A stretch of DNA of 64,000 nucleotides from Klebsiella pneumoniae (GTDB lineage: Bacteria > Pseudomonadota > Gammaproteobacteria > Steroidobacterales > Steroidobacteraceae): assembly GCA_945873095.1 (NCBI GenBank), contig CAMCBU010000007.1, forward strand, positions 1 through 64,000. The letters run 5' to 3'. Positions 1 through 64,000 of this stretch are shown here, piece by piece. The position numbers were made by a program, and so were the translations under genes. Numbering within the stretch: position 1 is the stretch's first letter; each line of letters starts with the position of its first letter. The notes below the pieces were generated by a model that did not search any database, was not told where the DNA came from, and saw only the letters and a list, made by a program, of their open reading frames with translations.

Positions 1-78
1 GACCAGCGAACCCAACATGTGCACATCGTCACGCAGCGCGGCGTGCTTGGACGGGAACTCGATTTCCGTGCGTTTCAC
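1..78 (-). CDS. N-terminal fragment of a gene truncated by the window edge, possibly phosphoenolpyruvate carboxylase
   Basis: Minus-strand GTG at 78 opens VKRTEIEFPSKHAALRDDVHMLGSLV...; the LRDDVHMLG stretch resembles PEP carboxylase N-termini. TACAAT lies 7 nt before the GTG. Confidence 0.4.
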   Translation of the reverse strand, partial: MKRTEIEFPSKHAALRDDVHMLGSLV

Positions 79-144
79 AGCCGCAATTGTACTCCTCGAC
101 CGCATGCGCGAGCTCACGCGAGCCCGTCACCAACTCGCAACCGC

Positions 145-178
145 AAAAAAAAGGCCGGGCAGCATGCGCCGCCCGGCC
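145..178 (-). terminator. Rho-independent terminator of the TonB-dependent receptor gene
   Basis: Minus strand GGCCGGGC-N10-GCCCGGCC followed by T8; lies just after the 203 stop. Confidence 0.85.
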
Positions 179-202
179 TCGACTCAACTCAACCGCGAAC
201 GA

Positions 203-2722
203 TCAGCGGAACGAGTAGCTGAAGTCCACGCCCCAGGACGAGCCCGGTGCATCGTGAATGAACGAGCCACCGAACTCCGGCGCCGGGATGACTTCGGCGA
301 GGTAGGTCTCGTCGGTGATGTTGCGACCCCAAGCGGTCACGCCCCAGGTGCCGTTCGAAACACCCAGGCGGGCATCGACGGTGCTGAAGGCATCACGCTT
401 CTGCTTGGCGAACTCACCTTGTCCGAAGCCGAAGTAAGTGAACAGGTTCGGCACGAGGTTGCCCTGCACGGTGCTGAACCAAGTCTCACCGATGAAGGTG
501 CCGTTGACGCGCGCGTTCATCGTCCAGTCAGAGCCGCCGAGCGGGATCTTCAGATCGATACCCGCATTACCGGTGTACTCCGGTGCGTACGGAATCTTGT
601 TGCCTGCGGTGTACGGACGACCATCGTAGCGCTTGATCTCGCTATCGGCAGTGCCATACCCCGCGAACACCGTGATGACGTCCGTCAGGCGCCAGCGAGC
701 GTCGAGCTCGATACCCTTGACCTCGGCTTCTTCCGCGTTGGTCACGACGCGCAACAGACCGAAGGGACCGGCGAAGAAGTTGAAGAACTGCAGATCGTCG
801 ATCTTGGTCTGATAAACCGCACCGTTGATCGCGAGCGAACCATCGAGCAGCGTCGACTTGAAGCCCGCTTCGAACGCCTTCGAAACTTCCTTCTCGTAGT
901 CGTCACGCACGTTGCTGATGGAGCGATCCGAACCGTTGGCATTGCACGCCGGGACGGTCAGGAAGGTGCTGATGGCGATCTTGTCCCACTGCGTCGGACC
1001 CGTGCAGAGACCGCCGAAGTTTTGCTCGATGGTGGCGCGGCTACCCGAGGAGTTGAAGCCACCCGAGCGGAAGCCGACACCGTAGCTTGCAAAGAGCGCC
1101 ACACCGTCCGCCGCCTTCCAGTTGACCGACAGCTTCGGTTGCAACTGCGAGAAGGTCTTCGAACGACCGGGGATGCTAGCGAGTGCCGGGTTGGCATCGT
1201 AAGCCGGGTTGATGAACTTGCCCGAACCGCCGAAGCCCGGCGTTTGCGGACCGATCTTCGGCACGTTGTTCGACACTTCGCGCTTCTCTTGGTCGTAGCG
1301 CAGCGCCAAGGCGACTTCGAGACCCTCTTGGATGTCGTAGGCCAACTGACCAAAGCCCGCGAGCACCGTGCTGTCGAAGTCGTCGTCGTAGAGCAGATCG
1401 GTGGGGTTCACACCACCGGTGCGGACGAGACCTTGTTTCAAAAAGCCCGTGGCGTTGTCCGAACCCTGCGACACGATCACATGACGCTGGATGTCGGCGA
1501 GATAGGCGCCAGCCACCCAACGGAAAGCCTGATCGCCAGGCGACGTCAAGCGCACTTCGACACTGGTGTCCTTCTGGTCACGCTGCTGGTACTGGTAACC
1601 ATCACAGGTGGTCGGGCCGTAGGGCGGCAACAGACCGGGATAGAAGAACGGCGCCGGCAGCGGCGTGTCCTTCGTGCGGGCTGCGAGCGAGCTCGTGCAC
1701 GAGGCAGTGGCCGAATACAAGCCGAACGCTGCACTGGTGCCATCGGTGAGGAAGTAGTTCGTCTGGTCGTTGAAAGCCGCGACCGCCGTCAGCGTGCCGA
1801 CAGCGACCGGATACTCCGCCTTGACCGACAGGTTGATGTTCTCTTGCTCGTTTTGCGGCTTGACGTTGTTCAGGTAGATGAAGTTGTGCTTGTTGGCATC
1901 TTCGTAGAACAACGCGCCGAATCCGCCGGCCGCAGCCTCTTGCAACGCGAACGAGGCGTTGAAGTTGATCGCGCCCGCGTCGAGCTTGGAGAACTTCGCC
2001 TTCGCGTCGATCGTGCCACCGCCTTCGAGATCCGTGATCAAGCGAGCCGACAGACCGGTTTCTTCAAAGAAATCGACGCAATCGTCGCACCTGAGAAACG
2101 TGTTTTCCCACTGACCATCGGTCTTGCGCGTATAGGCAGACACCGAAGCGCGGGTGCCCTCGCCGATCGGACCGCTCATGTACGCGTTCAGTTTGTAGCT
2201 GCTGAACTCGCCGTAACCGCCACCGAGATCAAACTCGAAGGCGTCGGACGGCTTGCGCGTGGTGATGATCATCGCACCGGCCACGGCGTTGCGCCCGTAG
2301 AGAGCGCCTTGCGGTCCCTTCAACACTTCGATCTGCGAAACGTTGTTGAGTTCCTGATTCAGCGCATTCGGATTGGTCTGCAATACGCCATCGATCACGA
2401 GAGCGAAGTTGGTCTCGGCATCGCGACCCGTGTTGATGCCGCGGATCGTGACTTGGAGGTCACCGGCTTCGGCCGTTTGCACTTGCGCGACGCCCGGCGT
2501 CAACGCGATGAAGTCCTGCGGGCGCTCGATACCAGCCGCTTGGATTTCCGAAGCGGTGAAGGCCTGCACCGTCGCCGGCACGTCTTCGAGGCGCTCGGCG
2601 CGCTGACGGGCGGTTACGACGATTTCTTCGAGTTGCGCTTCCTGCGCGCCTGATTGCGCCGCAGAGATGGCAGCCATCACGCTTGCGCCGATCAGGGAAA
2701 GTTTCCGGTGACGATTAAACAT
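203..2722 (-). CDS. TonB-dependent outer-membrane receptor
   Basis: 839 aa; signal peptide, TonB box EEIVVTARQRAERLEDVP, plug motif VLKGPQGALYGRNAVAGAM, C-terminal aromatic strand; SD GGAGGG. Confidence 0.93.
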   Translation of the reverse strand: MFNRHRKLSLIGASVMAAISAAQSGAQEAQLEEIVVTARQRAERLEDVPATVQAFTASEIQAAGIERPQDFIALTPGVAQVQTAEAGDLQVTIRGINTGRDAETNFALVIDGVLQTNPNALNQELNNVSQIEVLKGPQGALYGRNAVAGAMIITTRKPSDAFEFDLGGGYGEFSSYKLNAYMSGPIGEGTRASVSAYTRKTDGQWENTFLRCDDCVDFFEETGLSARLITDLEGGGTIDAKAKFSKLDAGAINFNASFALQEAAAGGFGALFYEDANKHNFIYLNNVKPQNEQENINLSVKAEYPVAVGTLTAVAAFNDQTNYFLTDGTSAAFGLYSATASCTSSLAARTKDTPLPAPFFYPGLLPPYGPTTCDGYQYQQRDQKDTSVEVRLTSPGDQAFRWVAGAYLADIQRHVIVSQGSDNATGFLKQGLVRTGGVNPTDLLYDDDFDSTVLAGFGQLAYDIQEGLEVALALRYDQEKREVSNNVPKIGPQTPGFGGSGKFINPAYDANPALASIPGRSKTFSQLQPKLSVNWKAADGVALFASYGVGFRSGGFNSSGSRATIEQNFGGLCTGPTQWDKIAISTFLTVPACNANGSDRSISNVRDDYEKEVSKAFEAGFKSTLLDGSLAINGAVYQTKIDDLQFFNFFAGPFGLLRVVTNAEEAEVKGIELDARWRLTDVITVFAGYGTADSEIKRYDGRPYTAGNKIPYAPEYTGNAGIDLKIPLGGSDWTMNARVNGTFIGETWFSTVQGNLVPNLFTYFGFGQGEFAKQKRDAFSTVDARLGVSNGTWGVTAWGRNITDETYLAEVIPAPEFGGSFIHDAPGSSWGVDFSYSFR

Positions 2723-2971
2723 TCAGTCCCTCCAGTGTTGTCCATAATTCAGGAGTGGGAAAAAAGCCGCACGAGTCTACGGCGCGGCGACCGCGAGTCG
2801 CAACGAATATTCGTCGCCGCGCAACCAAGTTTGTTGTGGCGCGACAACAACATCGCCTCAAGCAGAGACCGCGAAACGGCCACTTCACCGCCTGACGGCA
2901 CCCGACCCTCTTCGCTTTAGGCAATATCCCCGCTCGAGCCTCATGCCTACGCGTATCGGAGATTTCGCCAC

Positions 2972-3841
2972 GTGACCACCTCACCGCCCGTGCCTGCCAT
3001 CGACATCGTCAGCGGCATCTGGACCGAAGAAGCCCTCTCCTTCCGACCCGGTTGGCAGGAGCAGTTCTTCGCCGGAAAAATGAAATCCAAAACGGACATG
3101 CAGGGGGTCTCGCTCGAACAGCAGCTTGCGCAAATGGCCGACGCGGGCATCGAGAAGGCGTTTCTGTTCGCACCCAAAGTCGGTCGCAAAGGGTTACCCG
3201 GCTCATTCCATCTCCCGTACGAAGTGATTGCGCGCGCGGTCGAGAAGTACCCGAATCGTTTTTTTGCCATGGCGGGTATCGATCCTTATGAGGGCATGAA
3301 CGGCGTGCGCGCGCTCGAGGATGCGGTCAAGAACATGGGCTTCATCGGTGCGCATGTGTACCCGCACTGGTTCGATCTGCCGCCCGATCATGCGAAGTAT
3401 TACCCGTTCTACGCCAAGTGCGTCGAACTCGGTGTGCCCATCCAAATGCAAGTTGGTCAGTCGATGGTGTACACCAAAGAAGCACCGATGCGCAGTGTCG
3501 GTCGCCCCATCCTGCTCGATGGTATCGCCTGCGACTTTCCGGAACTGAAGCTGATCGGTATCCACGTGGGCATTCCCTGGACCGACGAAATGATCGCGAT
3601 GGCGTGGAAGCACGAGAACGTGTTCATCGGTTCGGATGCGCACAGCCCGAAGTATTGGCCCGACGCGTTCGTGAAGTACATCAACTCCTACGGGCAGGAC
3701 AAAGTTTTGTTCGGCACGGATTTCCCGGTGCTCGGCTTCAAACGCACCATGGACGAGGTGCTTGCGCTCAATCTGCGCCCGGATCCGCTGCGAAAATTTT
3801 TGCGCGATAACGCGCTGCGCGTTTACGGCATCAAAGCCTAG
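2972..3841 (+). CDS. Amidohydrolase family (amidohydrolase 2 type) protein
   Basis: 289 aa, GTG start; HVYPHWFDLPPD, GSDAHSPKYWPDAF and FGTDFPVLGFKRTMDEV motifs. Confidence 0.85.
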   Translation: MTTSPPVPAIDIVSGIWTEEALSFRPGWQEQFFAGKMKSKTDMQGVSLEQQLAQMADAGIEKAFLFAPKVGRKGLPGSFHLPYEVIARAVEKYPNRFFAMAGIDPYEGMNGVRALEDAVKNMGFIGAHVYPHWFDLPPDHAKYYPFYAKCVELGVPIQMQVGQSMVYTKEAPMRSVGRPILLDGIACDFPELKLIGIHVGIPWTDEMIAMAWKHENVFIGSDAHSPKYWPDAFVKYINSYGQDKVLFGTDFPVLGFKRTMDEVLALNLRPDPLRKFLRDNALRVYGIKA

Positions 3842-3850
3842 GCAACCGCG

Positions 3851-5080
3851 TCAATCTCCGCCCGTGCCCACCGACTTCGCGGCTTGCTCCGCCGTGAGGG
3901 CGGCGCCACTTTGCGTGAGGACTGCGATGTCGTCTTCGCTCAAACCCGCCTGACGCAGCAATTCTTCGGTGTGTTCGCCCAAACGCGGCGCGGGACGATC
4001 GATCGATGCAGGCGTTGCACTGAAGTTGACGGGAAAACTCGGCATCCGCAAGCGCCCCTCGCTCGGGTGATCGACGAACTGCCAAAAACCCGTCGCCTGC
4101 AAATGCGGGTCGGTCGCCAGATCCTCGAGCGTGTTCACCACGATGTGGGGGATACCGGAGTTTTCGAGCACACTCAGCCAATCGCCTGTCGTGCGGGTGG
4201 CCATGATCTCGGCAGTCGTCCGATTCGTCAGATCGATGTTGCGGACGCGATCGGCCAGTGTGCGAAAGCGCTCATCCGCAGCGAGCTCAGGTCGCCCGAC
4301 CACCTGACAAAATTTGACCCAGTGCGCATCGAGGTAAGGCAGCACGGCGATGTAACCATCGAGTGTCTTGTACGGCTTGCGGTCCTTGCTCATGAGTCGC
4401 GTGTAGCCGGGCTTGCCCTTGGGCGGCTCGAAGGTCATGCCCCAGAGATGCTCGGCCATGACGAAATTGACCATGGTCTCGAACATCGGCACTTCGAGCT
4501 CTTGCCCCTCTCCCGTGCGCTCACGATGGAACAGCGCGGCGAGCACGCCATACACCACGGTGATCGCCGTTGTCTTGTCGGCGACGACGGTGGGCAGATA
4601 GCGAGGCTCACCCAACACCATTTCATTGAGCATCGCGATCCCACTGGCCGCCTGGATCGAATCGTCGAGTGCACCCAAGCGACCATAAGGGCCCTTCTTG
4701 GAATACCCGTAGGCACCGCAATAGATCAGTCGCGGATTGATCTTTTTGAAATCTGCGTAATCGAGACCGAGCTTGGTCATCACTTGCGGTCGATTGTTGT
4801 GAACGAACACGTCGGCATCTTTGATGAGGGCGAACAACGCCTCTTTCGCACCGGCGATTCGCAAATCGAGCACGATGCTGCGCTTGTTGCGGTTACAGGT
4901 GAGGTACAGCGCGGCCATGCCGGGGTTGTTGCTCGCACCGAGCGAGCGATTGCTGTCACCGCGCGGTTGCTCGATCTTGATGACATCAGCGCCCATGTCG
5001 GCGAGCATTTGGCAAGCCCACGGGCCGAGCACCACGCTCGTCATCTCCACCACCTTGATTCCCGCCAGAGGTCCACTCAT
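3851..5080 (-). CDS. CaiB/BaiF (class III) CoA-transferase
   Basis: MSGPLAGIKVVEMTSVVLGPWACQMLADMGADVIKIEQPRGD..., RSIVLDLR, catalytic-Asp region TVVADKTTAIT. Confidence 0.92.
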   Translation of the reverse strand: MSGPLAGIKVVEMTSVVLGPWACQMLADMGADVIKIEQPRGDSNRSLGASNNPGMAALYLTCNRNKRSIVLDLRIAGAKEALFALIKDADVFVHNNRPQVMTKLGLDYADFKKINPRLIYCGAYGYSKKGPYGRLGALDDSIQAASGIAMLNEMVLGEPRYLPTVVADKTTAITVVYGVLAALFHRERTGEGQELEVPMFETMVNFVMAEHLWGMTFEPPKGKPGYTRLMSKDRKPYKTLDGYIAVLPYLDAHWVKFCQVVGRPELAADERFRTLADRVRNIDLTNRTTAEIMATRTTGDWLSVLENSGIPHIVVNTLEDLATDPHLQATGFWQFVDHPSEGRLRMPSFPVNFSATPASIDRPAPRLGEHTEELLRQAGLSEDDIAVLTQSGAALTAEQAAKSVGTGGD

Positions 5081-5126
5081 CGTCGTCACACTCCGCAAAA
5101 TCTCGACGCGATGATACGCTGCGGCC

Positions 5127-5183
5127 ATGCAATTCGACTCGTTCCTCGCGCAAGTCCGCCTACAGGCGGTCCGCTTTGAGTGA
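5127..5183 (+). CDS. Possible 18-aa upstream leader ORF (MQFDSFLAQVRLQAVRFE*) overlapping the EamA transporter start
   Basis: ATG...TGA, 19 codons; its stop overlaps the TTG start of the downstream gene by 8 nt; contains CCGCC-TACA-GGCGG hairpin. Confidence 0.3.
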   Translation: MQFDSFLAQVRLQAVRFE

Positions 5184-6120
5184 TCCAGACGCGCCGGTGG
5201 CCAAACCGGTGGTGAAGCAAGTTGATCCCGTGGGAGCACTGTTGGTCGGACTCGCGGCGATGCTCTTTGCGACCAAGGGCATCTTTGCCAAGCAGCTTTA
5301 CTCGATGGGGGTCAGCGTGGAAGCGCTCGTCACGCTGCGAGCGTTGTTCGCTTTGCCGCTCTTCTGGTGGTTCGCGTTGCGGCGCGAAGGGCTCGCCGCA
5401 ATTCGCGCGACGCCACCGCGCGCCGTGTTGATGGCGGCGGCAGTGGGCGCTCTGTGCTACTACATCGGAGCCATGCTCGACTTCGTCGCTCTGACCATGA
5501 TCGAGGCGAGCATCGAGCGGGTGCTGATCTTCAGCTATCCGGCGATGGTGGTGCTCTATTACGCGTGGCGTGATCGCCGCTGGCCGACGCGAACCGTGTT
5601 GCTTGCCCTGGCACTGACCTACGTCGGTATTTTCTTCACGATGGGCGGCTTCGACTGGACCGAACTGCAGGCGAATCTGCTGGGCGCCCTGCTGGTGATC
5701 GGCTCCGCTTTGTCGTACGCGGTTTATTTCGTGGTCAGTGAAAAGTACACGCGCGAGATTGGCAGCGCACGGTTTACTTTGATCGCCATGACGGCAGCGC
5801 CGGCTTGTCTACTACCTCACTTTCTCATCACACACGACCTCGCCGAACTCGGTGCATTCAGCGCCTCCGCTTGGATGTTGCTCGTGATCCTCGCCATCGT
5901 CTGCATGTTCCTACCCGCCTCGTTCCAAGCGGAAGGCGTTCGTCGTGTCGGTGCGCAGCGCGGTGCAGTGCTCTCGACCGTGGGGCCGCCAACCACCGTA
6001 CTACTCGCCTGGATGTTGCTCGATGAGCGATTGACGCTGTGGCAGTGGCTCGGCATCGCGCTCATCGTGCTCGGGATCTTGGTGCTCGATCTCGAGCGTA
6101 CGCGTCAACGCAGCGCTTAA
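5176..6120 (+). CDS. DMT-superfamily (EamA) transporter
   Basis: 314 aa, about ten TM segments, TTG start; EamA-type repeats. Confidence 0.88.
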   Translation: MSDPDAPVAKPVVKQVDPVGALLVGLAAMLFATKGIFAKQLYSMGVSVEALVTLRALFALPLFWWFALRREGLAAIRATPPRAVLMAAAVGALCYYIGAMLDFVALTMIEASIERVLIFSYPAMVVLYYAWRDRRWPTRTVLLALALTYVGIFFTMGGFDWTELQANLLGALLVIGSALSYAVYFVVSEKYTREIGSARFTLIAMTAAPACLLPHFLITHDLAELGAFSASAWMLLVILAIVCMFLPASFQAEGVRRVGAQRGAVLSTVGPPTTVLLAWMLLDERLTLWQWLGIALIVLGILVLDLERTRQRSA

Positions 6121-6878
6121 TCAGGTAGCCACACCGACCCGTCTCGGCTGCGCCGCAGGCGAAACCCGTAGGTATATCGCTCCGCCGGATGCTCGGCGAG
6201 GGTGACGAGGAACACCCGTCCGTCACGCCCACGATAACGCCGCAGCAAGGCGAGCGAGGGTGTGCCGGCCTTCACGCCCATCCCCTTGGCACGAACCGCG
6301 TCGAGAACCTCGGCACGAAGTTCGACTTCGACCGTCTCGACGCGTGCGCCGAAGCGTTTCTCGATCGCCTCGTAGACGTAGCCACCGGCTTTGCCAACCG
6401 AGATGGCAACCGCCGCATATTCCTTTGGCAGGTAGAGGTCGGACCAACCGATGACCGCGCCACCACGACCCTTCAGGCGTCGTAGGGCTCGCACGCGGCA
6501 CCAATGCGTCCCGCGCTTGCAAGCAAGCGAGCTCGCGAGCTCGCTGTCAGCGATCACCTCATCGGTTGCGAGCACGACGAGCCGGCTCCCCTCCGGATAA
6601 CGCATCCACTCCGTCGGCGAGGCGAGTCGCTGGATGTGGCCGGGCGGCGACTCGAGTGCCGTGACCACGGTGCCGATGCCACGGTTGCGCGTGATCAGCC
6701 CCTGCTCCTCGAGACAACGCAGTGCCTCGCGGACGGTGTGGCGACTGACACGATGACGATCGACGAGCTCGAGCTCGCCCGGCAGCACGGCTCCCACCGG
6801 ATAACGGCCCGTCTGCAGCTCGACTCGCAGCACCTCGGCGAGCGCTCGGTAACGCGGTTGAGTTCGATTGACACCCAT
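6117..6878 (-). CDS. GntR-family transcriptional regulator with UTRA domain
   Basis: GNTR HTH (LPGELELVDRHRVSRHTVREALRCLEEQGLITRNRGIGTVV) plus UTRA C-terminal domain. Confidence 0.93.
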   Translation of the reverse strand: MGVNRTQPRYRALAEVLRVELQTGRYPVGAVLPGELELVDRHRVSRHTVREALRCLEEQGLITRNRGIGTVVTALESPPGHIQRLASPTEWMRYPEGSRLVVLATDEVIADSELASSLACKRGTHWCRVRALRRLKGRGGAVIGWSDLYLPKEYAAVAISVGKAGGYVYEAIEKRFGARVETVEVELRAEVLDAVRAKGMGVKAGTPSLALLRRYRGRDGRVFLVTLAEHPAERYTYGFRLRRSRDGSVWLPD

Positions 6879-6935
6879 TGCTTCGCATCCTAGCATTTGT
6901 CCGTACATTTACCCAAGCCGCCGAGGGTCTTCCCG

Positions 6936-7454
6936 ATGAGTCAATCCGCCAAACCCATAGCACCCCAGCGCTATCGCGAGACCTTCGGTCGTTATTACGA
7001 AGACTTCGTCGTCGGCGACGTGTACGAGCACCGACCGGGCCGCACCATCAGCGAGACCGACAACACTTGGTTCACCTTGCTCACGATGAACACCCATCCG
7101 CTGCACTTCGACGCCGAATTCGGCAAAGCCTCCGAGTTCGGCAAATGCATCGTCGCCTCGCCCCTCACGCTCGCCATCCTCGTCGGTATGAGTGTGACCG
7201 ACGTCAGCCAGAAAGCCATCGCCAATATGGGCTGGAAAGACATCCGCATGACCGCACCGGTTTTCGCCGGCGACACGCTGTACGGGGAATCCGCGGTGCT
7301 CGAGAAGCGTGACTCCAAATCGCGACCCACGGCAGGACTCGTCACGGTACGTACGATCGGCAAAAACCAGGACGGACGGATCGTGTGCGAATTCGAGCGC
7401 ACGGTGCTCGTGGCCAAGCGTGGTCATGCCGTGGAAGACAAACTGAATTATTGA
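6936..7454 (+). CDS. MaoC-like dehydratase/hydratase
   Basis: RYYEDFVVGDVYEHRPGRTISETDNTWFTLLTMNTHPLHFD; hot-dog fold MaoC family. Confidence 0.9.
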   Translation: MSQSAKPIAPQRYRETFGRYYEDFVVGDVYEHRPGRTISETDNTWFTLLTMNTHPLHFDAEFGKASEFGKCIVASPLTLAILVGMSVTDVSQKAIANMGWKDIRMTAPVFAGDTLYGESAVLEKRDSKSRPTAGLVTVRTIGKNQDGRIVCEFERTVLVAKRGHAVEDKLNY

Positions 7455-7484
7455 CCTTTACGACCCGTCACTGCGGAGAACGCC

Positions 7485-8627
7485 ATGAGCGACGTAGACA
7501 ACGAAATTCTCGAATCGATCGAACGCTGGGCCGAGCGGGAATTGAAACCCATCGCCAAAAAATTCGACCACGCCGATGAGTATCCGCTCGAGATCGTCGA
7601 GCAAATGAAGGAGCTCGGCCTCTTCGGAGCCACCATCGATCCGGAATACGGCGGGCTCGGCTTGTCCGCCTCGACGTACGCACGCCTCGTGATGAGCATC
7701 GCCTCGATCTGGATGGCCCCGGTTGGCATCTTCAACTCGCACCTGATCATGGCCGCCTGCGTGCAGCGGCACGGCACGGAGGAGCAAAAGCGGCGCTGGT
7801 TACCGAAGTTTGCGAGCGGCGAACTTCGCGGCGGCATCGGCCTGACCGAGCCCAATGCAGGCACCGATCTGCAAAGCATACGCACCTTGGCGCGTCGCGA
7901 CGGGGATCACTATGTGATCAATGGCACGAAAACCTGGATCACCAACGGCGTCTACGGCACCTGCTTCGGCGTGCTGGTCAAAACCGACCCCGAGGCGCAA
8001 CCGCGTCACAAGGGCATGAGCATGTTCGTCTGCGAGAAGGGCGATGGCTTTCAGGCTGCGAAAAAAATTCGCAAGCTCGGTTATAAATCGATCGATAGCG
8101 CGGAGCTCGTGTTCGAGAACCACCGCGTCTCGGCCGAGCAACTGATCGGTGGCGTCGAGGGTCGCGGTTTTCAGCAAGCGGTGGGCGGGCTCGAACTCGG
8201 CCGTATCAACGTTGCGGCACGGGGCGCCGGAATCGCCGCTGGCGCGCTGCGCGATGCACTGCGTTACGCGCAGGAGCGCAGCACTTTCGGCAAGCCGATC
8301 GCACAACACCAGGCGATCCAACTGAAGCTCGCCGATATGGCGACCCGCGTCGAAGCCGCACGCCTGCTCATCGAGCAAGCCGCGCGCAAATACGACACCG
8401 GCGAGCGTTGCGATCTCGAATCGAGCATGGCGAAGCTGTTCGCATCGGAAGCGGGCGTCGAAAACAGCCTCGAAGCGATGCGCATCTTCGGTGGGTACAG
8501 CTACTCGACCGACTTCGATGTCGAGCGTTATTACCGCGACGCACCGCTGATGTGCATCGGTGAAGGGACCAATGAAATGCAGCGCATCATCATCGCCAAG
8601 CAATTGGTCGAGAGGAATCCGCTGTGA
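7485..8627 (+). CDS. Acyl-CoA dehydrogenase
   Basis: 380 aa; GGIGLTEPNAGTDLQSIRT, YAQERSTFGKPIAQHQAIQ, MRIFGGYSYSTDFDVERYYRDAPLMCIGEGTNEMQR. Confidence 0.95.
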   Translation: MSDVDNEILESIERWAERELKPIAKKFDHADEYPLEIVEQMKELGLFGATIDPEYGGLGLSASTYARLVMSIASIWMAPVGIFNSHLIMAACVQRHGTEEQKRRWLPKFASGELRGGIGLTEPNAGTDLQSIRTLARRDGDHYVINGTKTWITNGVYGTCFGVLVKTDPEAQPRHKGMSMFVCEKGDGFQAAKKIRKLGYKSIDSAELVFENHRVSAEQLIGGVEGRGFQQAVGGLELGRINVAARGAGIAAGALRDALRYAQERSTFGKPIAQHQAIQLKLADMATRVEAARLLIEQAARKYDTGERCDLESSMAKLFASEAGVENSLEAMRIFGGYSYSTDFDVERYYRDAPLMCIGEGTNEMQRIIIAKQLVERNPL

Positions 8628-9820
8628 GTGTAGCGCTACCGCTCGCCGGCGTTCGCGTGCTGACCTTTGAGGCGTTCGGGGCGGGGCCTTTCGGCTCCAT
8701 GTATCTCGCCGACCTTGGTGCCGAGGTCATCAAGGTCGAAAACCGCGCGCAAGGTGGCGATGCCACGCGCGGCATGGGCCCGTATTTTTTGGGTGAGCAC
8801 GACTCACATTTTTTTCAAACCTTCAACCTCAACAAGCGCAGCGTCTGCCTCGACCTCAAAACACCCGACGGCCAAGCGATCTTCCGCAAGCTCGTCGCGA
8901 AATCCGATGCGGTGCTCAACAATTTGCGGGGTGACCAACCCGATAAACTCGGCTTGACCTATGCGGCGCTGCGCGACTGCAATCCGCGTCTCGTCTGCGC
9001 GCACCTCTCGGCCTACGGCCGCGACAACGAACGCCGCGCCTGGCCCGGTTACGACTACCTCATGCAGGCCGAAGCGGGGTTTCTGCACGTCACGGGCGAG
9101 CCCGGTACGCCGCCTGCGCGGATGGGCCTCTCGATCATCGACTACATGACGGGCATCACCACGGCGCTAGCGCTGGTAGCGGCGCTCTTTGGCGCAGCTC
9201 GCAGCGGTATCGGACGCGATATCGATGTCAGCCTGTTCGATGTCGCCCTGCACCAACTCTCCTACCCCGGCACTTGGTACCTCAACGAAAAACTCGTGAC
9301 CGGTCGCGCGCCGCGGAGTGCCCACCCGAGCGCGACGCCGGTGCAGTTGTTCAAAACCGCCGACGGCTGGATCTTCATCATGTGCATGACCGAGAAGTTC
9401 TGGCAGGAACTACTGAAAGTCCTCGAGGCGCCGCACATCGCGCGCGATCCGCGCTTTGCGACCGTCGCCCTGCGACGAGAGCATCGTGACGAACTCACTC
9501 CAGTGCTCGATTCCGAATTCGAACGAGACACGACGGCCGCTTGGCTCGCCAAGCTGCAAGGCGTGCTGCCTGCAGCCCCTGTGTATGACTTGGCGCAAGC
9601 GCTGGAGAGCCCGTTCCCACTTGCCAACGGGATGATCCGCAGCACACCGCACCCGCATCGCGCCGACTTTCGCAGCTTCGCCAACCCGATCAAGCTCGAC
9701 GGCGCTCGCCTGCCCGCCCGCAGTGGCCCCGCGCTCGGCGCCGACACGGATAACGTGCTGCACGAGCTCGGTTACTCGAGCGACGATATCGCGGCCTTCA
9801 AGTCGCGCGGAATTCTTTGA
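8624..9820 (+). CDS. CaiB/BaiF (class III) CoA-transferase
   Basis: 398 aa; GAGPFGSMYLADLGAEVIKVENR, SIIDYMTGI (Asp retained); 4-nt overlap with upstream gene. Confidence 0.93.
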   Translation: MSVALPLAGVRVLTFEAFGAGPFGSMYLADLGAEVIKVENRAQGGDATRGMGPYFLGEHDSHFFQTFNLNKRSVCLDLKTPDGQAIFRKLVAKSDAVLNNLRGDQPDKLGLTYAALRDCNPRLVCAHLSAYGRDNERRAWPGYDYLMQAEAGFLHVTGEPGTPPARMGLSIIDYMTGITTALALVAALFGAARSGIGRDIDVSLFDVALHQLSYPGTWYLNEKLVTGRAPRSAHPSATPVQLFKTADGWIFIMCMTEKFWQELLKVLEAPHIARDPRFATVALRREHRDELTPVLDSEFERDTTAAWLAKLQGVLPAAPVYDLAQALESPFPLANGMIRSTPHPHRADFRSFANPIKLDGARLPARSGPALGADTDNVLHELGYSSDDIAAFKSRGIL

Positions 9821-9829
9821 GAGAGCAGC

Positions 9830-10999
9830 ATGAAACTCGAAGGCTTGCGTGTACTGGACTTATCGCTTTTTCTACCGGGGCCACAACTGTCGTTGATGAT
9901 GGCCGACCAAGGCGCCGAGGTCATCAAAGTCGAACCGCCGGGTGAAGGCGAACCGAATCGCCACATCGGCCCCCGGATCGGCGCAAACAGCGTCTTCTTC
10001 CGCAACACCCATCGCGGCAAAAAGAGTGTCTGCATCAATTTGAAGTCTTCGGCCGGACGCGAAGCCCTGCTTAAGCTCTGCGAGACGGTCGATGTCTTCA
10101 TCGAAGCGTTCAGGCCGGGTGTGGTAGATCGCCTCGGCATCGGTTACGAGGCCGTCGCCGCGCGTAACCCGGCGATCGTCTACTGCTCGATCTCCGCGTT
10201 CGGACAAACAGGACCTTACCGCAACATCCCTGCGCACGATCTGGCAACGGAAGCCATTGCGGGCGTGGTCAGTCTCAACATGGGCAACGATGGCGAGCCC
10301 ACGATGCCGCATGTGCCGGTCGCAGACATGGCGGCCTCCATGCTGGCGCTGTCGGGCGTGATGATGGCGCTCTATCGGCGCGAGCAGACCGGTCGAGGCG
10401 ACTACCTCGACATCTCGATGCACGATTCGGTACTCGCGTGGACACCGAACATCACCGGACCCGTGTTTGCGCAATCGCGATCGCCCGTGCCGCGTCACGA
10501 GCGCAGTCTCGGCGGCAGCGCGTTCTACAACATCTACCGGACGAGCGACGGTCGGCATGTCGTGCTCGGCGCGCAAGAACTCAAATTCGTCCGCAACTTG
10601 CTTGGTGAAATCGGCCGTCCCGATCTCGTCGAATTATGTGAACAAGGACCCGGGCCGCATCAAGCGCCGCTGATCGCGCTGTTGCGCCAATGGTTCGCCA
10701 CGCGCACGCAACAAGAGTGGATCGATTGGTTCGCCGGACGCGACATCAGCTTTGCGCCCGTGAAGACGTTGCGCGAAGCGTTCGACGATCCACAGACGCT
10801 CGCTCGAGGCATGCGCCTCGTCGATGACGATGGACACGAACATATCGGTGTGCCGATTCGTTTCAAAAACGAACCCGGCGCTGCACGCCTGACGCTACCG
10901 CGCATGGGCGAACACAACTGGGAAGTGCTGCAAACCGTCGGCTACTCGGCCGCCGAAATCACGCAACTCGAAAGCGAGGGGGCGATTTTTCACGACTAA
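9830..10999 (+). CDS. CaiB/BaiF (class III) CoA-transferase
   Basis: 389 aa; LRVLDLSLFLPGPQLSLMMADQGAEVIKVEPP, VPVADMAASML (Asp retained). Confidence 0.93.
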   Translation: MKLEGLRVLDLSLFLPGPQLSLMMADQGAEVIKVEPPGEGEPNRHIGPRIGANSVFFRNTHRGKKSVCINLKSSAGREALLKLCETVDVFIEAFRPGVVDRLGIGYEAVAARNPAIVYCSISAFGQTGPYRNIPAHDLATEAIAGVVSLNMGNDGEPTMPHVPVADMAASMLALSGVMMALYRREQTGRGDYLDISMHDSVLAWTPNITGPVFAQSRSPVPRHERSLGGSAFYNIYRTSDGRHVVLGAQELKFVRNLLGEIGRPDLVELCEQGPGPHQAPLIALLRQWFATRTQQEWIDWFAGRDISFAPVKTLREAFDDPQTLARGMRLVDDDGHEHIGVPIRFKNEPGAARLTLPRMGEHNWEVLQTVGYSAAEITQLESEGAIFHD

Positions 11000-11017
11000 C
11001 CCTGCGACAATACGCAG

Positions 11018-13429
11018 ATGACACACCGTTCGCTTCGGCCGGCAAGGAAGCCGGTCACCGTTATCGCCGCATTCGTGATCTTGGGCATGCACGCCGCGAG
11101 CGTTACAGGGCTGGCGCAATCCAACACCGCTCCGCAGTCGACACCCGAAGAGGCGCTCGAAGAGGTCGTGGTCTCCGGACGACGCGAACCCGGCGCCGTG
11201 ATCGGCGACATCGAACCGGAACTGCAACTATCAGCGCAAGAAATCCGCGCGCTCGGCGTCGGTAACGTGTCGGAGTTGTTACAAGCCCTCGCTCCGCAAC
11301 TCGGTAGCGGCCGCGGCCGGGGTGGCGAGCGCCCCGTGGTGCTCGTCAATGGCGTGCGCGTCTCGGGCTTTGCCGAGATTCGGGATCTGCCGACCGAAGC
11401 GATCATGCGTACCGACATCCTCGCCGAAGAGGTGGCGCTCAAATATGGCTATCGAGCCGATCAGCGCGTGGTGAATCTCGTACTGCGTCCGCGCTTTCGG
11501 GCGTGGACCGGTGAGGTGAATGCACGCAGCACCGCTGAGGGCGGTCGAGATGGTCTCGATGCCGGCGTCAATTGGTTGAGCATCCAGCGCGATGAGCGCT
11601 TGCAGTTCGATTTCAAACTGCGCAATGACGAGCCACTGCTCGAGAGCGAGCGACGGGTCCAGGGTGACGACGGTCAGCCGCGAAGTGATGCGCCCTTCCG
11701 CAGTCTGCTGCCCGAGGTCCAAGGCTGGTCGACCAACGCGACTTGGGTGAAGCCGCTGGCCGAGGGGCGCTCGGCGACCATCAACGCCACCTTTGATCGC
11801 AACGAGCGCGAGTCGCTGCTCGGCTTGCGACCGAGCGCCTTGCCGGAGGCAAATCTGATCCGCCGCGAGGTCGATTCCGACGACGCACGGATCGGCGGAC
11901 TGGTGCAAGGCGTCACCGCCGGTTGGCGTTGGTCGGCCAATGTCTCGGCCGATCGCAATACGAGCGAATCGTTCACTTCGGGCGAGGGTCTGTCGGGGCG
12001 ATCGCGCAGTGATGTGCTCGACGTCGATCTACTCGTAAACGGCGATCTTTTTGATGTCCCGGCGGGGACCCTCAGCGCCACGGCGCGTGCGAGCCTCGGT
12101 ACGCGTTCGATCGAGAGCCTCTCACGCCGCGCGGGTATCGAGCGCTTGACGGAACTCGACCGTGATCGACGCGACGCTCAACTGAATCTCGACTTGCCGC
12201 TGCTCGATGTTCCCGAGCTGGGTCGCTTCACCGCGAACCTCAACGGCGCCATCGAACATCTCTCGGATGTCGGCTCGCTCGATGTGTTCGGTTACGGACT
12301 CAACTGGAGCCGTTCACGTCAGTGGCGCATCCTTGCGAGCGTCACCCAGGATGACGGTGCGCCGTCCTTGCAGCAACGTGGCTCGCCGTCGATCGTGACG
12401 CCGATCGTTCGCACCTATGATTTTTTGAGAGGCGAGACTCGCGACATCAGCCGAACCGATGGCGGCAACGCTGCTTTGCAGCCCGATCGTCGGCGGGTGG
12501 AAAAACTGAGCGTCTCTGCCAGACCGTGGGAAGACGTCGACTTCAACCTGACGATCGATTATCTGCGTACCGAAACACGAGATCTCATCGGCTCGCTACC
12601 TCTGGCAACGCCGAACATCGAGCGCGCCTTCGCTGAGCGGTTCACTCGGGATGCACAAGGTCGACTGCTCGCCATCGATGCGCGGCCGCTCAACCTCGGG
12701 AGCCGCGAGCGTGACGAGTGGCGTTGGACGATGTCGCTGAATCGCCCCTGGGGCCCGCAGCCCGAGGCGCCGAACTGGCGCGGTGCTGGCGCTGGCGCTG
12801 GCGGTGCTGTCGGTGGCGGCGCAGGCGGCACACCCGCCGCGGCGACGCCCGGGGACGACGCCGCGCGCCGCGCGCGCATGGCCGCGATGGGTGAACGCAT
12901 GATGGGCTTCGCTCGTCGCGGCAGTTGGCAACTGTCGATCACGCACACACACCGCACTCGCGACGAGGTACGCCTCGGCAACGCCGGCATCCCGCTCGAT
13001 CTCTTGAACGGCGATGTGCTGCTCGATCCAACCGGCATTTCGACCGATGAACTCGAGCTCAATTTGGGCGGCGCGCGCAACGGCTTTGGCGGTCGATTGA
13101 CGGCCCGCTGGCGCAGCGGCACCGAGGCGAGTAGCAACCTCGATACGCTGCGCTTCTCCGACTTGACGACCGTGGGTCTGCGTCTGTTCGCGGATCTAGG
13201 CTTGCAGCCCATCGCTCGGGAATATGCGCTGCTGCGCGGCGCCCGCCTTGCCTTCATCGTCGACAACCTGTTCGATGAACGCCAAGACGTGCGCAATGCG
13301 CAGGGTCTGACGCCACTGAACTATCAGCCCGACCTGCTCGACCCGCAGGGTCGGACGTTTCGCCTGACGGTGCGCAAAGTGTTCTTCCCGTCATTCGCGC
13401 CGCCGACACGCTCGGCAACGCGGTCGTAA
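11018..13429 (+). CDS. TonB-dependent receptor-like outer-membrane protein
   Basis: 803 aa; TonB box EEVVVSGRREPG, plug ALGVGNVSELLQALAPQLGSGRGRGGERPVVLVNG, beta-barrel; contains a Gly/Ala-rich insert. Confidence 0.85.
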   Translation: MTHRSLRPARKPVTVIAAFVILGMHAASVTGLAQSNTAPQSTPEEALEEVVVSGRREPGAVIGDIEPELQLSAQEIRALGVGNVSELLQALAPQLGSGRGRGGERPVVLVNGVRVSGFAEIRDLPTEAIMRTDILAEEVALKYGYRADQRVVNLVLRPRFRAWTGEVNARSTAEGGRDGLDAGVNWLSIQRDERLQFDFKLRNDEPLLESERRVQGDDGQPRSDAPFRSLLPEVQGWSTNATWVKPLAEGRSATINATFDRNERESLLGLRPSALPEANLIRREVDSDDARIGGLVQGVTAGWRWSANVSADRNTSESFTSGEGLSGRSRSDVLDVDLLVNGDLFDVPAGTLSATARASLGTRSIESLSRRAGIERLTELDRDRRDAQLNLDLPLLDVPELGRFTANLNGAIEHLSDVGSLDVFGYGLNWSRSRQWRILASVTQDDGAPSLQQRGSPSIVTPIVRTYDFLRGETRDISRTDGGNAALQPDRRRVEKLSVSARPWEDVDFNLTIDYLRTETRDLIGSLPLATPNIERAFAERFTRDAQGRLLAIDARPLNLGSRERDEWRWTMSLNRPWGPQPEAPNWRGAGAGAGGAVGGGAGGTPAAATPGDDAARRARMAAMGERMMGFARRGSWQLSITHTHRTRDEVRLGNAGIPLDLLNGDVLLDPTGISTDELELNLGGARNGFGGRLTARWRSGTEASSNLDTLRFSDLTTVGLRLFADLGLQPIAREYALLRGARLAFIVDNLFDERQDVRNAQGLTPLNYQPDLLDPQGRTFRLTVRKVFFPSFAPPTRSATRS

Positions 13430-13465
13430 AGAGCCGCGCGGCTCTGCGATAATGACGTCGTCATT
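13430..13465. promoter_or_regulatory. Two consecutive palindromes between the receptor gene and the aminotransferase gene
   Basis: AGAGCCGCGCGGCTCT (13430-13445) and AATGACG-T-CGTCATT (13451-13465, followed by T-run); GATAAT at 13448-13453. Confidence 0.5.
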
Positions 13466-13485
13466 TTTCCTCTCGTAGGCCCGCC

Positions 13486-14676
13486 ATGTTCGAGACCCTG
13501 ACCCGCGTTCCGGTTGACCCCATCCTCGGCGTCTCTGCCGCGTTTCAAAAAGATACTTCGGAGACCAAGATCGATCTCGGCGTCGGGGTCTACAAGGACG
13601 AAGCCGGAAAGACCCCCGTGCCGCGTGCCGTCAAACGTGCCGAGCAAGATCTGCTCGCCGCGCAGACCAGCAAGACGTATCTCAGTCCGATCGGTAACGC
13701 GGGCTTCAACCTGCAGGTCGCCGAACTGGCCTTTGGCTCTGATTTCGCCGGTCGCAAAGGGGATCTCGCGCTCGCGCAAGCACCCGGCGGCAGCGGTGCG
13801 CTGCGCTTGGGTGCCGAACTCATCAACGCGGCACGTCCGGGCTCGACGGTCTACGTCAGCGATCCGACTTGGGCGAACCATATCCCGCTGTTGGGATCGG
13901 CAGGTCTCAAGGTCGAGAAATATCCCTACTACGACCCGATCAACAACACCGTGCGCTTCGAGCCCATGCTCGAAGCCCTCGAGCAGCTCGCCGCTGGCTC
14001 GGTCATCGTCTTGCACGCCTGCTGCCACAATCCGACCGGGCAGGACCTCGCCCCGGAGCAGTGGGCTGCGGTCGCCGACGTGCTCGCGCGTCGTCGTTTG
14101 CTGCCCTTCCTCGACATGGCCTACCAAGGTCTCGGCGAAGATCTCGATCGCGATGCCGCATCGATCCGGCTCATCGCCAAAGCCGTTCCCGAGATGTTGG
14201 TTGCCGTCTCATGCTCAAAGAATTTCGGACTGTATCGCGAACGGACGGGTCTCATCGCCGTACTCAACGCCGGTCATGAAGCGGCCTCCATCGCGACCGG
14301 TCAGCTCGGTCGTCTCGCACGAACCCTGTGGTCGATGCCGCCGGATCACGGTGCCGCGATCGTGGATCGCGTGCTCTCGACGCCAGAGTTGCGCCAGGAC
14401 TGGATGACAGAACTGCGTCATATGGCCAACCGCATCAACTCGCTGCGCAGTCAGTTGTCGGATCGCCTAACCGCCAGCACCGGCCGCGACTTCGCCTGGG
14501 TCAAGCAGCAGCGCGGCATGTTCTCGCGTCTGCCGCTCTCAACGGAGCAAGTGATCGCCGCTCGCGAACAGCACCACATCTACATGGCCCCCGATGGTCG
14601 CATCAACATCGCAGGTGTCAGCCCGAGCAATGTCGAGCGGCTCGCCGAATCGCTAGCGACGGTCATGCAAGGCTAA
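13486..14676 (+). CDS. Aromatic amino acid / aspartate aminotransferase (class I)
   Basis: 396 aa; DLGVGVYKDEAGKTPVPRAVKRAE, HACCHNPTG, SCSKNFGLYRERTG. Confidence 0.93.
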   Translation: MFETLTRVPVDPILGVSAAFQKDTSETKIDLGVGVYKDEAGKTPVPRAVKRAEQDLLAAQTSKTYLSPIGNAGFNLQVAELAFGSDFAGRKGDLALAQAPGGSGALRLGAELINAARPGSTVYVSDPTWANHIPLLGSAGLKVEKYPYYDPINNTVRFEPMLEALEQLAAGSVIVLHACCHNPTGQDLAPEQWAAVADVLARRRLLPFLDMAYQGLGEDLDRDAASIRLIAKAVPEMLVAVSCSKNFGLYRERTGLIAVLNAGHEAASIATGQLGRLARTLWSMPPDHGAAIVDRVLSTPELRQDWMTELRHMANRINSLRSQLSDRLTASTGRDFAWVKQQRGMFSRLPLSTEQVIAAREQHHIYMAPDGRINIAGVSPSNVERLAESLATVMQG

Positions 14677-14682
14677 ACGCGC

Positions 14683-16014
14683 ATGCAAGAAGAGCCGGCA
14701 CTGCGTTCTTGGTGGATGCCCTTCACCCATAACCGCCATTTCAAAGCCCATCCGCGGCTCATCGAACGCGGCGCTGGCGCCTACTACACGCTCGTCGACG
14801 GACGCCGGGTGTTCGATGGCCTCTCCGGACTCTGGTGTTGCCCGCTCGGCCACTCGCCCGCTGCGGTGGTCGAGGCAATTCGTGCACAAGCGGGCATCCT
14901 CGACTTCAGCCCGAGTTTTCAGATGGGGCATCCGGGCGCCTTTCGCGTCGCCGCGCGCATCGCTGCGCTGGCGGGTCGCCCGAATGATCGCGTGTTCTTC
15001 ACCAATTCCGGATCAGAGGCGGTCGATACCGCGTTGAAAATCGCCGTCGCTTATCACCGCGCTCGCGGTGAGGCGACGCGCACGCGCATCATCGGTCGGG
15101 AACGCGCCTACCACGGCGTTGGCATGGGCGGCATCTCCGTAGGTGGTATACCCGCCAATCGCAAGATGTTCGCACCGCTGATGATCCCGGGTGTCGACCA
15201 TCTTCCCCACACCTTCGATCCGAGCAAGATGGGCTATTCGCGCGGCCAACCGCAATGGGGCGCGCATCTGGCCGATGAACTCGAACGTATCGTTGCTCTG
15301 CACGATGCGAGCAACATCGCCGCGGTGATCGTCGAGCCCATGCAAGGTTCGACCGGCGTCATCGTCCCACCGCAAGGCTATCTCGCCCGCCTGCGCGAAA
15401 TCTGCAATAAACACGGCATCCTGCTCATCTTCGACGAGGTCATCACCGGTTTCGGTCGTTTGGGGACGCCGTTCGCTGCCGATTTCTTTGACGTTCGCCC
15501 GGACATGATCACGTTCGCCAAGGCGGTGAACAATGCGGCCGTTCCCTTGGGCGGTGTGCTGGTGAATGAGTCGATCTACGACGCCTTCATGTCCGGTCCG
15601 TCACATCTCATCGAGTTCTTCCACGGCTACACCTACTCCGGTCACCCGCTGGCGATCGCGGCCGCGGAGGCAACGCTCGAGGAACTCGCCCCGGGCGGCG
15701 ATGCCTCGCGTGGCGCGATCGCACAGGCTGCAGCGCTCGCCCCGGTGCTCGAGGAGGCGATCCACTCCCTGCGGGGTGAACCGCTGGTGGCCGATATCCG
15801 CAACTTGGGACTCGCTGCGGCGATCGACGTCACGCCGCTCGCCGGACAGGCCGGCATGCAGGCTTTCAAAGTATTCGAGCAGGCGCTCGATCGAGGCCTC
15901 TACGCCCGCTTCACCGGTGAGACGCTCGCCCTCGCGCCGCCGTTCATCTCGACACCCGACGAAATTCGTGGCGCGGTCGAAACCCTGCGACAGGCGCTAC
16001 GCGCCGCAGCCTAA
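14683..16014 (+). CDS. Class III aminotransferase (omega-amino acid--pyruvate aminotransferase-like)
   Basis: 443 aa; FFTNSGSEAVDTALKIA, LLIFDEVITGFGRLG, FAKAVNNAAVPLGGVLV. Confidence 0.92.
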   Translation: MQEEPALRSWWMPFTHNRHFKAHPRLIERGAGAYYTLVDGRRVFDGLSGLWCCPLGHSPAAVVEAIRAQAGILDFSPSFQMGHPGAFRVAARIAALAGRPNDRVFFTNSGSEAVDTALKIAVAYHRARGEATRTRIIGRERAYHGVGMGGISVGGIPANRKMFAPLMIPGVDHLPHTFDPSKMGYSRGQPQWGAHLADELERIVALHDASNIAAVIVEPMQGSTGVIVPPQGYLARLREICNKHGILLIFDEVITGFGRLGTPFAADFFDVRPDMITFAKAVNNAAVPLGGVLVNESIYDAFMSGPSHLIEFFHGYTYSGHPLAIAAAEATLEELAPGGDASRGAIAQAAALAPVLEEAIHSLRGEPLVADIRNLGLAAAIDVTPLAGQAGMQAFKVFEQALDRGLYARFTGETLALAPPFISTPDEIRGAVETLRQALRAAA

Positions 16015-16015
16015 G

Positions 16016-18004
16016 TCAACCCGCGAGCAACACTTTCTCGGCGTGCTCGAGCGCTTCGGGCGAACCCGCGCAGACGATTTCATCGCCGACCCGAAGACGC
16101 AGTGCGAGATCGGGATCATTGCCCAGCACGCCGTGACGCAACACGCTGCGAAAGTGCACCTCGACGCCACGATGCAATACGTCAGCCAACGCTCGATCGA
16201 CCGCCCAGGCACCCGGCGGAATGACAACGGTACGAATCGCAGCAGCATCCGCCTCGGTCTCCTCGTCCGGCAAGTCGCTCTCGCCGCGCAGCAAACCACG
16301 CAGGCTCGCATATCGATCCGAACGAATGTTGCCGATGGTACGTACGACGCGCGAAACGGGTTGGTTGAGCAGCATCAACGCATGTGAGGCCAACATCAAA
16401 CTGGTTTCGAAAGTTTCAGGAACGACCTCGGTCGCACCGGCTGCCATCAGATCGGCGACGCGCGAATCGTCAGCTGTCCGAACGAGCACGGGCACGTCCG
16501 ACCGCAAGCTTCTCACCGCGCGCAGAATGCCAATCGCGACGGCGGGGTCTGCGAAAGTGATCACCACCGCGTTGGCGGTCTTCAACCCCACCTCGCGCAG
16601 CAGATCGACATCGGACGCGTCGCCATAAATCACCGGCAGGCCGGCGGCTCGCGCACTGCGCACTCGCAGCGGATCGAGATCCATGGCGAGATATTCCAGC
16701 GCTTGCGAATCGAGCACTCGCGCCAAATTTTGACCGACACGCCCGAAGCCGCAGATGATCACGTGCTCACGCGAGGCGAGGTCGTGGGCGAGTTTTTCCT
16801 CAGGGGTGGGTTCGAGCGTTGCGGATGTGGTCGGGCCCGACTCACGCAACAGCCATCGGACGATGCGTCGGTTCTCGCGCAAGATCAACGGTGCGGTGAC
16901 CATGCTGAGCACGATCGCGACCAATACGGGTTGCGTGATGCTCGGATCGACGACGCGACCTTGCATGAGTATCGTCAGGATCGCGATGCCAAACTCGCCG
17001 CCACTCGAGAGCACGATGCCGGTGCGTAGGGCCTTGAAGCTCGGCAGTCCCGAGAGGCGCGCAACCAACGTCATGATGCCGCTCTTGAGCAGCAGCATCG
17101 CCGCCAGCATCGCGAGGATCACCCAAAACTCGTCACGCAAGACACGGACGTCGAGCATCATGCCGACGGAGATGAAAAATAGTCCGAGCAGGATGTCGCG
17201 AAACGGCCGAATCACCGCTTCGACCTGATGCCGATACTCCGTTTCCGCCAACATCATGCCGGCCAGAAAAGCGCCGGTCGCCATGGAAACGCCAGCGCCG
17301 TGCGAGACCCAGGCTGCACCGAGCGCCACCATCAACACGGCGAGCGTGAAGAGTTCGCGCACGCGACTGTGTGCGATCTGATAGAGCAAAGGCCGCAACA
17401 AAAAACGTCCGGCTGCCAACACCGCCGCTACAGCCAGAATCGCGCCACCCACACCGATCGAGATCGCCTGCGGGGAGAAGTCGGTCCTGCCACTGGCGAG
17501 CGCGCCCGCGAGCACGAGGAACGGAACGAATGCCAAATCCTGAAACAGCAGCACACTGAACGCCATGCGTCCGTGCGTCCGATTCAACTCGGACTGCTCG
17601 GTCAGTTGCTGCAGAATGATGGCGGTCGAGCTGACGGCGATCGCACCGCCGAGCGCAACGGCAGACAACGCTGCTACATCCACGGCTAGAAACACGATGC
17701 TGACCGCAACCACGGTCAAGGCCACCTGCGCGCTGCCGATACCGAAGACCTCGCGACGCATGGCCATCATGCGTGGCCAAGAGAACTCGAGCCCCAAAGT
17801 AAACAGCAGAAAAACGACACCGAGCTCCGACAACAAACGCGTCGTCGCCGATTCGGCGAACAACCCGAACGCAAAAGGCCCGAGCAATACGCCGACCAAC
17901 AGATACCCGAGAATCGCCGGTAAGCCAGCCCGACGCGCTGCCGTGACGACCAACACGGCCGCCACGAGCAGGATCAAGACTTCGCCGAGCGGGTCGCCGA
18001 TCAC
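16016..18004 (-). CDS. CPA2-family monovalent cation:proton antiporter (KefB/C-like) with TrkA-N/TrkA-C domains
   Basis: 662 aa; Na/H exchanger TMs, HVIICGFGRVGQNLARVL (RCK_N), C-terminal TrkA_C. Confidence 0.92.
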   Translation of the reverse strand: MIGDPLGEVLILLVAAVLVVTAARRAGLPAILGYLLVGVLLGPFAFGLFAESATTRLLSELGVVFLLFTLGLEFSWPRMMAMRREVFGIGSAQVALTVVAVSIVFLAVDVAALSAVALGGAIAVSSTAIILQQLTEQSELNRTHGRMAFSVLLFQDLAFVPFLVLAGALASGRTDFSPQAISIGVGGAILAVAAVLAAGRFLLRPLLYQIAHSRVRELFTLAVLMVALGAAWVSHGAGVSMATGAFLAGMMLAETEYRHQVEAVIRPFRDILLGLFFISVGMMLDVRVLRDEFWVILAMLAAMLLLKSGIMTLVARLSGLPSFKALRTGIVLSSGGEFGIAILTILMQGRVVDPSITQPVLVAIVLSMVTAPLILRENRRIVRWLLRESGPTTSATLEPTPEEKLAHDLASREHVIICGFGRVGQNLARVLDSQALEYLAMDLDPLRVRSARAAGLPVIYGDASDVDLLREVGLKTANAVVITFADPAVAIGILRAVRSLRSDVPVLVRTADDSRVADLMAAGATEVVPETFETSLMLASHALMLLNQPVSRVVRTIGNIRSDRYASLRGLLRGESDLPDEETEADAAAIRTVVIPPGAWAVDRALADVLHRGVEVHFRSVLRHGVLGNDPDLALRLRVGDEIVCAGSPEALEHAEKVLLAG

Positions 18005-18005
18005 C

Positions 18006-18650
18006 TCATGCCGTCTCGATCTCGGCGATGCAGGTCACACCCGTGCCGCCGAGACCGCAGTAGCCATTCGGATTCTTGGCGAGGTATTGCTGGTGGTAAT
18101 CCTCGGCGTAGAAATACGTCGGCGCCGGCAGGATCTCGGTGGTGATCGCGCCGAGACCACGCTCGGCAAGCCCGCGCTGGTAGCCATCACGCGTCGCCTC
18201 TGCCGCCGCCCGCTGCGACTCGCTGGTGTAGAAGACGACAGAGCGATACTGCGTACCGATGTCGTTGCCCTGCCGCATGCCTTGGGTCGGATCGTGTCGC
18301 TCCCAAAACGCCTTGAGCAGATCCACATAGCGGATCCGCGCCGGGTCGAAGATGACGCGCACAACTTCGGCGTGACCCGTGCGACCGCTGCAAACTTCCT
18401 CGTAGGTCGGGTTCGGCGTGTAACCACCGGCGTAACCGACCGAGGTGGACAGCACGCCCGGCATTTTCCAGAACAGCCGCTCGGCGCCCCAAAAGCAACC
18501 GAGACCGAAGACGCCCTCCTCGCTTGCGGCTGGAAACGGGGGCTGCAAGGCGGCGCCGTTGACGAAGTGGGTCGCCGGTACGGACATTGGCGTGGCGCGC
18601 CCCGGCAGCGCCGCGGACGGGTCGATCATGCGAGTTTTCACTGACAACAT
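18006..18650 (-). CDS. msrA: Peptide-methionine (S)-S-oxide reductase MsrA
   Basis: [64 protein letters not shown]. Confidence 0.96.
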
Positions 18651-18689
18651 GGCTGCAGTCTGTCGTCCTCGACGGATGACTTCAAGGGG

Positions 18690-18695
18690 TATAAT
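18690..18695 (+). promoter_or_regulatory. Consensus -10 box TATAAT, 9 nt before the 85-aa ORF
   Basis: Exact TATAAT in the intergenic spacer. Confidence 0.55.
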
Positions 18696-18704
18696 CCGCT
18701 CGCC

Positions 18705-18962
18705 ATGAACATCTGCCAGTCACACAATTTACGCGCGCCGCCGACCACTCACAGCAAACCCTATGGGCTGCGGGTATCGCTGAAGTCAGGCGATCCGTTC
18801 GCCAAACTGCTGGGCTCCGACTGGAGCCGAACCCATTGGTATGCCACCGCCGAGCAACGCGATGCGGCCCTGCGCGAAATGAGTCGCAAGCACGAATATT
18901 CTCGGCCCGGGGATTTCCCCGCGCACGTCTACGAAAAGGTGGTCAATCTCGCCGCTCGCTGA
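18705..18962 (+). CDS. Small uncharacterised protein (85 aa)
   Basis: ORF isolated in a gap between two minus-strand genes; [53 protein letters not shown]; exact -10 box upstream. Confidence 0.7.
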
Positions 18963-18978
18963 TCGAGCGGCTCATCGA

Positions 18979-21162
18979 CTAGAAGGTACGCCCGAGGAAT
19001 AAATAGAAATTACTCTCGCTGTCCTCGCCAAAACCGGTGCCGATATAGACCGGCCCAAGCAGCGTATCGAACCCAAAGAATAAGCTCCCCTGCTTCAGCG
19101 ACGAGCCGAAGCTGATGTCGCTGCGATCGTCCCAAACGTTGCCCACCTCGAGCGAGAGGCCCGCATACGCCGGCACGTTCAAGAATCCTTCGCCGCCGCG
19201 ACCGATCTGTCGATAGTAGAGCGCTCGAGCGATCGCAAAATGACGCCCAGACAGCGTCTCCGGCGCGATCCCCGACAGATTCAAAAAGCCGCCGAGCGGA
19301 AACAGGCTGCGGACATTGTCCTCGGCCGAATCGATCTGCGTCCCGAGCGAGGTCCATAGCGCCACCGTATCGCGACCACGCGAACGAGCCGAGAGCCAAT
19401 CGAGCGTCACGATATCGGCGTTACGATCCGAACCAAGGCTTGCACGCTCACCGCGCCACTCGGTCACGAAGTACTGACCACGCCTTGGGAAATGACGATT
19501 GTCGAGCGTGTCGAGCGAGACTCGGCCAAAGTATTCGCGCACGTCGAACTCATCGCTCCTCGCTAACGCAGGGTCCCCCAAGCGCAACCGGGCACGCCCG
19601 GTCTCGCGCCGCACGCCGGCACGAACTTCACCCCAGTTGGATAGCTCACGACCGATATCCAAACCATATTCGGCGGTGCGCAAACGGTACTCGGCAATAC
19701 GCTCGCCGCTACGGACCAACGGGACGTTCCGCAATTCGAAACTCGCTTGTGGCATCAAGAACCAGCGCGCCTCATCACCGAATGGAATGTGCGCCTCGGT
19801 CGCCAGACGCGGCTCAACTCCGACCTGCGCATCCCACACCCACTCGGCAGCGAGCGGCCCGATATCGGCGAGCACGAATCGCGCGGCCGCGTTGTAGTTG
19901 GAGTTGCCGTTGAAGTCGTCCTGCAACGACAGGCCGAACCGCACGTAATTGGGACCCCAAGAATTACGCCGCGCCGCGACCTCGAGCGAATCGCCGGCGT
20001 CCCCTCGCACGCGATACTCGACCGACTCAAAATTACCGCGACCAAAGAGCGTCGTGACGGCTGCGTCGATGCCGGTCACATCGAGCGCAGCGGCTGCAAA
20101 GCGGCCTGCGATCAGACGCTCGTAGCGCACCGCCGACTCGGCGACGCGAACGCTCTCGATCTGCGGCGTTTGCTGACGGGCTGCAGCGCGCGCAGCCCGC
20201 CATTCGGCGTACCGCTCGGTGCTCGATGCCACGGCAGACAAACGCGACAGCGCCGCTCGCGCCGCAGCCTCACCGAGCTGGGTGGCCTGCGCGATGATGG
20301 CGAAGTCGAAGCTCGATGCCTCGCCGAGATCCGGCGAGATCAGGATATCGCTGGCGCGGAGGTGCGACCGCTGGGCATCGCTGCCGCGACGAATGAGGAT
20401 CGACAACATCTGATTGGAGATGGTCGTCACTGAATCGAGCGTGTCGCGCTTGCGCAGCGGAAAGCCGACGTCCACCACGATGAGCACATCGACGCCCATC
20501 GCCTGCGCGACATCGACTGGCAAGTTGTTGGCGAGCCCCCCATCGACGAGCAAACGCCCGTCGATCTCCACCGGCGCGAACACCCCCGGCGCTGCCAAAC
20601 TCGCCCGCATGGCATCGACGAGGTCGCCACCCGCGAGCACCACCGCATCGCCGGTCTCAAGGTCGGTGGCGACAGCTCTGAAGGGGATCGGCAATTGATC
20701 GAACTGTGCGCGCGCCGCAACCGGGAAGGTCACTCGGCGCAAGGCTTGCGAGACGCGCTGCCCCGACACCAGCGCTTTCGGCAAACGGAACGAACCGCTC
20801 TTGATACCGAGCGGAAATTTCACGAGAAAATTCTGATCCTCGCTCTTGCGACGAAAACTCAAGTGATCGCGAGGCGCAGGCTCGGTGAAGGCGGCACGCC
20901 ACTCGTCCGAGTCGATCAAGGCGGCGATTTCTGTGGCGGACAAGCCGCTGGCATACAAACCGCCCACGACCGCACCCATGCTCGTGCCGGCAATCGCATG
21001 AATGGGTACGCGTTGCTCCTCGAGCACCTTCAGCACGCCGATATGCGCAGCACCGCGAGCGCCGCCACCGGAGAGGACAAGACCCACTCGCGGCGCCGAA
21101 TCAGCCGCGGTTACGGCGGCACCGCCGAGCAGGAGGATGGCGAGGAACGCAACTTTCAACAC
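18979..21162 (-). CDS. Patatin-like phospholipase with C-terminal BamA/surface-antigen-type beta-barrel (type Vd-like)
   Basis: Signal peptide, GGGARG oxyanion loop, GTSMG nucleophile elbow, DGG; C-terminal FGRVSLDTLDNRHFPRRGQYFVTEW barrel ending in F. Confidence 0.9.
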   Translation of the reverse strand: MLKVAFLAILLLGGAAVTAADSAPRVGLVLSGGGARGAAHIGVLKVLEEQRVPIHAIAGTSMGAVVGGLYASGLSATEIAALIDSDEWRAAFTEPAPRDHLSFRRKSEDQNFLVKFPLGIKSGSFRLPKALVSGQRVSQALRRVTFPVAARAQFDQLPIPFRAVATDLETGDAVVLAGGDLVDAMRASLAAPGVFAPVEIDGRLLVDGGLANNLPVDVAQAMGVDVLIVVDVGFPLRKRDTLDSVTTISNQMLSILIRRGSDAQRSHLRASDILISPDLGEASSFDFAIIAQATQLGEAAARAALSRLSAVASSTERYAEWRAARAAARQQTPQIESVRVAESAVRYERLIAGRFAAAALDVTGIDAAVTTLFGRGNFESVEYRVRGDAGDSLEVAARRNSWGPNYVRFGLSLQDDFNGNSNYNAAARFVLADIGPLAAEWVWDAQVGVEPRLATEAHIPFGDEARWFLMPQASFELRNVPLVRSGERIAEYRLRTAEYGLDIGRELSNWGEVRAGVRRETGRARLRLGDPALARSDEFDVREYFGRVSLDTLDNRHFPRRGQYFVTEWRGERASLGSDRNADIVTLDWLSARSRGRDTVALWTSLGTQIDSAEDNVRSLFPLGGFLNLSGIAPETLSGRHFAIARALYYRQIGRGGEGFLNVPAYAGLSLEVGNVWDDRSDISFGSSLKQGSLFFGFDTLLGPVYIGTGFGEDSESNFYLFLGRTF

Positions 21163-21198
21163 CCGCCAAGGATACCGCTGTTCGACGATAATGCGGTC

Positions 21199-23211
21199 AT
21201 GCTCGATACGTTGTTACTCGCAGGGCTCACGGAAGTGGTGGTCACCGCACAACGTCGGCCCGAGCCACTGCTCGAGGTCGCAGGCAGTGTCAGCCGGGTT
21301 TCACCACGGACCGACGGTCGACTCGATCTCGACCACTACGCCGCTGCGCTGAATACGGTGCCGGGTGTGTTCGTCCAACGCGGCAGCGGTCAAGAGAGTC
21401 TGATCGCGATCCGCTCGCCCGTGCTCACGGGCGCGGGCGCGTGCGGGGCGTTTTTGTTGCTCGAAGATGGTCTGCCCTTACGCCCGACCGGCTTTTGCAA
21501 CGTCAACGAAATGTTCGAGGTGAACACCAGTCAAGCCGCTGCCATCGAGGTACTGCGGGGCCCCGCGAGTCAGGCTTATGGCGCGAACGGCGTGCATGGC
21601 GCCATCAACGTCATGACCCCTGATGTCGTCGATCTCGACCCGATGCGAGTAGCACTCGAGTACGGCTCGGATGATTTTCGGAGCGTACGCGCGTCACTCG
21701 CCGGCGAACGCTTCGCTTTGCAAGCGCTGCTGCGCCGCGATGGGGGTTTTCGTCAAAACTCCCCGGTCAACGAATACAAATGGAATTGGGCTTTCGATGA
21801 GACTCGTGACGACGATCAACTGAAACTGCGGCTCGCCGCCACCCGCCTCGATCAAAGAACGGCCGGTTTCGTGCGAGGCTTCGAGGCTTATCGCGACCCC
21901 ACACTCAGATTGAGCAACCCCAATCCGGAGGCTTTCCGCGAAGCCGAATCTCAACGTGCCTCGTTACGTTGGCTCCGGGCGGCCTGCGACGAATGCCGCG
22001 AAGAGTGGCACGCCATCTTGCGGCGCTCGCAGATGACCTTCCTGCAGCACTTCCTGCTCGGCAAGCCACTCGAATCGAACGAGCAGACCAGTGCTCGGCT
22101 CGGCTGGCAGCGCAGCGTACCGTGGAGCGAGGCGTTACAGGCCTCGGTCGGTGTCGAAATCGAGTGGGCAGATACCGCACTGCTCGAAATTCAGGCGGCA
22201 CCCACGCTCGAGGGCACGGCGGCGGCCCGCGCGATCCGTCCAGCGGGTCGGCATTACGACTATCGCGCCCGAGTGTCGGGTGTCGCACTGCAAGCGGCTT
22301 TGCGCGGCGACTATGCTCGTTACGGCTGGCAATTCGGCGTGCGCGCCGATGGCGTTCGCTACGGCTACGACAATCGCATGTTGGCTGGCAATACGGCCGA
22401 GGACGGTACGCCCTGCGCTTTCGGAGGCTGTTTGTTCAGTCGGCCAGAGGATCGTCGCGACGAGTTCGGCAATCTGTCACCGCGCCTCGAACTGACCTGG
22501 AAGGCGACCGACCGACACCGCGCGTATGTTGCCGCGACGACCGGCTTTCGACCGCCTGAGATCACCGAGTTGTATCGACTGCAACGCAGTCAGCGCGTCG
22601 CCGATCTCGATTCGGAACGGATTCGAGCCATCGAGGTCGGTGGCCGCTACGTCGGCGAGCGTGGTTTTTGGCATGTCGCCGCGTTCGATCAAATAAAACG
22701 CGAGCTCATCATCCGCGATGCCAACGGCTTCAATGTCACCGGTGGTCGCACGACCCATCGCGGCCTCGAGTGGGAATGGCGCTGGCAGCTCGGCGACACA
22801 TGGCTCATCGGCAGTAGCGGCACCCTCGCCCGTCATCGCTACGACTTCGATGCCGCCATCGAAGGTGGCGAGACGATCGTCCGAGGACGGGATGTCGACA
22901 CCGCGCCGCGTCGATTGCAAACCGTGATGCTGCGCTGGTTGCCGAAGACCGCTTGGGATCTGACCCTCACGGGATCCGATGTCGGCGCATATTTCGCCGA
23001 TGCCGCTAATCAATATCGCTATGCCGGGCATCGGACGGTGAGTCTGGCGATCGGCTGGCAGGCGACACCGCGCTGGCGGATGACGCTCGAGCTCGACAAT
23101 CTGACCGACGAGCGCTACGCCGACCGTGCCGACTTCGCGCAAGGCAGTTGGCGCTACTTTCCCGGTCGTGATCGCAGCGCGTTCTTCGGCGTCGACTGGC
23201 GTGCACCCTGA
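21199..23211 (+). CDS. TonB-dependent receptor
   Basis: EVVVTAQRRPEPLLEVAGSVSRV, IEVLRGPASQAYGANGVHGAINVMTP; barrel. Start inferred from GATAAT-N6-ATG. Confidence 0.87.
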   Translation: MLDTLLLAGLTEVVVTAQRRPEPLLEVAGSVSRVSPRTDGRLDLDHYAAALNTVPGVFVQRGSGQESLIAIRSPVLTGAGACGAFLLLEDGLPLRPTGFCNVNEMFEVNTSQAAAIEVLRGPASQAYGANGVHGAINVMTPDVVDLDPMRVALEYGSDDFRSVRASLAGERFALQALLRRDGGFRQNSPVNEYKWNWAFDETRDDDQLKLRLAATRLDQRTAGFVRGFEAYRDPTLRLSNPNPEAFREAESQRASLRWLRAACDECREEWHAILRRSQMTFLQHFLLGKPLESNEQTSARLGWQRSVPWSEALQASVGVEIEWADTALLEIQAAPTLEGTAAARAIRPAGRHYDYRARVSGVALQAALRGDYARYGWQFGVRADGVRYGYDNRMLAGNTAEDGTPCAFGGCLFSRPEDRRDEFGNLSPRLELTWKATDRHRAYVAATTGFRPPEITELYRLQRSQRVADLDSERIRAIEVGGRYVGERGFWHVAAFDQIKRELIIRDANGFNVTGGRTTHRGLEWEWRWQLGDTWLIGSSGTLARHRYDFDAAIEGGETIVRGRDVDTAPRRLQTVMLRWLPKTAWDLTLTGSDVGAYFADAANQYRYAGHRTVSLAIGWQATPRWRMTLELDNLTDERYADRADFAQGSWRYFPGRDRSAFFGVDWRAP

Positions 23212-24311
23212 GCGGGTGCTGCACCGAGCGGAATCTGCTGCGTGATGCAATGGATGTTGCCACCACCGAGTAAAATTTCTCGGGCCGGCACACCGACTAC
23301 TCGACGGGTGGGAAAAATCTGCTGCAACTGGGTCAGCACCCTCTGATCGTAACGCGCATCGAGCAAGGGCACGATGACACCGCCGTTGGGCAGGTAGAAA
23401 TTGACATAACTTGCCGCGAGGCGCAGCCCACTCGAACGCGTCTGCGTACCGGTCTTGCTGACCACACCGGCCGCTTCGATCGGATGGATGTGTAGCGGCC
23501 CGGGCATCGGCAACTTGTGAATCCGCAAGCGCCGACCGTGGGCATCGCGAGCCGCCCTCAGTCGCGCATAAGCATCGCGGGAAATCGCTGCTTGCGGATC
23601 CTGCGGATCGTCACACCAACCGAGGATGACCTCACCGGGTGCGGCGAAACAAGCGAGATTATCGATGTGACCGTCGGTCTCGTCGTTGTAAACGCCCTCA
23701 CCCAACCACACGATGTGCGTAGCCCCCGTGTACTCGAGCAGCAAAGACTCGATCCGTTCGCGCGATAGCGACGGATTACGATTCGAATGCAACAGACACT
23801 GCTCGGTGACGAGCAGCGTGCCCTCACCGTCGGAGTGAATCGCACCGCCCTCGCACACGAGCGGCGCTCGATAGCGCGCAAGCCCCTCGATCGCCAGTAC
23901 ACGACGCGCAACGAGCTCGTCTTGATCCCAGGGGAGGTACAAGCCGCCTTGCAAGCCGCCCCAAGCGTTGAAATGCCAATCGACGCCGCGCACTTCGCCG
24001 GCGGCGTTGACGACACAGGTGGGTCCGACATCGCGCATCCACGCATCGTCGCTCGCCATGCGCAGCACCCGGACGCGCGGCTCGAGCGACCGACGCGCCT
24101 CGTCGAAGTGATTCGGCGCGACACCGACGGTGACGGGCTCGAAGCGGGCGATCGCGTGGGCAACAGCCGCGAACGCCCGCTGTGCCGGCCACGCCGCATC
24201 GCGCCAGTTGTCCGGTCGCGTCGGCCAGAGCATCCAGCAACCGCGATGGGATTCGAACTCGGCAGGCATCCGGAACCCGTCGCTTCCCGGGGTGGAGGCA
24301 AGGTCAGTCAT
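23154..24311 (-). CDS. aguA: Agmatine deiminase
   Basis: MPAEFESHRGCWMLWPTRPDNWRDAA, MRDVGPTCVV, GGAIHSDGEGTLLVTEQCLL, GGGNIHCITQQIP. Confidence 0.93.
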   Translation of the reverse strand: MTDLASTPGSDGFRMPAEFESHRGCWMLWPTRPDNWRDAAWPAQRAFAAVAHAIARFEPVTVGVAPNHFDEARRSLEPRVRVLRMASDDAWMRDVGPTCVVNAAGEVRGVDWHFNAWGGLQGGLYLPWDQDELVARRVLAIEGLARYRAPLVCEGGAIHSDGEGTLLVTEQCLLHSNRNPSLSRERIESLLLEYTGATHIVWLGEGVYNDETDGHIDNLACFAAPGEVILGWCDDPQDPQAAISRDAYARLRAARDAHGRRLRIHKLPMPGPLHIHPIEAAGVVSKTGTQTRSSGLRLAASYVNFYLPNGGVIVPLLDARYDQRVLTQLQQIFPTRRVVGVPAREILLGGGNIHCITQQIPLGAAPAQGARQSTPKNALRSRPGK

Positions 24312-24439
24312 AGCCGAATTGTAGTGCATGAGCGCCCGGCCCGACCGGCTGGAGAGCGGCTGCGCATGCTACGATTCGGTCACGCGACGGCGGGGGTTTG
24401 TTCTGTTTGCCGCGCGTTTTTCGAGGAGTTCACAAGACC

Positions 24440-25747
24440 ATGTCGACGGCTGCAAAAGTCACCCTGACGCCGCCCGCCGGGGGCGCCAAGATCACCATCG
24501 CGAACGGCAAACTCGCCGTACCCAACAACCCGATCATCCCGTACATCGAGGGTGACGGCACCGGCCCGGATATCTGGCGCGCTAGCGTGCGTTTGATCGA
24601 TGCGGCGGTCGCCAAAGCGTATGGCGGACAACGTCAGATCCACTGGCTGGAAGTCTATGCCGGCGAGAAGTCGAACAAGTTGTTCAACACCTGGCTGCCG
24701 GACGAAACGGTCGCCGCTTGCCGCGAATACCTCGTCTCGATCAAGGGCCCGCTGACCACCCCGGTCGGCGGCGGTATTCGCTCGCTCAACGTGGCGCTGC
24801 GGCAGTTGCTCGACCTTTACGTGTGCCTGCGCCCCGTGCGCTGGTTCAAAGGCGTGCCCTCACCGGTGAAGGCACCGGAGAAGGTCGACATGGTGATCTT
24901 CCGTGAGAACACCGAGGACATCTACGCCGGTATCGAGTTCGAGCAAGGCAGCGAAGACAACGCCAAGTTCAAGGCGCTCTTCAAAGAACATTTCCCCAAA
25001 GCCTACGCCAAGATCCGTTTCCCGAACACCTCGGGTATCGGCATCAAGCCGGTTTCACAGGAAGGCACGGATCGCCTGTTCCGCGCGGCTGTCGAGTACG
25101 CCATCGTCAATGGACGCAAGACCGTGACGATCGTGCACAAGGGCAACATCCAGAAGTTCACCGAGGGCGCCTTCCGTAATTGGTCGTACGCCCTCGCCGA
25201 GCGAGAGTTCCCGGGCCAAACCTACGGCTGGGAACAGTGGGAACGCACCAAGGCAGAGAAAGGCGAGAAAGCCGCCAATGCCGAGATGGATGAGGCAAAG
25301 CAAGCCGGCAAGGTCATCATCAAAGATGCGATCGCCGACATCACCCTGCAGCAGGTGCTCACGCGCCCAGACGAGTTCGACGTGCTCGCCACCTGCAACC
25401 TCAACGGTGACTACCTCTCCGACGCGCTCGCGGCACAGGTGGGCGGTATCGGCATCGCACCGGGTGCCAACATCAACTACGTCACGGGTCATGCCGTGTT
25501 CGAGGCCACGCACGGCACGGCGCCGAAGTACGCCGACCTCGACAAGGTCAATCCGGGCTCGGTCATTCTCTCCGGCGAGATGATGCTGCGTTATCTAGGC
25601 TGGACCGAAGCCGCGGATGCCATCATCACGGCGATGGATCGCACGATCGGTCAGAAAACCGTGACCTATGACTTCGCGCGCTTGATGGAAGGTGCGACCG
25701 AGGTCAAGTGCAGCGAATTCGCCGACGCGCTCATCCGCAACCTCTGA
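24440..25747 (+). CDS. icd: NADP-dependent isocitrate dehydrogenase
   Basis: [62 protein letters not shown]. Confidence 0.97.
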
Positions 25748-25758
25748 CGGAACGGCAG

Positions 25759-27501
25759 GTGACCGCCGAGGCATTCATCGACGATTGCGCTCGGCGGATC
25801 ACCAACGCCTTCGAAGGCTATAACGCAGCCTTCCGAGAGATCACGCGTCGCGCTGCCGTTCGTTTCGAGAACTGCGACTGGACCGCCTCGCAACGCGACA
25901 TCGGCGAGCGCATCGAGCTCTACGATCGCTGGGTCAACCGGACCGTCGGCGACCTGCGGCAGGCGCTCGGCGAAGCGGCTCAAGATCGGCAGCTGTGGGC
26001 TCAAATCCGTGAGCGATTTTCGAGTCGGCTCGTCGGCACCGTCGATGCGGCTTTCGTACGCACTTTTTTCAGCTCGGTTTCGCGCCGTCTCTTCGGTACG
26101 CGCGGCGTCGACATCGATCTCGAATTCGCCGCGGTCGAACTCGACCCGCTCGCCGATGCCGAGCAAGCCGCCGAGTTGCAGCACTACGTCAATCGCGGCG
26201 ACCTGTCGCTACTGATCGAGGATCTGCTCGGCGAACTCCCACTGCGTCGCCGCTGGATCGATTTCGAACGCAGCGTCAAGCACACCACGAGCGACATCAC
26301 CGATGTGCTGCGTAACGGCGGCTTCGGCGAGACCGATCAATGCGTGCGGCAAATCGAAGTGCTGCGGCCGCTGTTTTTTCAGAGCACCCGAGCCTATCTC
26401 GTCGGCCGGATCCAACTGGCCGAGGGGTATCTGCCACTGTTGATCGCACTGCAAAACACCGAGCGCGGGATGTTGGTCGATGCCGTCATGCTGCACGAGA
26501 GCGATGTCAGCATCGTTTTTGGTTTCACGCGCACCTACTTTCATGTCGATCTCGAACGGGTGGTCGAAACGGTGGTCTTCCTGCGCAAGATCTTGCCGCG
26601 TAAACCGCTAGCGGAGCTTTTCACGGTGTTGGGCCGCGCCAAACAAGGCAAAACCGAGCGTTACCGAGATTTGATGAGCCATCTTTCGCGCTCGGACGAC
26701 CAGTTCGTGCACGCGCCGGGGGAACGCGGCCTCGTCATGGTGTGCTTCACCCTGCCCTCCGTGGATCTGGTCTTCAAAATCATTCGCGACCAGTTCCCGC
26801 CAGTGAAGAACGTCGCGCGGCAGGACGTGCTCGACAAATACAAATTCGTCTTTCAGCACGACCGAGCCGGTCGCCTCGTCGATGCCCAAGAATTCAAGCG
26901 TCTGCGCTTGCCACTGAATCGATTCGCGCCGGCACTGCTTGCCGAACTGCAGAGCGAAACCGCAGCGACGGTGCACATTGATGGCCCAGATTTGATCTTT
27001 GATCACATCTACATCGAGCGACGCATCACGCCCTTGAACTTGTATCTTCGCGAAGCGCCAGCGGATCTCGCCGAAAAAGCAGCCTTGGACTATGGCCAGG
27101 CCATCCGTGATCTGGCCCTCTCGAATATTTTCGCGGGTGATCTACTTTTGAAAAATTTCGGAGTCACTCGGCATGGCCGTGTGATCTTCTACGACTATGA
27201 CGAGCTCTGTCGGGTCACCGATTGTCGGTTCCGGGAGGTGCCGGTCGCCGACAACGACGAAGACGACATGCGGGCCGAGGCCTGGTTCTACGTCGCCGAC
27301 AACGACGTATTTCCGGAAACGTTCGTCAAGTTTCTTGCTTTCGATGATTTGCAACGAGCGGCATTCATGCGTGTCCACGGAGATCTGCTTACGGCGGACT
27401 TTTGGCGTAGCATCCAACAACGCACCAAAGCCGGCGAAGTTTTGGAGGTCTTGCCCTACCAACCGCGCCGTGTTCGTGCTGCCGGGAGTATCGTGTCTTG
27501 A
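25759..27501 (+). CDS. aceK: Isocitrate dehydrogenase kinase/phosphatase
   Basis: ERGMLVDAVMLHESDVSIVFGFTRTYFHVDL, GLVMVCFTLPSVDLVFKIIRDQF, VIFYDYDELC; likely GTG start 12 nt after icd stop. Confidence 0.96.
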   Translation: MTAEAFIDDCARRITNAFEGYNAAFREITRRAAVRFENCDWTASQRDIGERIELYDRWVNRTVGDLRQALGEAAQDRQLWAQIRERFSSRLVGTVDAAFVRTFFSSVSRRLFGTRGVDIDLEFAAVELDPLADAEQAAELQHYVNRGDLSLLIEDLLGELPLRRRWIDFERSVKHTTSDITDVLRNGGFGETDQCVRQIEVLRPLFFQSTRAYLVGRIQLAEGYLPLLIALQNTERGMLVDAVMLHESDVSIVFGFTRTYFHVDLERVVETVVFLRKILPRKPLAELFTVLGRAKQGKTERYRDLMSHLSRSDDQFVHAPGERGLVMVCFTLPSVDLVFKIIRDQFPPVKNVARQDVLDKYKFVFQHDRAGRLVDAQEFKRLRLPLNRFAPALLAELQSETAATVHIDGPDLIFDHIYIERRITPLNLYLREAPADLAEKAALDYGQAIRDLALSNIFAGDLLLKNFGVTRHGRVIFYDYDELCRVTDCRFREVPVADNDEDDMRAEAWFYVADNDVFPETFVKFLAFDDLQRAAFMRVHGDLLTADFWRSIQQRTKAGEVLEVLPYQPRRVRAAGSIVS

Positions 27502-28733
27502 GTCCGATCGCCTACGCGATTCCGATTTTCATGCTCAGTATCGTGGTCGAGTATCTGCTCGCGCGTCGTCGCGCGCCTGGCGCTTACGACATCGCCGATG
27601 GCGTCACGAGCCTGCACTTTGGTGTGCTGAGTCAAATCGCCGGCGCTTTCACCTATTTTTTGACCATCGGCATCTACAGCTGGACGTTCGAACACTTTCG
27701 ACTCGCGACGCTGCCGCAAAACGAGTGGTGGGTTTGGCTGTTTGCGCTGCTGTTCTACGATTTCTGTTACTACTGGGTGCACCGCGCGGGCCACGAGGTC
27801 AATCTGCTGTGGGGCGCGCACCAAGTGCACCACTCCTCGGAGTACTACAACCTCACCACGGCGCTCAGGCAAACCGCCACCGGCGCGTTCACGGCATGGC
27901 CGTTCTATCTCGCCATGGCGCTGGCCGGCGTTCCACCCTTCGTCTTCGGGGTCGTCGCCTTGATCGATCTGCTCTACCAGTATTGGGTACACACGCAACT
28001 CGTGCCCAAACTCGGCGTGCTCGATCGTATTCTCGTCACGCCATCGAATCATCGTGTTCATCACGGCCAGAACGACTACTGTCTCGATCGCAACTACGGC
28101 GGCATCCTCATTGTCTGGGACCGCCTGTTCGGCACTTTCGTCGAAGAGCGCGATGATGAGCCCGTCGTGTACGGGATCCGCTCGCCGCTCGGCAGTTACG
28201 ATCCGGTGTGGGGTAACCTCAACGTCTATCGAGACATCGCGCGACGATCGCGCGCTGCGCCCAGTTTCGCCAAAGCCATCGGCGTCTGGTTCGAGCCGCC
28301 TGCAGGGCGCGGGCAAAAGCCGCCGCCGATGCGGCCGGATTTTCGTCGCTACGACTCGCCGGCCAGTGCCTCTGCGCGCCGCTATGCACTCGGGCAATAC
28401 GTGCTTCTGATCGTACCGGCGACCCATTTCATCGCCATCGCTCGGCAACTCGAGTGGCTAGAGCGTGTGCAATACGCGCTCATTCTCGTCGCCTGGGTTT
28501 GGAGTTTGAGCAATGTGCTCGAATCGCGCGCGCAGTCGCGGCGCGTCGAAACACTGCGAGTCGTTGCGACCGCCTCGCTCCTGATATTCAGTGCGTCCTG
28601 GTTTGGGCTCGCGATGGAGGTCATCTGGCGAGCGCTGTTCGCGCTGCTGATGCTGTCACCGCTTTGGTATCTGTACCGCAACGATCAAGCGGCTACGCCC
28701 ACCCCTTCGAGTCGATCCTCGATATCCGCGTAG
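27498..28733 (+). CDS. Sterol desaturase / fatty acid hydroxylase family membrane protein
   Basis: His-box motifs HRAGH, HQVHH, NHRVHHGQN; hydrophobic C-terminal extension. Confidence 0.92.
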   Translation: MSPIAYAIPIFMLSIVVEYLLARRRAPGAYDIADGVTSLHFGVLSQIAGAFTYFLTIGIYSWTFEHFRLATLPQNEWWVWLFALLFYDFCYYWVHRAGHEVNLLWGAHQVHHSSEYYNLTTALRQTATGAFTAWPFYLAMALAGVPPFVFGVVALIDLLYQYWVHTQLVPKLGVLDRILVTPSNHRVHHGQNDYCLDRNYGGILIVWDRLFGTFVEERDDEPVVYGIRSPLGSYDPVWGNLNVYRDIARRSRAAPSFAKAIGVWFEPPAGRGQKPPPMRPDFRRYDSPASASARRYALGQYVLLIVPATHFIAIARQLEWLERVQYALILVAWVWSLSNVLESRAQSRRVETLRVVATASLLIFSASWFGLAMEVIWRALFALLMLSPLWYLYRNDQAATPTPSSRSSISA

Positions 28734-31700
28734 AGGCCCTGCAAGCGCTCGAGCGTGGCCGCATCGGCTTGCCACATGCCGCGTCCGTTGGCTTCGATCA
28801 GGCGACCCACAGCGTTGCGTAACGCCTGCGGATTGGCCGTCTCGAGACGTCGACGCATCGACTCGTCGAGCAAAAAAGTCTTCGCAGCGTCATCGAATAC
28901 CCATTGATCGACCGAGCCGATGGCGCCCCAACCGACCAGATGCGTAAAGCGGTTGCTGATCTCGGCGGCGCCGCTATGACCATGCGCGAGCATGCCCTCG
29001 TACCACTTGGGATTCAGAAACTTCGAGCGCGCTTCGATACGCAGTAGCTCATCTGACCCGGCCACTTTGACGTCCCCGGTATACGTCTCGGCATAGGTCA
29101 GCGGGACTTTGCCACTTTGGCTTTTTTGAGCGGCGAGCTGGATAGCACCGGAATGTCCGTAATAGTGGGTCATGTCGGTAAGACCGTATTCGACCGAATC
29201 GATGGCTTGGAAGACATGATCCACCTTGCCCAATAAATTTTTGAGCGTGGCAGGTGCGGCCGCACCATTGCGCTTACCACCGGCGGTATAGGCGTTGCGC
29301 CTCTCGTACATGGCGGCAAGCTCATCGGACTCTTCCCACTGACTCTCTTCGATCAACTCATCCACGCCGGTGCCGTAAAGTCCGGGGGCTTGCGTGAAGA
29401 CACGCGCCGTCGCCTCATCGAGACTGCGGCCCTCGGCGAGCAGATCGTCGGTATGTGCCTTGATGAAGTTCTGCTCACGCGGCTCATCCACGGTCGCTGC
29501 GACTCGAAACAATTCATCGAGCAGGTCGAGTGTCATCTGGAAGGTGTCGCGGAATATCGACGACACATCGAGCAAGACGTCGATACGCGCACGCCCCAAT
29601 TGCTCGAGCGGAATCAAGCGATAGCGGAAGATCTTGCCTTGTCCGTCACGCTCGGGCTCGGCACCGATCAACGCCAGCACCACACCGAGTCCCTCGCCTT
29701 CGCTCTTGATGGTATCCATGGCCCACAGCGCCTGCGCCACGGTGCGCGGCAAAGAGCCATGCTCGGCGAGGTGCTTCTGCAGCAGCGCCTCGGCCATGCG
29801 CCGACCACGCTCGAGCGCGAGATCGGTCGGCAAACGCCACGGGTCGATGCCGTGAATGTTGCGCCCCGAGGGCAGCGCTGCGGCACCGGCTCGCACCGGG
29901 TCCGCGCCGTAGGCGGGTCGGATGTAGCCACCCTCCAGAGCATGCATCAGGGCGTCGAGTTCTTCGCCGCAACGCGACATCCCCGTGAGAATGCCGCGAC
30001 CTTCACCGATGTGCTCAAGAAGCGATGCGGGAGCCGGCGTCTCGGCAGCGTGTTCGCGCCACACCCGCGCGGGGTCTTCGCGACCGAGCACGGAACGCTC
30101 CACGAGTGCGTCGCGCAGCTCGCGTACCGCGCCAGGCTCGAGTCCTAAACTCTGAGCGATGGCGGTGAAGCCACCCATGCCTCGACGTGGCACGTCCATC
30201 GACGCCTCGATGAGCGCGCGGGCGCGCTGTCGATCCGGTGCCTGACCGAAGACATGCAAGCCATCGCTGATCAGTCGATCCTCGATCGAGGCCAGCCACG
30301 CTTGAACTCGCGCACGATAAGCAGCGATCGGCTCATCGGCGAGACGCGCAATTTCCGGCAATAACCCGTCGAGCGTATCGTTCGCATCATCAAGCCGAGC
30401 ACGAACCTGCGCGAGCTGCTTGTAGAGACCGGCGCGCGCATACGGTGGCACCGCATGACTTACGATGGTGGCATACGCGCGGCGCCGCGCAATCGCAGCC
30501 TCGGCGGGATTATTGAGCGGATACAGATACAAGTTCGGCAAGCTGCCAAGCAGCTGATCCGGCCAGCAATCGGCTGTGAGTGCCGCCTGTAAGCCGGGCA
30601 TCCATTCGGCGGTGCCATGCATGCCGACATGGATCACGGCATCCGCTTTGAAGCCCTGCTTCAGCCACGCGTAGAACGCCGCGTACTGGTGGTGTGGCGT
30701 GAACGTTTTCTCGAACAGCAATTTCATCGGATCGCCCGGCACACCCATCGGTGGCTGCACGCCGAGCAACACATTGCCGTATTCCAAGGTATCGAGTCGT
30801 AGCGCATCGCGACCGGCAGGCGCGATATCGCCCGGCGCAGCGCCCCAATAGCGATCAATACGATCGGCTGTTTTGCTGCTGATCAAACCGCGGTATTGGG
30901 TATTCGTCAGCGCATGTGAGCTCTCGCCCTTGGCGAACGCCTCGAGCTTCACAAGCAACTCGTCGATCTCGAGCGGCGCCCGACCGATCGAATAGCCGGA
31001 TTTCTTCAAGCGCTTGAGCACAGCAACGACGGAAGCGGGCACATCGAGCAGCGCCGCGGTGCCTGCCTTGCCGAGGCCGGGTGGGAAGTTATACAAAACG
31101 ATCGCGACCTTGCGCTCGGCGGCGGGCTTGCGTCGCAAGCGGATCCAGCCCTCGACCTGATCGATCGCTCGCGCAATCCGATCCGGCACCGCCGTCAACT
31201 CGCCATCTTTGATCGCACCGAGCGCGACACTGCTCGCCACGCCATCCATCTCGGGCAAGTCGTACATGACGACCGACTGCATCGAGATCACGCCGCGTTG
31301 CTGCCAATCACGCTCATCCTGCATCAGCAGCGGTTGCGCCACGACGTAAGGCACATCGAGCTTGGCCAACAAATCAGCGGCCGTCTCGTGGTAATGCCCA
31401 GGCTTGGTGGAAGAGGCGGGCCCCCCGACGATCGAGAAACCCATGGTCGATAGCAAGGCATCGATCGGTTGATCGACCAACCACTCGCGCACGGCCACAT
31501 GCGCCTCGATCCCGGAGACGAACACCGGCAACACCGCAAAGCCGCGCGCCTCCAGACCATCGGTCAACTGCTGCAAATAGGCTAGGCGTTGCACCACGTG
31601 CTTGCGCATACCGAGTACGGCGACGAGTGGCTGACCCGGCCGATAGCGACCGTTTTTCTTGGCCCATTTCAGATACGCATCGGGATCGTCGAACAGCGCA

Positions 31701-32326
31701 CCGCTGCGCGGATCCCAGCAGCCCATGGTCGGGATGATGCTCACCGGTGCGACATTGATCTGCTCACCGAAGGTGTCGCGCACGATCAACTTGATCATCT
31801 CGGTGATGTTGCGAGCGTCGGGCTGATTCCAATACAGGTTCACGCCGAGCCAAGTTCGAAAGCCGGCGAGCTTCTGCGGAATCAGCGGCAACATCTTCGA
31901 GGCGATTTTGACGAGCTTGGTGTAGGCGTAGAGCGCATCCTCGTCGCGCCCGCGCGTGATCAGCCGCATCAGCAGCTTGACCGCTTTCGGCGCTTCGCCT
32001 TTCTTCTCCTTGAAGCGATGCTCACCGACCCGGGTGAGCGCCATCACCTCCGGCATGCTCTCGTAGGCAAAGACCGCCTTCGCGGCCGAGCTCTCGAGAT
32101 GCCGCGCGAGCCAATCGGCTTGCGAGCGCAGATTGATGAGACTGATGAAGACCACGTCCGATCGCGCCAGATCCTCGGCCAGCGCCTCGCTGCCCTCATC
32201 GACATGGGCATCGTGATAGCGACGCAACTCGACCGGGAGGCCCGCTCTCGCCAATGCCTGTTCGACGTCCGTCCAGACGGCCGCGTTGAACCGCTCGATC
32301 CCGACGATGAAGGTGATCGTGGTCAT
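28685..32326 (-). CDS. bchH: Magnesium chelatase subunit H
   Basis: ORF begins at 32392 but MTTITFIVGIERFNAAV at 32326 has SD GGGAGGG; LLGVQPPMGVPGDPMKLLFEKTFTPHHQYAAFYAWLK and VIHVGMHGTAEWMPG are BchH/ChlH-type; N-terminal DUF3479-like domain. Confidence 0.93.
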   Translation of the reverse strand: MTTITFIVGIERFNAAVWTDVEQALARAGLPVELRRYHDAHVDEGSEALAEDLARSDVVFISLINLRSQADWLARHLESSAAKAVFAYESMPEVMALTRVGEHRFKEKKGEAPKAVKLLMRLITRGRDEDALYAYTKLVKIASKMLPLIPQKLAGFRTWLGVNLYWNQPDARNITEMIKLIVRDTFGEQINVAPVSIIPTMGCWDPRSGALFDDPDAYLKWAKKNGRYRPGQPLVAVLGMRKHVVQRLAYLQQLTDGLEARGFAVLPVFVSGIEAHVAVREWLVDQPIDALLSTMGFSIVGGPASSTKPGHYHETAADLLAKLDVPYVVAQPLLMQDERDWQQRGVISMQSVVMYDLPEMDGVASSVALGAIKDGELTAVPDRIARAIDQVEGWIRLRRKPAAERKVAIVLYNFPPGLGKAGTAALLDVPASVVAVLKRLKKSGYSIGRAPLEIDELLVKLEAFAKGESSHALTNTQYRGLISSKTADRIDRYWGAAPGDIAPAGRDALRLDTLEYGNVLLGVQPPMGVPGDPMKLLFEKTFTPHHQYAAFYAWLKQGFKADAVIHVGMHGTAEWMPGLQAALTADCWPDQLLGSLPNLYLYPLNNPAEAAIARRRAYATIVSHAVPPYARAGLYKQLAQVRARLDDANDTLDGLLPEIARLADEPIAAYRARVQAWLASIEDRLISDGLHVFGQAPDRQRARALIEASMDVPRRGMGGFTAIAQSLGLEPGAVRELRDALVERSVLGREDPARVWREHAAETPAPASLLEHIGEGRGILTGMSRCGEELDALMHALEGGYIRPAYGADPVRAGAAALPSGRNIHGIDPWRLPTDLALERGRRMAEALLQKHLAEHGSLPRTVAQALWAMDTIKSEGEGLGVVLALIGAEPERDGQGKIFRYRLIPLEQLGRARIDVLLDVSSIFRDTFQMTLDLLDELFRVAATVDEPREQNFIKAHTDDLLAEGRSLDEATARVFTQAPGLYGTGVDELIEESQWEESDELAAMYERRNAYTAGGKRNGAAAPATLKNLLGKVDHVFQAIDSVEYGLTDMTHYYGHSGAIQLAAQKSQSGKVPLTYAETYTGDVKVAGSDELLRIEARSKFLNPKWYEGMLAHGHSGAAEISNRFTHLVGWGAIGSVDQWVFDDAAKTFLLDESMRRRLETANPQALRNAVGRLIEANGRGMWQADAATLERLQGLYADIEDRLEGVGVAA

Positions 32327-32353
32327 GCATCCCTCCCGATTGACATATCGGAG

Positions 32354-32371
32354 TGTCTTGTTATGTTGACA
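32354..32371. promoter_or_regulatory. Candidate PpsR/CrtJ-type operator TGTC-N10-GACA
   Basis: TGTCTTGTTATGTTGACA exact match to TGTC-N10-GACA in the bchH/bchI divergent region. Confidence 0.6.
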
Positions 32372-32412
32372 TATTGAAGGCCGGGTCACCACCGGTCGGT
32401 TTCGGGGGCGCT

Positions 32413-33426
32413 TTGCAACAGACTTTTCCGTTCACCGCCATCGTCGGACAGGACGACCTCAAGCTCGCCGTATTGCTCAGCGTGATCGATCCGGCCATCG
32501 GCGGCGTTCTGATCACGGGCCATCGCGGCACCGCCAAAAGCACGGCGATCCGCGCCCTCGCCGATCTGCTGCCGCCGGTCAGAGTCGTCGCGGGCTGCCC
32601 CTACCGCTGCGATCCGAACGAGCGCTCGCCAGACTGTCCGCGTTGCGCGAGCCAATCTGCGTCGAAAGTGCAAACACAACCGGTTCCCGTCGTCGATCTG
32701 CCGCTCGGTGCGACCGAAGATCGCCTCGTCGGTTCGGTCGATCTCGAGCGCGCGCTGGTCGATGGCGTTCAAGCCTTCTCCCCTGGTTTGCTGGCAGCCG
32801 CACACCGCGGTTTTCTCTACATCGATGAGGTGAACCTGCTGGAGGATCACTTAGTCGACCTGTTGCTCGATGTCGCGGCGAGCGGTCGGAACGTCGTCGA
32901 GCGGGAGGGTTTAAGCGTGCGCCACCCGGCACGCTTCGTCCTGATCGGCTCCGGGAACCCCGAGGAAGGCGACCTGCGCCCGCAATTGCTCGATCGATTC
33001 GGCTTGCACGCCAGAATCAAAACACTGCACGACATCGACCAGCGAGTGGAAGTGGTGCGTCGACGACTCGCGTTCGAGAACGATGCCGCAGCTTTCGTCG
33101 CGAGCTTCGAAAAAGCACAGAACGCACTGCGCAAGCGATTGCAAAAAGCCATCAGCGCTCGGCCCAAAGTCACCCTGCCCGATCCAGCGCTCTTGCTGGC
33201 CGCGCAGCTCTGTGACCGTCTGGGTATCGATGGGCATCGCGGCGAGCTCGCCCTCACCCGCGCTGCCGTCGCACTGGCCGCCTACGAGGGCAAAAAATCT
33301 GCGGATCCCGAGCTCGTGGCGCGAGTCGCTCCGCTCGCACTCGCGCATCGTCTGCGCAAGGATCCGCTCGAACCCGCCGCCGACGATGAGCGCGTCCAGC
33401 GAGTGCTCCAAGAAGCCCTCGGCTGA
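32413..33426 (+). CDS. bchI: Magnesium chelatase ATPase subunit I
   Basis: FPFTAIVGQDDLKLAVLLSVIDPAIGGVLITGHRGTAKST, VDLPLGATEDRLVGSVDLERAL, LYIDEVNLLEDHLVDLLLDVAASG. ORF opens at 32353 (GTG); TTG at 32413 fits the family N-terminus better. Confidence 0.93.
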   Translation: MQQTFPFTAIVGQDDLKLAVLLSVIDPAIGGVLITGHRGTAKSTAIRALADLLPPVRVVAGCPYRCDPNERSPDCPRCASQSASKVQTQPVPVVDLPLGATEDRLVGSVDLERALVDGVQAFSPGLLAAAHRGFLYIDEVNLLEDHLVDLLLDVAASGRNVVEREGLSVRHPARFVLIGSGNPEEGDLRPQLLDRFGLHARIKTLHDIDQRVEVVRRRLAFENDAAAFVASFEKAQNALRKRLQKAISARPKVTLPDPALLLAAQLCDRLGIDGHRGELALTRAAVALAAYEGKKSADPELVARVAPLALAHRLRKDPLEPAADDERVQRVLQEALG

Positions 33427-33446
33427 AGCGACCGGTAGCCTGCGCG

Positions 33447-35246
33447 ATGTCGCAACCCCCGTTGATGCGTCTGCCGATCGGTGGCCTCGTGGCACTGGAT
33501 GTGCCGCGTCTGGCACTGATGCTGCTCGCCGTCGACCCGGCTTTGCGTGGCATCGCCCTCGCGGCGCCCGCAGGCAGCGGCAAAAGCGCACTGTTGCACG
33601 GTATGCGCGAACTGCAACCGGATCTGCCTTGGGTCGAGTTGCCACTCGGCTGTGACGGCGAAGCCTTGCTCGGCGGACTCGATCTCGAAGCCACCTTGCA
33701 CCAAGGCCGTCGCGTCATCCGCACCGGCGCGCTCGCCAGAGCCCACGGTGGGTTTCTTTTGGCCGAGTCCTGCAATCTCATGGACGACGCGAGTGCAAAT
33801 ACCCTGCTCGGCGCGCTCGAGGATGGCGTCGTCCGTATCGAGCGCGAGGGTCTCAGTCTGCGCAGCCCCGCCGAATTTCGCTTGCTGACCAGCTTCGATC
33901 CTGCCGAAGGCGCGCCGCGCGCGCACCTTCTCGATCGCCTCGGTCTGATCGTGATGATGCCGACCATTCGAGCAAGCCAAGCGCGTGCCAGCATCGTCCG
34001 GCGACACTTGCAACCGGATACCGAAAGCTGGCGTGATGAAGCGCAGTTATTGCGCGGGCTGATCGAGAGCGCTCGCGAACACTTGCCCTGTATCAAGCTC
34101 GGTGACCCACAACGTCACGAGCTGATCCGCATGGCTGACGCGCTCGGCGTGCAAGGACACCGCGCCGATCTCTTCGCCTTGCGTGTCGCGCGCGCGAGCG
34201 CGGCCTTGGGTTTACGCGATGCGGTGCAGCGCGAGGATCTGGAGCTCGCCGCACGACTCGTCCTGCTACCTCGCGCCACGCGACAGCCGGATATGACGCA
34301 AACGGCGCCGCCGCCTGAACCGCCCGCAGCCGATTCCTCGCCGCAGAACGACCAAACCGAGCCCGATTCGAACGCCGTGCCACCGGAGGATCAACTCGAA
34401 CTCGCCGAGGAAGTGTTGGAATCTCTCGCCGTGGATTTGCCCGACGCCCTCGCCTCGCTCTCTTTCGCCAGACAACGCAGCGGCCGCAGCGGATCGCGAG
34501 GTGCCACGAGCGGTCAACGTGGCCGGCACGTCGCGAGCGTGCCCGGCTTACCGCGCGGACAGCGTCTCGATGTCATTGCCAGCTTGCGCGCCGCGGCCCG
34601 ATGGCAACGCGTGCGAACCCGTCGTCGCCACGGCATCGCGATCACCAGCGACGACTTTCGCATCAAAAAATATCGCAGCAAAGCCGGCGCCCTCTTCATC
34701 TTCGCCGTCGATGCGAGCGGCAGCATGGCGCTCAACCGCATGCGCCAAGCCAAAGGTGCCGTTCACGCGCTACTCGAGCAGGCTTACGTCAATCGCGACC
34801 GCGTCGCGCTGCTCGCCTTCCGAGGTCACGAGGCAAATCTGCTATTGCCACCGACCGGCAGCGTGGAGTTGTTGCGTCGGGCGGTCGATCAACTCCCCAC
34901 CGGCGGCGGTACGCCGCTCGCCGCCAGTCTCGTGGCGAGTGTCGAGGTTGCCGAGCAGGCCAGGCGGCGCGGCTTTGGCAACATCGTGCTCGTATTGCTC
35001 ACCGATGGGCGCGCCAATGTCGGCTTGAAAGTCGATCGCGCCGGCGTCGATGCTGAGGTGCAAAAGCTCGCTCGAGCCGTCGTTGCAACGGGCATTCGAT
35101 CGCTTGTAATCGACACGCAGCGGAGCTTCTTGAGTCAGGGCAACGCGACTCAGTTGGCGCGCGCGCTCGCGGGCGATTATCTCTATCTACCCAATGCGCA
35201 AGGCACGGCCATCGCCGCGGCGGCCCGTCAGGTTGCCAGTGCCTGA
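33447..35246 (+). CDS. bchD: Magnesium chelatase subunit D
   Basis: AAA-like N-domain, Pro/acidic linker (PPPEPPAADSSPQNDQTEPD...), VWA domain IFAVDASGSMALNRMRQAKGAVHALLEQAY. Confidence 0.93.
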   Translation: MSQPPLMRLPIGGLVALDVPRLALMLLAVDPALRGIALAAPAGSGKSALLHGMRELQPDLPWVELPLGCDGEALLGGLDLEATLHQGRRVIRTGALARAHGGFLLAESCNLMDDASANTLLGALEDGVVRIEREGLSLRSPAEFRLLTSFDPAEGAPRAHLLDRLGLIVMMPTIRASQARASIVRRHLQPDTESWRDEAQLLRGLIESAREHLPCIKLGDPQRHELIRMADALGVQGHRADLFALRVARASAALGLRDAVQREDLELAARLVLLPRATRQPDMTQTAPPPEPPAADSSPQNDQTEPDSNAVPPEDQLELAEEVLESLAVDLPDALASLSFARQRSGRSGSRGATSGQRGRHVASVPGLPRGQRLDVIASLRAAARWQRVRTRRRHGIAITSDDFRIKKYRSKAGALFIFAVDASGSMALNRMRQAKGAVHALLEQAYVNRDRVALLAFRGHEANLLLPPTGSVELLRRAVDQLPTGGGTPLAASLVASVEVAEQARRRGFGNIVLVLLTDGRANVGLKVDRAGVDAEVQKLARAVVATGIRSLVIDTQRSFLSQGNATQLARALAGDYLYLPNAQGTAIAAAARQVASA

Positions 35247-36403
35247 GCGAGATCGGCTTTGAGATCCTCGAGCGCCTCGAGCCCGATCGACAGTCGCACC
35301 GTTGCGGCGTGAATGTCGGATTTGACTCGATCCTCCGCGTCGAGATCCTTGGGCTGCATCAACTGCGGTGGCATCACCAAAGATTCGGTCGAGCCGAAAC
35401 TGGGCGTCATCGCGAAATACTGTAGCTTTTCGGCAAACTGCCTACCCGCCTCGGCGCCGGCTACGACATCGAAGGTGATGACACAGCCGAAATCGCGCAT
35501 TTGTCGCCGCGCGAGGTCGGCGCCTTGCGACGACGCGAGACCCGGATAGCGCACTCGCGCACAAGCCGGGTGTGATTCCAGAAACTGTGCGATCGCCAAG
35601 GCACGCGCAGATTGCTCGCGGTAGCGCAGCAGATACGTGCGCAAACCGCGCACCATGAGCGAGGCCGATAACGGATCGAGCTGTGCGCCAAAGAGACCGA
35701 AGTCATGACGCAACCGTCCGACGCTACTGCGATCGCCGATCACAGCCCCGCCCATGACATCGCCGGCACCGGTCGTGAACTTGGTCAGACTGTGGATATA
35801 CAAATCGATGTCGAACTCGCCGTGCTGATGCAAACCTGCCGCGGTGTTGTCGATGACCGTCGTCACGCCGAACTCACGCGCCATGGCAGTCAGCGCGGCG
35901 ATGTCGGCGATTTTATTGACAGGGTTGGTCGGACTCTCGAAGAACATGATCTTGACGGGCCGCGATCCGAGCACGGCACGCACGCCTTCGAGATCCTCGA
36001 TCGAGAGCATCGTGTGCGAGATACCAAAACGCGCGAGCAAGGTGCGGATGATATGCCGGGTCGGACCATAACCCTCGACGAAAAAAAGCACGTGATCGCC
36101 CGACTGGGTCAACGCGAGCAGGGTCTGCGCGATGACGTTCACGCCCGAGGCGGTGGTGAGGCACTCTTCGCGTCCTTGCAAAGACGCCAACGCCTGCTCG
36201 AGCTGCCGCACAGTCGGATTGGAGGCGCGCGAATAGAAGAAGCCGGCACGCTCGCCGCGGTAGACGCGCAGCGTCTCGGCGACGGTCTCGCTCTCCCATT
36301 TGACGTTCTGATAAATCGGAAACAGCAGCGGGTGGTTGTCTGCTGGCGTTTCGACGCCCGCTGGATGCTGTAGCGCCGTCTCAGCTCGCTCGGGTTTTTT
36401 CAT
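35228..36403 (-). CDS. Cys/Met metabolism PLP-dependent enzyme (cystathionine gamma-synthase/lyase family)
   Basis: YSRASNPTVRQLEQALASLQG, SLTKFTTGAGDVMGG, FGSTESLVMPP. Confidence 0.92.
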   Translation of the reverse strand: MKKPERAETALQHPAGVETPADNHPLLFPIYQNVKWESETVAETLRVYRGERAGFFYSRASNPTVRQLEQALASLQGREECLTTASGVNVIAQTLLALTQSGDHVLFFVEGYGPTRHIIRTLLARFGISHTMLSIEDLEGVRAVLGSRPVKIMFFESPTNPVNKIADIAALTAMAREFGVTTVIDNTAAGLHQHGEFDIDLYIHSLTKFTTGAGDVMGGAVIGDRSSVGRLRHDFGLFGAQLDPLSASLMVRGLRTYLLRYREQSARALAIAQFLESHPACARVRYPGLASSQGADLARRQMRDFGCVITFDVVAGAEAGRQFAEKLQYFAMTPSFGSTESLVMPPQLMQPKDLDAEDRVKSDIHAATVRLSIGLEALEDLKADLAQALAT

Positions 36404-36439
36404 CGCCCGGATTGTACCGAAACGCCCGGCGCTCGCTCG

Positions 36440-37291
36440 TCAGGGATTTCCGTCATTGTGCGCCATGCGCTCTTCGCGGGCGCGACGCTGTTCCTCGCGG
36501 CGCATGTAGAGCGTCGACAACACGACGCCCACCGCAACCACCAGCACCATCAGCGTCGCCAAGGCGTTGATGTAGGGACTGACCCCGCGCCTGACTCGCG
36601 AGAAGATCTCCATCGGTAGAGTCGAAGAGCCCGGACCGGAAACGAACTGCGCAATGACGACGTCGTCCCACGAGAGCGTGAACGCCAACAGCCAACCCGA
36701 GACCAGCGCCGGTGCGATCAGCGGCAACGTGATACGAAAGAACACCGTCGCCGGCTTGGCGCCCAGATCGAGGGCGGCCTCCTCGAGTGAGTCGTCGAAA
36801 CCCGCGAGACGCGACTGCACGATGACGGTGACATAAGCCATCGCGAAGGTGATGTGCGCGATCGTGATCGTCACCATCCCGCGACCCGAGGGCCAACCGA
36901 TCGCTTGCTCCAACGCCACGAACAACAACAACATCGCAATACCGGTGATGATCTCCGGCATCACCAGTGGGGCCGTCGTCATCGCCGAGAGAAAAGCGCG
37001 CCCGCGAAACGGTCCGAAACGCGTCAACACGACACCGGCGAGCGTGCCGAGGATCACCGCACCGCTCGCCGACATGGCGGCGACCTTGATCGAGATCCAA
37101 GCCGCGCCGAGCAGTTGGTCGTTCTCAAGTAGCCGCGCATACCACCGCAGTGTCGGCGAGTTGTCTCGATCCCACACCGTGACGAGACGCGAGTTGTTGA
37201 ACGAGAAGACGATCATCGAGAGGATCGGCACGTAAAGGAACGCCAAACCCAACCCGAGCATGGTCGCGCGGAACCAGCCGCTCTGCTTCAT
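36440..37291 (-). CDS. potI: Spermidine/putrescine ABC transporter permease (PotI/PotC-like)
   Basis: FNNSRLVTVWD, EEAALDLGAKPATVFFRITLPLIAPALVSGWLLAFTLSWDDVVIAQFVSGPG. Confidence 0.92.
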   Translation of the reverse strand: MKQSGWFRATMLGLGLAFLYVPILSMIVFSFNNSRLVTVWDRDNSPTLRWYARLLENDQLLGAAWISIKVAAMSASGAVILGTLAGVVLTRFGPFRGRAFLSAMTTAPLVMPEIITGIAMLLLFVALEQAIGWPSGRGMVTITIAHITFAMAYVTVIVQSRLAGFDDSLEEAALDLGAKPATVFFRITLPLIAPALVSGWLLAFTLSWDDVVIAQFVSGPGSSTLPMEIFSRVRRGVSPYINALATLMVLVVAVGVVLSTLYMRREEQRRAREERMAHNDGNP

Positions 37292-37301
37292 GCGCGCGCC
37301 C

Positions 37302-38225
37302 TCATCGTCGTGCCGCCTCGAGCTCGCGCCGTTGATGACGCTGAAAGAGCAGGATCGGCAGCAACAAGACCAGCAACAGGACGATGGCGACCGCGCCGGC
37401 AACAGGCCAATTCCGCGCGCCGAAGAACTGCGCCGAGAGCACCGTACCGATCATCAGTTGATCGGTACGACCGAGCAGCGAGGGAATGACGAACTCGCCC
37501 ACCGCCGGAATGAACACGAGCAAACAGCCGGCGACGACACCCGGCGTCGACAGCGGCAACGTCACCTTGAAGAACGACTTGAACGGTCTTGCCCCGAGAT
37601 CCGCAGCCGCTTCGAGCAACGTGAGATCGTGTTTTTCGAGGTTGGTGAACAGCGGCAAAATCATGAACGGCAAGTATGAATAGACGATACCGATGTACAC
37701 CGCGAAGTCGGTGTAGAGCAGCGTCAGCGGCTCATCGATGAGCCCCATGGCGAGCAGCGTGTTGTTGATCACGCCGTTCGTTTTGAGCAAGCCGACCCAG
37801 GCGTAGACGCGCAGCAGGAAGGAAGTCCAGAACGGCAGAATGATCAGCATCAACAGCAGATTTCGAGTGCTGGGCTTCGAGCGAGCGATGGCGTAGGCCA
37901 TCGGATAGCCGATCAACAGGCACCAAAAAGTCGACACGGCTGCAACCTTGACCGAGTACAGGAAGGTGTGGAGGTAGAGACTCTCGCGCCACAACACTTG
38001 GTAGTTGTCGAAGTTAAAACTCACCACCAAACGCCGAGTTTCCTCGACCCACTCCAGCAACGGCGCATAACCCGGCTGGATCGGCTGCATCCACGAAAAA
38101 GAAATCTTCAGGACGATGACAAACGGGATGGCGAAAAACGCCAACAACCATAGATACGGCACCCCGATGACGAGATTACGGGGCCGGCTCCAGCTCTTGA
38201 CGGTCGATAGCAGTGCGCGACGCAA
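37302..38225 (-). CDS. potH: Spermidine/putrescine ABC transporter permease (PotH/PotB-like)
   Basis: EAAADLGARPFKSFFKVTLPLSTPGVVAGCLLVFIPAVGEFVIPSLLG. Confidence 0.92.
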   Translation of the reverse strand: MRRALLSTVKSWSRPRNLVIGVPYLWLLAFFAIPFVIVLKISFSWMQPIQPGYAPLLEWVEETRRLVVSFNFDNYQVLWRESLYLHTFLYSVKVAAVSTFWCLLIGYPMAYAIARSKPSTRNLLLMLIILPFWTSFLLRVYAWVGLLKTNGVINNTLLAMGLIDEPLTLLYTDFAVYIGIVYSYLPFMILPLFTNLEKHDLTLLEAAADLGARPFKSFFKVTLPLSTPGVVAGCLLVFIPAVGEFVIPSLLGRTDQLMIGTVLSAQFFGARNWPVAGAVAIVLLLVLLLPILLFQRHQRRELEAARR

Positions 38226-38235
38226 GCTGATCTCG

Positions 38236-39345
38236 CTATTGGATCAACACGACAGGGCTCGAGGCGTGCCACGAGAGATGCACCGTCTCCTCCCACACGA
38301 TACGCTCATCGTGACGTTCGACGTTCGGAATGGTCACTCGAACCAACCGTCCCGACGATAACCGCACCAGATAGATCGACATGTCACCCATGTAGGCGAT
38401 TTCTTTGACCACGCCCGTGACGTGATTCTCACTCGTGACGGGTGTCGAGCGCGACATCTCGATTTTCTCGGGGCGGATGGCGACCGTCACGGACGCCTCG
38501 GGTGGCGCACTGATGCCGTGACTCACGAACACGGTCGTCTCGAGCTCCGGGCAGCCGATACGCACATGGGCCGGCTCGTCTTCGATCAACTTGCCCTCGA
38601 ACATGTTGACCGAACCGATGAAGTCCGCCACGAAACGCGAATTCGGAAACTCGTAAATATCGGTGGGGGTACCAACCTGCACGATTTGCCCCTTGTTCAT
38701 GACGCCGATGCGCGAAGCGAGCGTCATTGCCTCCTCCTGGTCGTGCGTCACGACGACGAACGTCACGCCAAGCTGTTCCTGCAAATTGATGAGCTCGAAC
38801 TGCGTGTGTTCGCGCAATTTCTTGTCGAGCGCGCCCAAGGGCTCATCGAGCAGCAGCAACTTCGGCTTTTTGACCAAAGCGCGCGCCAACGCCACACGTT
38901 GGCGCTGACCACCGGACAACTGATGCGGCTTGCGCTGCGCGAAATCACCGAGCTTCACGATACCGAGCATGTCATCGACACGACGGCGAATGTCGTGCTT
39001 GTCGATACCCTCCTGCTCGAGGCCGAAGGCGACGTTCTGCATCACCGTCATATGCGGAAAGAGCGCATACGACTGGAACATCATGTTCACCGGTCGCTCA
39101 TAAGGCGGAATACCCGCCATGTCTTGACCGTCGATGAGGATGCGGCCCGAGCTCGGCGTTTCGAAACCCGCCAACATGCGCAGCAAGGTCGTCTTGCCGC
39201 AGCCAGACCCGCCGAGGAGACAAAAGATTTCGCCCTTGTAGATACTCAAGGACACGTTGTCGACGGCGACGAAATCGCCGAAACGTTTCGAGACACCTTC
39301 GATCCGAAGGTACTCGTTATGGCGGTCGACGACTCTTTCGGCCAA
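38236..39345 (-). CDS. potG: Polyamine ABC transporter ATP-binding protein (PotG/PotA-like)
   Basis: LLGGSGCGKTTLLRMLAGFE, LSGGQRQRVALARALVKKPKLLLLDEPLGALD, C-terminal TOBE; TTG start. Confidence 0.94.
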   Translation of the reverse strand: MAERVVDRHNEYLRIEGVSKRFGDFVAVDNVSLSIYKGEIFCLLGGSGCGKTTLLRMLAGFETPSSGRILIDGQDMAGIPPYERPVNMMFQSYALFPHMTVMQNVAFGLEQEGIDKHDIRRRVDDMLGIVKLGDFAQRKPHQLSGGQRQRVALARALVKKPKLLLLDEPLGALDKKLREHTQFELINLQEQLGVTFVVVTHDQEEAMTLASRIGVMNKGQIVQVGTPTDIYEFPNSRFVADFIGSVNMFEGKLIEDEPAHVRIGCPELETTVFVSHGISAPPEASVTVAIRPEKIEMSRSTPVTSENHVTGVVKEIAYMGDMSIYLVRLSSGRLVRVTIPNVERHDERIVWEETVHLSWHASSPVVLIQ

Positions 39346-39360
39346 GAGACACCCTCCGAA

Positions 39361-39402
39361 GAAAAAAGACCTGCGGCAACCCGTCGGGCCGCCGCAGGTC
39401 TC
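39361..39402 (-). terminator. Intrinsic terminator/attenuator between potF and potGHI
   Basis: Perfect 11-bp stem AGACCTGCGGC/GCCGCAGGTCT, then T-run on the minus strand. Confidence 0.8.
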
Positions 39403-39418
39403 TGCGATGGCTCCGTCG

Positions 39419-40525
39419 CTACTGGCCCGCTTTGAAGCGCGTCCAGCTCGCGGTCAGCAGCTGCGTGAACGCGTCACTCTCGGCGAGATCGACCTGCAAG
39501 CGCGTCTTGACCTCGTCGCTCGGGTAGATCGCCGGATTCTCGAGGATATCCTTCCTGACGAATTCTTTGGCCGGATTATTGAGGCTCGCGAAACTCACGT
39601 AGTTGGTGTTCTTCGCGGCCACTTCCGGACGCATCAAATAGTTGATGAAGGCGTGAGCGTTCTCGACGTTCTTGGCATCCTTGGGGATGGCCAGCATGTC
39701 GAAGAACATGATCGCGCCCTCGCGCGGCAGCTTGTAGTCGATCTTGATGCCGTTCTTGGCGTCACGGGCCGTACCAGCCGCCTGATACACGTCGCCCGAC
39801 CAACCGAGCGTCAGGCAAATCTCACCGTTCGCCAGATCGTCGATGTACTTGGAGGAGTGCACGTATTTCACGTAAGGGCGAATGGCAAGCAGCGTTTTCT
39901 CCGCTGCCGCGAGATCTTCCGGATTCTCGCTGTTCGGATCTTTGCCGAGATAAACGAGGACGGTGCCGAGCACTTCGGAGGGCGCATCGAGGATCGACAC
40001 GCCACAATCGGCAAACTTCGAGATGACCTTCGGGTCGTAGAACATCGCAAAGCTGTCGATCGGCGCGTCTTTCATGCGCTCGTTGATCTTGTCGATGTTG
40101 TAGCCGACACCCGAGGTGCCCCAGAGATGATTGACCGAATGCTCGTTGTTCGGGTCGTGGCGGGCGACCTTGGCCATGAGTTCGGGGTCCATGTTCTGCA
40201 AGTTGGGCAGTTTGCTCTTGTCGAGCTTCTGGAACACGCCCGCCTTGATCTGCCGCTCGAGGAACGACGCTGACGGCACCACGATGTCGTAGCCCGTGCT
40301 ACCCGCCAGCAACTTGGTCTCGAGCACTTCGTTCGAGTCGAACACGTCGTAGGTGACGTCGATGCCCGTTTCTTTCTCGAAGTCGGTGATCACCGTCTCG
40401 TCGATGTAGTCCGACCAGTTGTAGACGTTGAGCACCTTCTGCTGTTCTGCCGGCTTGTCACCACAAGCCACCAACATAGCCGAGATGGTCACGGCAACGA
40501 GTGCCGCACGGGCCGAAGTATTCAT
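39419..40525 (-). CDS. potF: Polyamine ABC transporter substrate-binding lipoprotein (PotF-like)
   Basis: Lipobox-like MLVACGD; VLNVYNWSDYIDETVITDFEKETGIDVTYDVFDSNEVLETKLL; SD GGAG. Confidence 0.94.
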   Translation of the reverse strand: MNTSARAALVAVTISAMLVACGDKPAEQQKVLNVYNWSDYIDETVITDFEKETGIDVTYDVFDSNEVLETKLLAGSTGYDIVVPSASFLERQIKAGVFQKLDKSKLPNLQNMDPELMAKVARHDPNNEHSVNHLWGTSGVGYNIDKINERMKDAPIDSFAMFYDPKVISKFADCGVSILDAPSEVLGTVLVYLGKDPNSENPEDLAAAEKTLLAIRPYVKYVHSSKYIDDLANGEICLTLGWSGDVYQAAGTARDAKNGIKIDYKLPREGAIMFFDMLAIPKDAKNVENAHAFINYLMRPEVAAKNTNYVSFASLNNPAKEFVRKDILENPAIYPSDEVKTRLQVDLAESDAFTQLLTASWTRFKAGQ

Positions 40526-40625
40526 TTCGTGGAGGTCTCCCTGAGAGTCGACGTGGCGCGCACCATTGCGCTGCCGCTTTTATAGCGCAGCCACCCCCCC
40601 CTGAAAAGCCCGAGCGAGTGAAATC

Positions 40626-42029
40626 TCAGAGCGCCCCTTCAGCGCGCAGTGCATGGTGCAACTCGTCGAGGGTTTGCACCGCTTTGGACACGAGCTCGTC
40701 GATCTGCCGTGGCTCGATCACGAGCGGCGGCGCAACGATCAGTGTGTCCCATACGGCGCGCATCACGAGGCCATTTTTGACCGACAGGTCGCGCGCGCGC
40801 GTGCCGACCGTACCGCGCTCCGGAAAGAAACGCCGCGACGGCTTGGCCGGAACGAGCTCGAGTGCCCCGAGCAGCCCGAGCGATCGCGCCTCCCCGACGA
40901 GCGGGTGCTCGGCGAGCTGACGCCAACGCGAGGCGAAGTACGGCGCGAGTTCGTCTCTGACACGCTCGACAATCCTTTGCTCGCGCAGAATCTTGAGGTT
41001 CGCGAGCGCCAATGCCGCAGCTGCAGGATGACCCGAGTAGGTGTAGCCGTGGGCGAACTCACCGCCCTCGCGTATCAGCACTTGCGCGACGCGCTCACCC
41101 ACCATCAAGGCACCGAGCGGCAGATAGCCCGAGGTGATCGCTTTGGCGAGCGTCATGAAATCTGGCCGGGTGCCGTAGTGTTCGCAGCCGAACCACTGGC
41201 CGGTACGTCCGAAGCCGCAAATCACCTCATCGGAAGCGAACAAAATGCCGTAGCGATCGACGATGCGCTGAATCTCGGGCCAGTAAGACTCGGGCGGGAT
41301 GATCACACCACCGGCTCCCTGTATCGGCTCGCCGATGAACGCAGCGACGCGCTCGGGTCCGAGCTCGAGAATCTTGCTCTCGAGCTCACGCGCGGCCTGC
41401 AGCCCGAATTCTTCCGGGGTGAGATCAGCGCCGCACTCGAACCAGTACGGCTGACCGATATGCACGATGTCGGGAATCGGCAGTCCGCCCTGCGCATGCA
41501 TCGCCTTCATGCCGCCCAAAGAAGCCCCTGCCACGGTGCTGCCGTGGTAGCCGTTCCAACGGCTGATGATGACGCGCTTCTCGGGCTTACCTTGCAAGGC
41601 CCAGTAACGCCGCGCGAGTCGTACGAAGGTGTCGTTGGCCTCGCTGCCGGAACCGGTAAAGAACACGTGCTGAAACTGCGGCGGCGTCAATTCCGCCAAC
41701 AGCGCTGCGAGCTCGATCGCCGGCGGATTCGCACATTGAAAAAAGCTGTTGTAGTAGGGCAGCTGCTGCAATTGTCGGTACGCAGCCTCAGCGAGCTCCT
41801 GCCGTCCATAGCCGAGCGCAACGCACCACAAACCCGACATGCCATCGAGTATCCGATGCCCCTCCGAATCATGCAGGTAGACGCCCTCGGCGTGCGTGAT
41901 GATGCGCGCGCCCTTGGCAGAGAGTGCCCGGTGATCGGTAAAGGGATGCAGGTAGTGCGCCGCATCGAGCCGCTGCCACTCAGCCGTGCTGCGCGCGCCT
42001 GCGATATCGTCTGGTTGCTCGAGAGTCAT
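40626..42029 (-). CDS. Class III aminotransferase, putrescine/polyamine--pyruvate aminotransferase-like
   Basis: HYLHPFTDHRALSAKGARIITHAEGVYLHDSEGHRILDGMSGLWCV; FASDEVICGFGRTGQWFG. Confidence 0.9.
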   Translation of the reverse strand: MTLEQPDDIAGARSTAEWQRLDAAHYLHPFTDHRALSAKGARIITHAEGVYLHDSEGHRILDGMSGLWCVALGYGRQELAEAAYRQLQQLPYYNSFFQCANPPAIELAALLAELTPPQFQHVFFTGSGSEANDTFVRLARRYWALQGKPEKRVIISRWNGYHGSTVAGASLGGMKAMHAQGGLPIPDIVHIGQPYWFECGADLTPEEFGLQAARELESKILELGPERVAAFIGEPIQGAGGVIIPPESYWPEIQRIVDRYGILFASDEVICGFGRTGQWFGCEHYGTRPDFMTLAKAITSGYLPLGALMVGERVAQVLIREGGEFAHGYTYSGHPAAAALALANLKILREQRIVERVRDELAPYFASRWRQLAEHPLVGEARSLGLLGALELVPAKPSRRFFPERGTVGTRARDLSVKNGLVMRAVWDTLIVAPPLVIEPRQIDELVSKAVQTLDELHHALRAEGAL

Positions 42030-42036
42030 CGCCGAC

Positions 42037-43377
42037 TCAAACGTTCAACAACAGGTGTTCGCGCTCCCACGAGCTGATCACCTGCAAAAATACTTCGTAT
42101 TCCGCTTCTTTGACGAGCGCGAAAGCCGACACGAACGAGTCGCCCAAAATGTCGATCAACGGATCACACTCGCGCAGCAAGCGGATCGCCTCGTCGAGGT
42201 TGCGCGGCAAAGAAAACGGCAACTCGTGCGCGCTGCCTGAGATCGGATCGGTTGGCGACAACCCTTGTACCATCCCGAGATAGCCGCAAGCGAGTGAGGC
42301 CGCGGTGGCGAGATACGGATTGGCATCCGCGCCCGAAATCCGATTCTCGACGCGACGTGATTGCGGCTCCGACATCGGCACGCGCAGCCCCGCCGTACGG
42401 TTGTCGTACCCCCACTGCACGTTGATCGGCGCCACCTGAAAACGCGTGATGCGTCGATAGGAATTCACATTGGGCGCCAACAAGGCCATGGCCGCCGGCA
42501 AATAGCGCTGCAAACCCGCCAAGTGAGCAAAGAACAGCGGCGTCGGCGTACCGTCGTCGGCGGAGAAAACATTCTTGCCGGTTTTGGTATCCACCACGCT
42601 TTGGTGCAGATGCATCGCACTGCCCGGCTCCTTCGCGTGCGGTTTGGCCATGAACGTCGCGTACATCTTGTGACGCAAGGCCGCTTCGCGCGCCGTGCGC
42701 TTGAACATGAACGCCTGATCGGCCAAATCGAGCGCATTGCCATGCAGCAGGTTGATCTCCATTTGCGCTGGACCATCCTCGTGGATCAGCGTGTCGATCG
42801 CGATATCCTGCGCCTCGCAGAATTGATACAGATCATCAAACAGAGGATCGAATTCATTGACGGCAGCAATGCTGTACGACTGACGACCTGGCTCCGAGCG
42901 ACCCGAGCGCCCCATCGGTGGTTTGAGCGGATAGTCGGCATCGACGTTCGGCTCGACCAGATAGAACTCGAGCTCTGGCGCCACCACCGGCTCCCAGCCA
43001 CGCTGTGCATAGAGGTCGAGCACATGCTTGAGTACCTCGCGAGGCGCCATCTTCACTCGACGTCCATCCGCGTAGAAGCAATCGTGAATCACCTGCGCCG
43101 TCGGCTCTGCGGCCCAAGGGACCCGCCGCACGGTGCGTGGGTCCGGCTTCAAGATGATGTCGATCTCGGCGGGGCTCATCGCCTGCGCCGTGTCCTCGGG
43201 GTAATCGCCGGTGACGGTCTGCAAAAAGATGCTCTCCGGCAAGCGCATGCCGCGATCGCCCTGAAACTTCTCTGCAGGCATCAATTTGCCGCGTGCGATA
43301 CCGGCCATGTCGGGAACGATCGCCTCGACTTCCTGAATGTTGAAATCTTTGAAGTACTGTGAAATCGGATCAGTCAT
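42037..43377 (-). CDS. Glutamine synthetase family protein (gamma-glutamylputrescine synthetase-like)
   Basis: YFKDFNIQEVEAIVPDMAGIARGKLMPAEKF, MHLHQSVVDTKTGKNVFS, NSYRRITRFQVAPINVQWGYDNRTAGLRVP. Confidence 0.92.
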   Translation of the reverse strand: MTDPISQYFKDFNIQEVEAIVPDMAGIARGKLMPAEKFQGDRGMRLPESIFLQTVTGDYPEDTAQAMSPAEIDIILKPDPRTVRRVPWAAEPTAQVIHDCFYADGRRVKMAPREVLKHVLDLYAQRGWEPVVAPELEFYLVEPNVDADYPLKPPMGRSGRSEPGRQSYSIAAVNEFDPLFDDLYQFCEAQDIAIDTLIHEDGPAQMEINLLHGNALDLADQAFMFKRTAREAALRHKMYATFMAKPHAKEPGSAMHLHQSVVDTKTGKNVFSADDGTPTPLFFAHLAGLQRYLPAAMALLAPNVNSYRRITRFQVAPINVQWGYDNRTAGLRVPMSEPQSRRVENRISGADANPYLATAASLACGYLGMVQGLSPTDPISGSAHELPFSLPRNLDEAIRLLRECDPLIDILGDSFVSAFALVKEAEYEVFLQVISSWEREHLLLNV

Positions 43378-43381
43378 GACA

Positions 43382-44152
43382 TCAACCTCTCGTGGCGCGA
43401 CGACGGTCAGCGCGCTGCTGCGCTGCCGTGCCGAATGCCTCGAACATGGCAACGGAAAATGGGTTGGCCATCACGCGCCACTCGGGGTGCCACTGCACAC
43501 CCACGGCGAACGCCGGCGACTCGGCCACACGAAACCCCTCGATCAGCCCATCGGGCGCTGTGGCCTCACTGCGCAAACCGGCTGCAAGTCGTTTGACTCC
43601 CTGCCAGTGCAAAGAGTTCACGCGGATCGACTCCGCGCCGGCGGCCCAGCGGCGGAACCAACCACCCTCGAGGAGCTGCACCTCGTGCGCGGGGCCGTAC
43701 TGAACCTCGAGCGGAGCCTGCTTATCTTCGCGATGGTCGTGATGCCCCGGCGCCTCGTGCACCCGCTGCCAAAGACTGCCCCCGAGAGCGACATTCATTT
43801 CCTGAAAGCCGCGACAAATCGCGAGCACCGGCACACCCCGTTCGATCGCCCGGCGTATCAACGGCAAGGTGGTGGCATCGCGCTGCGGGTCGTGCAACGT
43901 GCCCGGTTCGCTAGGCCCCTCCTCGTAGTGATGGGGCTCGACGTTGGAGGGGCTGCCGGGCAGCAACAAGCCATCGACCGAGTCGAGCAGATCGTCGACC
44001 ACGAGCGGCTCGGGCAGCACAGGGATCAACATCGGCAGCGCGCGAGCCGCTCTCGCGACGGCATGCGCGTACTTCTCGCCGACCATGTGGAACGGGTGCG
44101 GGCCGACCATGCGGCGATCGGCGGGGATACCAATGACGGGAAGGGATGTCAT
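43382..44152 (-). CDS. puuD: Gamma-glutamyl-gamma-aminobutyrate hydrolase-like (class I GATase)
   Basis: DGLLLPGSPSNVEPHHY, VPVLAICRGFQEMNVALGGSLWQRVHE, AVGVQWHPEW. Confidence 0.9.
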   Translation of the reverse strand: MTSLPVIGIPADRRMVGPHPFHMVGEKYAHAVARAARALPMLIPVLPEPLVVDDLLDSVDGLLLPGSPSNVEPHHYEEGPSEPGTLHDPQRDATTLPLIRRAIERGVPVLAICRGFQEMNVALGGSLWQRVHEAPGHHDHREDKQAPLEVQYGPAHEVQLLEGGWFRRWAAGAESIRVNSLHWQGVKRLAAGLRSEATAPDGLIEGFRVAESPAFAVGVQWHPEWRVMANPFSVAMFEAFGTAAQQRADRRRATRG

Positions 44153-44216
44153 GCGCAGTCGGGAATCGACTCGTGATGGGCCGACACCCGACCCCATTTA
44201 ACCATAAAATCGGCTC

Positions 44217-45605
44217 ATGACTGCCGATACCCCCGCGAGCGAACTGCAGGCCTTCCTGGCCGCGCACCCGGAGGTGACCCATGTGGATGCCTACCTGAAC
44301 GACCTCAACACCGTCGAGCGTGGTAAACGGGTCGATCGGGCCGCGCTCGAATCGCTGTATCGCGATGGAATGTTGTTGCCCGGGTCGATGTACGCTTTGG
44401 ATGTGCTCGGCGGCACCGTGCAGGCGACCGGCCTCGGCTTCGACGAAGGCGACGCCGACCGACCCTGCCGCCCCCTGCCCGGCAGCCTCGTGACGGTTCC
44501 TTGGCAGGCTCCGGGCCTCGCGCAGATGCAGCTGTCGATGTACGAACCCGACGGCCGGCCCTTTCATGCCGACCCGCGGCATGTGCTCGTCAAGGTACTC
44601 GATCGACTGCATCGCTTGAATCTGACGCCGGTTGTCGCGATCGAATACGAGTTCTATTTCATCGATCGGTCCCGCACGGAGCAAGGGCAGCCGCAGCCAC
44701 CACCACTGCCCATCACGCAGCGTCGGGAATTTCAAACTCAGATTAACTCAATGACATATCTGAATGAATATTCAGATATTTTATCAAAAATTTATCGGGC
44801 GTGTGAGCAGCAAGGCGTGCCCGCGACCGGCGCCTTGGCCGAGTATGGCCCGGGCCAGTTCGAGGTGAATCTACTGCACCGGGCGGACGCGCTGCAGGCT
44901 TGCGACGAGGCGCTGCGCTTCAAGCGCATCGTGCGCAGTGTCGCCCGCGACCACGGCTGGGATGCGACCTTTCTACCCAAGCCGTACCGGGATATGGCCG
45001 GTTCCGGCATGCACGTGCACGTCAGCTTGCTCGATGCCGGCGGACGGAACCTTTTCGAGTGCCCGGATCCGGCGCGCAGCGAGGGGCGACCGCTCAGCAC
45101 CGAGTTGCGGAATGCGCTCGCCGGGATGCTCGGCACCCTGAGCGATGGCATGGCGCTGTGCGCGCCGGGTCCGAACAGCTATCGACGCTTCCGGGCGGAG
45201 GCGTACGTACCGCTGACGCCAGGCTGGTCCGTCAACAACCGAGGCTCGGCGTTGCGTATCCCGGTCAGCGATGATCGTAATCGACGCATCGAACACCGCC
45301 TCGCCGGCGCCGATGCCAACCCCTATCTCGTGGTCGCCTGGATTCTGGCCGGTATCCATCACGGTCTGGCCGGGAGCCTCGAGCCCCCACCAGCCGTCGA
45401 GGGTAACGCCTATCGCACCTCGGGAGAAAAGCTGCCGATTCATTGGGCAACCGCCATCGAGCGATTCGAGCGCAGCGACTTTGCAGCCCACTATCTCGGC
45501 AGACCCTTTCGGGATTTGTATTCGACGGTCAAACGCACCGAGCTCGAGGATTTCGAATCGCACGTCACGCCGCTGGAGATCGCCTGGTTCATGGGCGCCC
45601 TTTGA
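44217..45605 (+). CDS. Second glutamine synthetase family protein (gamma-glutamylpolyamine synthetase-like)
   Basis: YGPGQFEVNLLHRADAL, GSGMHVHVSLLDAGGRNLF, SVNNRGSALRIP; contains AT-rich patch 44732-44797. Confidence 0.92.
   Translation: MTADTPASELQAFLAAHPEVTHVDAYLNDLNTVERGKRVDRAALESLYRDGMLLPGSMYALDVLGGTVQATGLGFDEGDADRPCRPLPGSLVTVPWQAPGLAQMQLSMYEPDGRPFHADPRHVLVKVLDRLHRLNLTPVVAIEYEFYFIDRSRTEQGQPQPPPLPITQRREFQTQINSMTYLNEYSDILSKIYRACEQQGVPATGALAEYGPGQFEVNLLHRADALQACDEALRFKRIVRSVARDHGWDATFLPKPYRDMAGSGMHVHVSLLDAGGRNLFECPDPARSEGRPLSTELRNALAGMLGTLSDGMALCAPGPNSYRRFRAEAYVPLTPGWSVNNRGSALRIPVSDDRNRRIEHRLAGADANPYLVVAWILAGIHHGLAGSLEPPPAVEGNAYRTSGEKLPIHWATAIERFERSDFAAHYLGRPFRDLYSTVKRTELEDFESHVTPLEIAWFMGAL
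44756..44779. repeat. Perfect 10-bp inverted repeat ATATCTGAAT-GAAT-ATTCAGATAT inside the glutamine-synthetase-like CDS
   Basis: Read directly from the sequence. Confidence 0.9.
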
Positions 45606-46876
45606 TGTCGCCCGCGAGCTGGTATCACGCCGCAACGCCCGCGGGTCCAGCCCATCCCACGCTCGAAGGTGCGATAGAAACGGATATTTGCGTCGTCGGC
45701 GGCGGCATCGCCGGTTGCTCCACCGCCTTGCATCTCGCCGAGCGGGGTTACCGGGTTGTCTTGCTCGAGGCCGATCGGATCGGCTCGGGTGCCTCCGGAC
45801 GCAGCGGCGCACAGGCCATCACGGGCGTCGCCTGTGGCCAGGACAAGCTCGAGAGCTTGCTCGGTTTCGATGCGGCCAAACGCATCTGGGACTGCAGCGT
45901 CGAGGCATTGTCGTTGCAGCGTGAACTCATCGCGCGGTATGCCATCGATTGCGATTACACCGCCGGCCAGATGCAAGTGGCCATCAAGCCGCGCCAAGAG
46001 GCAGCGCTCAAAAACGAAGTGGCACGCTTGCAGCAGGTTTACGGCTATCACTCGATGCGCTTGCTGGATCGCGCCGAACTGCGCGAGTGCATCGCCAGCT
46101 CTCGCTACCTCGCAGCGACCTACGATGCGAATGCTGGGCATCTGCAGCCGCTGCAATACACCCGCGGCCTCGCTGCCGCGGCTGCGCGCGGCGGCGCGCG
46201 TATCTTCGAGCACACGCGGGCGCTCGCGCATCGGCGACGTGACGGACGGCTCGTCATCCGAACGCCAACCGGTGAAGTCGTGGCCAAGCATCTCGCGCTC
46301 TGCGGCAACGCGGCGCTCGGCGGTTACTCGCGGGCACTCGCCCGCAAGATCATGGGCGTTGCAACCTACATCATCGCCACCGAATCTTTGGGCGAGGCGC
46401 GCGCAAGCGAACTCATCAGCAACAATGCGGCCGTCACCGACTGCAATTTCGTGCTCGATTATTTTCGCCGCTCTGCCGATCATCGGTTGCTCTTCGGCGG
46501 CCGGGTGAGCTACTCCGGCCTCGACCCACTCGGTACGACCCGCGCCACGCGTGCCCGCATGCTGCAGGTGTTCCCACAGCTCGCCGATGCCCGCATCGAG
46601 CACGCCTGGGGTGGCTACGTCGACATCACCGTGAACCGTGCGCCGCACTTCGGCCGGCTCGAACCCGATGTTTTCTTCGTACAGGGATTTTCAGGGCACG
46701 GCATCGCGCTCACCGGCATCGCCGGCAAACTCCTCGCCGACGCCATCGGTGGCACCAGCGAGCAGTTCGATGTGTTCAGCCGCATCCCGCATCACGACTT
46801 CCCGGGGGGCGACGCACTCCGTCGTCCGCTGCTGGTGCTCGCGATGCTTTGGTATCGCCTACGGGACTGGCTCTGA
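45605..46876 (+). CDS. FAD-dependent oxidoreductase (gamma-glutamylputrescine oxidase PuuB-like)
   Basis: DAO fold ICVVGGGIAGCSTALHLAERGYRVVLLEADRIGSGASGRSGAQ; FVQGFSGHGIALTGIAGKLLADAI; 1-nt TGATG overlap with upstream gene. Confidence 0.92.
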   Translation: MSPASWYHAATPAGPAHPTLEGAIETDICVVGGGIAGCSTALHLAERGYRVVLLEADRIGSGASGRSGAQAITGVACGQDKLESLLGFDAAKRIWDCSVEALSLQRELIARYAIDCDYTAGQMQVAIKPRQEAALKNEVARLQQVYGYHSMRLLDRAELRECIASSRYLAATYDANAGHLQPLQYTRGLAAAAARGGARIFEHTRALAHRRRDGRLVIRTPTGEVVAKHLALCGNAALGGYSRALARKIMGVATYIIATESLGEARASELISNNAAVTDCNFVLDYFRRSADHRLLFGGRVSYSGLDPLGTTRATRARMLQVFPQLADARIEHAWGGYVDITVNRAPHFGRLEPDVFFVQGFSGHGIALTGIAGKLLADAIGGTSEQFDVFSRIPHHDFPGGDALRRPLLVLAMLWYRLRDWL

Positions 46877-49800
46877 TGCCGAAGCACGATGGAACAGTCG
46901 ATCGCGCAGCGGGTGCAGATACCGCTCGGTGATTTCGGCCACCATCGAGTACGCAGCCGGGATCACCACCAGCGACAGCAGTGTCGAGGTGATCAAGCCA
47001 CCAATGACCGACACCCCAAGCGGCGTGCGAAAGCTGCCATCGGCGCCAATGCCGAGCGCAATCGGCAGCATGCCAGCGCCCATCGCGAGCGTCGTCATGA
47101 TGACCGGGCGAGCGCGCTTGCGACAGGCGTCGATCAACGCATCGTGCCGCGAGAGACCGGCACGCTCACCCAGAATGGCGTAGTCGACGATCAAAATGGA
47201 ATTTTTGACGGCGATACCGTTCAGTAGCAGCAAACCGATCAGTGATGGCAACGACAAGGCCGTACCGGTGAGCAACAGCAAACCGAAAGCGCCACCGCCA
47301 CACAACGGCACCGCCGCCAAAATCACGATCGGCTGGGTGCCGCTGTGGAACAACAGCAGCAACACGAGGTACACCGACAACACGCCGGCGAACAGCGCGA
47401 GTGCGAAGCCGACGAACAGCTCGACGAAGGCCTCTGAGTCTCCAGCGGGAAGGATGCGCACGCCGGCCGGCAAATTCTGCATCGCCGGCATGCGACGAAC
47501 GTCGCTCATGACATCACCGAGCGGCAAGCCGTTGAGCTCGGCCGAAACGGTGACGACGCGCTCGCGATCGCGACGATCGATACGCGCAGGGCCACTGCCC
47601 TCGCCGATCTCGGCAACGGCGGCGAGCGGCACGGGTCCGTTCTTACCGGGCACTCGTAACTGCCCGAGCATCTCGAGGTCGCTCAAGGCCGAATCGGCCA
47701 ATTTCACGCGGATCGGTACTTGTCGTTCCGCGAGGTTCAACTTCGCGAGCCGCTGATTCACGTCGCCGCTGGTGGCAATACGCGCCGCGTCGGCGATGTC
47801 GACCGTCGAGACGCCGAGATCCGCCGCGCGCGCAGGATCGGGCCGGATCACGATCTCGGGCCGCAACAGGGCCGCCGAGGTGGTCACCGTGCCGATACCC
47901 GGCACGGTTCGGATCGAGGCCGCCAATTCACGCGAGGCGGCCGCGAGCGTTTCCGAATCGCGACCGGCGAATGCCATGGTCAACCGATCACCCGGACCTC
48001 CGGTCGCAAAACTCGCGCGGATGCCGGGCATGTCGACCAATTGCGCACGTACGGCGTTCTCCAACTCGGCGCTGGTCAACTTGCGATCTTCTTTGAAGGT
48101 CAGCGTGATACTGACCTTGCGGACCTCGGGAAAAACCACTCCACCACCCATCGACTCGCCACCCTCGCCGCCGATGATCGTGAAGAATCTCTCGATTTCA
48201 GGCACGCCCGCACGCAATCGTGCACGCACCTCACGACCGATCTGCAAGGAATCATCGAGACGCGCACCCGGCGGCAGCTCCACCTGCAGCTGAACCTGGT
48301 CGACGTCGGTCGTTGGCACGAAGGTCGTGGGAATCAACGGCACGATGGCCAACGACAAGATGAAAGTGGCCGCCGCCAACGCCAGAGTACGTCGTCGATG
48401 GGCGATCGCCCACTCGACCCAACCGAGATAACGGAGCATCAACGGTGAATCGACGGCAGACTTGGGTTCGCCACGCATGAAATGCCCGGCCAGCATCGGC
48501 GTGAGCAGCCGCGCCACCAGCAAAGAGAACAGCACGGCCGCGGCGGCAGTCCAACCGAATTCTTTGAAGAACTTGCCAGTGACCCCCGGCATGAACGCCA
48601 CCGGGATGAAGACGGCAGCCAAGGTGACTGAGGTCGCAATGACGGCGATCCCGATTTCATCGGCGGCGTCGAGCGCGGCCTGCATCGGCGCTTTACCCAT
48701 GGCTCGATGCCGCGCGACGTTTTCGACCTCCACGATGGCGTCATCGACGAGCACACCGATGACGACCGCAAGCGCCAGCAACGTCAGCAGGTTCAACGAA
48801 AAATCGAGCCAATACATGACGGCGAAAGTCGGTATCACCGACAACGGCAGCGCCAGAGCCGAGATCAAGGTCGCACGCCATTCACGCAAGAAAAACCACA
48901 CCACGAGCACCGCCAGCAACGCGCCCTCGAGCAGCATCGTCATCGAGGCATCGTAAGAGGCTTTGGCGATCTCGACGGTCGAGAGCACTTCGACGAAGCG
49001 AACTTCAGGGTGCTCAGCCTGCAGCTGTGCAATGCGGGCACGGACGCCCTGACCCACATCGACCTCGCTCGAGCCCGCCGTGCGACGAACCGAAAAGCCG
49101 ACGACCGGCTTGTCATCGAGCAAGGCCGCCGCGCGCGCTTCGGCGGCGCCATCGGTCACCGTCGCAATCGACGACAAGCGCACCGAACGTCCGTCGGGCA
49201 AATAAATCGGGTAATCGGCGAGCTCGGCTGCCGTGCGCACGATCGCAACGGTCCGCACCGCCTGCTCGGCGCCGCCCGTCTCGGTGCGACCGCCGGGCTT
49301 CTCGACCTGCAACCGCGCCAACTGAGCCGAAACGGCGCCCGCTGACACCCCGAGAGCCTGCAGCGCCTCGGGACGCAACTCGACGCGCACTTCACGGACG
49401 ATGCCACCAACGCGAGTGATCGAGCCGACACCCGCCACGCCGTACACGGCACGCGCGACTTTGTCGTCGACGAACCAAGAGAGCTCATCGGGCGCCAGTC
49501 GGTCGGATTCGACGGCGAACGCGATGAGCGTACCGCCGACGAGGTTCATTCTTTGAATGGTCGGTTCGTTGATATCGGCCGGCAAATCGCGTCGCACGCG
49601 CGCGACGGCGTCCTTCACTTCATCGAGGGCTTGGTCGAGATCACGACCAAGTTCGAACTCGATCTTGGTGATTGAAGTGCCCTCGCTGACGGCCGAGGTG
49701 ATCTTGTCGATGTCGGGAATACTCGACACCGCATCCTCGACCTTGCGGGTCACGTCGGTTTCGAGCGTCGAGGGTGCCGCTCCCGGCAAGCCGACGGTGA

Positions 49801-49939
49801 TCTGGATGGTCGGTAACGCGATATCTGGCAACTGCGAGATCGGCAGCTTGTACCACCCCCAGAAGCCCGCCGCCGTCAAGAGAACGAAAAGCAGTACCGA
49901 AGGCAGCGGGTAGCGGATGCCCCAGAGGGAGAGGTTCAC
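46859..49939 (-). CDS. RND efflux transporter permease (HAE1/AcrB-like)
   Basis: 1026 aa; YPLPSVLLFVLLTAAGFWGWYKLPISQLPDIALPTIQITVGLPGAAPSTLETDVTRKVE; VDDAIVEVENVARHRAMGKAP. Confidence 0.95.
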   Translation of the reverse strand: MNLSLWGIRYPLPSVLLFVLLTAAGFWGWYKLPISQLPDIALPTIQITVGLPGAAPSTLETDVTRKVEDAVSSIPDIDKITSAVSEGTSITKIEFELGRDLDQALDEVKDAVARVRRDLPADINEPTIQRMNLVGGTLIAFAVESDRLAPDELSWFVDDKVARAVYGVAGVGSITRVGGIVREVRVELRPEALQALGVSAGAVSAQLARLQVEKPGGRTETGGAEQAVRTVAIVRTAAELADYPIYLPDGRSVRLSSIATVTDGAAEARAAALLDDKPVVGFSVRRTAGSSEVDVGQGVRARIAQLQAEHPEVRFVEVLSTVEIAKASYDASMTMLLEGALLAVLVVWFFLREWRATLISALALPLSVIPTFAVMYWLDFSLNLLTLLALAVVIGVLVDDAIVEVENVARHRAMGKAPMQAALDAADEIGIAVIATSVTLAAVFIPVAFMPGVTGKFFKEFGWTAAAAVLFSLLVARLLTPMLAGHFMRGEPKSAVDSPLMLRYLGWVEWAIAHRRRTLALAAATFILSLAIVPLIPTTFVPTTDVDQVQLQVELPPGARLDDSLQIGREVRARLRAGVPEIERFFTIIGGEGGESMGGGVVFPEVRKVSITLTFKEDRKLTSAELENAVRAQLVDMPGIRASFATGGPGDRLTMAFAGRDSETLAAASRELAASIRTVPGIGTVTTSAALLRPEIVIRPDPARAADLGVSTVDIADAARIATSGDVNQRLAKLNLAERQVPIRVKLADSALSDLEMLGQLRVPGKNGPVPLAAVAEIGEGSGPARIDRRDRERVVTVSAELNGLPLGDVMSDVRRMPAMQNLPAGVRILPAGDSEAFVELFVGFALALFAGVLSVYLVLLLLFHSGTQPIVILAAVPLCGGGAFGLLLLTGTALSLPSLIGLLLLNGIAVKNSILIVDYAILGERAGLSRHDALIDACRKRARPVIMTTLAMGAGMLPIALGIGADGSFRTPLGVSVIGGLITSTLLSLVVIPAAYSMVAEITERYLHPLRDRLFHRASASEPVP

Positions 49940-51024
49940 GACGCCGCTTGCTCCGGGACCTTCGCGTCGACGACCTTGACGACGTCACCATCACTCAGAA
50001 AGCCCGCTCCGCGCACGACCACTTTTTCAGCGCCGTCGAGCCCGCTACGAAGCTCGATGAAATCGCCCTGCACACCGCCGGCGTCGACCCGACGCTGCGA
50101 GACGACGCCGCCATCACCGAGCACGAACAAATATGCGTAGCCATCGCGAAACACCACCGACTCGCGCGGCACCGCCATCACCTCGGCGGTGCCGACCTGC
50201 AGTCGACCTTCGACGAACATGCCCGAGCGCAGCGTCCCGGGTGCCGGCAGGTCGGCGAACAGCGCGCCCGTGCGGGTCTGCGGGTCGACGCCGGGCGAAA
50301 CCGCACGAACGACACCCTCGACGCTTTCCCCGTCCGGCGCGCGCAACACCACTTTCGCACCGATCTTCAGACGACCGATATCCCGCTCGGCGATCTCGGC
50401 GCGCCATTCGAGGCGTCCACGCCGAATCAGCCGCAGCAACTCGTTGCCGGCAGTGACGACCTGCCCCGGTTGCACGCGACGCACCGCGATCACACCGGCA
50501 TCGGGCGCACGCAAGGTTGCAAAACCCAGACGCAGCGCCGCCTCATCGCGCGCCGCCTCCGCCACCACCACTTGTGCCGCAGCCCGCGATCGATTCGCTT
50601 GTAGCTCATCGAAATTACTGGTCGAGATCAAATTTTGGGCCAGCAAAGATTCGCCGCGCTTGGCCTGCGAGGCAGCGAGTTCGGCGCTGGCCCTCGCTTG
50701 CAGCAAGTTGGCCTCGGCCTGTCGCGCCTGCACCTCGAGTGTGCGTCGGTCGAGCTCGACGAGCGGCTGTCCCGCGGCGACGCGCTCGCCAGGCTCCACC
50801 AACACCTTGGCCACGCGCAGCCCCGTCACTTCGACGCCGAGGATCATCTCCTGCCATGGCGCGATCGAACCCGACGCGGCGACTTCGCGCGTGATCCGGC
50901 GCGTGACCGGAGTGGCCACGGTGACGGTCAGCGACGAAGCGGCTGGCGGCGCCTCGGACCCCGAGCGATCACAACCTACCAACGAAGCCGCAACCAGCAC
51001 GAACACAAAGAAAAATCGCATCAT
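49936..51024 (-). CDS. RND efflux periplasmic adaptor (MFP) subunit
   Basis: Lipobox LVGCDRSG; lipoyl/HlyD-type hairpin; 4-nt overlap with permease gene. Confidence 0.93.
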   Translation of the reverse strand: MMRFFFVFVLVAASLVGCDRSGSEAPPAASSLTVTVATPVTRRITREVAASGSIAPWQEMILGVEVTGLRVAKVLVEPGERVAAGQPLVELDRRTLEVQARQAEANLLQARASAELAASQAKRGESLLAQNLISTSNFDELQANRSRAAAQVVVAEAARDEAALRLGFATLRAPDAGVIAVRRVQPGQVVTAGNELLRLIRRGRLEWRAEIAERDIGRLKIGAKVVLRAPDGESVEGVVRAVSPGVDPQTRTGALFADLPAPGTLRSGMFVEGRLQVGTAEVMAVPRESVVFRDGYAYLFVLGDGGVVSQRRVDAGGVQGDFIELRSGLDGAEKVVVRGAGFLSDGDVVKVVDAKVPEQAAS

Positions 51025-51033
51025 GGGAGCACG

Positions 51034-53277
51034 TTACGCGCGGGGACGATCGAGCGCCAGCGTCGGACGCGATCTGTCCGCGCCACGGCACTCGAAGCAG
51101 CGATGGATTTGCCGGTTGCGGGCAAAATCCGGCGGGATCGTGCGCTCGGTGACATCCAGGATGCGATAGCGCCGCTCCAATACCGGGTCGAGTCGAAAAC
51201 GCTGGGCGTTGGTCGAGAACACCAATAGACCGCCTTCGGCCAAAATCGCCATGCAGGCGTCGAGCAGCTCGACATGATCACGCTGCACGTCGAACACGCC
51301 CTCCATGCGCTTGCTGTTCGAGAAAGTCGGTGGGTCGCAGAAGATCAGATCAAAACGTTCCCCGCGCCGCGCCGCTTCGGTCAACCATTCACGCACGTCC
51401 GCGTGCACCAGTCGGTGCTGCTCGCCCCAGAGACCATTGAGTTCCAGATTGCGTCGACACCACTCGAGGTAGGTCGCCGATAAATCGACCGTCGTGGTCG
51501 ACACCGCCGACCCCGCCGCCGCGTACACCGTGGCGCTACCGGTGTAACCGAACAAGTTCAAGAAACGCTTACCGTTGGCGGCCCGACGCAACTGCGAACG
51601 AGTCGGACGATGATCGAGGAACAAACCCGTATCGAGGTAGTCGACGAAGTTCACCCGAAACTTCAAGCCATCTTCCTCCACCACATGGAACTCTTCGCGC
51701 TCGTCACGCTTGGTGTACTGGTCACCACGCTTGATACGCCTGCGAGTTTTGAGGTGGATGTGCTCGGCCGATACACCCGTTGCCGCCACCAGAGCTGCGA
51801 GCGCTTCGCTACGACGTCGACGCACGGTCTCCTCGGGGATGTCGGCAGGTGCCTGATATTCCTGCACCACGAGCGCCGCTGGCGCCTCGGCCGAGGCCGC
51901 GTAACGATCGATCGCAAAGGCGTATTCCGGCATGTCGGCATCGTAGATGCGGTAACACGCGACGTGTTCGCGCCGCACCCAAGCCGACAAATTTTTGAGA
52001 TTTTTGCGGATGCGGTTGGCGAACATCGTCGCGCCCGGTGTCGCGGCAAGATCCGCATCGATCTGCAGGCCGGCCTTCGGGCGCAGATCGCGCTCCGCTC
52101 GCGCCGCGATCTCGATCCGCAGCAAACGGCATTCGGTCGCCCCGTTCCACACCGTATGCACACGATGCGCGCGCAAACCGAGTTCGAGCCCGAGCGACGC
52201 GTCCCCGGTGAGAATAGCCGCCTGCCAGCCCTGGAACTCCTCGCGCAGCACACGCCCCAGTTCGCGGTGCACGGCGCGCGCCGACTCGAGATCGCCTAAT
52301 CTTTGACCCCACGGCGGATTGGTGCAGAGCAATCCCGTGACCGAATCCGTAGGACGCTGGGTCTCGGCGAGCACACCGACCGCAAAGTCGGTGATCTCGG
52401 CGACACCGGCATGCGAGGCGTTGATCTTGGCGTCTTTCAACACGCGCGCGTCCTGATCACGCCCCCAAAAAATCGTGGTGGAGTCGATCAATCGTTGCAG
52501 CCCGTGACGAGCGCGCGCGTCAGCCTCAGCGACGAGGCGCTGCCAAAGCGCATCGTCATGCCCCTGCCATCGAAGAAAACCAAAATACCGTCGACGGTGA
52601 TTGGCTGCGAACCCGGCTGCCATACGTGCCGCCTCGATGACGAAGGTGCCCGAGCCGCACATCGGATCCAAAAAGGCCGCGCCGTCGGCTGACAGTTTCG
52701 GCCAGCCCGCTCGCACGAGAATGCCGGCTGCGATGTTTTCGCGCAGCGGCGCTTCACCGGTATCGCCTCGCCAGCCGCGTCGGTGCAAACCCTCACCCGA
52801 CAGATCGAGTGACACCGTCACCCGCGTGCCGACAGCATGCGCATGCACCCGAACACCCGGTTCGTGCGTCGCGATATCCGGTCGCAAGCCGACCGTCTCA
52901 CGCAAGGCATCGCAGATCGCGTCCTTCAAACGCAAGGTGCCATAGTGGGTATTGTTGATGGCGGGATGTCGGCCGCTCCACTCGCACGCCAGCGTTGCGG
53001 TCGGATCGATGTGTCGACGCCAATCGATCGCTTTGAGTGCCGTGTGAATCGCCGCATCGTCGGCGGCCTCGAAGCGCAACAACTCGAGATACACCCGACT
53101 CGCCACCCACGATTCGAGACACACCCGATACGCCACCTCCAGCGACCCGGTGAAAGCGACGGCGTTACCGCGCTCGCGAATATCCGTGCCCCCAAACGCG
53201 GCGATCTCCCGCGCCAGGAGATCGCCGAAACCCCGCGGCACACTCGCGAGGAACTGACGGATGTCCACGTTACTCAT
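51034..53277 (-). CDS. rlmKL: Bifunctional 23S rRNA methyltransferase RlmKL
   Basis: THUMP, DPMCGSGTFVIEAARMA, LCTNPPWGQRLG, FLNLFGYTGSATVYAAAGSAVSTTTVDLSATYLEW, LIFCDPPTFSNSKRM. Confidence 0.95.
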   Translation of the reverse strand: MSNVDIRQFLASVPRGFGDLLAREIAAFGGTDIRERGNAVAFTGSLEVAYRVCLESWVASRVYLELLRFEAADDAAIHTALKAIDWRRHIDPTATLACEWSGRHPAINNTHYGTLRLKDAICDALRETVGLRPDIATHEPGVRVHAHAVGTRVTVSLDLSGEGLHRRGWRGDTGEAPLRENIAAGILVRAGWPKLSADGAAFLDPMCGSGTFVIEAARMAAGFAANHRRRYFGFLRWQGHDDALWQRLVAEADARARHGLQRLIDSTTIFWGRDQDARVLKDAKINASHAGVAEITDFAVGVLAETQRPTDSVTGLLCTNPPWGQRLGDLESARAVHRELGRVLREEFQGWQAAILTGDASLGLELGLRAHRVHTVWNGATECRLLRIEIAARAERDLRPKAGLQIDADLAATPGATMFANRIRKNLKNLSAWVRREHVACYRIYDADMPEYAFAIDRYAASAEAPAALVVQEYQAPADIPEETVRRRRSEALAALVAATGVSAEHIHLKTRRRIKRGDQYTKRDEREEFHVVEEDGLKFRVNFVDYLDTGLFLDHRPTRSQLRRAANGKRFLNLFGYTGSATVYAAAGSAVSTTTVDLSATYLEWCRRNLELNGLWGEQHRLVHADVREWLTEAARRGERFDLIFCDPPTFSNSKRMEGVFDVQRDHVELLDACMAILAEGGLLVFSTNAQRFRLDPVLERRYRILDVTERTIPPDFARNRQIHRCFECRGADRSRPTLALDRPRA

Positions 53278-53311
53278 CGTGGTAGCTCATCGTGGTAGCT
53301 CATCGTGGTCG
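53273..53311. repeat. 13-bp tandem repeat, 3 copies (CTCATCGTGGTAG x2, CTCATCGTGGTCG)
   Basis: Read directly; each unit carries an ATGAG on the minus strand. Confidence 0.95.
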
Positions 53312-54747
53312 CTCGTATCTGGGGTCGTATTCACGGTCGTGATGCGCAGCGAGCGCGACGCCGCGCGCAAATGGCGCACCAAGATTCGGTAAACATCCGC
53401 ATCGAACACCGACTCGCTGGCACGCTCGCCGTCGGCGGTCCGGGTGCCGAGATATTGCCAACGATCGACATGGTGCCACTCGATGCGACCCTGCGCGTTG
53501 CGCTCCTCGATGCGGATCGGCCCGGCATAAGGCCAACTTTTCAGCTTGTGCTTGGCGAGTGCCAGCTTCAACCGTAGCGCATGCTTCGGCAGCGATTCAC
53601 CGCCGACGCAGACGCCATCACAACGACCGAGTTGATAGCCGAAACAGCTACCCGCACCCGGATGCTCCAGACCGAGTGTCTTCAAACACAGCCGACGCTC
53701 GCGCGCGATCGTCGTGAGTGCAGCCCGCGCGGCTTTGGCGGTGCGAAACAAGCCGAAGCAGTCACCGCCCTCAGGCAAAGGTCCCTCGAGCCGCTGTAAA
53801 ACCGCCGCTGCGCCCTCGTCACCCACGAACCACGTGTGGTGCTCGCCACCGCCCCGCAAGCGACGGTTGTAGACCGGTTTGTAGTCGCGCACCCATTGCG
53901 CCTCGAGCAGCAGCGCGCCCAATTCGCCAGCCGTCTCGGTCCACTCGATACGCCGAACCTGTGCTGCCAAGCGCTGCGATTTCGAATCGCGCGTTGCGCC
54001 GCCGAAGTGAGCCAAGACCCGCTCGCGGATATTTTTGGCCTTACCGACATAGATGAGCGCATCGCCCTCGCCGATGAATCGATAAACGCCGCAAACTTCG
54101 GGCACGTCGTCGAGCAGATCAGGCGGCAAATGCGCGGGCAGCGACGGCCTTCGGCGCACGCGCTCGATCGCCTCGGCCAGGCGCCGCGGTGCGAGCGTCG
54201 CGCGCCAATGTTGCCACAGCTGTGCGAGCACGTCGGCGTCAGGCAAGGCGCGATGCCGACTCTCGCACTGAAGGCCATGTCGCTCGATGATCGCATCGAG
54301 ATTGTGACGACCCGCCTCAGGGAACAGCTCACGCGAGAGGCGCACCGTGCAGGCGAGCGGCGCGCTGTATGCATAACCCGCGCGTCGCAACTCGCTACGG
54401 ACGAAACCGTAATCAAAGCGCACGTTGTGTGCGACGAAGCGGCGTCCCTCCAAGCGCGTCAACACTTCGCGCGACAACGCCTCGAACGACGGCGCCTCGG
54501 CAACCATGTCGTTGCGGATGCCCGTCAGTCGCTGAATGGACGGAGGGATCGACACACCGGGGTTCACGAGCGAGCTCCAACGCGACTCGACCTGCCCGTC
54601 ACGCATCGCCACGATCGCGATTTCCGTGATGCGGTGCCAAGCCGGATGCCCGCCCGTGGTCTCCACATCGACGAATGCGACCGGCTCGTCGATTAGACTC
54701 AGTTGGTTGTCACTCAAATCGTTGTCACTCAACCGAATGCGATCCAA
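53287..54747 (-). CDS. DnaQ-like 3'-5' exonuclease fused to a GIY-YIG (UvrC/Cho-type) nuclease domain
   Basis: VAFVDVETTGGHPAWHRITEIAIV, HNVRFDYGFV, H..LPDAD (DEDDh) plus GVYRFIGEGDALIYVGKAKNIRERV and CFGYQLGRCDGVCVG; TTG start, exact position ambiguous (54747/54732/54717). Confidence 0.92.
   Translation of the reverse strand: MDRIRLSDNDLSDNQLSLIDEPVAFVDVETTGGHPAWHRITEIAIVAMRDGQVESRWSSLVNPGVSIPPSIQRLTGIRNDMVAEAPSFEALSREVLTRLEGRRFVAHNVRFDYGFVRSELRRAGYAYSAPLACTVRLSRELFPEAGRHNLDAIIERHGLQCESRHRALPDADVLAQLWQHWRATLAPRRLAEAIERVRRRPSLPAHLPPDLLDDVPEVCGVYRFIGEGDALIYVGKAKNIRERVLAHFGGATRDSKSQRLAAQVRRIEWTETAGELGALLLEAQWVRDYKPVYNRRLRGGGEHHTWFVGDEGAAAVLQRLEGPLPEGGDCFGLFRTAKAARAALTTIARERRLCLKTLGLEHPGAGSCFGYQLGRCDGVCVGGESLPKHALRLKLALAKHKLKSWPYAGPIRIEERNAQGRIEWHHVDRWQYLGTRTADGERASESVFDADVYRILVRHLRAASRSLRITTVNTTPDTSDHDELPR
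54706..54732. repeat. Direct repeat GTTGTCACTCAA x2, period 15 bp, at the ALDH/exonuclease gene junction
   Basis: Read directly; each unit contains a minus-strand TTGAGTGA start-like motif. Confidence 0.92.
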
Positions 54748-56219
54748 GTGGTCTTCAATTCCGTGTACTTCTCGAAAGCGTGCAACGACTTGTCACGCCC
54801 GATGCCCGATTGCTTGTAGCCACCAAAAGGCACGGTGATGTCGTCGGCGTCATAGCAATTCACGTACACCATGCCCGAACGCAGCGCTCGTGCGGCCTTG
54901 TGCGCCACGTTGATGTCACGACTCCAGATTGCCGCAGCCAGACCGTACTCGGTCGAGTTGGCAATCGAGATCGCCTCGTCTAGGGTATCGAACGGAATTG
55001 TCGCCAGCACTGGACCAAAGATTTCTTCGCGGGCAATGGTCATCTGCGGCGAAACATCGTCAAACACGGTCGGCTCGATGTAGTAACCACCACTCTCCTG
55101 CCGAACGCGTTCGCCACCACAATGCAAGCGGGCACCCTGCTCGCGACCGCCATGGATATAGCCGAGCACGCGATTCATCTGCGTCTCATCTACCAATGCG
55201 CCGAGTCGGGTCGCAGCATCGAGCGGGTCTCCCGGCGTCATACGTTTGGCGATCGCGGTGATCCGCTCGAGCATCTCTGCACGAATCGGGCGCTGCACGA
55301 GCAAGCGGGATCCCGCCGAGCACATCTCGCCTTGATTGAAGAAGATCGCGAAAGCCGCCGCGGTCGCCGCCGCCTCGAGATCCGGGCAATCGGCCATGAC
55401 GATATTGGCAGACTTGCCGCCGCACTCGAGTCCGACTCGCTTGAGGTTCGACTGACCGGCGTACTGCATGACAAGCTTGCCGGTGGCAGTCGAGCCGGTG
55501 AATCCGATCGCGTCGACATCGGCGTGCAGAGCCAGCGCTTTGCCGGCAGTGTGACCAAAACCGGGCACCACATTGAACACGCCAGGCGGAACGCCCGCCT
55601 CAATGGCCAACTCGGCAAGACGCAGCGCCGACAACGGCGATTTCTCCGAAGGCTTCAGCACCAAAGAATTGCCTGCGGCCAGAATCGGCGCCACTTTCCA
55701 GGCCGTCATGATCAACGGAAAATTCCACGGCACGATGGCACCCACCACACCGAGCGGCTCTCGGGTGATCGTCGCGAGCACCGAAGAGGCCGTCGGCGCG
55801 ACTTCGCCGTAGATTTTGTCGATCGCCTCGGCATACCACTCGATGCAACGCGCAGCGCTCGGCACATCGACTTTGAGCGAGTCGCCGATGGGCTTGCCCA
55901 TGTCGAGCGTCTCGAGTAGTGCCAGCTCGTCTTTGTGCGCACGAATCAGTTCGGCAAAGCGCTGCAAGACCCGCTTGCGCGCGCTCGGCGCTCGCGACGC
56001 CCACACACCGCTGACGAACGCCGCGCGCGCATCGGCGACGGCGATATCGATATCGGCACTCTGACCATCGGCGATCGGCGCAAGTAGTCGGCCGTCGATC
56101 GGCGAGTGCTTGTCGAAAGTCGCGCCGGCGAGCGAGGCAACACGTTGCCCGGCCACGAAGGCGCGGCCATCCGGCTTGAGTTCCGCGGCACGCTGGTGCC
56201 AATTACTGTTCGCGTTCAT
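54729..56219 (-). CDS. Aldehyde dehydrogenase (gamma-glutamyl-gamma-aminobutyraldehyde dehydrogenase PuuC-like)
   Basis: VPWNFPLIMTAWKVAPILAAGNSLVLKPSEKSPLSALRLAELAIEAGVPPGVFNVVPG, LECGGKSANIV, FFNQGEMCSAGSRLLVQ. Confidence 0.92.
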   Translation of the reverse strand: MNANSNWHQRAAELKPDGRAFVAGQRVASLAGATFDKHSPIDGRLLAPIADGQSADIDIAVADARAAFVSGVWASRAPSARKRVLQRFAELIRAHKDELALLETLDMGKPIGDSLKVDVPSAARCIEWYAEAIDKIYGEVAPTASSVLATITREPLGVVGAIVPWNFPLIMTAWKVAPILAAGNSLVLKPSEKSPLSALRLAELAIEAGVPPGVFNVVPGFGHTAGKALALHADVDAIGFTGSTATGKLVMQYAGQSNLKRVGLECGGKSANIVMADCPDLEAAATAAAFAIFFNQGEMCSAGSRLLVQRPIRAEMLERITAIAKRMTPGDPLDAATRLGALVDETQMNRVLGYIHGGREQGARLHCGGERVRQESGGYYIEPTVFDDVSPQMTIAREEIFGPVLATIPFDTLDEAISIANSTEYGLAAAIWSRDINVAHKAARALRSGMVYVNCYDADDITVPFGGYKQSGIGRDKSLHAFEKYTELKTTWIAFG

Positions 56220-56410
56220 GGCGACGAGTTTACCCGGCCAGCGGAAACCCGGGATTGCACTATCCATCGGCAACACCGGCGCACGACGCACCAACCCAGT
56301 GCGGATTTGGAGTTAAAATGTCGCAAACCTGTCATGTAGACGCCTTACCACGCATGGCATGTCGTTTGCTTGAACAGTTTGGAACTTACCCCTTCGAGGA
56401 TCAAAAACGC

Positions 56411-57106
56411 ATGAAAAACCTCCCCCTTCTCGCGCTGCTGGCCGTAGCGGCTGTCGGCACTGTCGCTCGCGCCGAGATCAGCTCGACCGTGACGCTGGCC
56501 TCCGACTACGACTTCCGCGGCCTCAGTCAAACCGCCAAGGATCCGGCACTGCAATTGAGCCTCGACTGGGCCGGCGACTCGGGTTTTAGCGTCGGCGCCT
56601 GGGCCAGCAACGTCGACTTCGGACCGGACACCGTCTCGGACGTCGAGCTCGATATCTATGCGGGCTATAGCGGCAATTTCACCGAAGATTTCAGCTACAA
56701 CTTCTCGGTGACGCAATACAGCTATTTCGACACCGCCGACAAAGTCGACTTCGCCGAGGCGGCCTTCGGTCTCGCCTATCAGGGCTTCTCGACCAAGTTC
56801 TGGTACGCCTGGGATTACGGCAACACCGGTCTGGCCGCCCGCTACATCGAGGCCAACCTCGAACTGCCGTTGCCACAAGATTTCGGGCTGCTGCTGCATG
56901 CGGGTCAGAGCAGCGGCGAATACTGGGCCGACGACAAGTACACCGACTTCGCCATCGGTCTGACCAAGACCGTTGGTAAGTTTGATCTCACTTTGAAGTG
57001 GGTCGACGGCAGCGACTACCGCCCGGGTAACAACGTCGACGGCGACGTTTTCAGCTCGGACAGCAAGGCTCTCTTTTCGGTGGCGACGAGCTTCCCTTGG
57101 GAGTGA
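56411..57106 (+). CDS. TorF-family putative porin (Gcw_chp family)
   Basis: Signal peptide AVGTVARA; ISSTVTLASDYDFRGLSQTAKDPALQLSLDWAGDSGFSVGAWASNVDFG; SD GAGG. Confidence 0.88.
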   Translation: MKNLPLLALLAVAAVGTVARAEISSTVTLASDYDFRGLSQTAKDPALQLSLDWAGDSGFSVGAWASNVDFGPDTVSDVELDIYAGYSGNFTEDFSYNFSVTQYSYFDTADKVDFAEAAFGLAYQGFSTKFWYAWDYGNTGLAARYIEANLELPLPQDFGLLLHAGQSSGEYWADDKYTDFAIGLTKTVGKFDLTLKWVDGSDYRPGNNVDGDVFSSDSKALFSVATSFPWE

Positions 57107-57139
57107 TCCGCCGCAGATAACGGGTACACTGCGGGGGCT

Positions 57140-58327
57140 ATGACAGATTTCACGCCTAGCCCCCGCGAACTCGAGCTCGAGGCGCGAACCCAGCGCTTCG
57201 TTCGCGATGTCATCATCCCCTATGAATCCGATCCACGATTCCAGGGACCCATCACCGACGATCTCGTGCAGGAACTGCACGCAAAAGCCCGCGCGGTCGG
57301 GCTGCTCGCGCCTCACGTCGGCAGCGAATGGGGCGGCTACGGGCTGACCCATCGCGAAATCGCCACGGTGTTGCGCGCCAGCGGGTATTCGCTGCTCGGT
57401 CCCGTCGCGATGAATTGCATGGCACCCGATGAGGGGAACATGCACATGCTCGAGCGCATTGCGACGCACGCTCAGAAAGAGCGCTTCCTCAAACCGCTGG
57501 CAGCCGGCCTCACGCGTTCGTCGTTTTTCATGACCGAGCCGGATGGCGGCTCGGGCTCCGATCCGGACATGCTCAAAACCGAAGCCGTCGAAGACGGGGA
57601 TCACTGGGTCATCAATGGCCGCAAGTGGTTCATCACCGGCGCCGAGGGGGCTGGCTTTGGCATCGTGATGGCGCGCACCGGTGGTCACCACTCAACCATG
57701 TTCCTCGTGCCGCTACCAGACCCGGGTATCGTGCTCGAACGCGTGATGCACACGGTCGATCACACCATGCCGGGTGGGCACGGCGTGTTGTCGCTGACGA
57801 ATGTCCGAGTCCCCAAAGAAATGGTGCTCGGTGCGCCGCACGAAGGCTTCAAATATGCCCAGGTGCGGCTCGCGCCAGCCCGTCTGACCCACTGCATGCG
57901 TTGGTGGGGCGCTGCGCAGCGCGCTCATCACATCGCCACCGAATACGCATGCCGCCGGCAGGCTTTCGGCAAAGCGCTGATCGATCACGAGGGCGTCGGT
58001 TTCGCCTTGGCTCGTAACGAAGTGGATCTGAAGCAGACTCAGTTGATGATCGATTACGTGGCCTGGACCCTCGATCAGGGCAGCCGCGCCTCAACCGATT
58101 CCAGCATGGCCAAATACACCTGCGGCGAGACGCTGTTTCAGATCGTCGATCGTTGCGTGCAGGTGCTCGGCGGTAGCGGCATCGTCGATGAGACGCCGGT
58201 CTCAAAGATTTGGCGAGAGATCCGAGGGTTCCGCGTGTACGACGGCCCCTCGGAGGTTCACCTCTACTCGCTCGCCAGACGCTTGAAGCGCAAAACGGCC
58301 GCCGCGACGAGCGCAAGCCCGACGTAA
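57140..58327 (+). CDS. Acyl-CoA dehydrogenase
   Basis: MTEPDGGSGSDPDMLKTEAV, ACRRQAFGKALIDHEGVGF, VQVLGGSGIVDETPVSKIWREIRGFRVYDGPSEVH. Confidence 0.94.
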   Translation: MTDFTPSPRELELEARTQRFVRDVIIPYESDPRFQGPITDDLVQELHAKARAVGLLAPHVGSEWGGYGLTHREIATVLRASGYSLLGPVAMNCMAPDEGNMHMLERIATHAQKERFLKPLAAGLTRSSFFMTEPDGGSGSDPDMLKTEAVEDGDHWVINGRKWFITGAEGAGFGIVMARTGGHHSTMFLVPLPDPGIVLERVMHTVDHTMPGGHGVLSLTNVRVPKEMVLGAPHEGFKYAQVRLAPARLTHCMRWWGAAQRAHHIATEYACRRQAFGKALIDHEGVGFALARNEVDLKQTQLMIDYVAWTLDQGSRASTDSSMAKYTCGETLFQIVDRCVQVLGGSGIVDETPVSKIWREIRGFRVYDGPSEVHLYSLARRLKRKTAAATSASPT

Positions 58328-58818
58328 AGCCCCATCGTCAACAAATAACCCGGGAAATATCCGGCGACCGCGGCCGCGTAAGCTCCCCAAGTCGTCGTCT
58401 CGGGCGATGGCGCAAGCCAATACATACCGAGATTCGCGACTACGAAAGTCACGAAAGCAGCAGCCGCGCCGACCGCGAGGATGAACGGCGCCCGTGCTCG
58501 CGCAGGGTCGGCCCCGAGCCAGTGGCCCGCGGCCCAAAGCGCACCATAAGCAGGAATCAAGAAAAAATACGCCGGCGAGTAGCAATCGGTCGGCGTGCCC
58601 AGCGCGAAGGCGGTCAAATCGGCCACCCAGGCCAAGACGAAGAACGCGGGGAACAAGCGCGGCTCACGTAGCCACAGACCGGCTAAAAAAAACACTGCCC
58701 ACGACGCATCCGGCGGACCCTGCAACTCCCCGAAATGCCCCACTCGCGTCGCACTCATGGCCAGGGCCAAGCTCAACGCCAGCATCCAAAATCCACGACC
58801 TTTGATGGTGTCCGTCAT
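58264..58818 (-). CDS. Integral membrane protein, probable BtuM-like solitary cobalamin transporter (ECF S-component family)
   Basis: 184 aa, about six TM segments, single Cys (C79 in TDCYSP), directly downstream of riboswitch-btuB. Confidence 0.6.
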   Translation of the reverse strand: MTDTIKGRGFWMLALSLALAMSATRVGHFGELQGPPDASWAVFFLAGLWLREPRLFPAFFVLAWVADLTAFALGTPTDCYSPAYFFLIPAYGALWAAGHWLGADPARARAPFILAVGAAAAFVTFVVANLGMYWLAPSPETTTWGAYAAAVAGYFPGYLLTMGLYVGLALVAAAVLRFKRLASE

Positions 58819-58838
58819 GTTCCAACCCTCCCTCACAA

Positions 58839-60665
58839 TCAACGCGGCGCGCTGTATCGCACGCTCAATAAAAATTCCCGGCCCAAGGCGGGGTACAACG
58901 TCGCCGTCTCGTAACGGCGATCGAATGCATTGGCAACTCGCAGCTGCATCGCGAGCGATGAGGTAGCGCGCCACTCCGACGTGAGATCGACGGTGACGAC
59001 ACTGCCGAGCTGCCGCGAGTTGGCGAGGTCATCATACCTGCGCCCCATCCAGTAGACACCGGTTCCGAACGACCAGTCGCCGAGCTGCCAATGCGCGGAC
59101 GTCTTACCAGACCAGTTCGGACGACGCGGTAATTCACGCCCACGATTGAAGCCTGCGCTGCGATCCTCTGCTTGGAGCCAAGAGAGCGACTGACTCAAAC
59201 GAAGCGGCCCTCGAGACCACTCGAGTTGCCCCTCCGCACCCTGCAATAGCGCACTCGCCACGTTGTTGGGTCGGAAGATCGCCACGTCGTAAGCGACCAG
59301 ATCATCGACCTGGTTGCGATACAGCGACACCGACCAGCGCCCCCAATCAGTACGGCGTTTCACGCCGAGCTCGACGTTTCGCGATTTCTCAGGTTCGAGA
59401 TCCGGGTTGCTGAACCCCGGGTAGTAGAGCTCGTTGAACGACGGCGCCTTGAAGGCGGTTCCGGCACTCGCGTACCACTGCCAACCCGGTGCCGAGCGGT
59501 AACCGACCGACGCGGTGCCCGTCTGGTGCGAGCCGAACTGCTCGTTGTCGTCGCTACGACCGGATAAGCCCCATTGCCAACGACCCGCACCAGCCGTGTA
59601 TTGCGCAAACCAAGCGCGATTGAAACGCGATGCCACATCGAAACCGACGTCGCTCGCCACTCGATCGAGCAACCAGTCGGCACCCACGATCAAGGTTCCG
59701 GTGGCGAGCGAGACATCCGTTTGGAAGGTCGCCGAATCGCGTCGCGAATTGAAGGTGCTGCTGTAATCACCGGCAGGGCTGAAACTGGTGGACTCATCCC
59801 ACGATCGACCGAGCGTCAACGTCGAACGCCACCCATCGACCCAAGCATGCTGTGCCTTGAATCCAGCCACTTGGTTGACGAGGTCGGAGCGATTCAAAAA
59901 CGAACCGTCAAAAGCCACATCGGCCGTGGCGCGCTGCATGAACGCCTCGGCGCTCGCGCCTGAATCGAACTGGTAGCCGAGCCGAAGATTGGCGCTGTGG
60001 TTCTCATACGGGTCCCGATCCGGCTCGCGCGTGAAACAACCACCGCCCGGCGGAAAGGGCAAACCCAAACAAGCGTTCGTCCCATCGGTCTCGAGCAGAC
60101 TCGCCTGCAAATCGACCGACCAGCCGTCGGCGGAGCCACCGAGGCCGAGCGCGGCTTGGCGAGTTCCGTTGGAGCCACCGGTCAAGCGCAGCGTTTGGCC
60201 TGCACCGGCACCGCGTCGCGTGAAGATCTGCACGACTCCGCCCATCGCATCCGGGCCGTACAGACTCGAGCGCACACCGCGCACGATTTCGATGCGTTCG
60301 ATGCTGTCGATCGGCAAATCCTGGATCGCCGGAATACCCGCCGACACCGAACCGATTCGCACCCCGTCGATCAACCACAACACGTGATCCGACTCTCCAC
60401 CGCGCAGGTACAAGGAGGTCGGCTGACCGATGCCGCCCTGTCTTGCGAGGTTGATCCCTTCGACGCCTTGCAGGAGCTCATCCAGTGTGCGCGCCTGCAG
60501 CTGATCGATCTCGGCGCGCTCGATCACCGTCACCGAGGCCAAACTCGCATCGAGCTCTTCGCTCAAGCGCGAGGCCGTCACCACCACGGCCGGCTGGGCC
60601 GCGAATCCGCCTACCGAACCAAACGGTATCAACAGGACAACGCCCCAATACAGCTTCTTGGACAT
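58839..60665 (-). CDS. btuB: TonB-dependent vitamin B12 receptor BtuB
   Basis: VVVTASRLSEELDASLASVTVIERAEIDQLQARTLDELLQGVEGINLARQGGIGQPTSLYLRGGESDHVLWLIDGVRIGSVSAG; riboswitch upstream. Confidence 0.93.
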   Translation of the reverse strand: MSKKLYWGVVLLIPFGSVGGFAAQPAVVVTASRLSEELDASLASVTVIERAEIDQLQARTLDELLQGVEGINLARQGGIGQPTSLYLRGGESDHVLWLIDGVRIGSVSAGIPAIQDLPIDSIERIEIVRGVRSSLYGPDAMGGVVQIFTRRGAGAGQTLRLTGGSNGTRQAALGLGGSADGWSVDLQASLLETDGTNACLGLPFPPGGGCFTREPDRDPYENHSANLRLGYQFDSGASAEAFMQRATADVAFDGSFLNRSDLVNQVAGFKAQHAWVDGWRSTLTLGRSWDESTSFSPAGDYSSTFNSRRDSATFQTDVSLATGTLIVGADWLLDRVASDVGFDVASRFNRAWFAQYTAGAGRWQWGLSGRSDDNEQFGSHQTGTASVGYRSAPGWQWYASAGTAFKAPSFNELYYPGFSNPDLEPEKSRNVELGVKRRTDWGRWSVSLYRNQVDDLVAYDVAIFRPNNVASALLQGAEGQLEWSRGPLRLSQSLSWLQAEDRSAGFNRGRELPRRPNWSGKTSAHWQLGDWSFGTGVYWMGRRYDDLANSRQLGSVVTVDLTSEWRATSSLAMQLRVANAFDRRYETATLYPALGREFLLSVRYSAPR

Positions 60666-60712
60666 TCGTCATCTCCGGAGCCGAGCACCACCCGTGCGCG
60701 TCTGCAGCGATT

Positions 60713-60905
60713 CACGAGGCCGGTCTCCGGACTGACGAGTGGAATCAACCTTGGATTCCGCGGGCGATCGACCTTCCCACAAGCCGAAACTTGCAGTGGT
60801 CGAGGAGAGATCGCCCTGCCTCGCTTACCGTTGCGGGGGCAGTGCCGGATTCACACCGGCTTCCCGTTTCACCCTCGCTGCGACGATCGCAGCGGGGCAC
60901 CTCAC
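60713..60905 (-). ncRNA. Cobalamin riboswitch
   Basis: Minus strand: GGGAAgccGGTGTGAATCCGGCACTGCCCCCGCAACGGTAAGCGAGG ... CCACTGC ... GGGAAGG ... GTCAGTCCGGAGACCGGCC. Confidence 0.93.
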
Positions 60906-60963
60906 GAACGGGCAAGAGGCTACGCTCGGCGCGCGGATGCCGTCAAGCGATGCGCGCGCGGCG

Positions 60964-62547
60964 TCAGGAACTGCAAGAGAGCGCCGAACAACCGGGACGA
61001 TCACGCGCCCACTCGGGACGATGCTGCGCGTAGCGCTCATCGCCCTCGCGTTTTTCGTAAGGATTACCGAGCACTTGCTGTAACGCTTCAAGTGGCGCTA
61101 AGTCACCTTCTGTCGCGGCATCGATGGCCATCTGCAGTAGATAGTTGCGCGGCACGTAGCACGGATTGACCGCATTCATTCGCTCGCGACGCCGCTCCGT
61201 GGACAAGCCAACGCCGACCTTCAACTCCGCTGCAACACGATCACATCGCCAACGTAACCAGCTTTCCCAACGCATCGCGAGTTCGTCCGACAAGTTCTTC
61301 GGGTCATAGAGCGCTGCACGCACGACGCCGATGTCGTCGATCTCGGCGAGCATCCGAAAGAAGATCGTCATGTCGGTCTCGGCTGCGCCTAACAACTCGA
61401 ACAGCCTCTCGATGGCCTCGGTGTCGCCGTCGCGATCGAGTGCATGGAGCCCGAGTTTTTGCGCGAGCGAGAGGCGAAACTGCCGTGCATAGGTTTCGCG
61501 ATAGCGCTCGAGCCCGGTCTCGAGTGCCTCGCGCGAGTTCACGAGCGGCAGCAAAGCTCCGGCGAGCCGCGCGAGGTTCCACAAAGCGATCTGTGGTTGG
61601 CGACCGTAGGCATAACGACGCCCCTCAGCGTCGGTGGTGTTCGGCGTCCAATTCGGATCGTAGTGATCGAGCCAACCATACGGACCGTAATCGATCGTGA
61701 GGCCGAGTATCGACATGTTGTCGGTGTTCATCACGCCATGCACGAAGCCGACCCGCATCCAATGCGAAATCATCACGGCGGTGCGCTCGCAAATCTCGCC
61801 GAACCATGCGGCATAGTCCGGCAACCGATCGGCTTGCCAATACTGCGGATAGTCGTGCCGAATCACGAAATTAGCCAACTCACGCAGGCGATCGAGCTCG
61901 TTCATCGCCGCATGCAGTTCAAAGTTACCGAAACGGACGAACGACGGTGCGACCCGGCAGACGATGGCGCCGGGCTCAGCTTGGGGGTTGCCGTCGTAGA
62001 ACATATCGCGAATCACCGTCTCGCCGGTCGCCACGAGACTCAGCGCTCGTGTCGTCGGCACACCCAGCGCATGCATCGCCTCGCTGCAAACGAACTCGCG
62101 CAAGCTCGAACGCAGCACTGCCCGACCGTCCGCTCGGCGCGAATACGGTGTCGGCCCCGCGCCCTTCAGCTGCAGTTCGAAACGCCCGCCCGAGCGGCCC
62201 TCGATCTCGCCCAAGGAGATCGCGCGCCCATCGCCCAACTGCCCTGCCCAATGACCGAATTGATGGCCTCCGTAGCGCGCGGCATAGGGGCGCATGCCAG
62301 CGGCCAACTCGTTGCCAGCCAAGATGAAAACGGCGCCATCCTGATCCGTCGCGGGCCGGGCAAGATCCAACAGCGCCGCGCAGTCCTCCGACCACGCCAA
62401 CAAACGCGGTGCACTCACCGCTTGAGGCCGCACGCGCGAAAACGCCACATTCGGCACTTGGCGCGAGAAATTCGGCGCATCCGCCTCGCCCTCGAGCTCA
62501 TCGACGAAGCGACTTTGAAAATTCAGGTCGGACAACTTACGCGCCAT
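60964..62547 (-). CDS. selO: Protein adenylyltransferase SelO (YdiU family)
   Basis: ARYGGHQFGHWAGQLGDGRAISLGE, LQLKGAGPTPYSRRADGRAVLRSSLREFVCSEAMHALGVPTTRAL, GVMNTDNMSILGLTIDYGPYG; C-terminal GCSALSCSS. Confidence 0.96.
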   Translation of the reverse strand: MARKLSDLNFQSRFVDELEGEADAPNFSRQVPNVAFSRVRPQAVSAPRLLAWSEDCAALLDLARPATDQDGAVFILAGNELAAGMRPYAARYGGHQFGHWAGQLGDGRAISLGEIEGRSGGRFELQLKGAGPTPYSRRADGRAVLRSSLREFVCSEAMHALGVPTTRALSLVATGETVIRDMFYDGNPQAEPGAIVCRVAPSFVRFGNFELHAAMNELDRLRELANFVIRHDYPQYWQADRLPDYAAWFGEICERTAVMISHWMRVGFVHGVMNTDNMSILGLTIDYGPYGWLDHYDPNWTPNTTDAEGRRYAYGRQPQIALWNLARLAGALLPLVNSREALETGLERYRETYARQFRLSLAQKLGLHALDRDGDTEAIERLFELLGAAETDMTIFFRMLAEIDDIGVVRAALYDPKNLSDELAMRWESWLRWRCDRVAAELKVGVGLSTERRRERMNAVNPCYVPRNYLLQMAIDAATEGDLAPLEALQQVLGNPYEKREGDERYAQHRPEWARDRPGCSALSCSS

Positions 62548-62571
62548 GCCGAGGATTATATGATTGCGCGC
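62548..62571. promoter_or_regulatory. 24-bp divergent promoter with overlapping -10 boxes (TATAAT for selO, TATGAT for MOSC gene)
   Basis: TATAAT (minus, 62560-62555) N7 to selO ATG; TATGAT (plus, 62559-62564) N7 to ATG at 62572. Confidence 0.6.
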
Positions 62572-63354
62572 ATGAGCTCTCGTGTGACGATCGCCTCCCT
62601 ACACGTTTATCCGGTCAAATCCGCTCGCGTCATCGACTGCCAAGAGGCGCGGCTCGGGCCTCGCGGCCTGCAGCATGATCGGCACTGGATGCTGATCGAC
62701 CACGACGGGCGATTTTTGACGCAACGCAGTCATCCGCAACTGGCGCGCCTCGCGGCCCTCGTGCAAGGCGACACTCTGCGACTTGCGCATCCCGATTGCG
62801 GCGAGCTGAGTGTCGACTTATCAAGCGATCTGCCCGCACCCTTGGATCCGATCCGCCGAGTCACGATCTGGAAGCGGCATCACGATGCGCTCGATGCCGG
62901 TGACGACGCTGCGCGGTTTTGCACTCGTCTGATCGGTGCACCGGCTCGATTGGTCGCGGCCATCGATCAGAACTTTCCGGACGGTTATCCGCTTTTGGTC
63001 TGCAACGAAGCGTCGTTGCGCGATCTGAATCGGCGCATGCCAGCGTCGTTGCCCATGAGCCGCTTCCGACCCAATCTCGTCTTACGCGGCCTCGACGCTT
63101 GGGACGAGGACCGTATCGCGACCCTGCGCATCGGGACGGCGCGGCTGAAGCTCGTCAAACCCTGCACGCGCTGCGTGATCACGAGCCTCGATCAGTCCAC
63201 CGGCATGTCCGCGGACGACCCGCTGCCCACGCTGCGTGCATTTCGCTGGAACGCGACGCTACACGGCGTGACGTTCGGTGAGAACGCCGAGGTCCACAGT
63301 GGCTCGGGAGCCACCTTGAAAGTTGGCGATGCGGTGGAAATCAGCTGGCGCTGA
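62572..63354 (+). CDS. MOSC domain-containing protein with N-terminal beta-barrel domain
   Basis: IASLHVYPVKSARVIDCQEARLGPRGLQHDRHWMLIDHDGRFLTQR; RFRPNLVLRGLDAWDED; VKPCTRCVITSLDQ. Confidence 0.93.
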   Translation: MSSRVTIASLHVYPVKSARVIDCQEARLGPRGLQHDRHWMLIDHDGRFLTQRSHPQLARLAALVQGDTLRLAHPDCGELSVDLSSDLPAPLDPIRRVTIWKRHHDALDAGDDAARFCTRLIGAPARLVAAIDQNFPDGYPLLVCNEASLRDLNRRMPASLPMSRFRPNLVLRGLDAWDEDRIATLRIGTARLKLVKPCTRCVITSLDQSTGMSADDPLPTLRAFRWNATLHGVTFGENAEVHSGSGATLKVGDAVEISWR

Positions 63355-63369
63355 GGCGCGCGGCCGCGA

Positions 63370-64000
63370 TCAAGCCGGCGGCGGGCCGACCAACTGCACG
63401 CGTGAGGTCACCTGACCTTTGAAGTCGAGCCAGGCGTGGTTGGCGTAGTCGTACAACTTGCAGCTGCGCACGCACTCTCGGTAGCTGCGCCAGTTCATGC
63501 GATACACCTGGTATTGATTGTCGAAGCGCTCGCTGAGCAAGCGCTGTGCCTTGCGCAGCGAATACATCGGAATACGCGGATTCAGATGGTGCGCGTTGTG
63601 TTCCATGATGTTGTGGAGCAAGCGATCGAGGCCGAACGGAAACCGCACATGAACGGTCGCTGTGAGGTAAGCGCGATAGCGCTGCCACTCGTGCCGCGCC
63701 TGAAACCACGCAATCGCCGGATGGGTATGGTGCACGAACACCACAAAGCCCATCACCACGTTCCACAGCGCGAACGGCACGATCACCCCGAACGCCAGCA
63801 ACAACCAAAAACTCTGCTCGGTGCGCGCGGCGACCACGGCGACGAGTGCAACCCAGCCGATCATGGCGACCGTCACCAGCGCGCTATCCCAATGATATTT
63901 GGCGCGACTCGCACCGATCTGACGTTTGGTGGCGAAGTACAGTTTCTTCCACCAAAGCTCGAGGAAGTAATAAAGACCCCAACCGGCACCGCTGCGATAA
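63370..64000 (-). CDS. Fatty acid desaturase family protein, N-terminus beyond window edge
   Basis: Open reading continues to 64000 (YRSGAGWGLYYFLELWWKKLYFATKRQIGASRAKYHWDSALVTVAMIG...); HHTHP and HNAHH His boxes. Confidence 0.85.
   Translation of the reverse strand, partial: YRSGAGWGLYYFLELWWKKLYFATKRQIGASRAKYHWDSALVTVAMIGWVALVAVVAARTEQSFWLLLAFGVIVPFALWNVVMGFVVFVHHTHPAIAWFQARHEWQRYRAYLTATVHVRFPFGLDRLLHNIMEHNAHHLNPRIPMYSLRKAQRLLSERFDNQYQVYRMNWRSYRECVRSCKLYDYANHAWLDFKGQVTSRVQLVGPPPA

Follow-up and report, generated by a model that had tools for sequence, protein, structure and literature searches.

Phototrophic Anaerolineae (Ca. Roseilinea, JP3_7 and CP2_42A) carry an 'atypical' bacteriochlorophyll a gene set (PMC5826079, PMC7842958, PMC8446752), and how they make this pigment without bchM, a cyclase or a protochlorophyllide reductase has been a puzzle since 2018. 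The genome under study has the same gene set: like the published Anaerolineae genomes it contains a bchH-like gene together with bchI, D, X, Y, Z, F, G and P, and is missing bchM, bchE and bchLNB as well as acsF and LPOR. Unlike the Anaerolineae, it belongs to a group of Gammaproteobacteria with a proteobacterial photosynthesis gene cluster (PGC), the ancestral complete PGC persists in sister genera and in one member of its own genus, and some members of that genus lack BchH too. Two other systems are close to the one described here. BchS and BchT of green sulfur bacteria, for which Mg-chelatase activity has been reported, belong to the same deep BchH clade (clade II) as our protein; they coexist with classical BchH and a full pathway, whereas here the clade II protein is the only H subunit. 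The ordinary proteobacterial Mg-chelatase (bchI-bchD-bchO; bchF-N-B-H-L-M-lhaA) is the same three-subunit enzyme with the same catalytic residues and a PpsR-type box, but in our genome the native copies are deleted and the trio lies outside the PGC. A freshwater study has named the Steroidobacterales genus UBA964 as a leading late-summer phototroph of one lake (PMC10976687).

The window, that is, the whole stretch of 64,000 nucleotides that was analysed, holds complete, divergently arranged bchH and bchI-bchD genes between a sterol-desaturase-family gene and a gene for a Cys/Met PLP enzyme, just as the first-pass annotation had described (Table 1). The loci it gave also hold, with the starts corrected from relatives (bchH now begins at 32326, not 32392, and bchI at 32413). 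All three genes are intact and their products exceed the curated cut-offs for Mg-chelatase subunits: BchH scores 1238.6 bits against TIGR02025 (cut-off 829), BchI 495 bits against TIGR02030 (467) and BchD 619.5 bits against TIGR02031 (500). Against the CobN model TIGR02257 the same BchH reaches 555 bits, below the cut-off of 822. These are the sole CobN/BchH and BchI/BchD proteins of the genome. The trio is interior to its contig (C7, 88,179 bases), and a comparison of the window's proteins with PGC proteins gave no match at E<=1e-5, in agreement with the earlier statement that photosynthesis genes are absent within 28 kb; no complete PGC lies adjacent to the window either. Both flanking genes were judged to be outside the system because the flanks differ between species.

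Table 1. Positions of the chelatase locus in the window and of features on contig C5 that are discussed in the text.
Feature	Position	Strand	Description
Fatty-acid hydroxylase gene (flank)	27498..28733	+	Sterol-desaturase superfamily; outside the system
bchH	28685..32326	-	Clade II (BchS/BchT-type) Mg-chelatase H subunit, 1213 aa
Divergent promoter region bchH/bchI	32327..32412		86 bp
PpsR/CrtJ-type box TGTCTTGTTATGTTGACA	32354..32371		Exact TGT-N12-ACA, inside the bchH-bchI region
bchI	32413..33426	+	AAA+ ATPase subunit, Chloroflexota-type
bchD	33447..35246	+	AAA+/VWA subunit, Chloroflexota-type
Cys/Met PLP enzyme gene (flank)	35228..36403	-	Outside the system
bchO	C5:69910-70815 (in L004)		Alpha/beta hydrolase
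Membrane protein, P450 and ATP-grasp genes	C5:73889-77161 (L004:3890-7162)		P450 is CYP97-like
Small genes and methyltransferase gene	C5:105222-107583		Methyltransferase at C5:106399-107583
TonB receptor gene	C5:107801-110293		

The genome is that of a phototroph; it is a 2.49-Mb MAG in 69 contigs, with a completeness rating of 100% and a contamination of 0.32%. PufL and PufM are encoded on contig C5, not on the window's contig, within a PGC of approximately 34 kb that was read from stretches of C5. Its order is bchO, crtI, crtD, P450, ATP-grasp, crtB, crtC, crtE, crtF, followed by bchC, X, Y, Z, pufL, M, C, ispH, dxs and then by puhE, C, B, A, lhaA, bchF, ppaA, ppsR, bchG, pucC, bchP, several of these names having been assigned from position and sequence reading. 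The nearest relative (G007, REEB454), whose BchH is 98% identical to that of the window, has both chelatase and PGC on a single 458-kb contig, some 150 kb from each other; their association is therefore real, and a binning artefact is ruled out. The genome-wide search that the first-pass annotation had proposed recovered pufLM, bchXYZ, ppsR and puh, all on C5; BchN/BchB, AcsF and BchE, which were also on its list, were not found in this genome. The absence of BchN/BchB follows from the Oxidored_nitro search, where the only two proteins of the genome were BchY and BchZ. There was no match above the cut-off for LPOR, and none for BchE or BchM in searches that Rhodothalassium, Chloroflexus and two Chloroflexota MAGs pass. 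Among the enzymes searched for (BchM, AcsF, BchE, BchN/BchB and LPOR), the known ones leading from Mg-protoporphyrin to chlorophyllide a are absent, and the late genes bchF, X, Y, Z, C, G and P are kept. From the classical bchFNBHLM set the PGC contains only bchF, and it contains no bchID.

How this state arose can be read from relatives. A standard PGC is found in four genera of the same family (G126, G207, G339 and G187) and in one member of the window's genus (G397), with bchI-bchD-bchO-crtI, acsF between puhE and puhC, and lhaA-bchM-bchL-bchH-bchB-bchN-bchF, some parts being unrecovered in individual stretches. Derived members (the window genome, G007, G004, G006, G293 and G204) have the standard order minus eight genes at three sites: bchI-bchD are gone before bchO, acsF is gone at a puhC|puhE junction and bchN-B-H-L-M are gone at a bchF|lhaA junction. 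The window genome has a four-base overlap between lhaA and bchF, and 30 bp separate puhE from puhC, leaving no space for gene remnants. The native bchI, D, H, M, L, N, B and acsF have been cleanly removed from the PGC, and the later genes have been retained. One retained gene is bchO, which persists despite the loss of the adjacent bchI-bchD, so its role may not depend on the classical chelatase.

Derived PGCs have also gained a P450 gene, an ATP-grasp gene and a gene for a small membrane protein, all three of which the ancestral PGCs lack; the gain is seen in every derived member for which this part of the PGC could be recovered, one that lacks BchH among them, and is absent from G126, G207 and G397. 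In the window genome the P450, ATP-grasp and crtB genes overlap end to end, and the solved structures closest to the P450 are CYP97-type carotenoid hydroxylases. These genes possibly encode a new carotenoid modification. As a ring-E cyclase the P450 was set aside on account of these structures and its coupling to crtB, and it is at best a weak candidate. Some small genes, a methyltransferase gene and a TonB receptor gene adjoin the PGC only in the window genome and G007. This restricted distribution, and a likeness to Chloroflexota methyltransferases that is generic, led us to reject the methyltransferase as a BchM substitute.

The trio itself is apparently borrowed from Chloroflexota, judging from its trees. 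Rooted with CobN, the BchH tree has two deep clades. Clade I contains cyanobacterial ChlH, proteobacterial BchH including that of the sister genera, and the BchH that is encoded close to DPOR genes in the Chloroflexota G012 and G013. In clade II the second paralogues found in Chlorobi and Chloroflexaceae are joined by the proteins of Roseilinea-type Chloroflexota, of other Chloroflexota MAGs and of the window's group. The window BchH lies inside clade II (support 99-100, SH-aLRT), its group being sister to the other Chloroflexota MAGs (support 100), and so it stands among BchH/ChlH-type proteins and not with CobN, the grouping that would have counted against the first-pass annotation. A Chloroflexota-type origin also emerges from the trees of BchI and BchD, and the direction of transfer, from Chloroflexota to the window's group, would follow from the nesting. 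Identities point the same way for BchH, with 54-59% to clade II Chloroflexota MAGs versus 34-40% to the sister genera; the window's BchD and BchI are 38-58% identical to those of G126. The flanking genes vary among species of the genus, indicating that the trio has moved without a constant neighbour. We are confident that it is a horizontally acquired clade II (BchS/BchT-like) chelatase with its own BchI and BchD, in a phototroph that has had its native early genes (bchI, D, H, M, L, N, B and acsF) deleted while the late genes were kept. The suggestion of a phototroph with a fragmented cluster was right in part: pufLM and the PGC are on C5, but the trio is an acquired replacement and not a displaced piece of the native cluster.

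Two other readings offered at the outset, a relic and a chelatase repurposed outside photosynthesis, are unlikely. Against the former, the genes of the chelatase and the puf, puh and bch genes all have dN/dS values of about 0.03-0.2 and contain no internal stops; against the latter, the divergent promoter holds a conserved PpsR-type box. An exact TGT-N12-ACA match occurs in the bchH-bchI region of 7 of the 9 genus loci compared, such a site is contained in 1.3% of shuffled versions of the 86-bp region, and boxes resembling the PpsR/CrtJ type are also found before bchC and near crtE and bchG. From this we would expect the trio to be under PpsR-type regulation. The equivalents of ChlH H621, E625 and E660, which have been named catalytic or channel residues (PMC13297055), are retained in the window BchH as H570, E574 and E609. 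Two of the twelve fixed changes specific to clade II BchH (T569M and F575W) adjoin these equivalents and are compatible with an altered pocket.

Gene content across the order follows the same division. Our survey covered 396 genomes (several being the same assemblies as G001-G007) and found clade II BchH in 15 of the 21 genus members, every one of which has at most BchY and BchZ (in G327 only a fragment). The genus member with classical BchH (G397) also has BchN and BchB, and most tested relatives with classical BchH have BchN, BchB, BchY and BchZ. Three genus MAGs with BchY and BchZ have no BchH: G166 (98% complete), G204 (95%) and G355 (87%). Of these, G166 and G355 seem to be near relatives, and for all three the search covered the H subunit; in G204 the PGC is intact up to the contig end and under purifying selection. 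In Chloroflexota, BchM and BchE are both missing where clade II BchH is the only one (G009-G011, plus G015 and G016 of the Roseilinea type), and none of G009-G011 has a complete BchN or BchB. The clade I BchH genomes G012 and G017 have BchM and BchE, and G013 matches this pattern. A partial third Oxidored_nitro protein occurs in G008.

Starting from the gene content, the excisions, the foreign origin of the trio, its box, the selection on it, its residues and the state of BchXYZ, we infer a scheme of uptake, substrate and regulation in which the chelatase serves chlorin salvage. Cells without de novo chlorophyllide a synthesis would take up chlorins from algae or cyanobacteria and would have to dephytylate those that come esterified. 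The clade II chelatase would insert Mg into Mg-free chlorins, for example converting pheophorbide a to chlorophyllide a, which BchF, BchXYZ, BchC, BchG and BchP would carry on to bacteriochlorophyll a. Where Mg-chlorins were directly available the chelatase would be dispensable, and members without BchH would therefore be explained. That bacteriochlorophyll a is made from scavenged chlorins, with the chelatase re-inserting Mg, is in our judgment the most likely account of the pigment, although we hold it with a little less than even confidence. The explanation taken whole, acquired clade II chelatase plus chlorin salvage, strikes us as evenly poised between right and wrong. More tentative still is the specific proposal that the genus gave up chlorophyllide a synthesis and that a BchT-type chelatase re-magnesiates scavenged pheophorbide a, which would also solve the Chloroflexota gap. 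We identified no chlorin uptake system, and the literature searched contained no report of bacteriochlorophyll being made from salvaged chlorins. The TonB receptor near the PGC was considered as an importer and dropped since its type is not conserved among members; in G004 and G006 a small membrane protein comes after a TonB receptor, an arrangement that by inspection only reads as vitamin uptake.

The alternative that deserves most weight, although we consider it rather doubtful, is that the clade II chelatase makes Mg-protoporphyrin IX in the usual way and that the work of BchM, the ring-E cyclase and protochlorophyllide reductase is done by unrecognised proteins, as was proposed for Roseilinea-type Chloroflexota. 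Because BchS and BchT reportedly act as Mg chelatases, clade II may simply use protoporphyrin IX; moreover, phototrophic Anaerolineae have the identical gap and bacteriochlorophyll a-like fluorescence has been published for putative Roseilinea cells. The genes gained by derived PGCs could be read in this light, but the P450 has its carotenoid-type affinities and overlaps an ATP-grasp gene that itself overlaps crtB. Three or four steps would have to be replaced simultaneously, no linked enzyme travels with bchHID, whose flanks vary by species, and the members without BchH would need a new chelatase too. What tilts us toward salvage is that the loss comprises exactly the protoporphyrin-to-chlorophyllide block and that some members have dispensed with BchH.

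Ward and Shih suggested for Anaerolineae that a bifunctional BchXYZ reduces both protochlorophyllide and chlorophyllide, making DPOR unnecessary. The two complexes are homologous, but compared with DPOR-bearing relatives BchX, BchY and BchZ show 1/245, 3/300 and 4/307 fixed changes (pufL and pufM show no fewer), so bifunctionality gains no support; the loss of bchM, acsF, bchH, bchI and bchD would also go unexplained, and we regard the idea as very unlikely here. Equally improbable is a decaying phototrophy in which the early pathway went first and the remainder is on its way out: genus genomes are small and two incomplete ones (G333 and G337) lack BchY/BchZ, but the selection described above, the conserved box and the gain and retention of a foreign chelatase all speak against decay. 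Least probable, if only just, is that DNA left unassembled or unbinned carries the missing genes. Every genome concerned is a MAG; the excision junctions were nevertheless read on contiguous sequence in several genomes, the window MAG is rated complete and no clade II genome of the genus has BchN/BchB beside BchY/BchZ.

With the same gap in an unrelated group, a shared chelatase clade, and ancestral and derived states within one genus, salvage and unknown enzymes become directly testable against each other. If salvage is true, the primary pigment synthesis of some phototrophs relies on the chlorophyll of other organisms; if unknown enzymes are at work, comparing the two lineages narrows the search for candidates. 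Our results also suggest that BchS/BchT-type chelatases may use a substrate other than protoporphyrin IX.

Three further observations concern the wider distribution of these proteins. One genome of the same order (G037) has a separate, Chlorobium-like clade II copy in a bchI-bchD-bchH trio (L251; G037:C26:18925-25938), closest to a Chlorobium clade II paralogue (66% in H), and lacks any BchXYZ/BchNB-type protein, so that a clade II chelatase is present in an apparent non-phototroph. Several phototrophic Chloroflexota encode a conserved protein of about 245 aa between bchX and bchY (L145:3533-4282, L148:4188-4916, L149:5390-6133 and L146). Finally, Leptolyngbya sp. FACHB-8 (G019, L179/L181) has, in addition to an ordinary ChlH, an extra BchH-like protein that forms a long branch basal to clade II.
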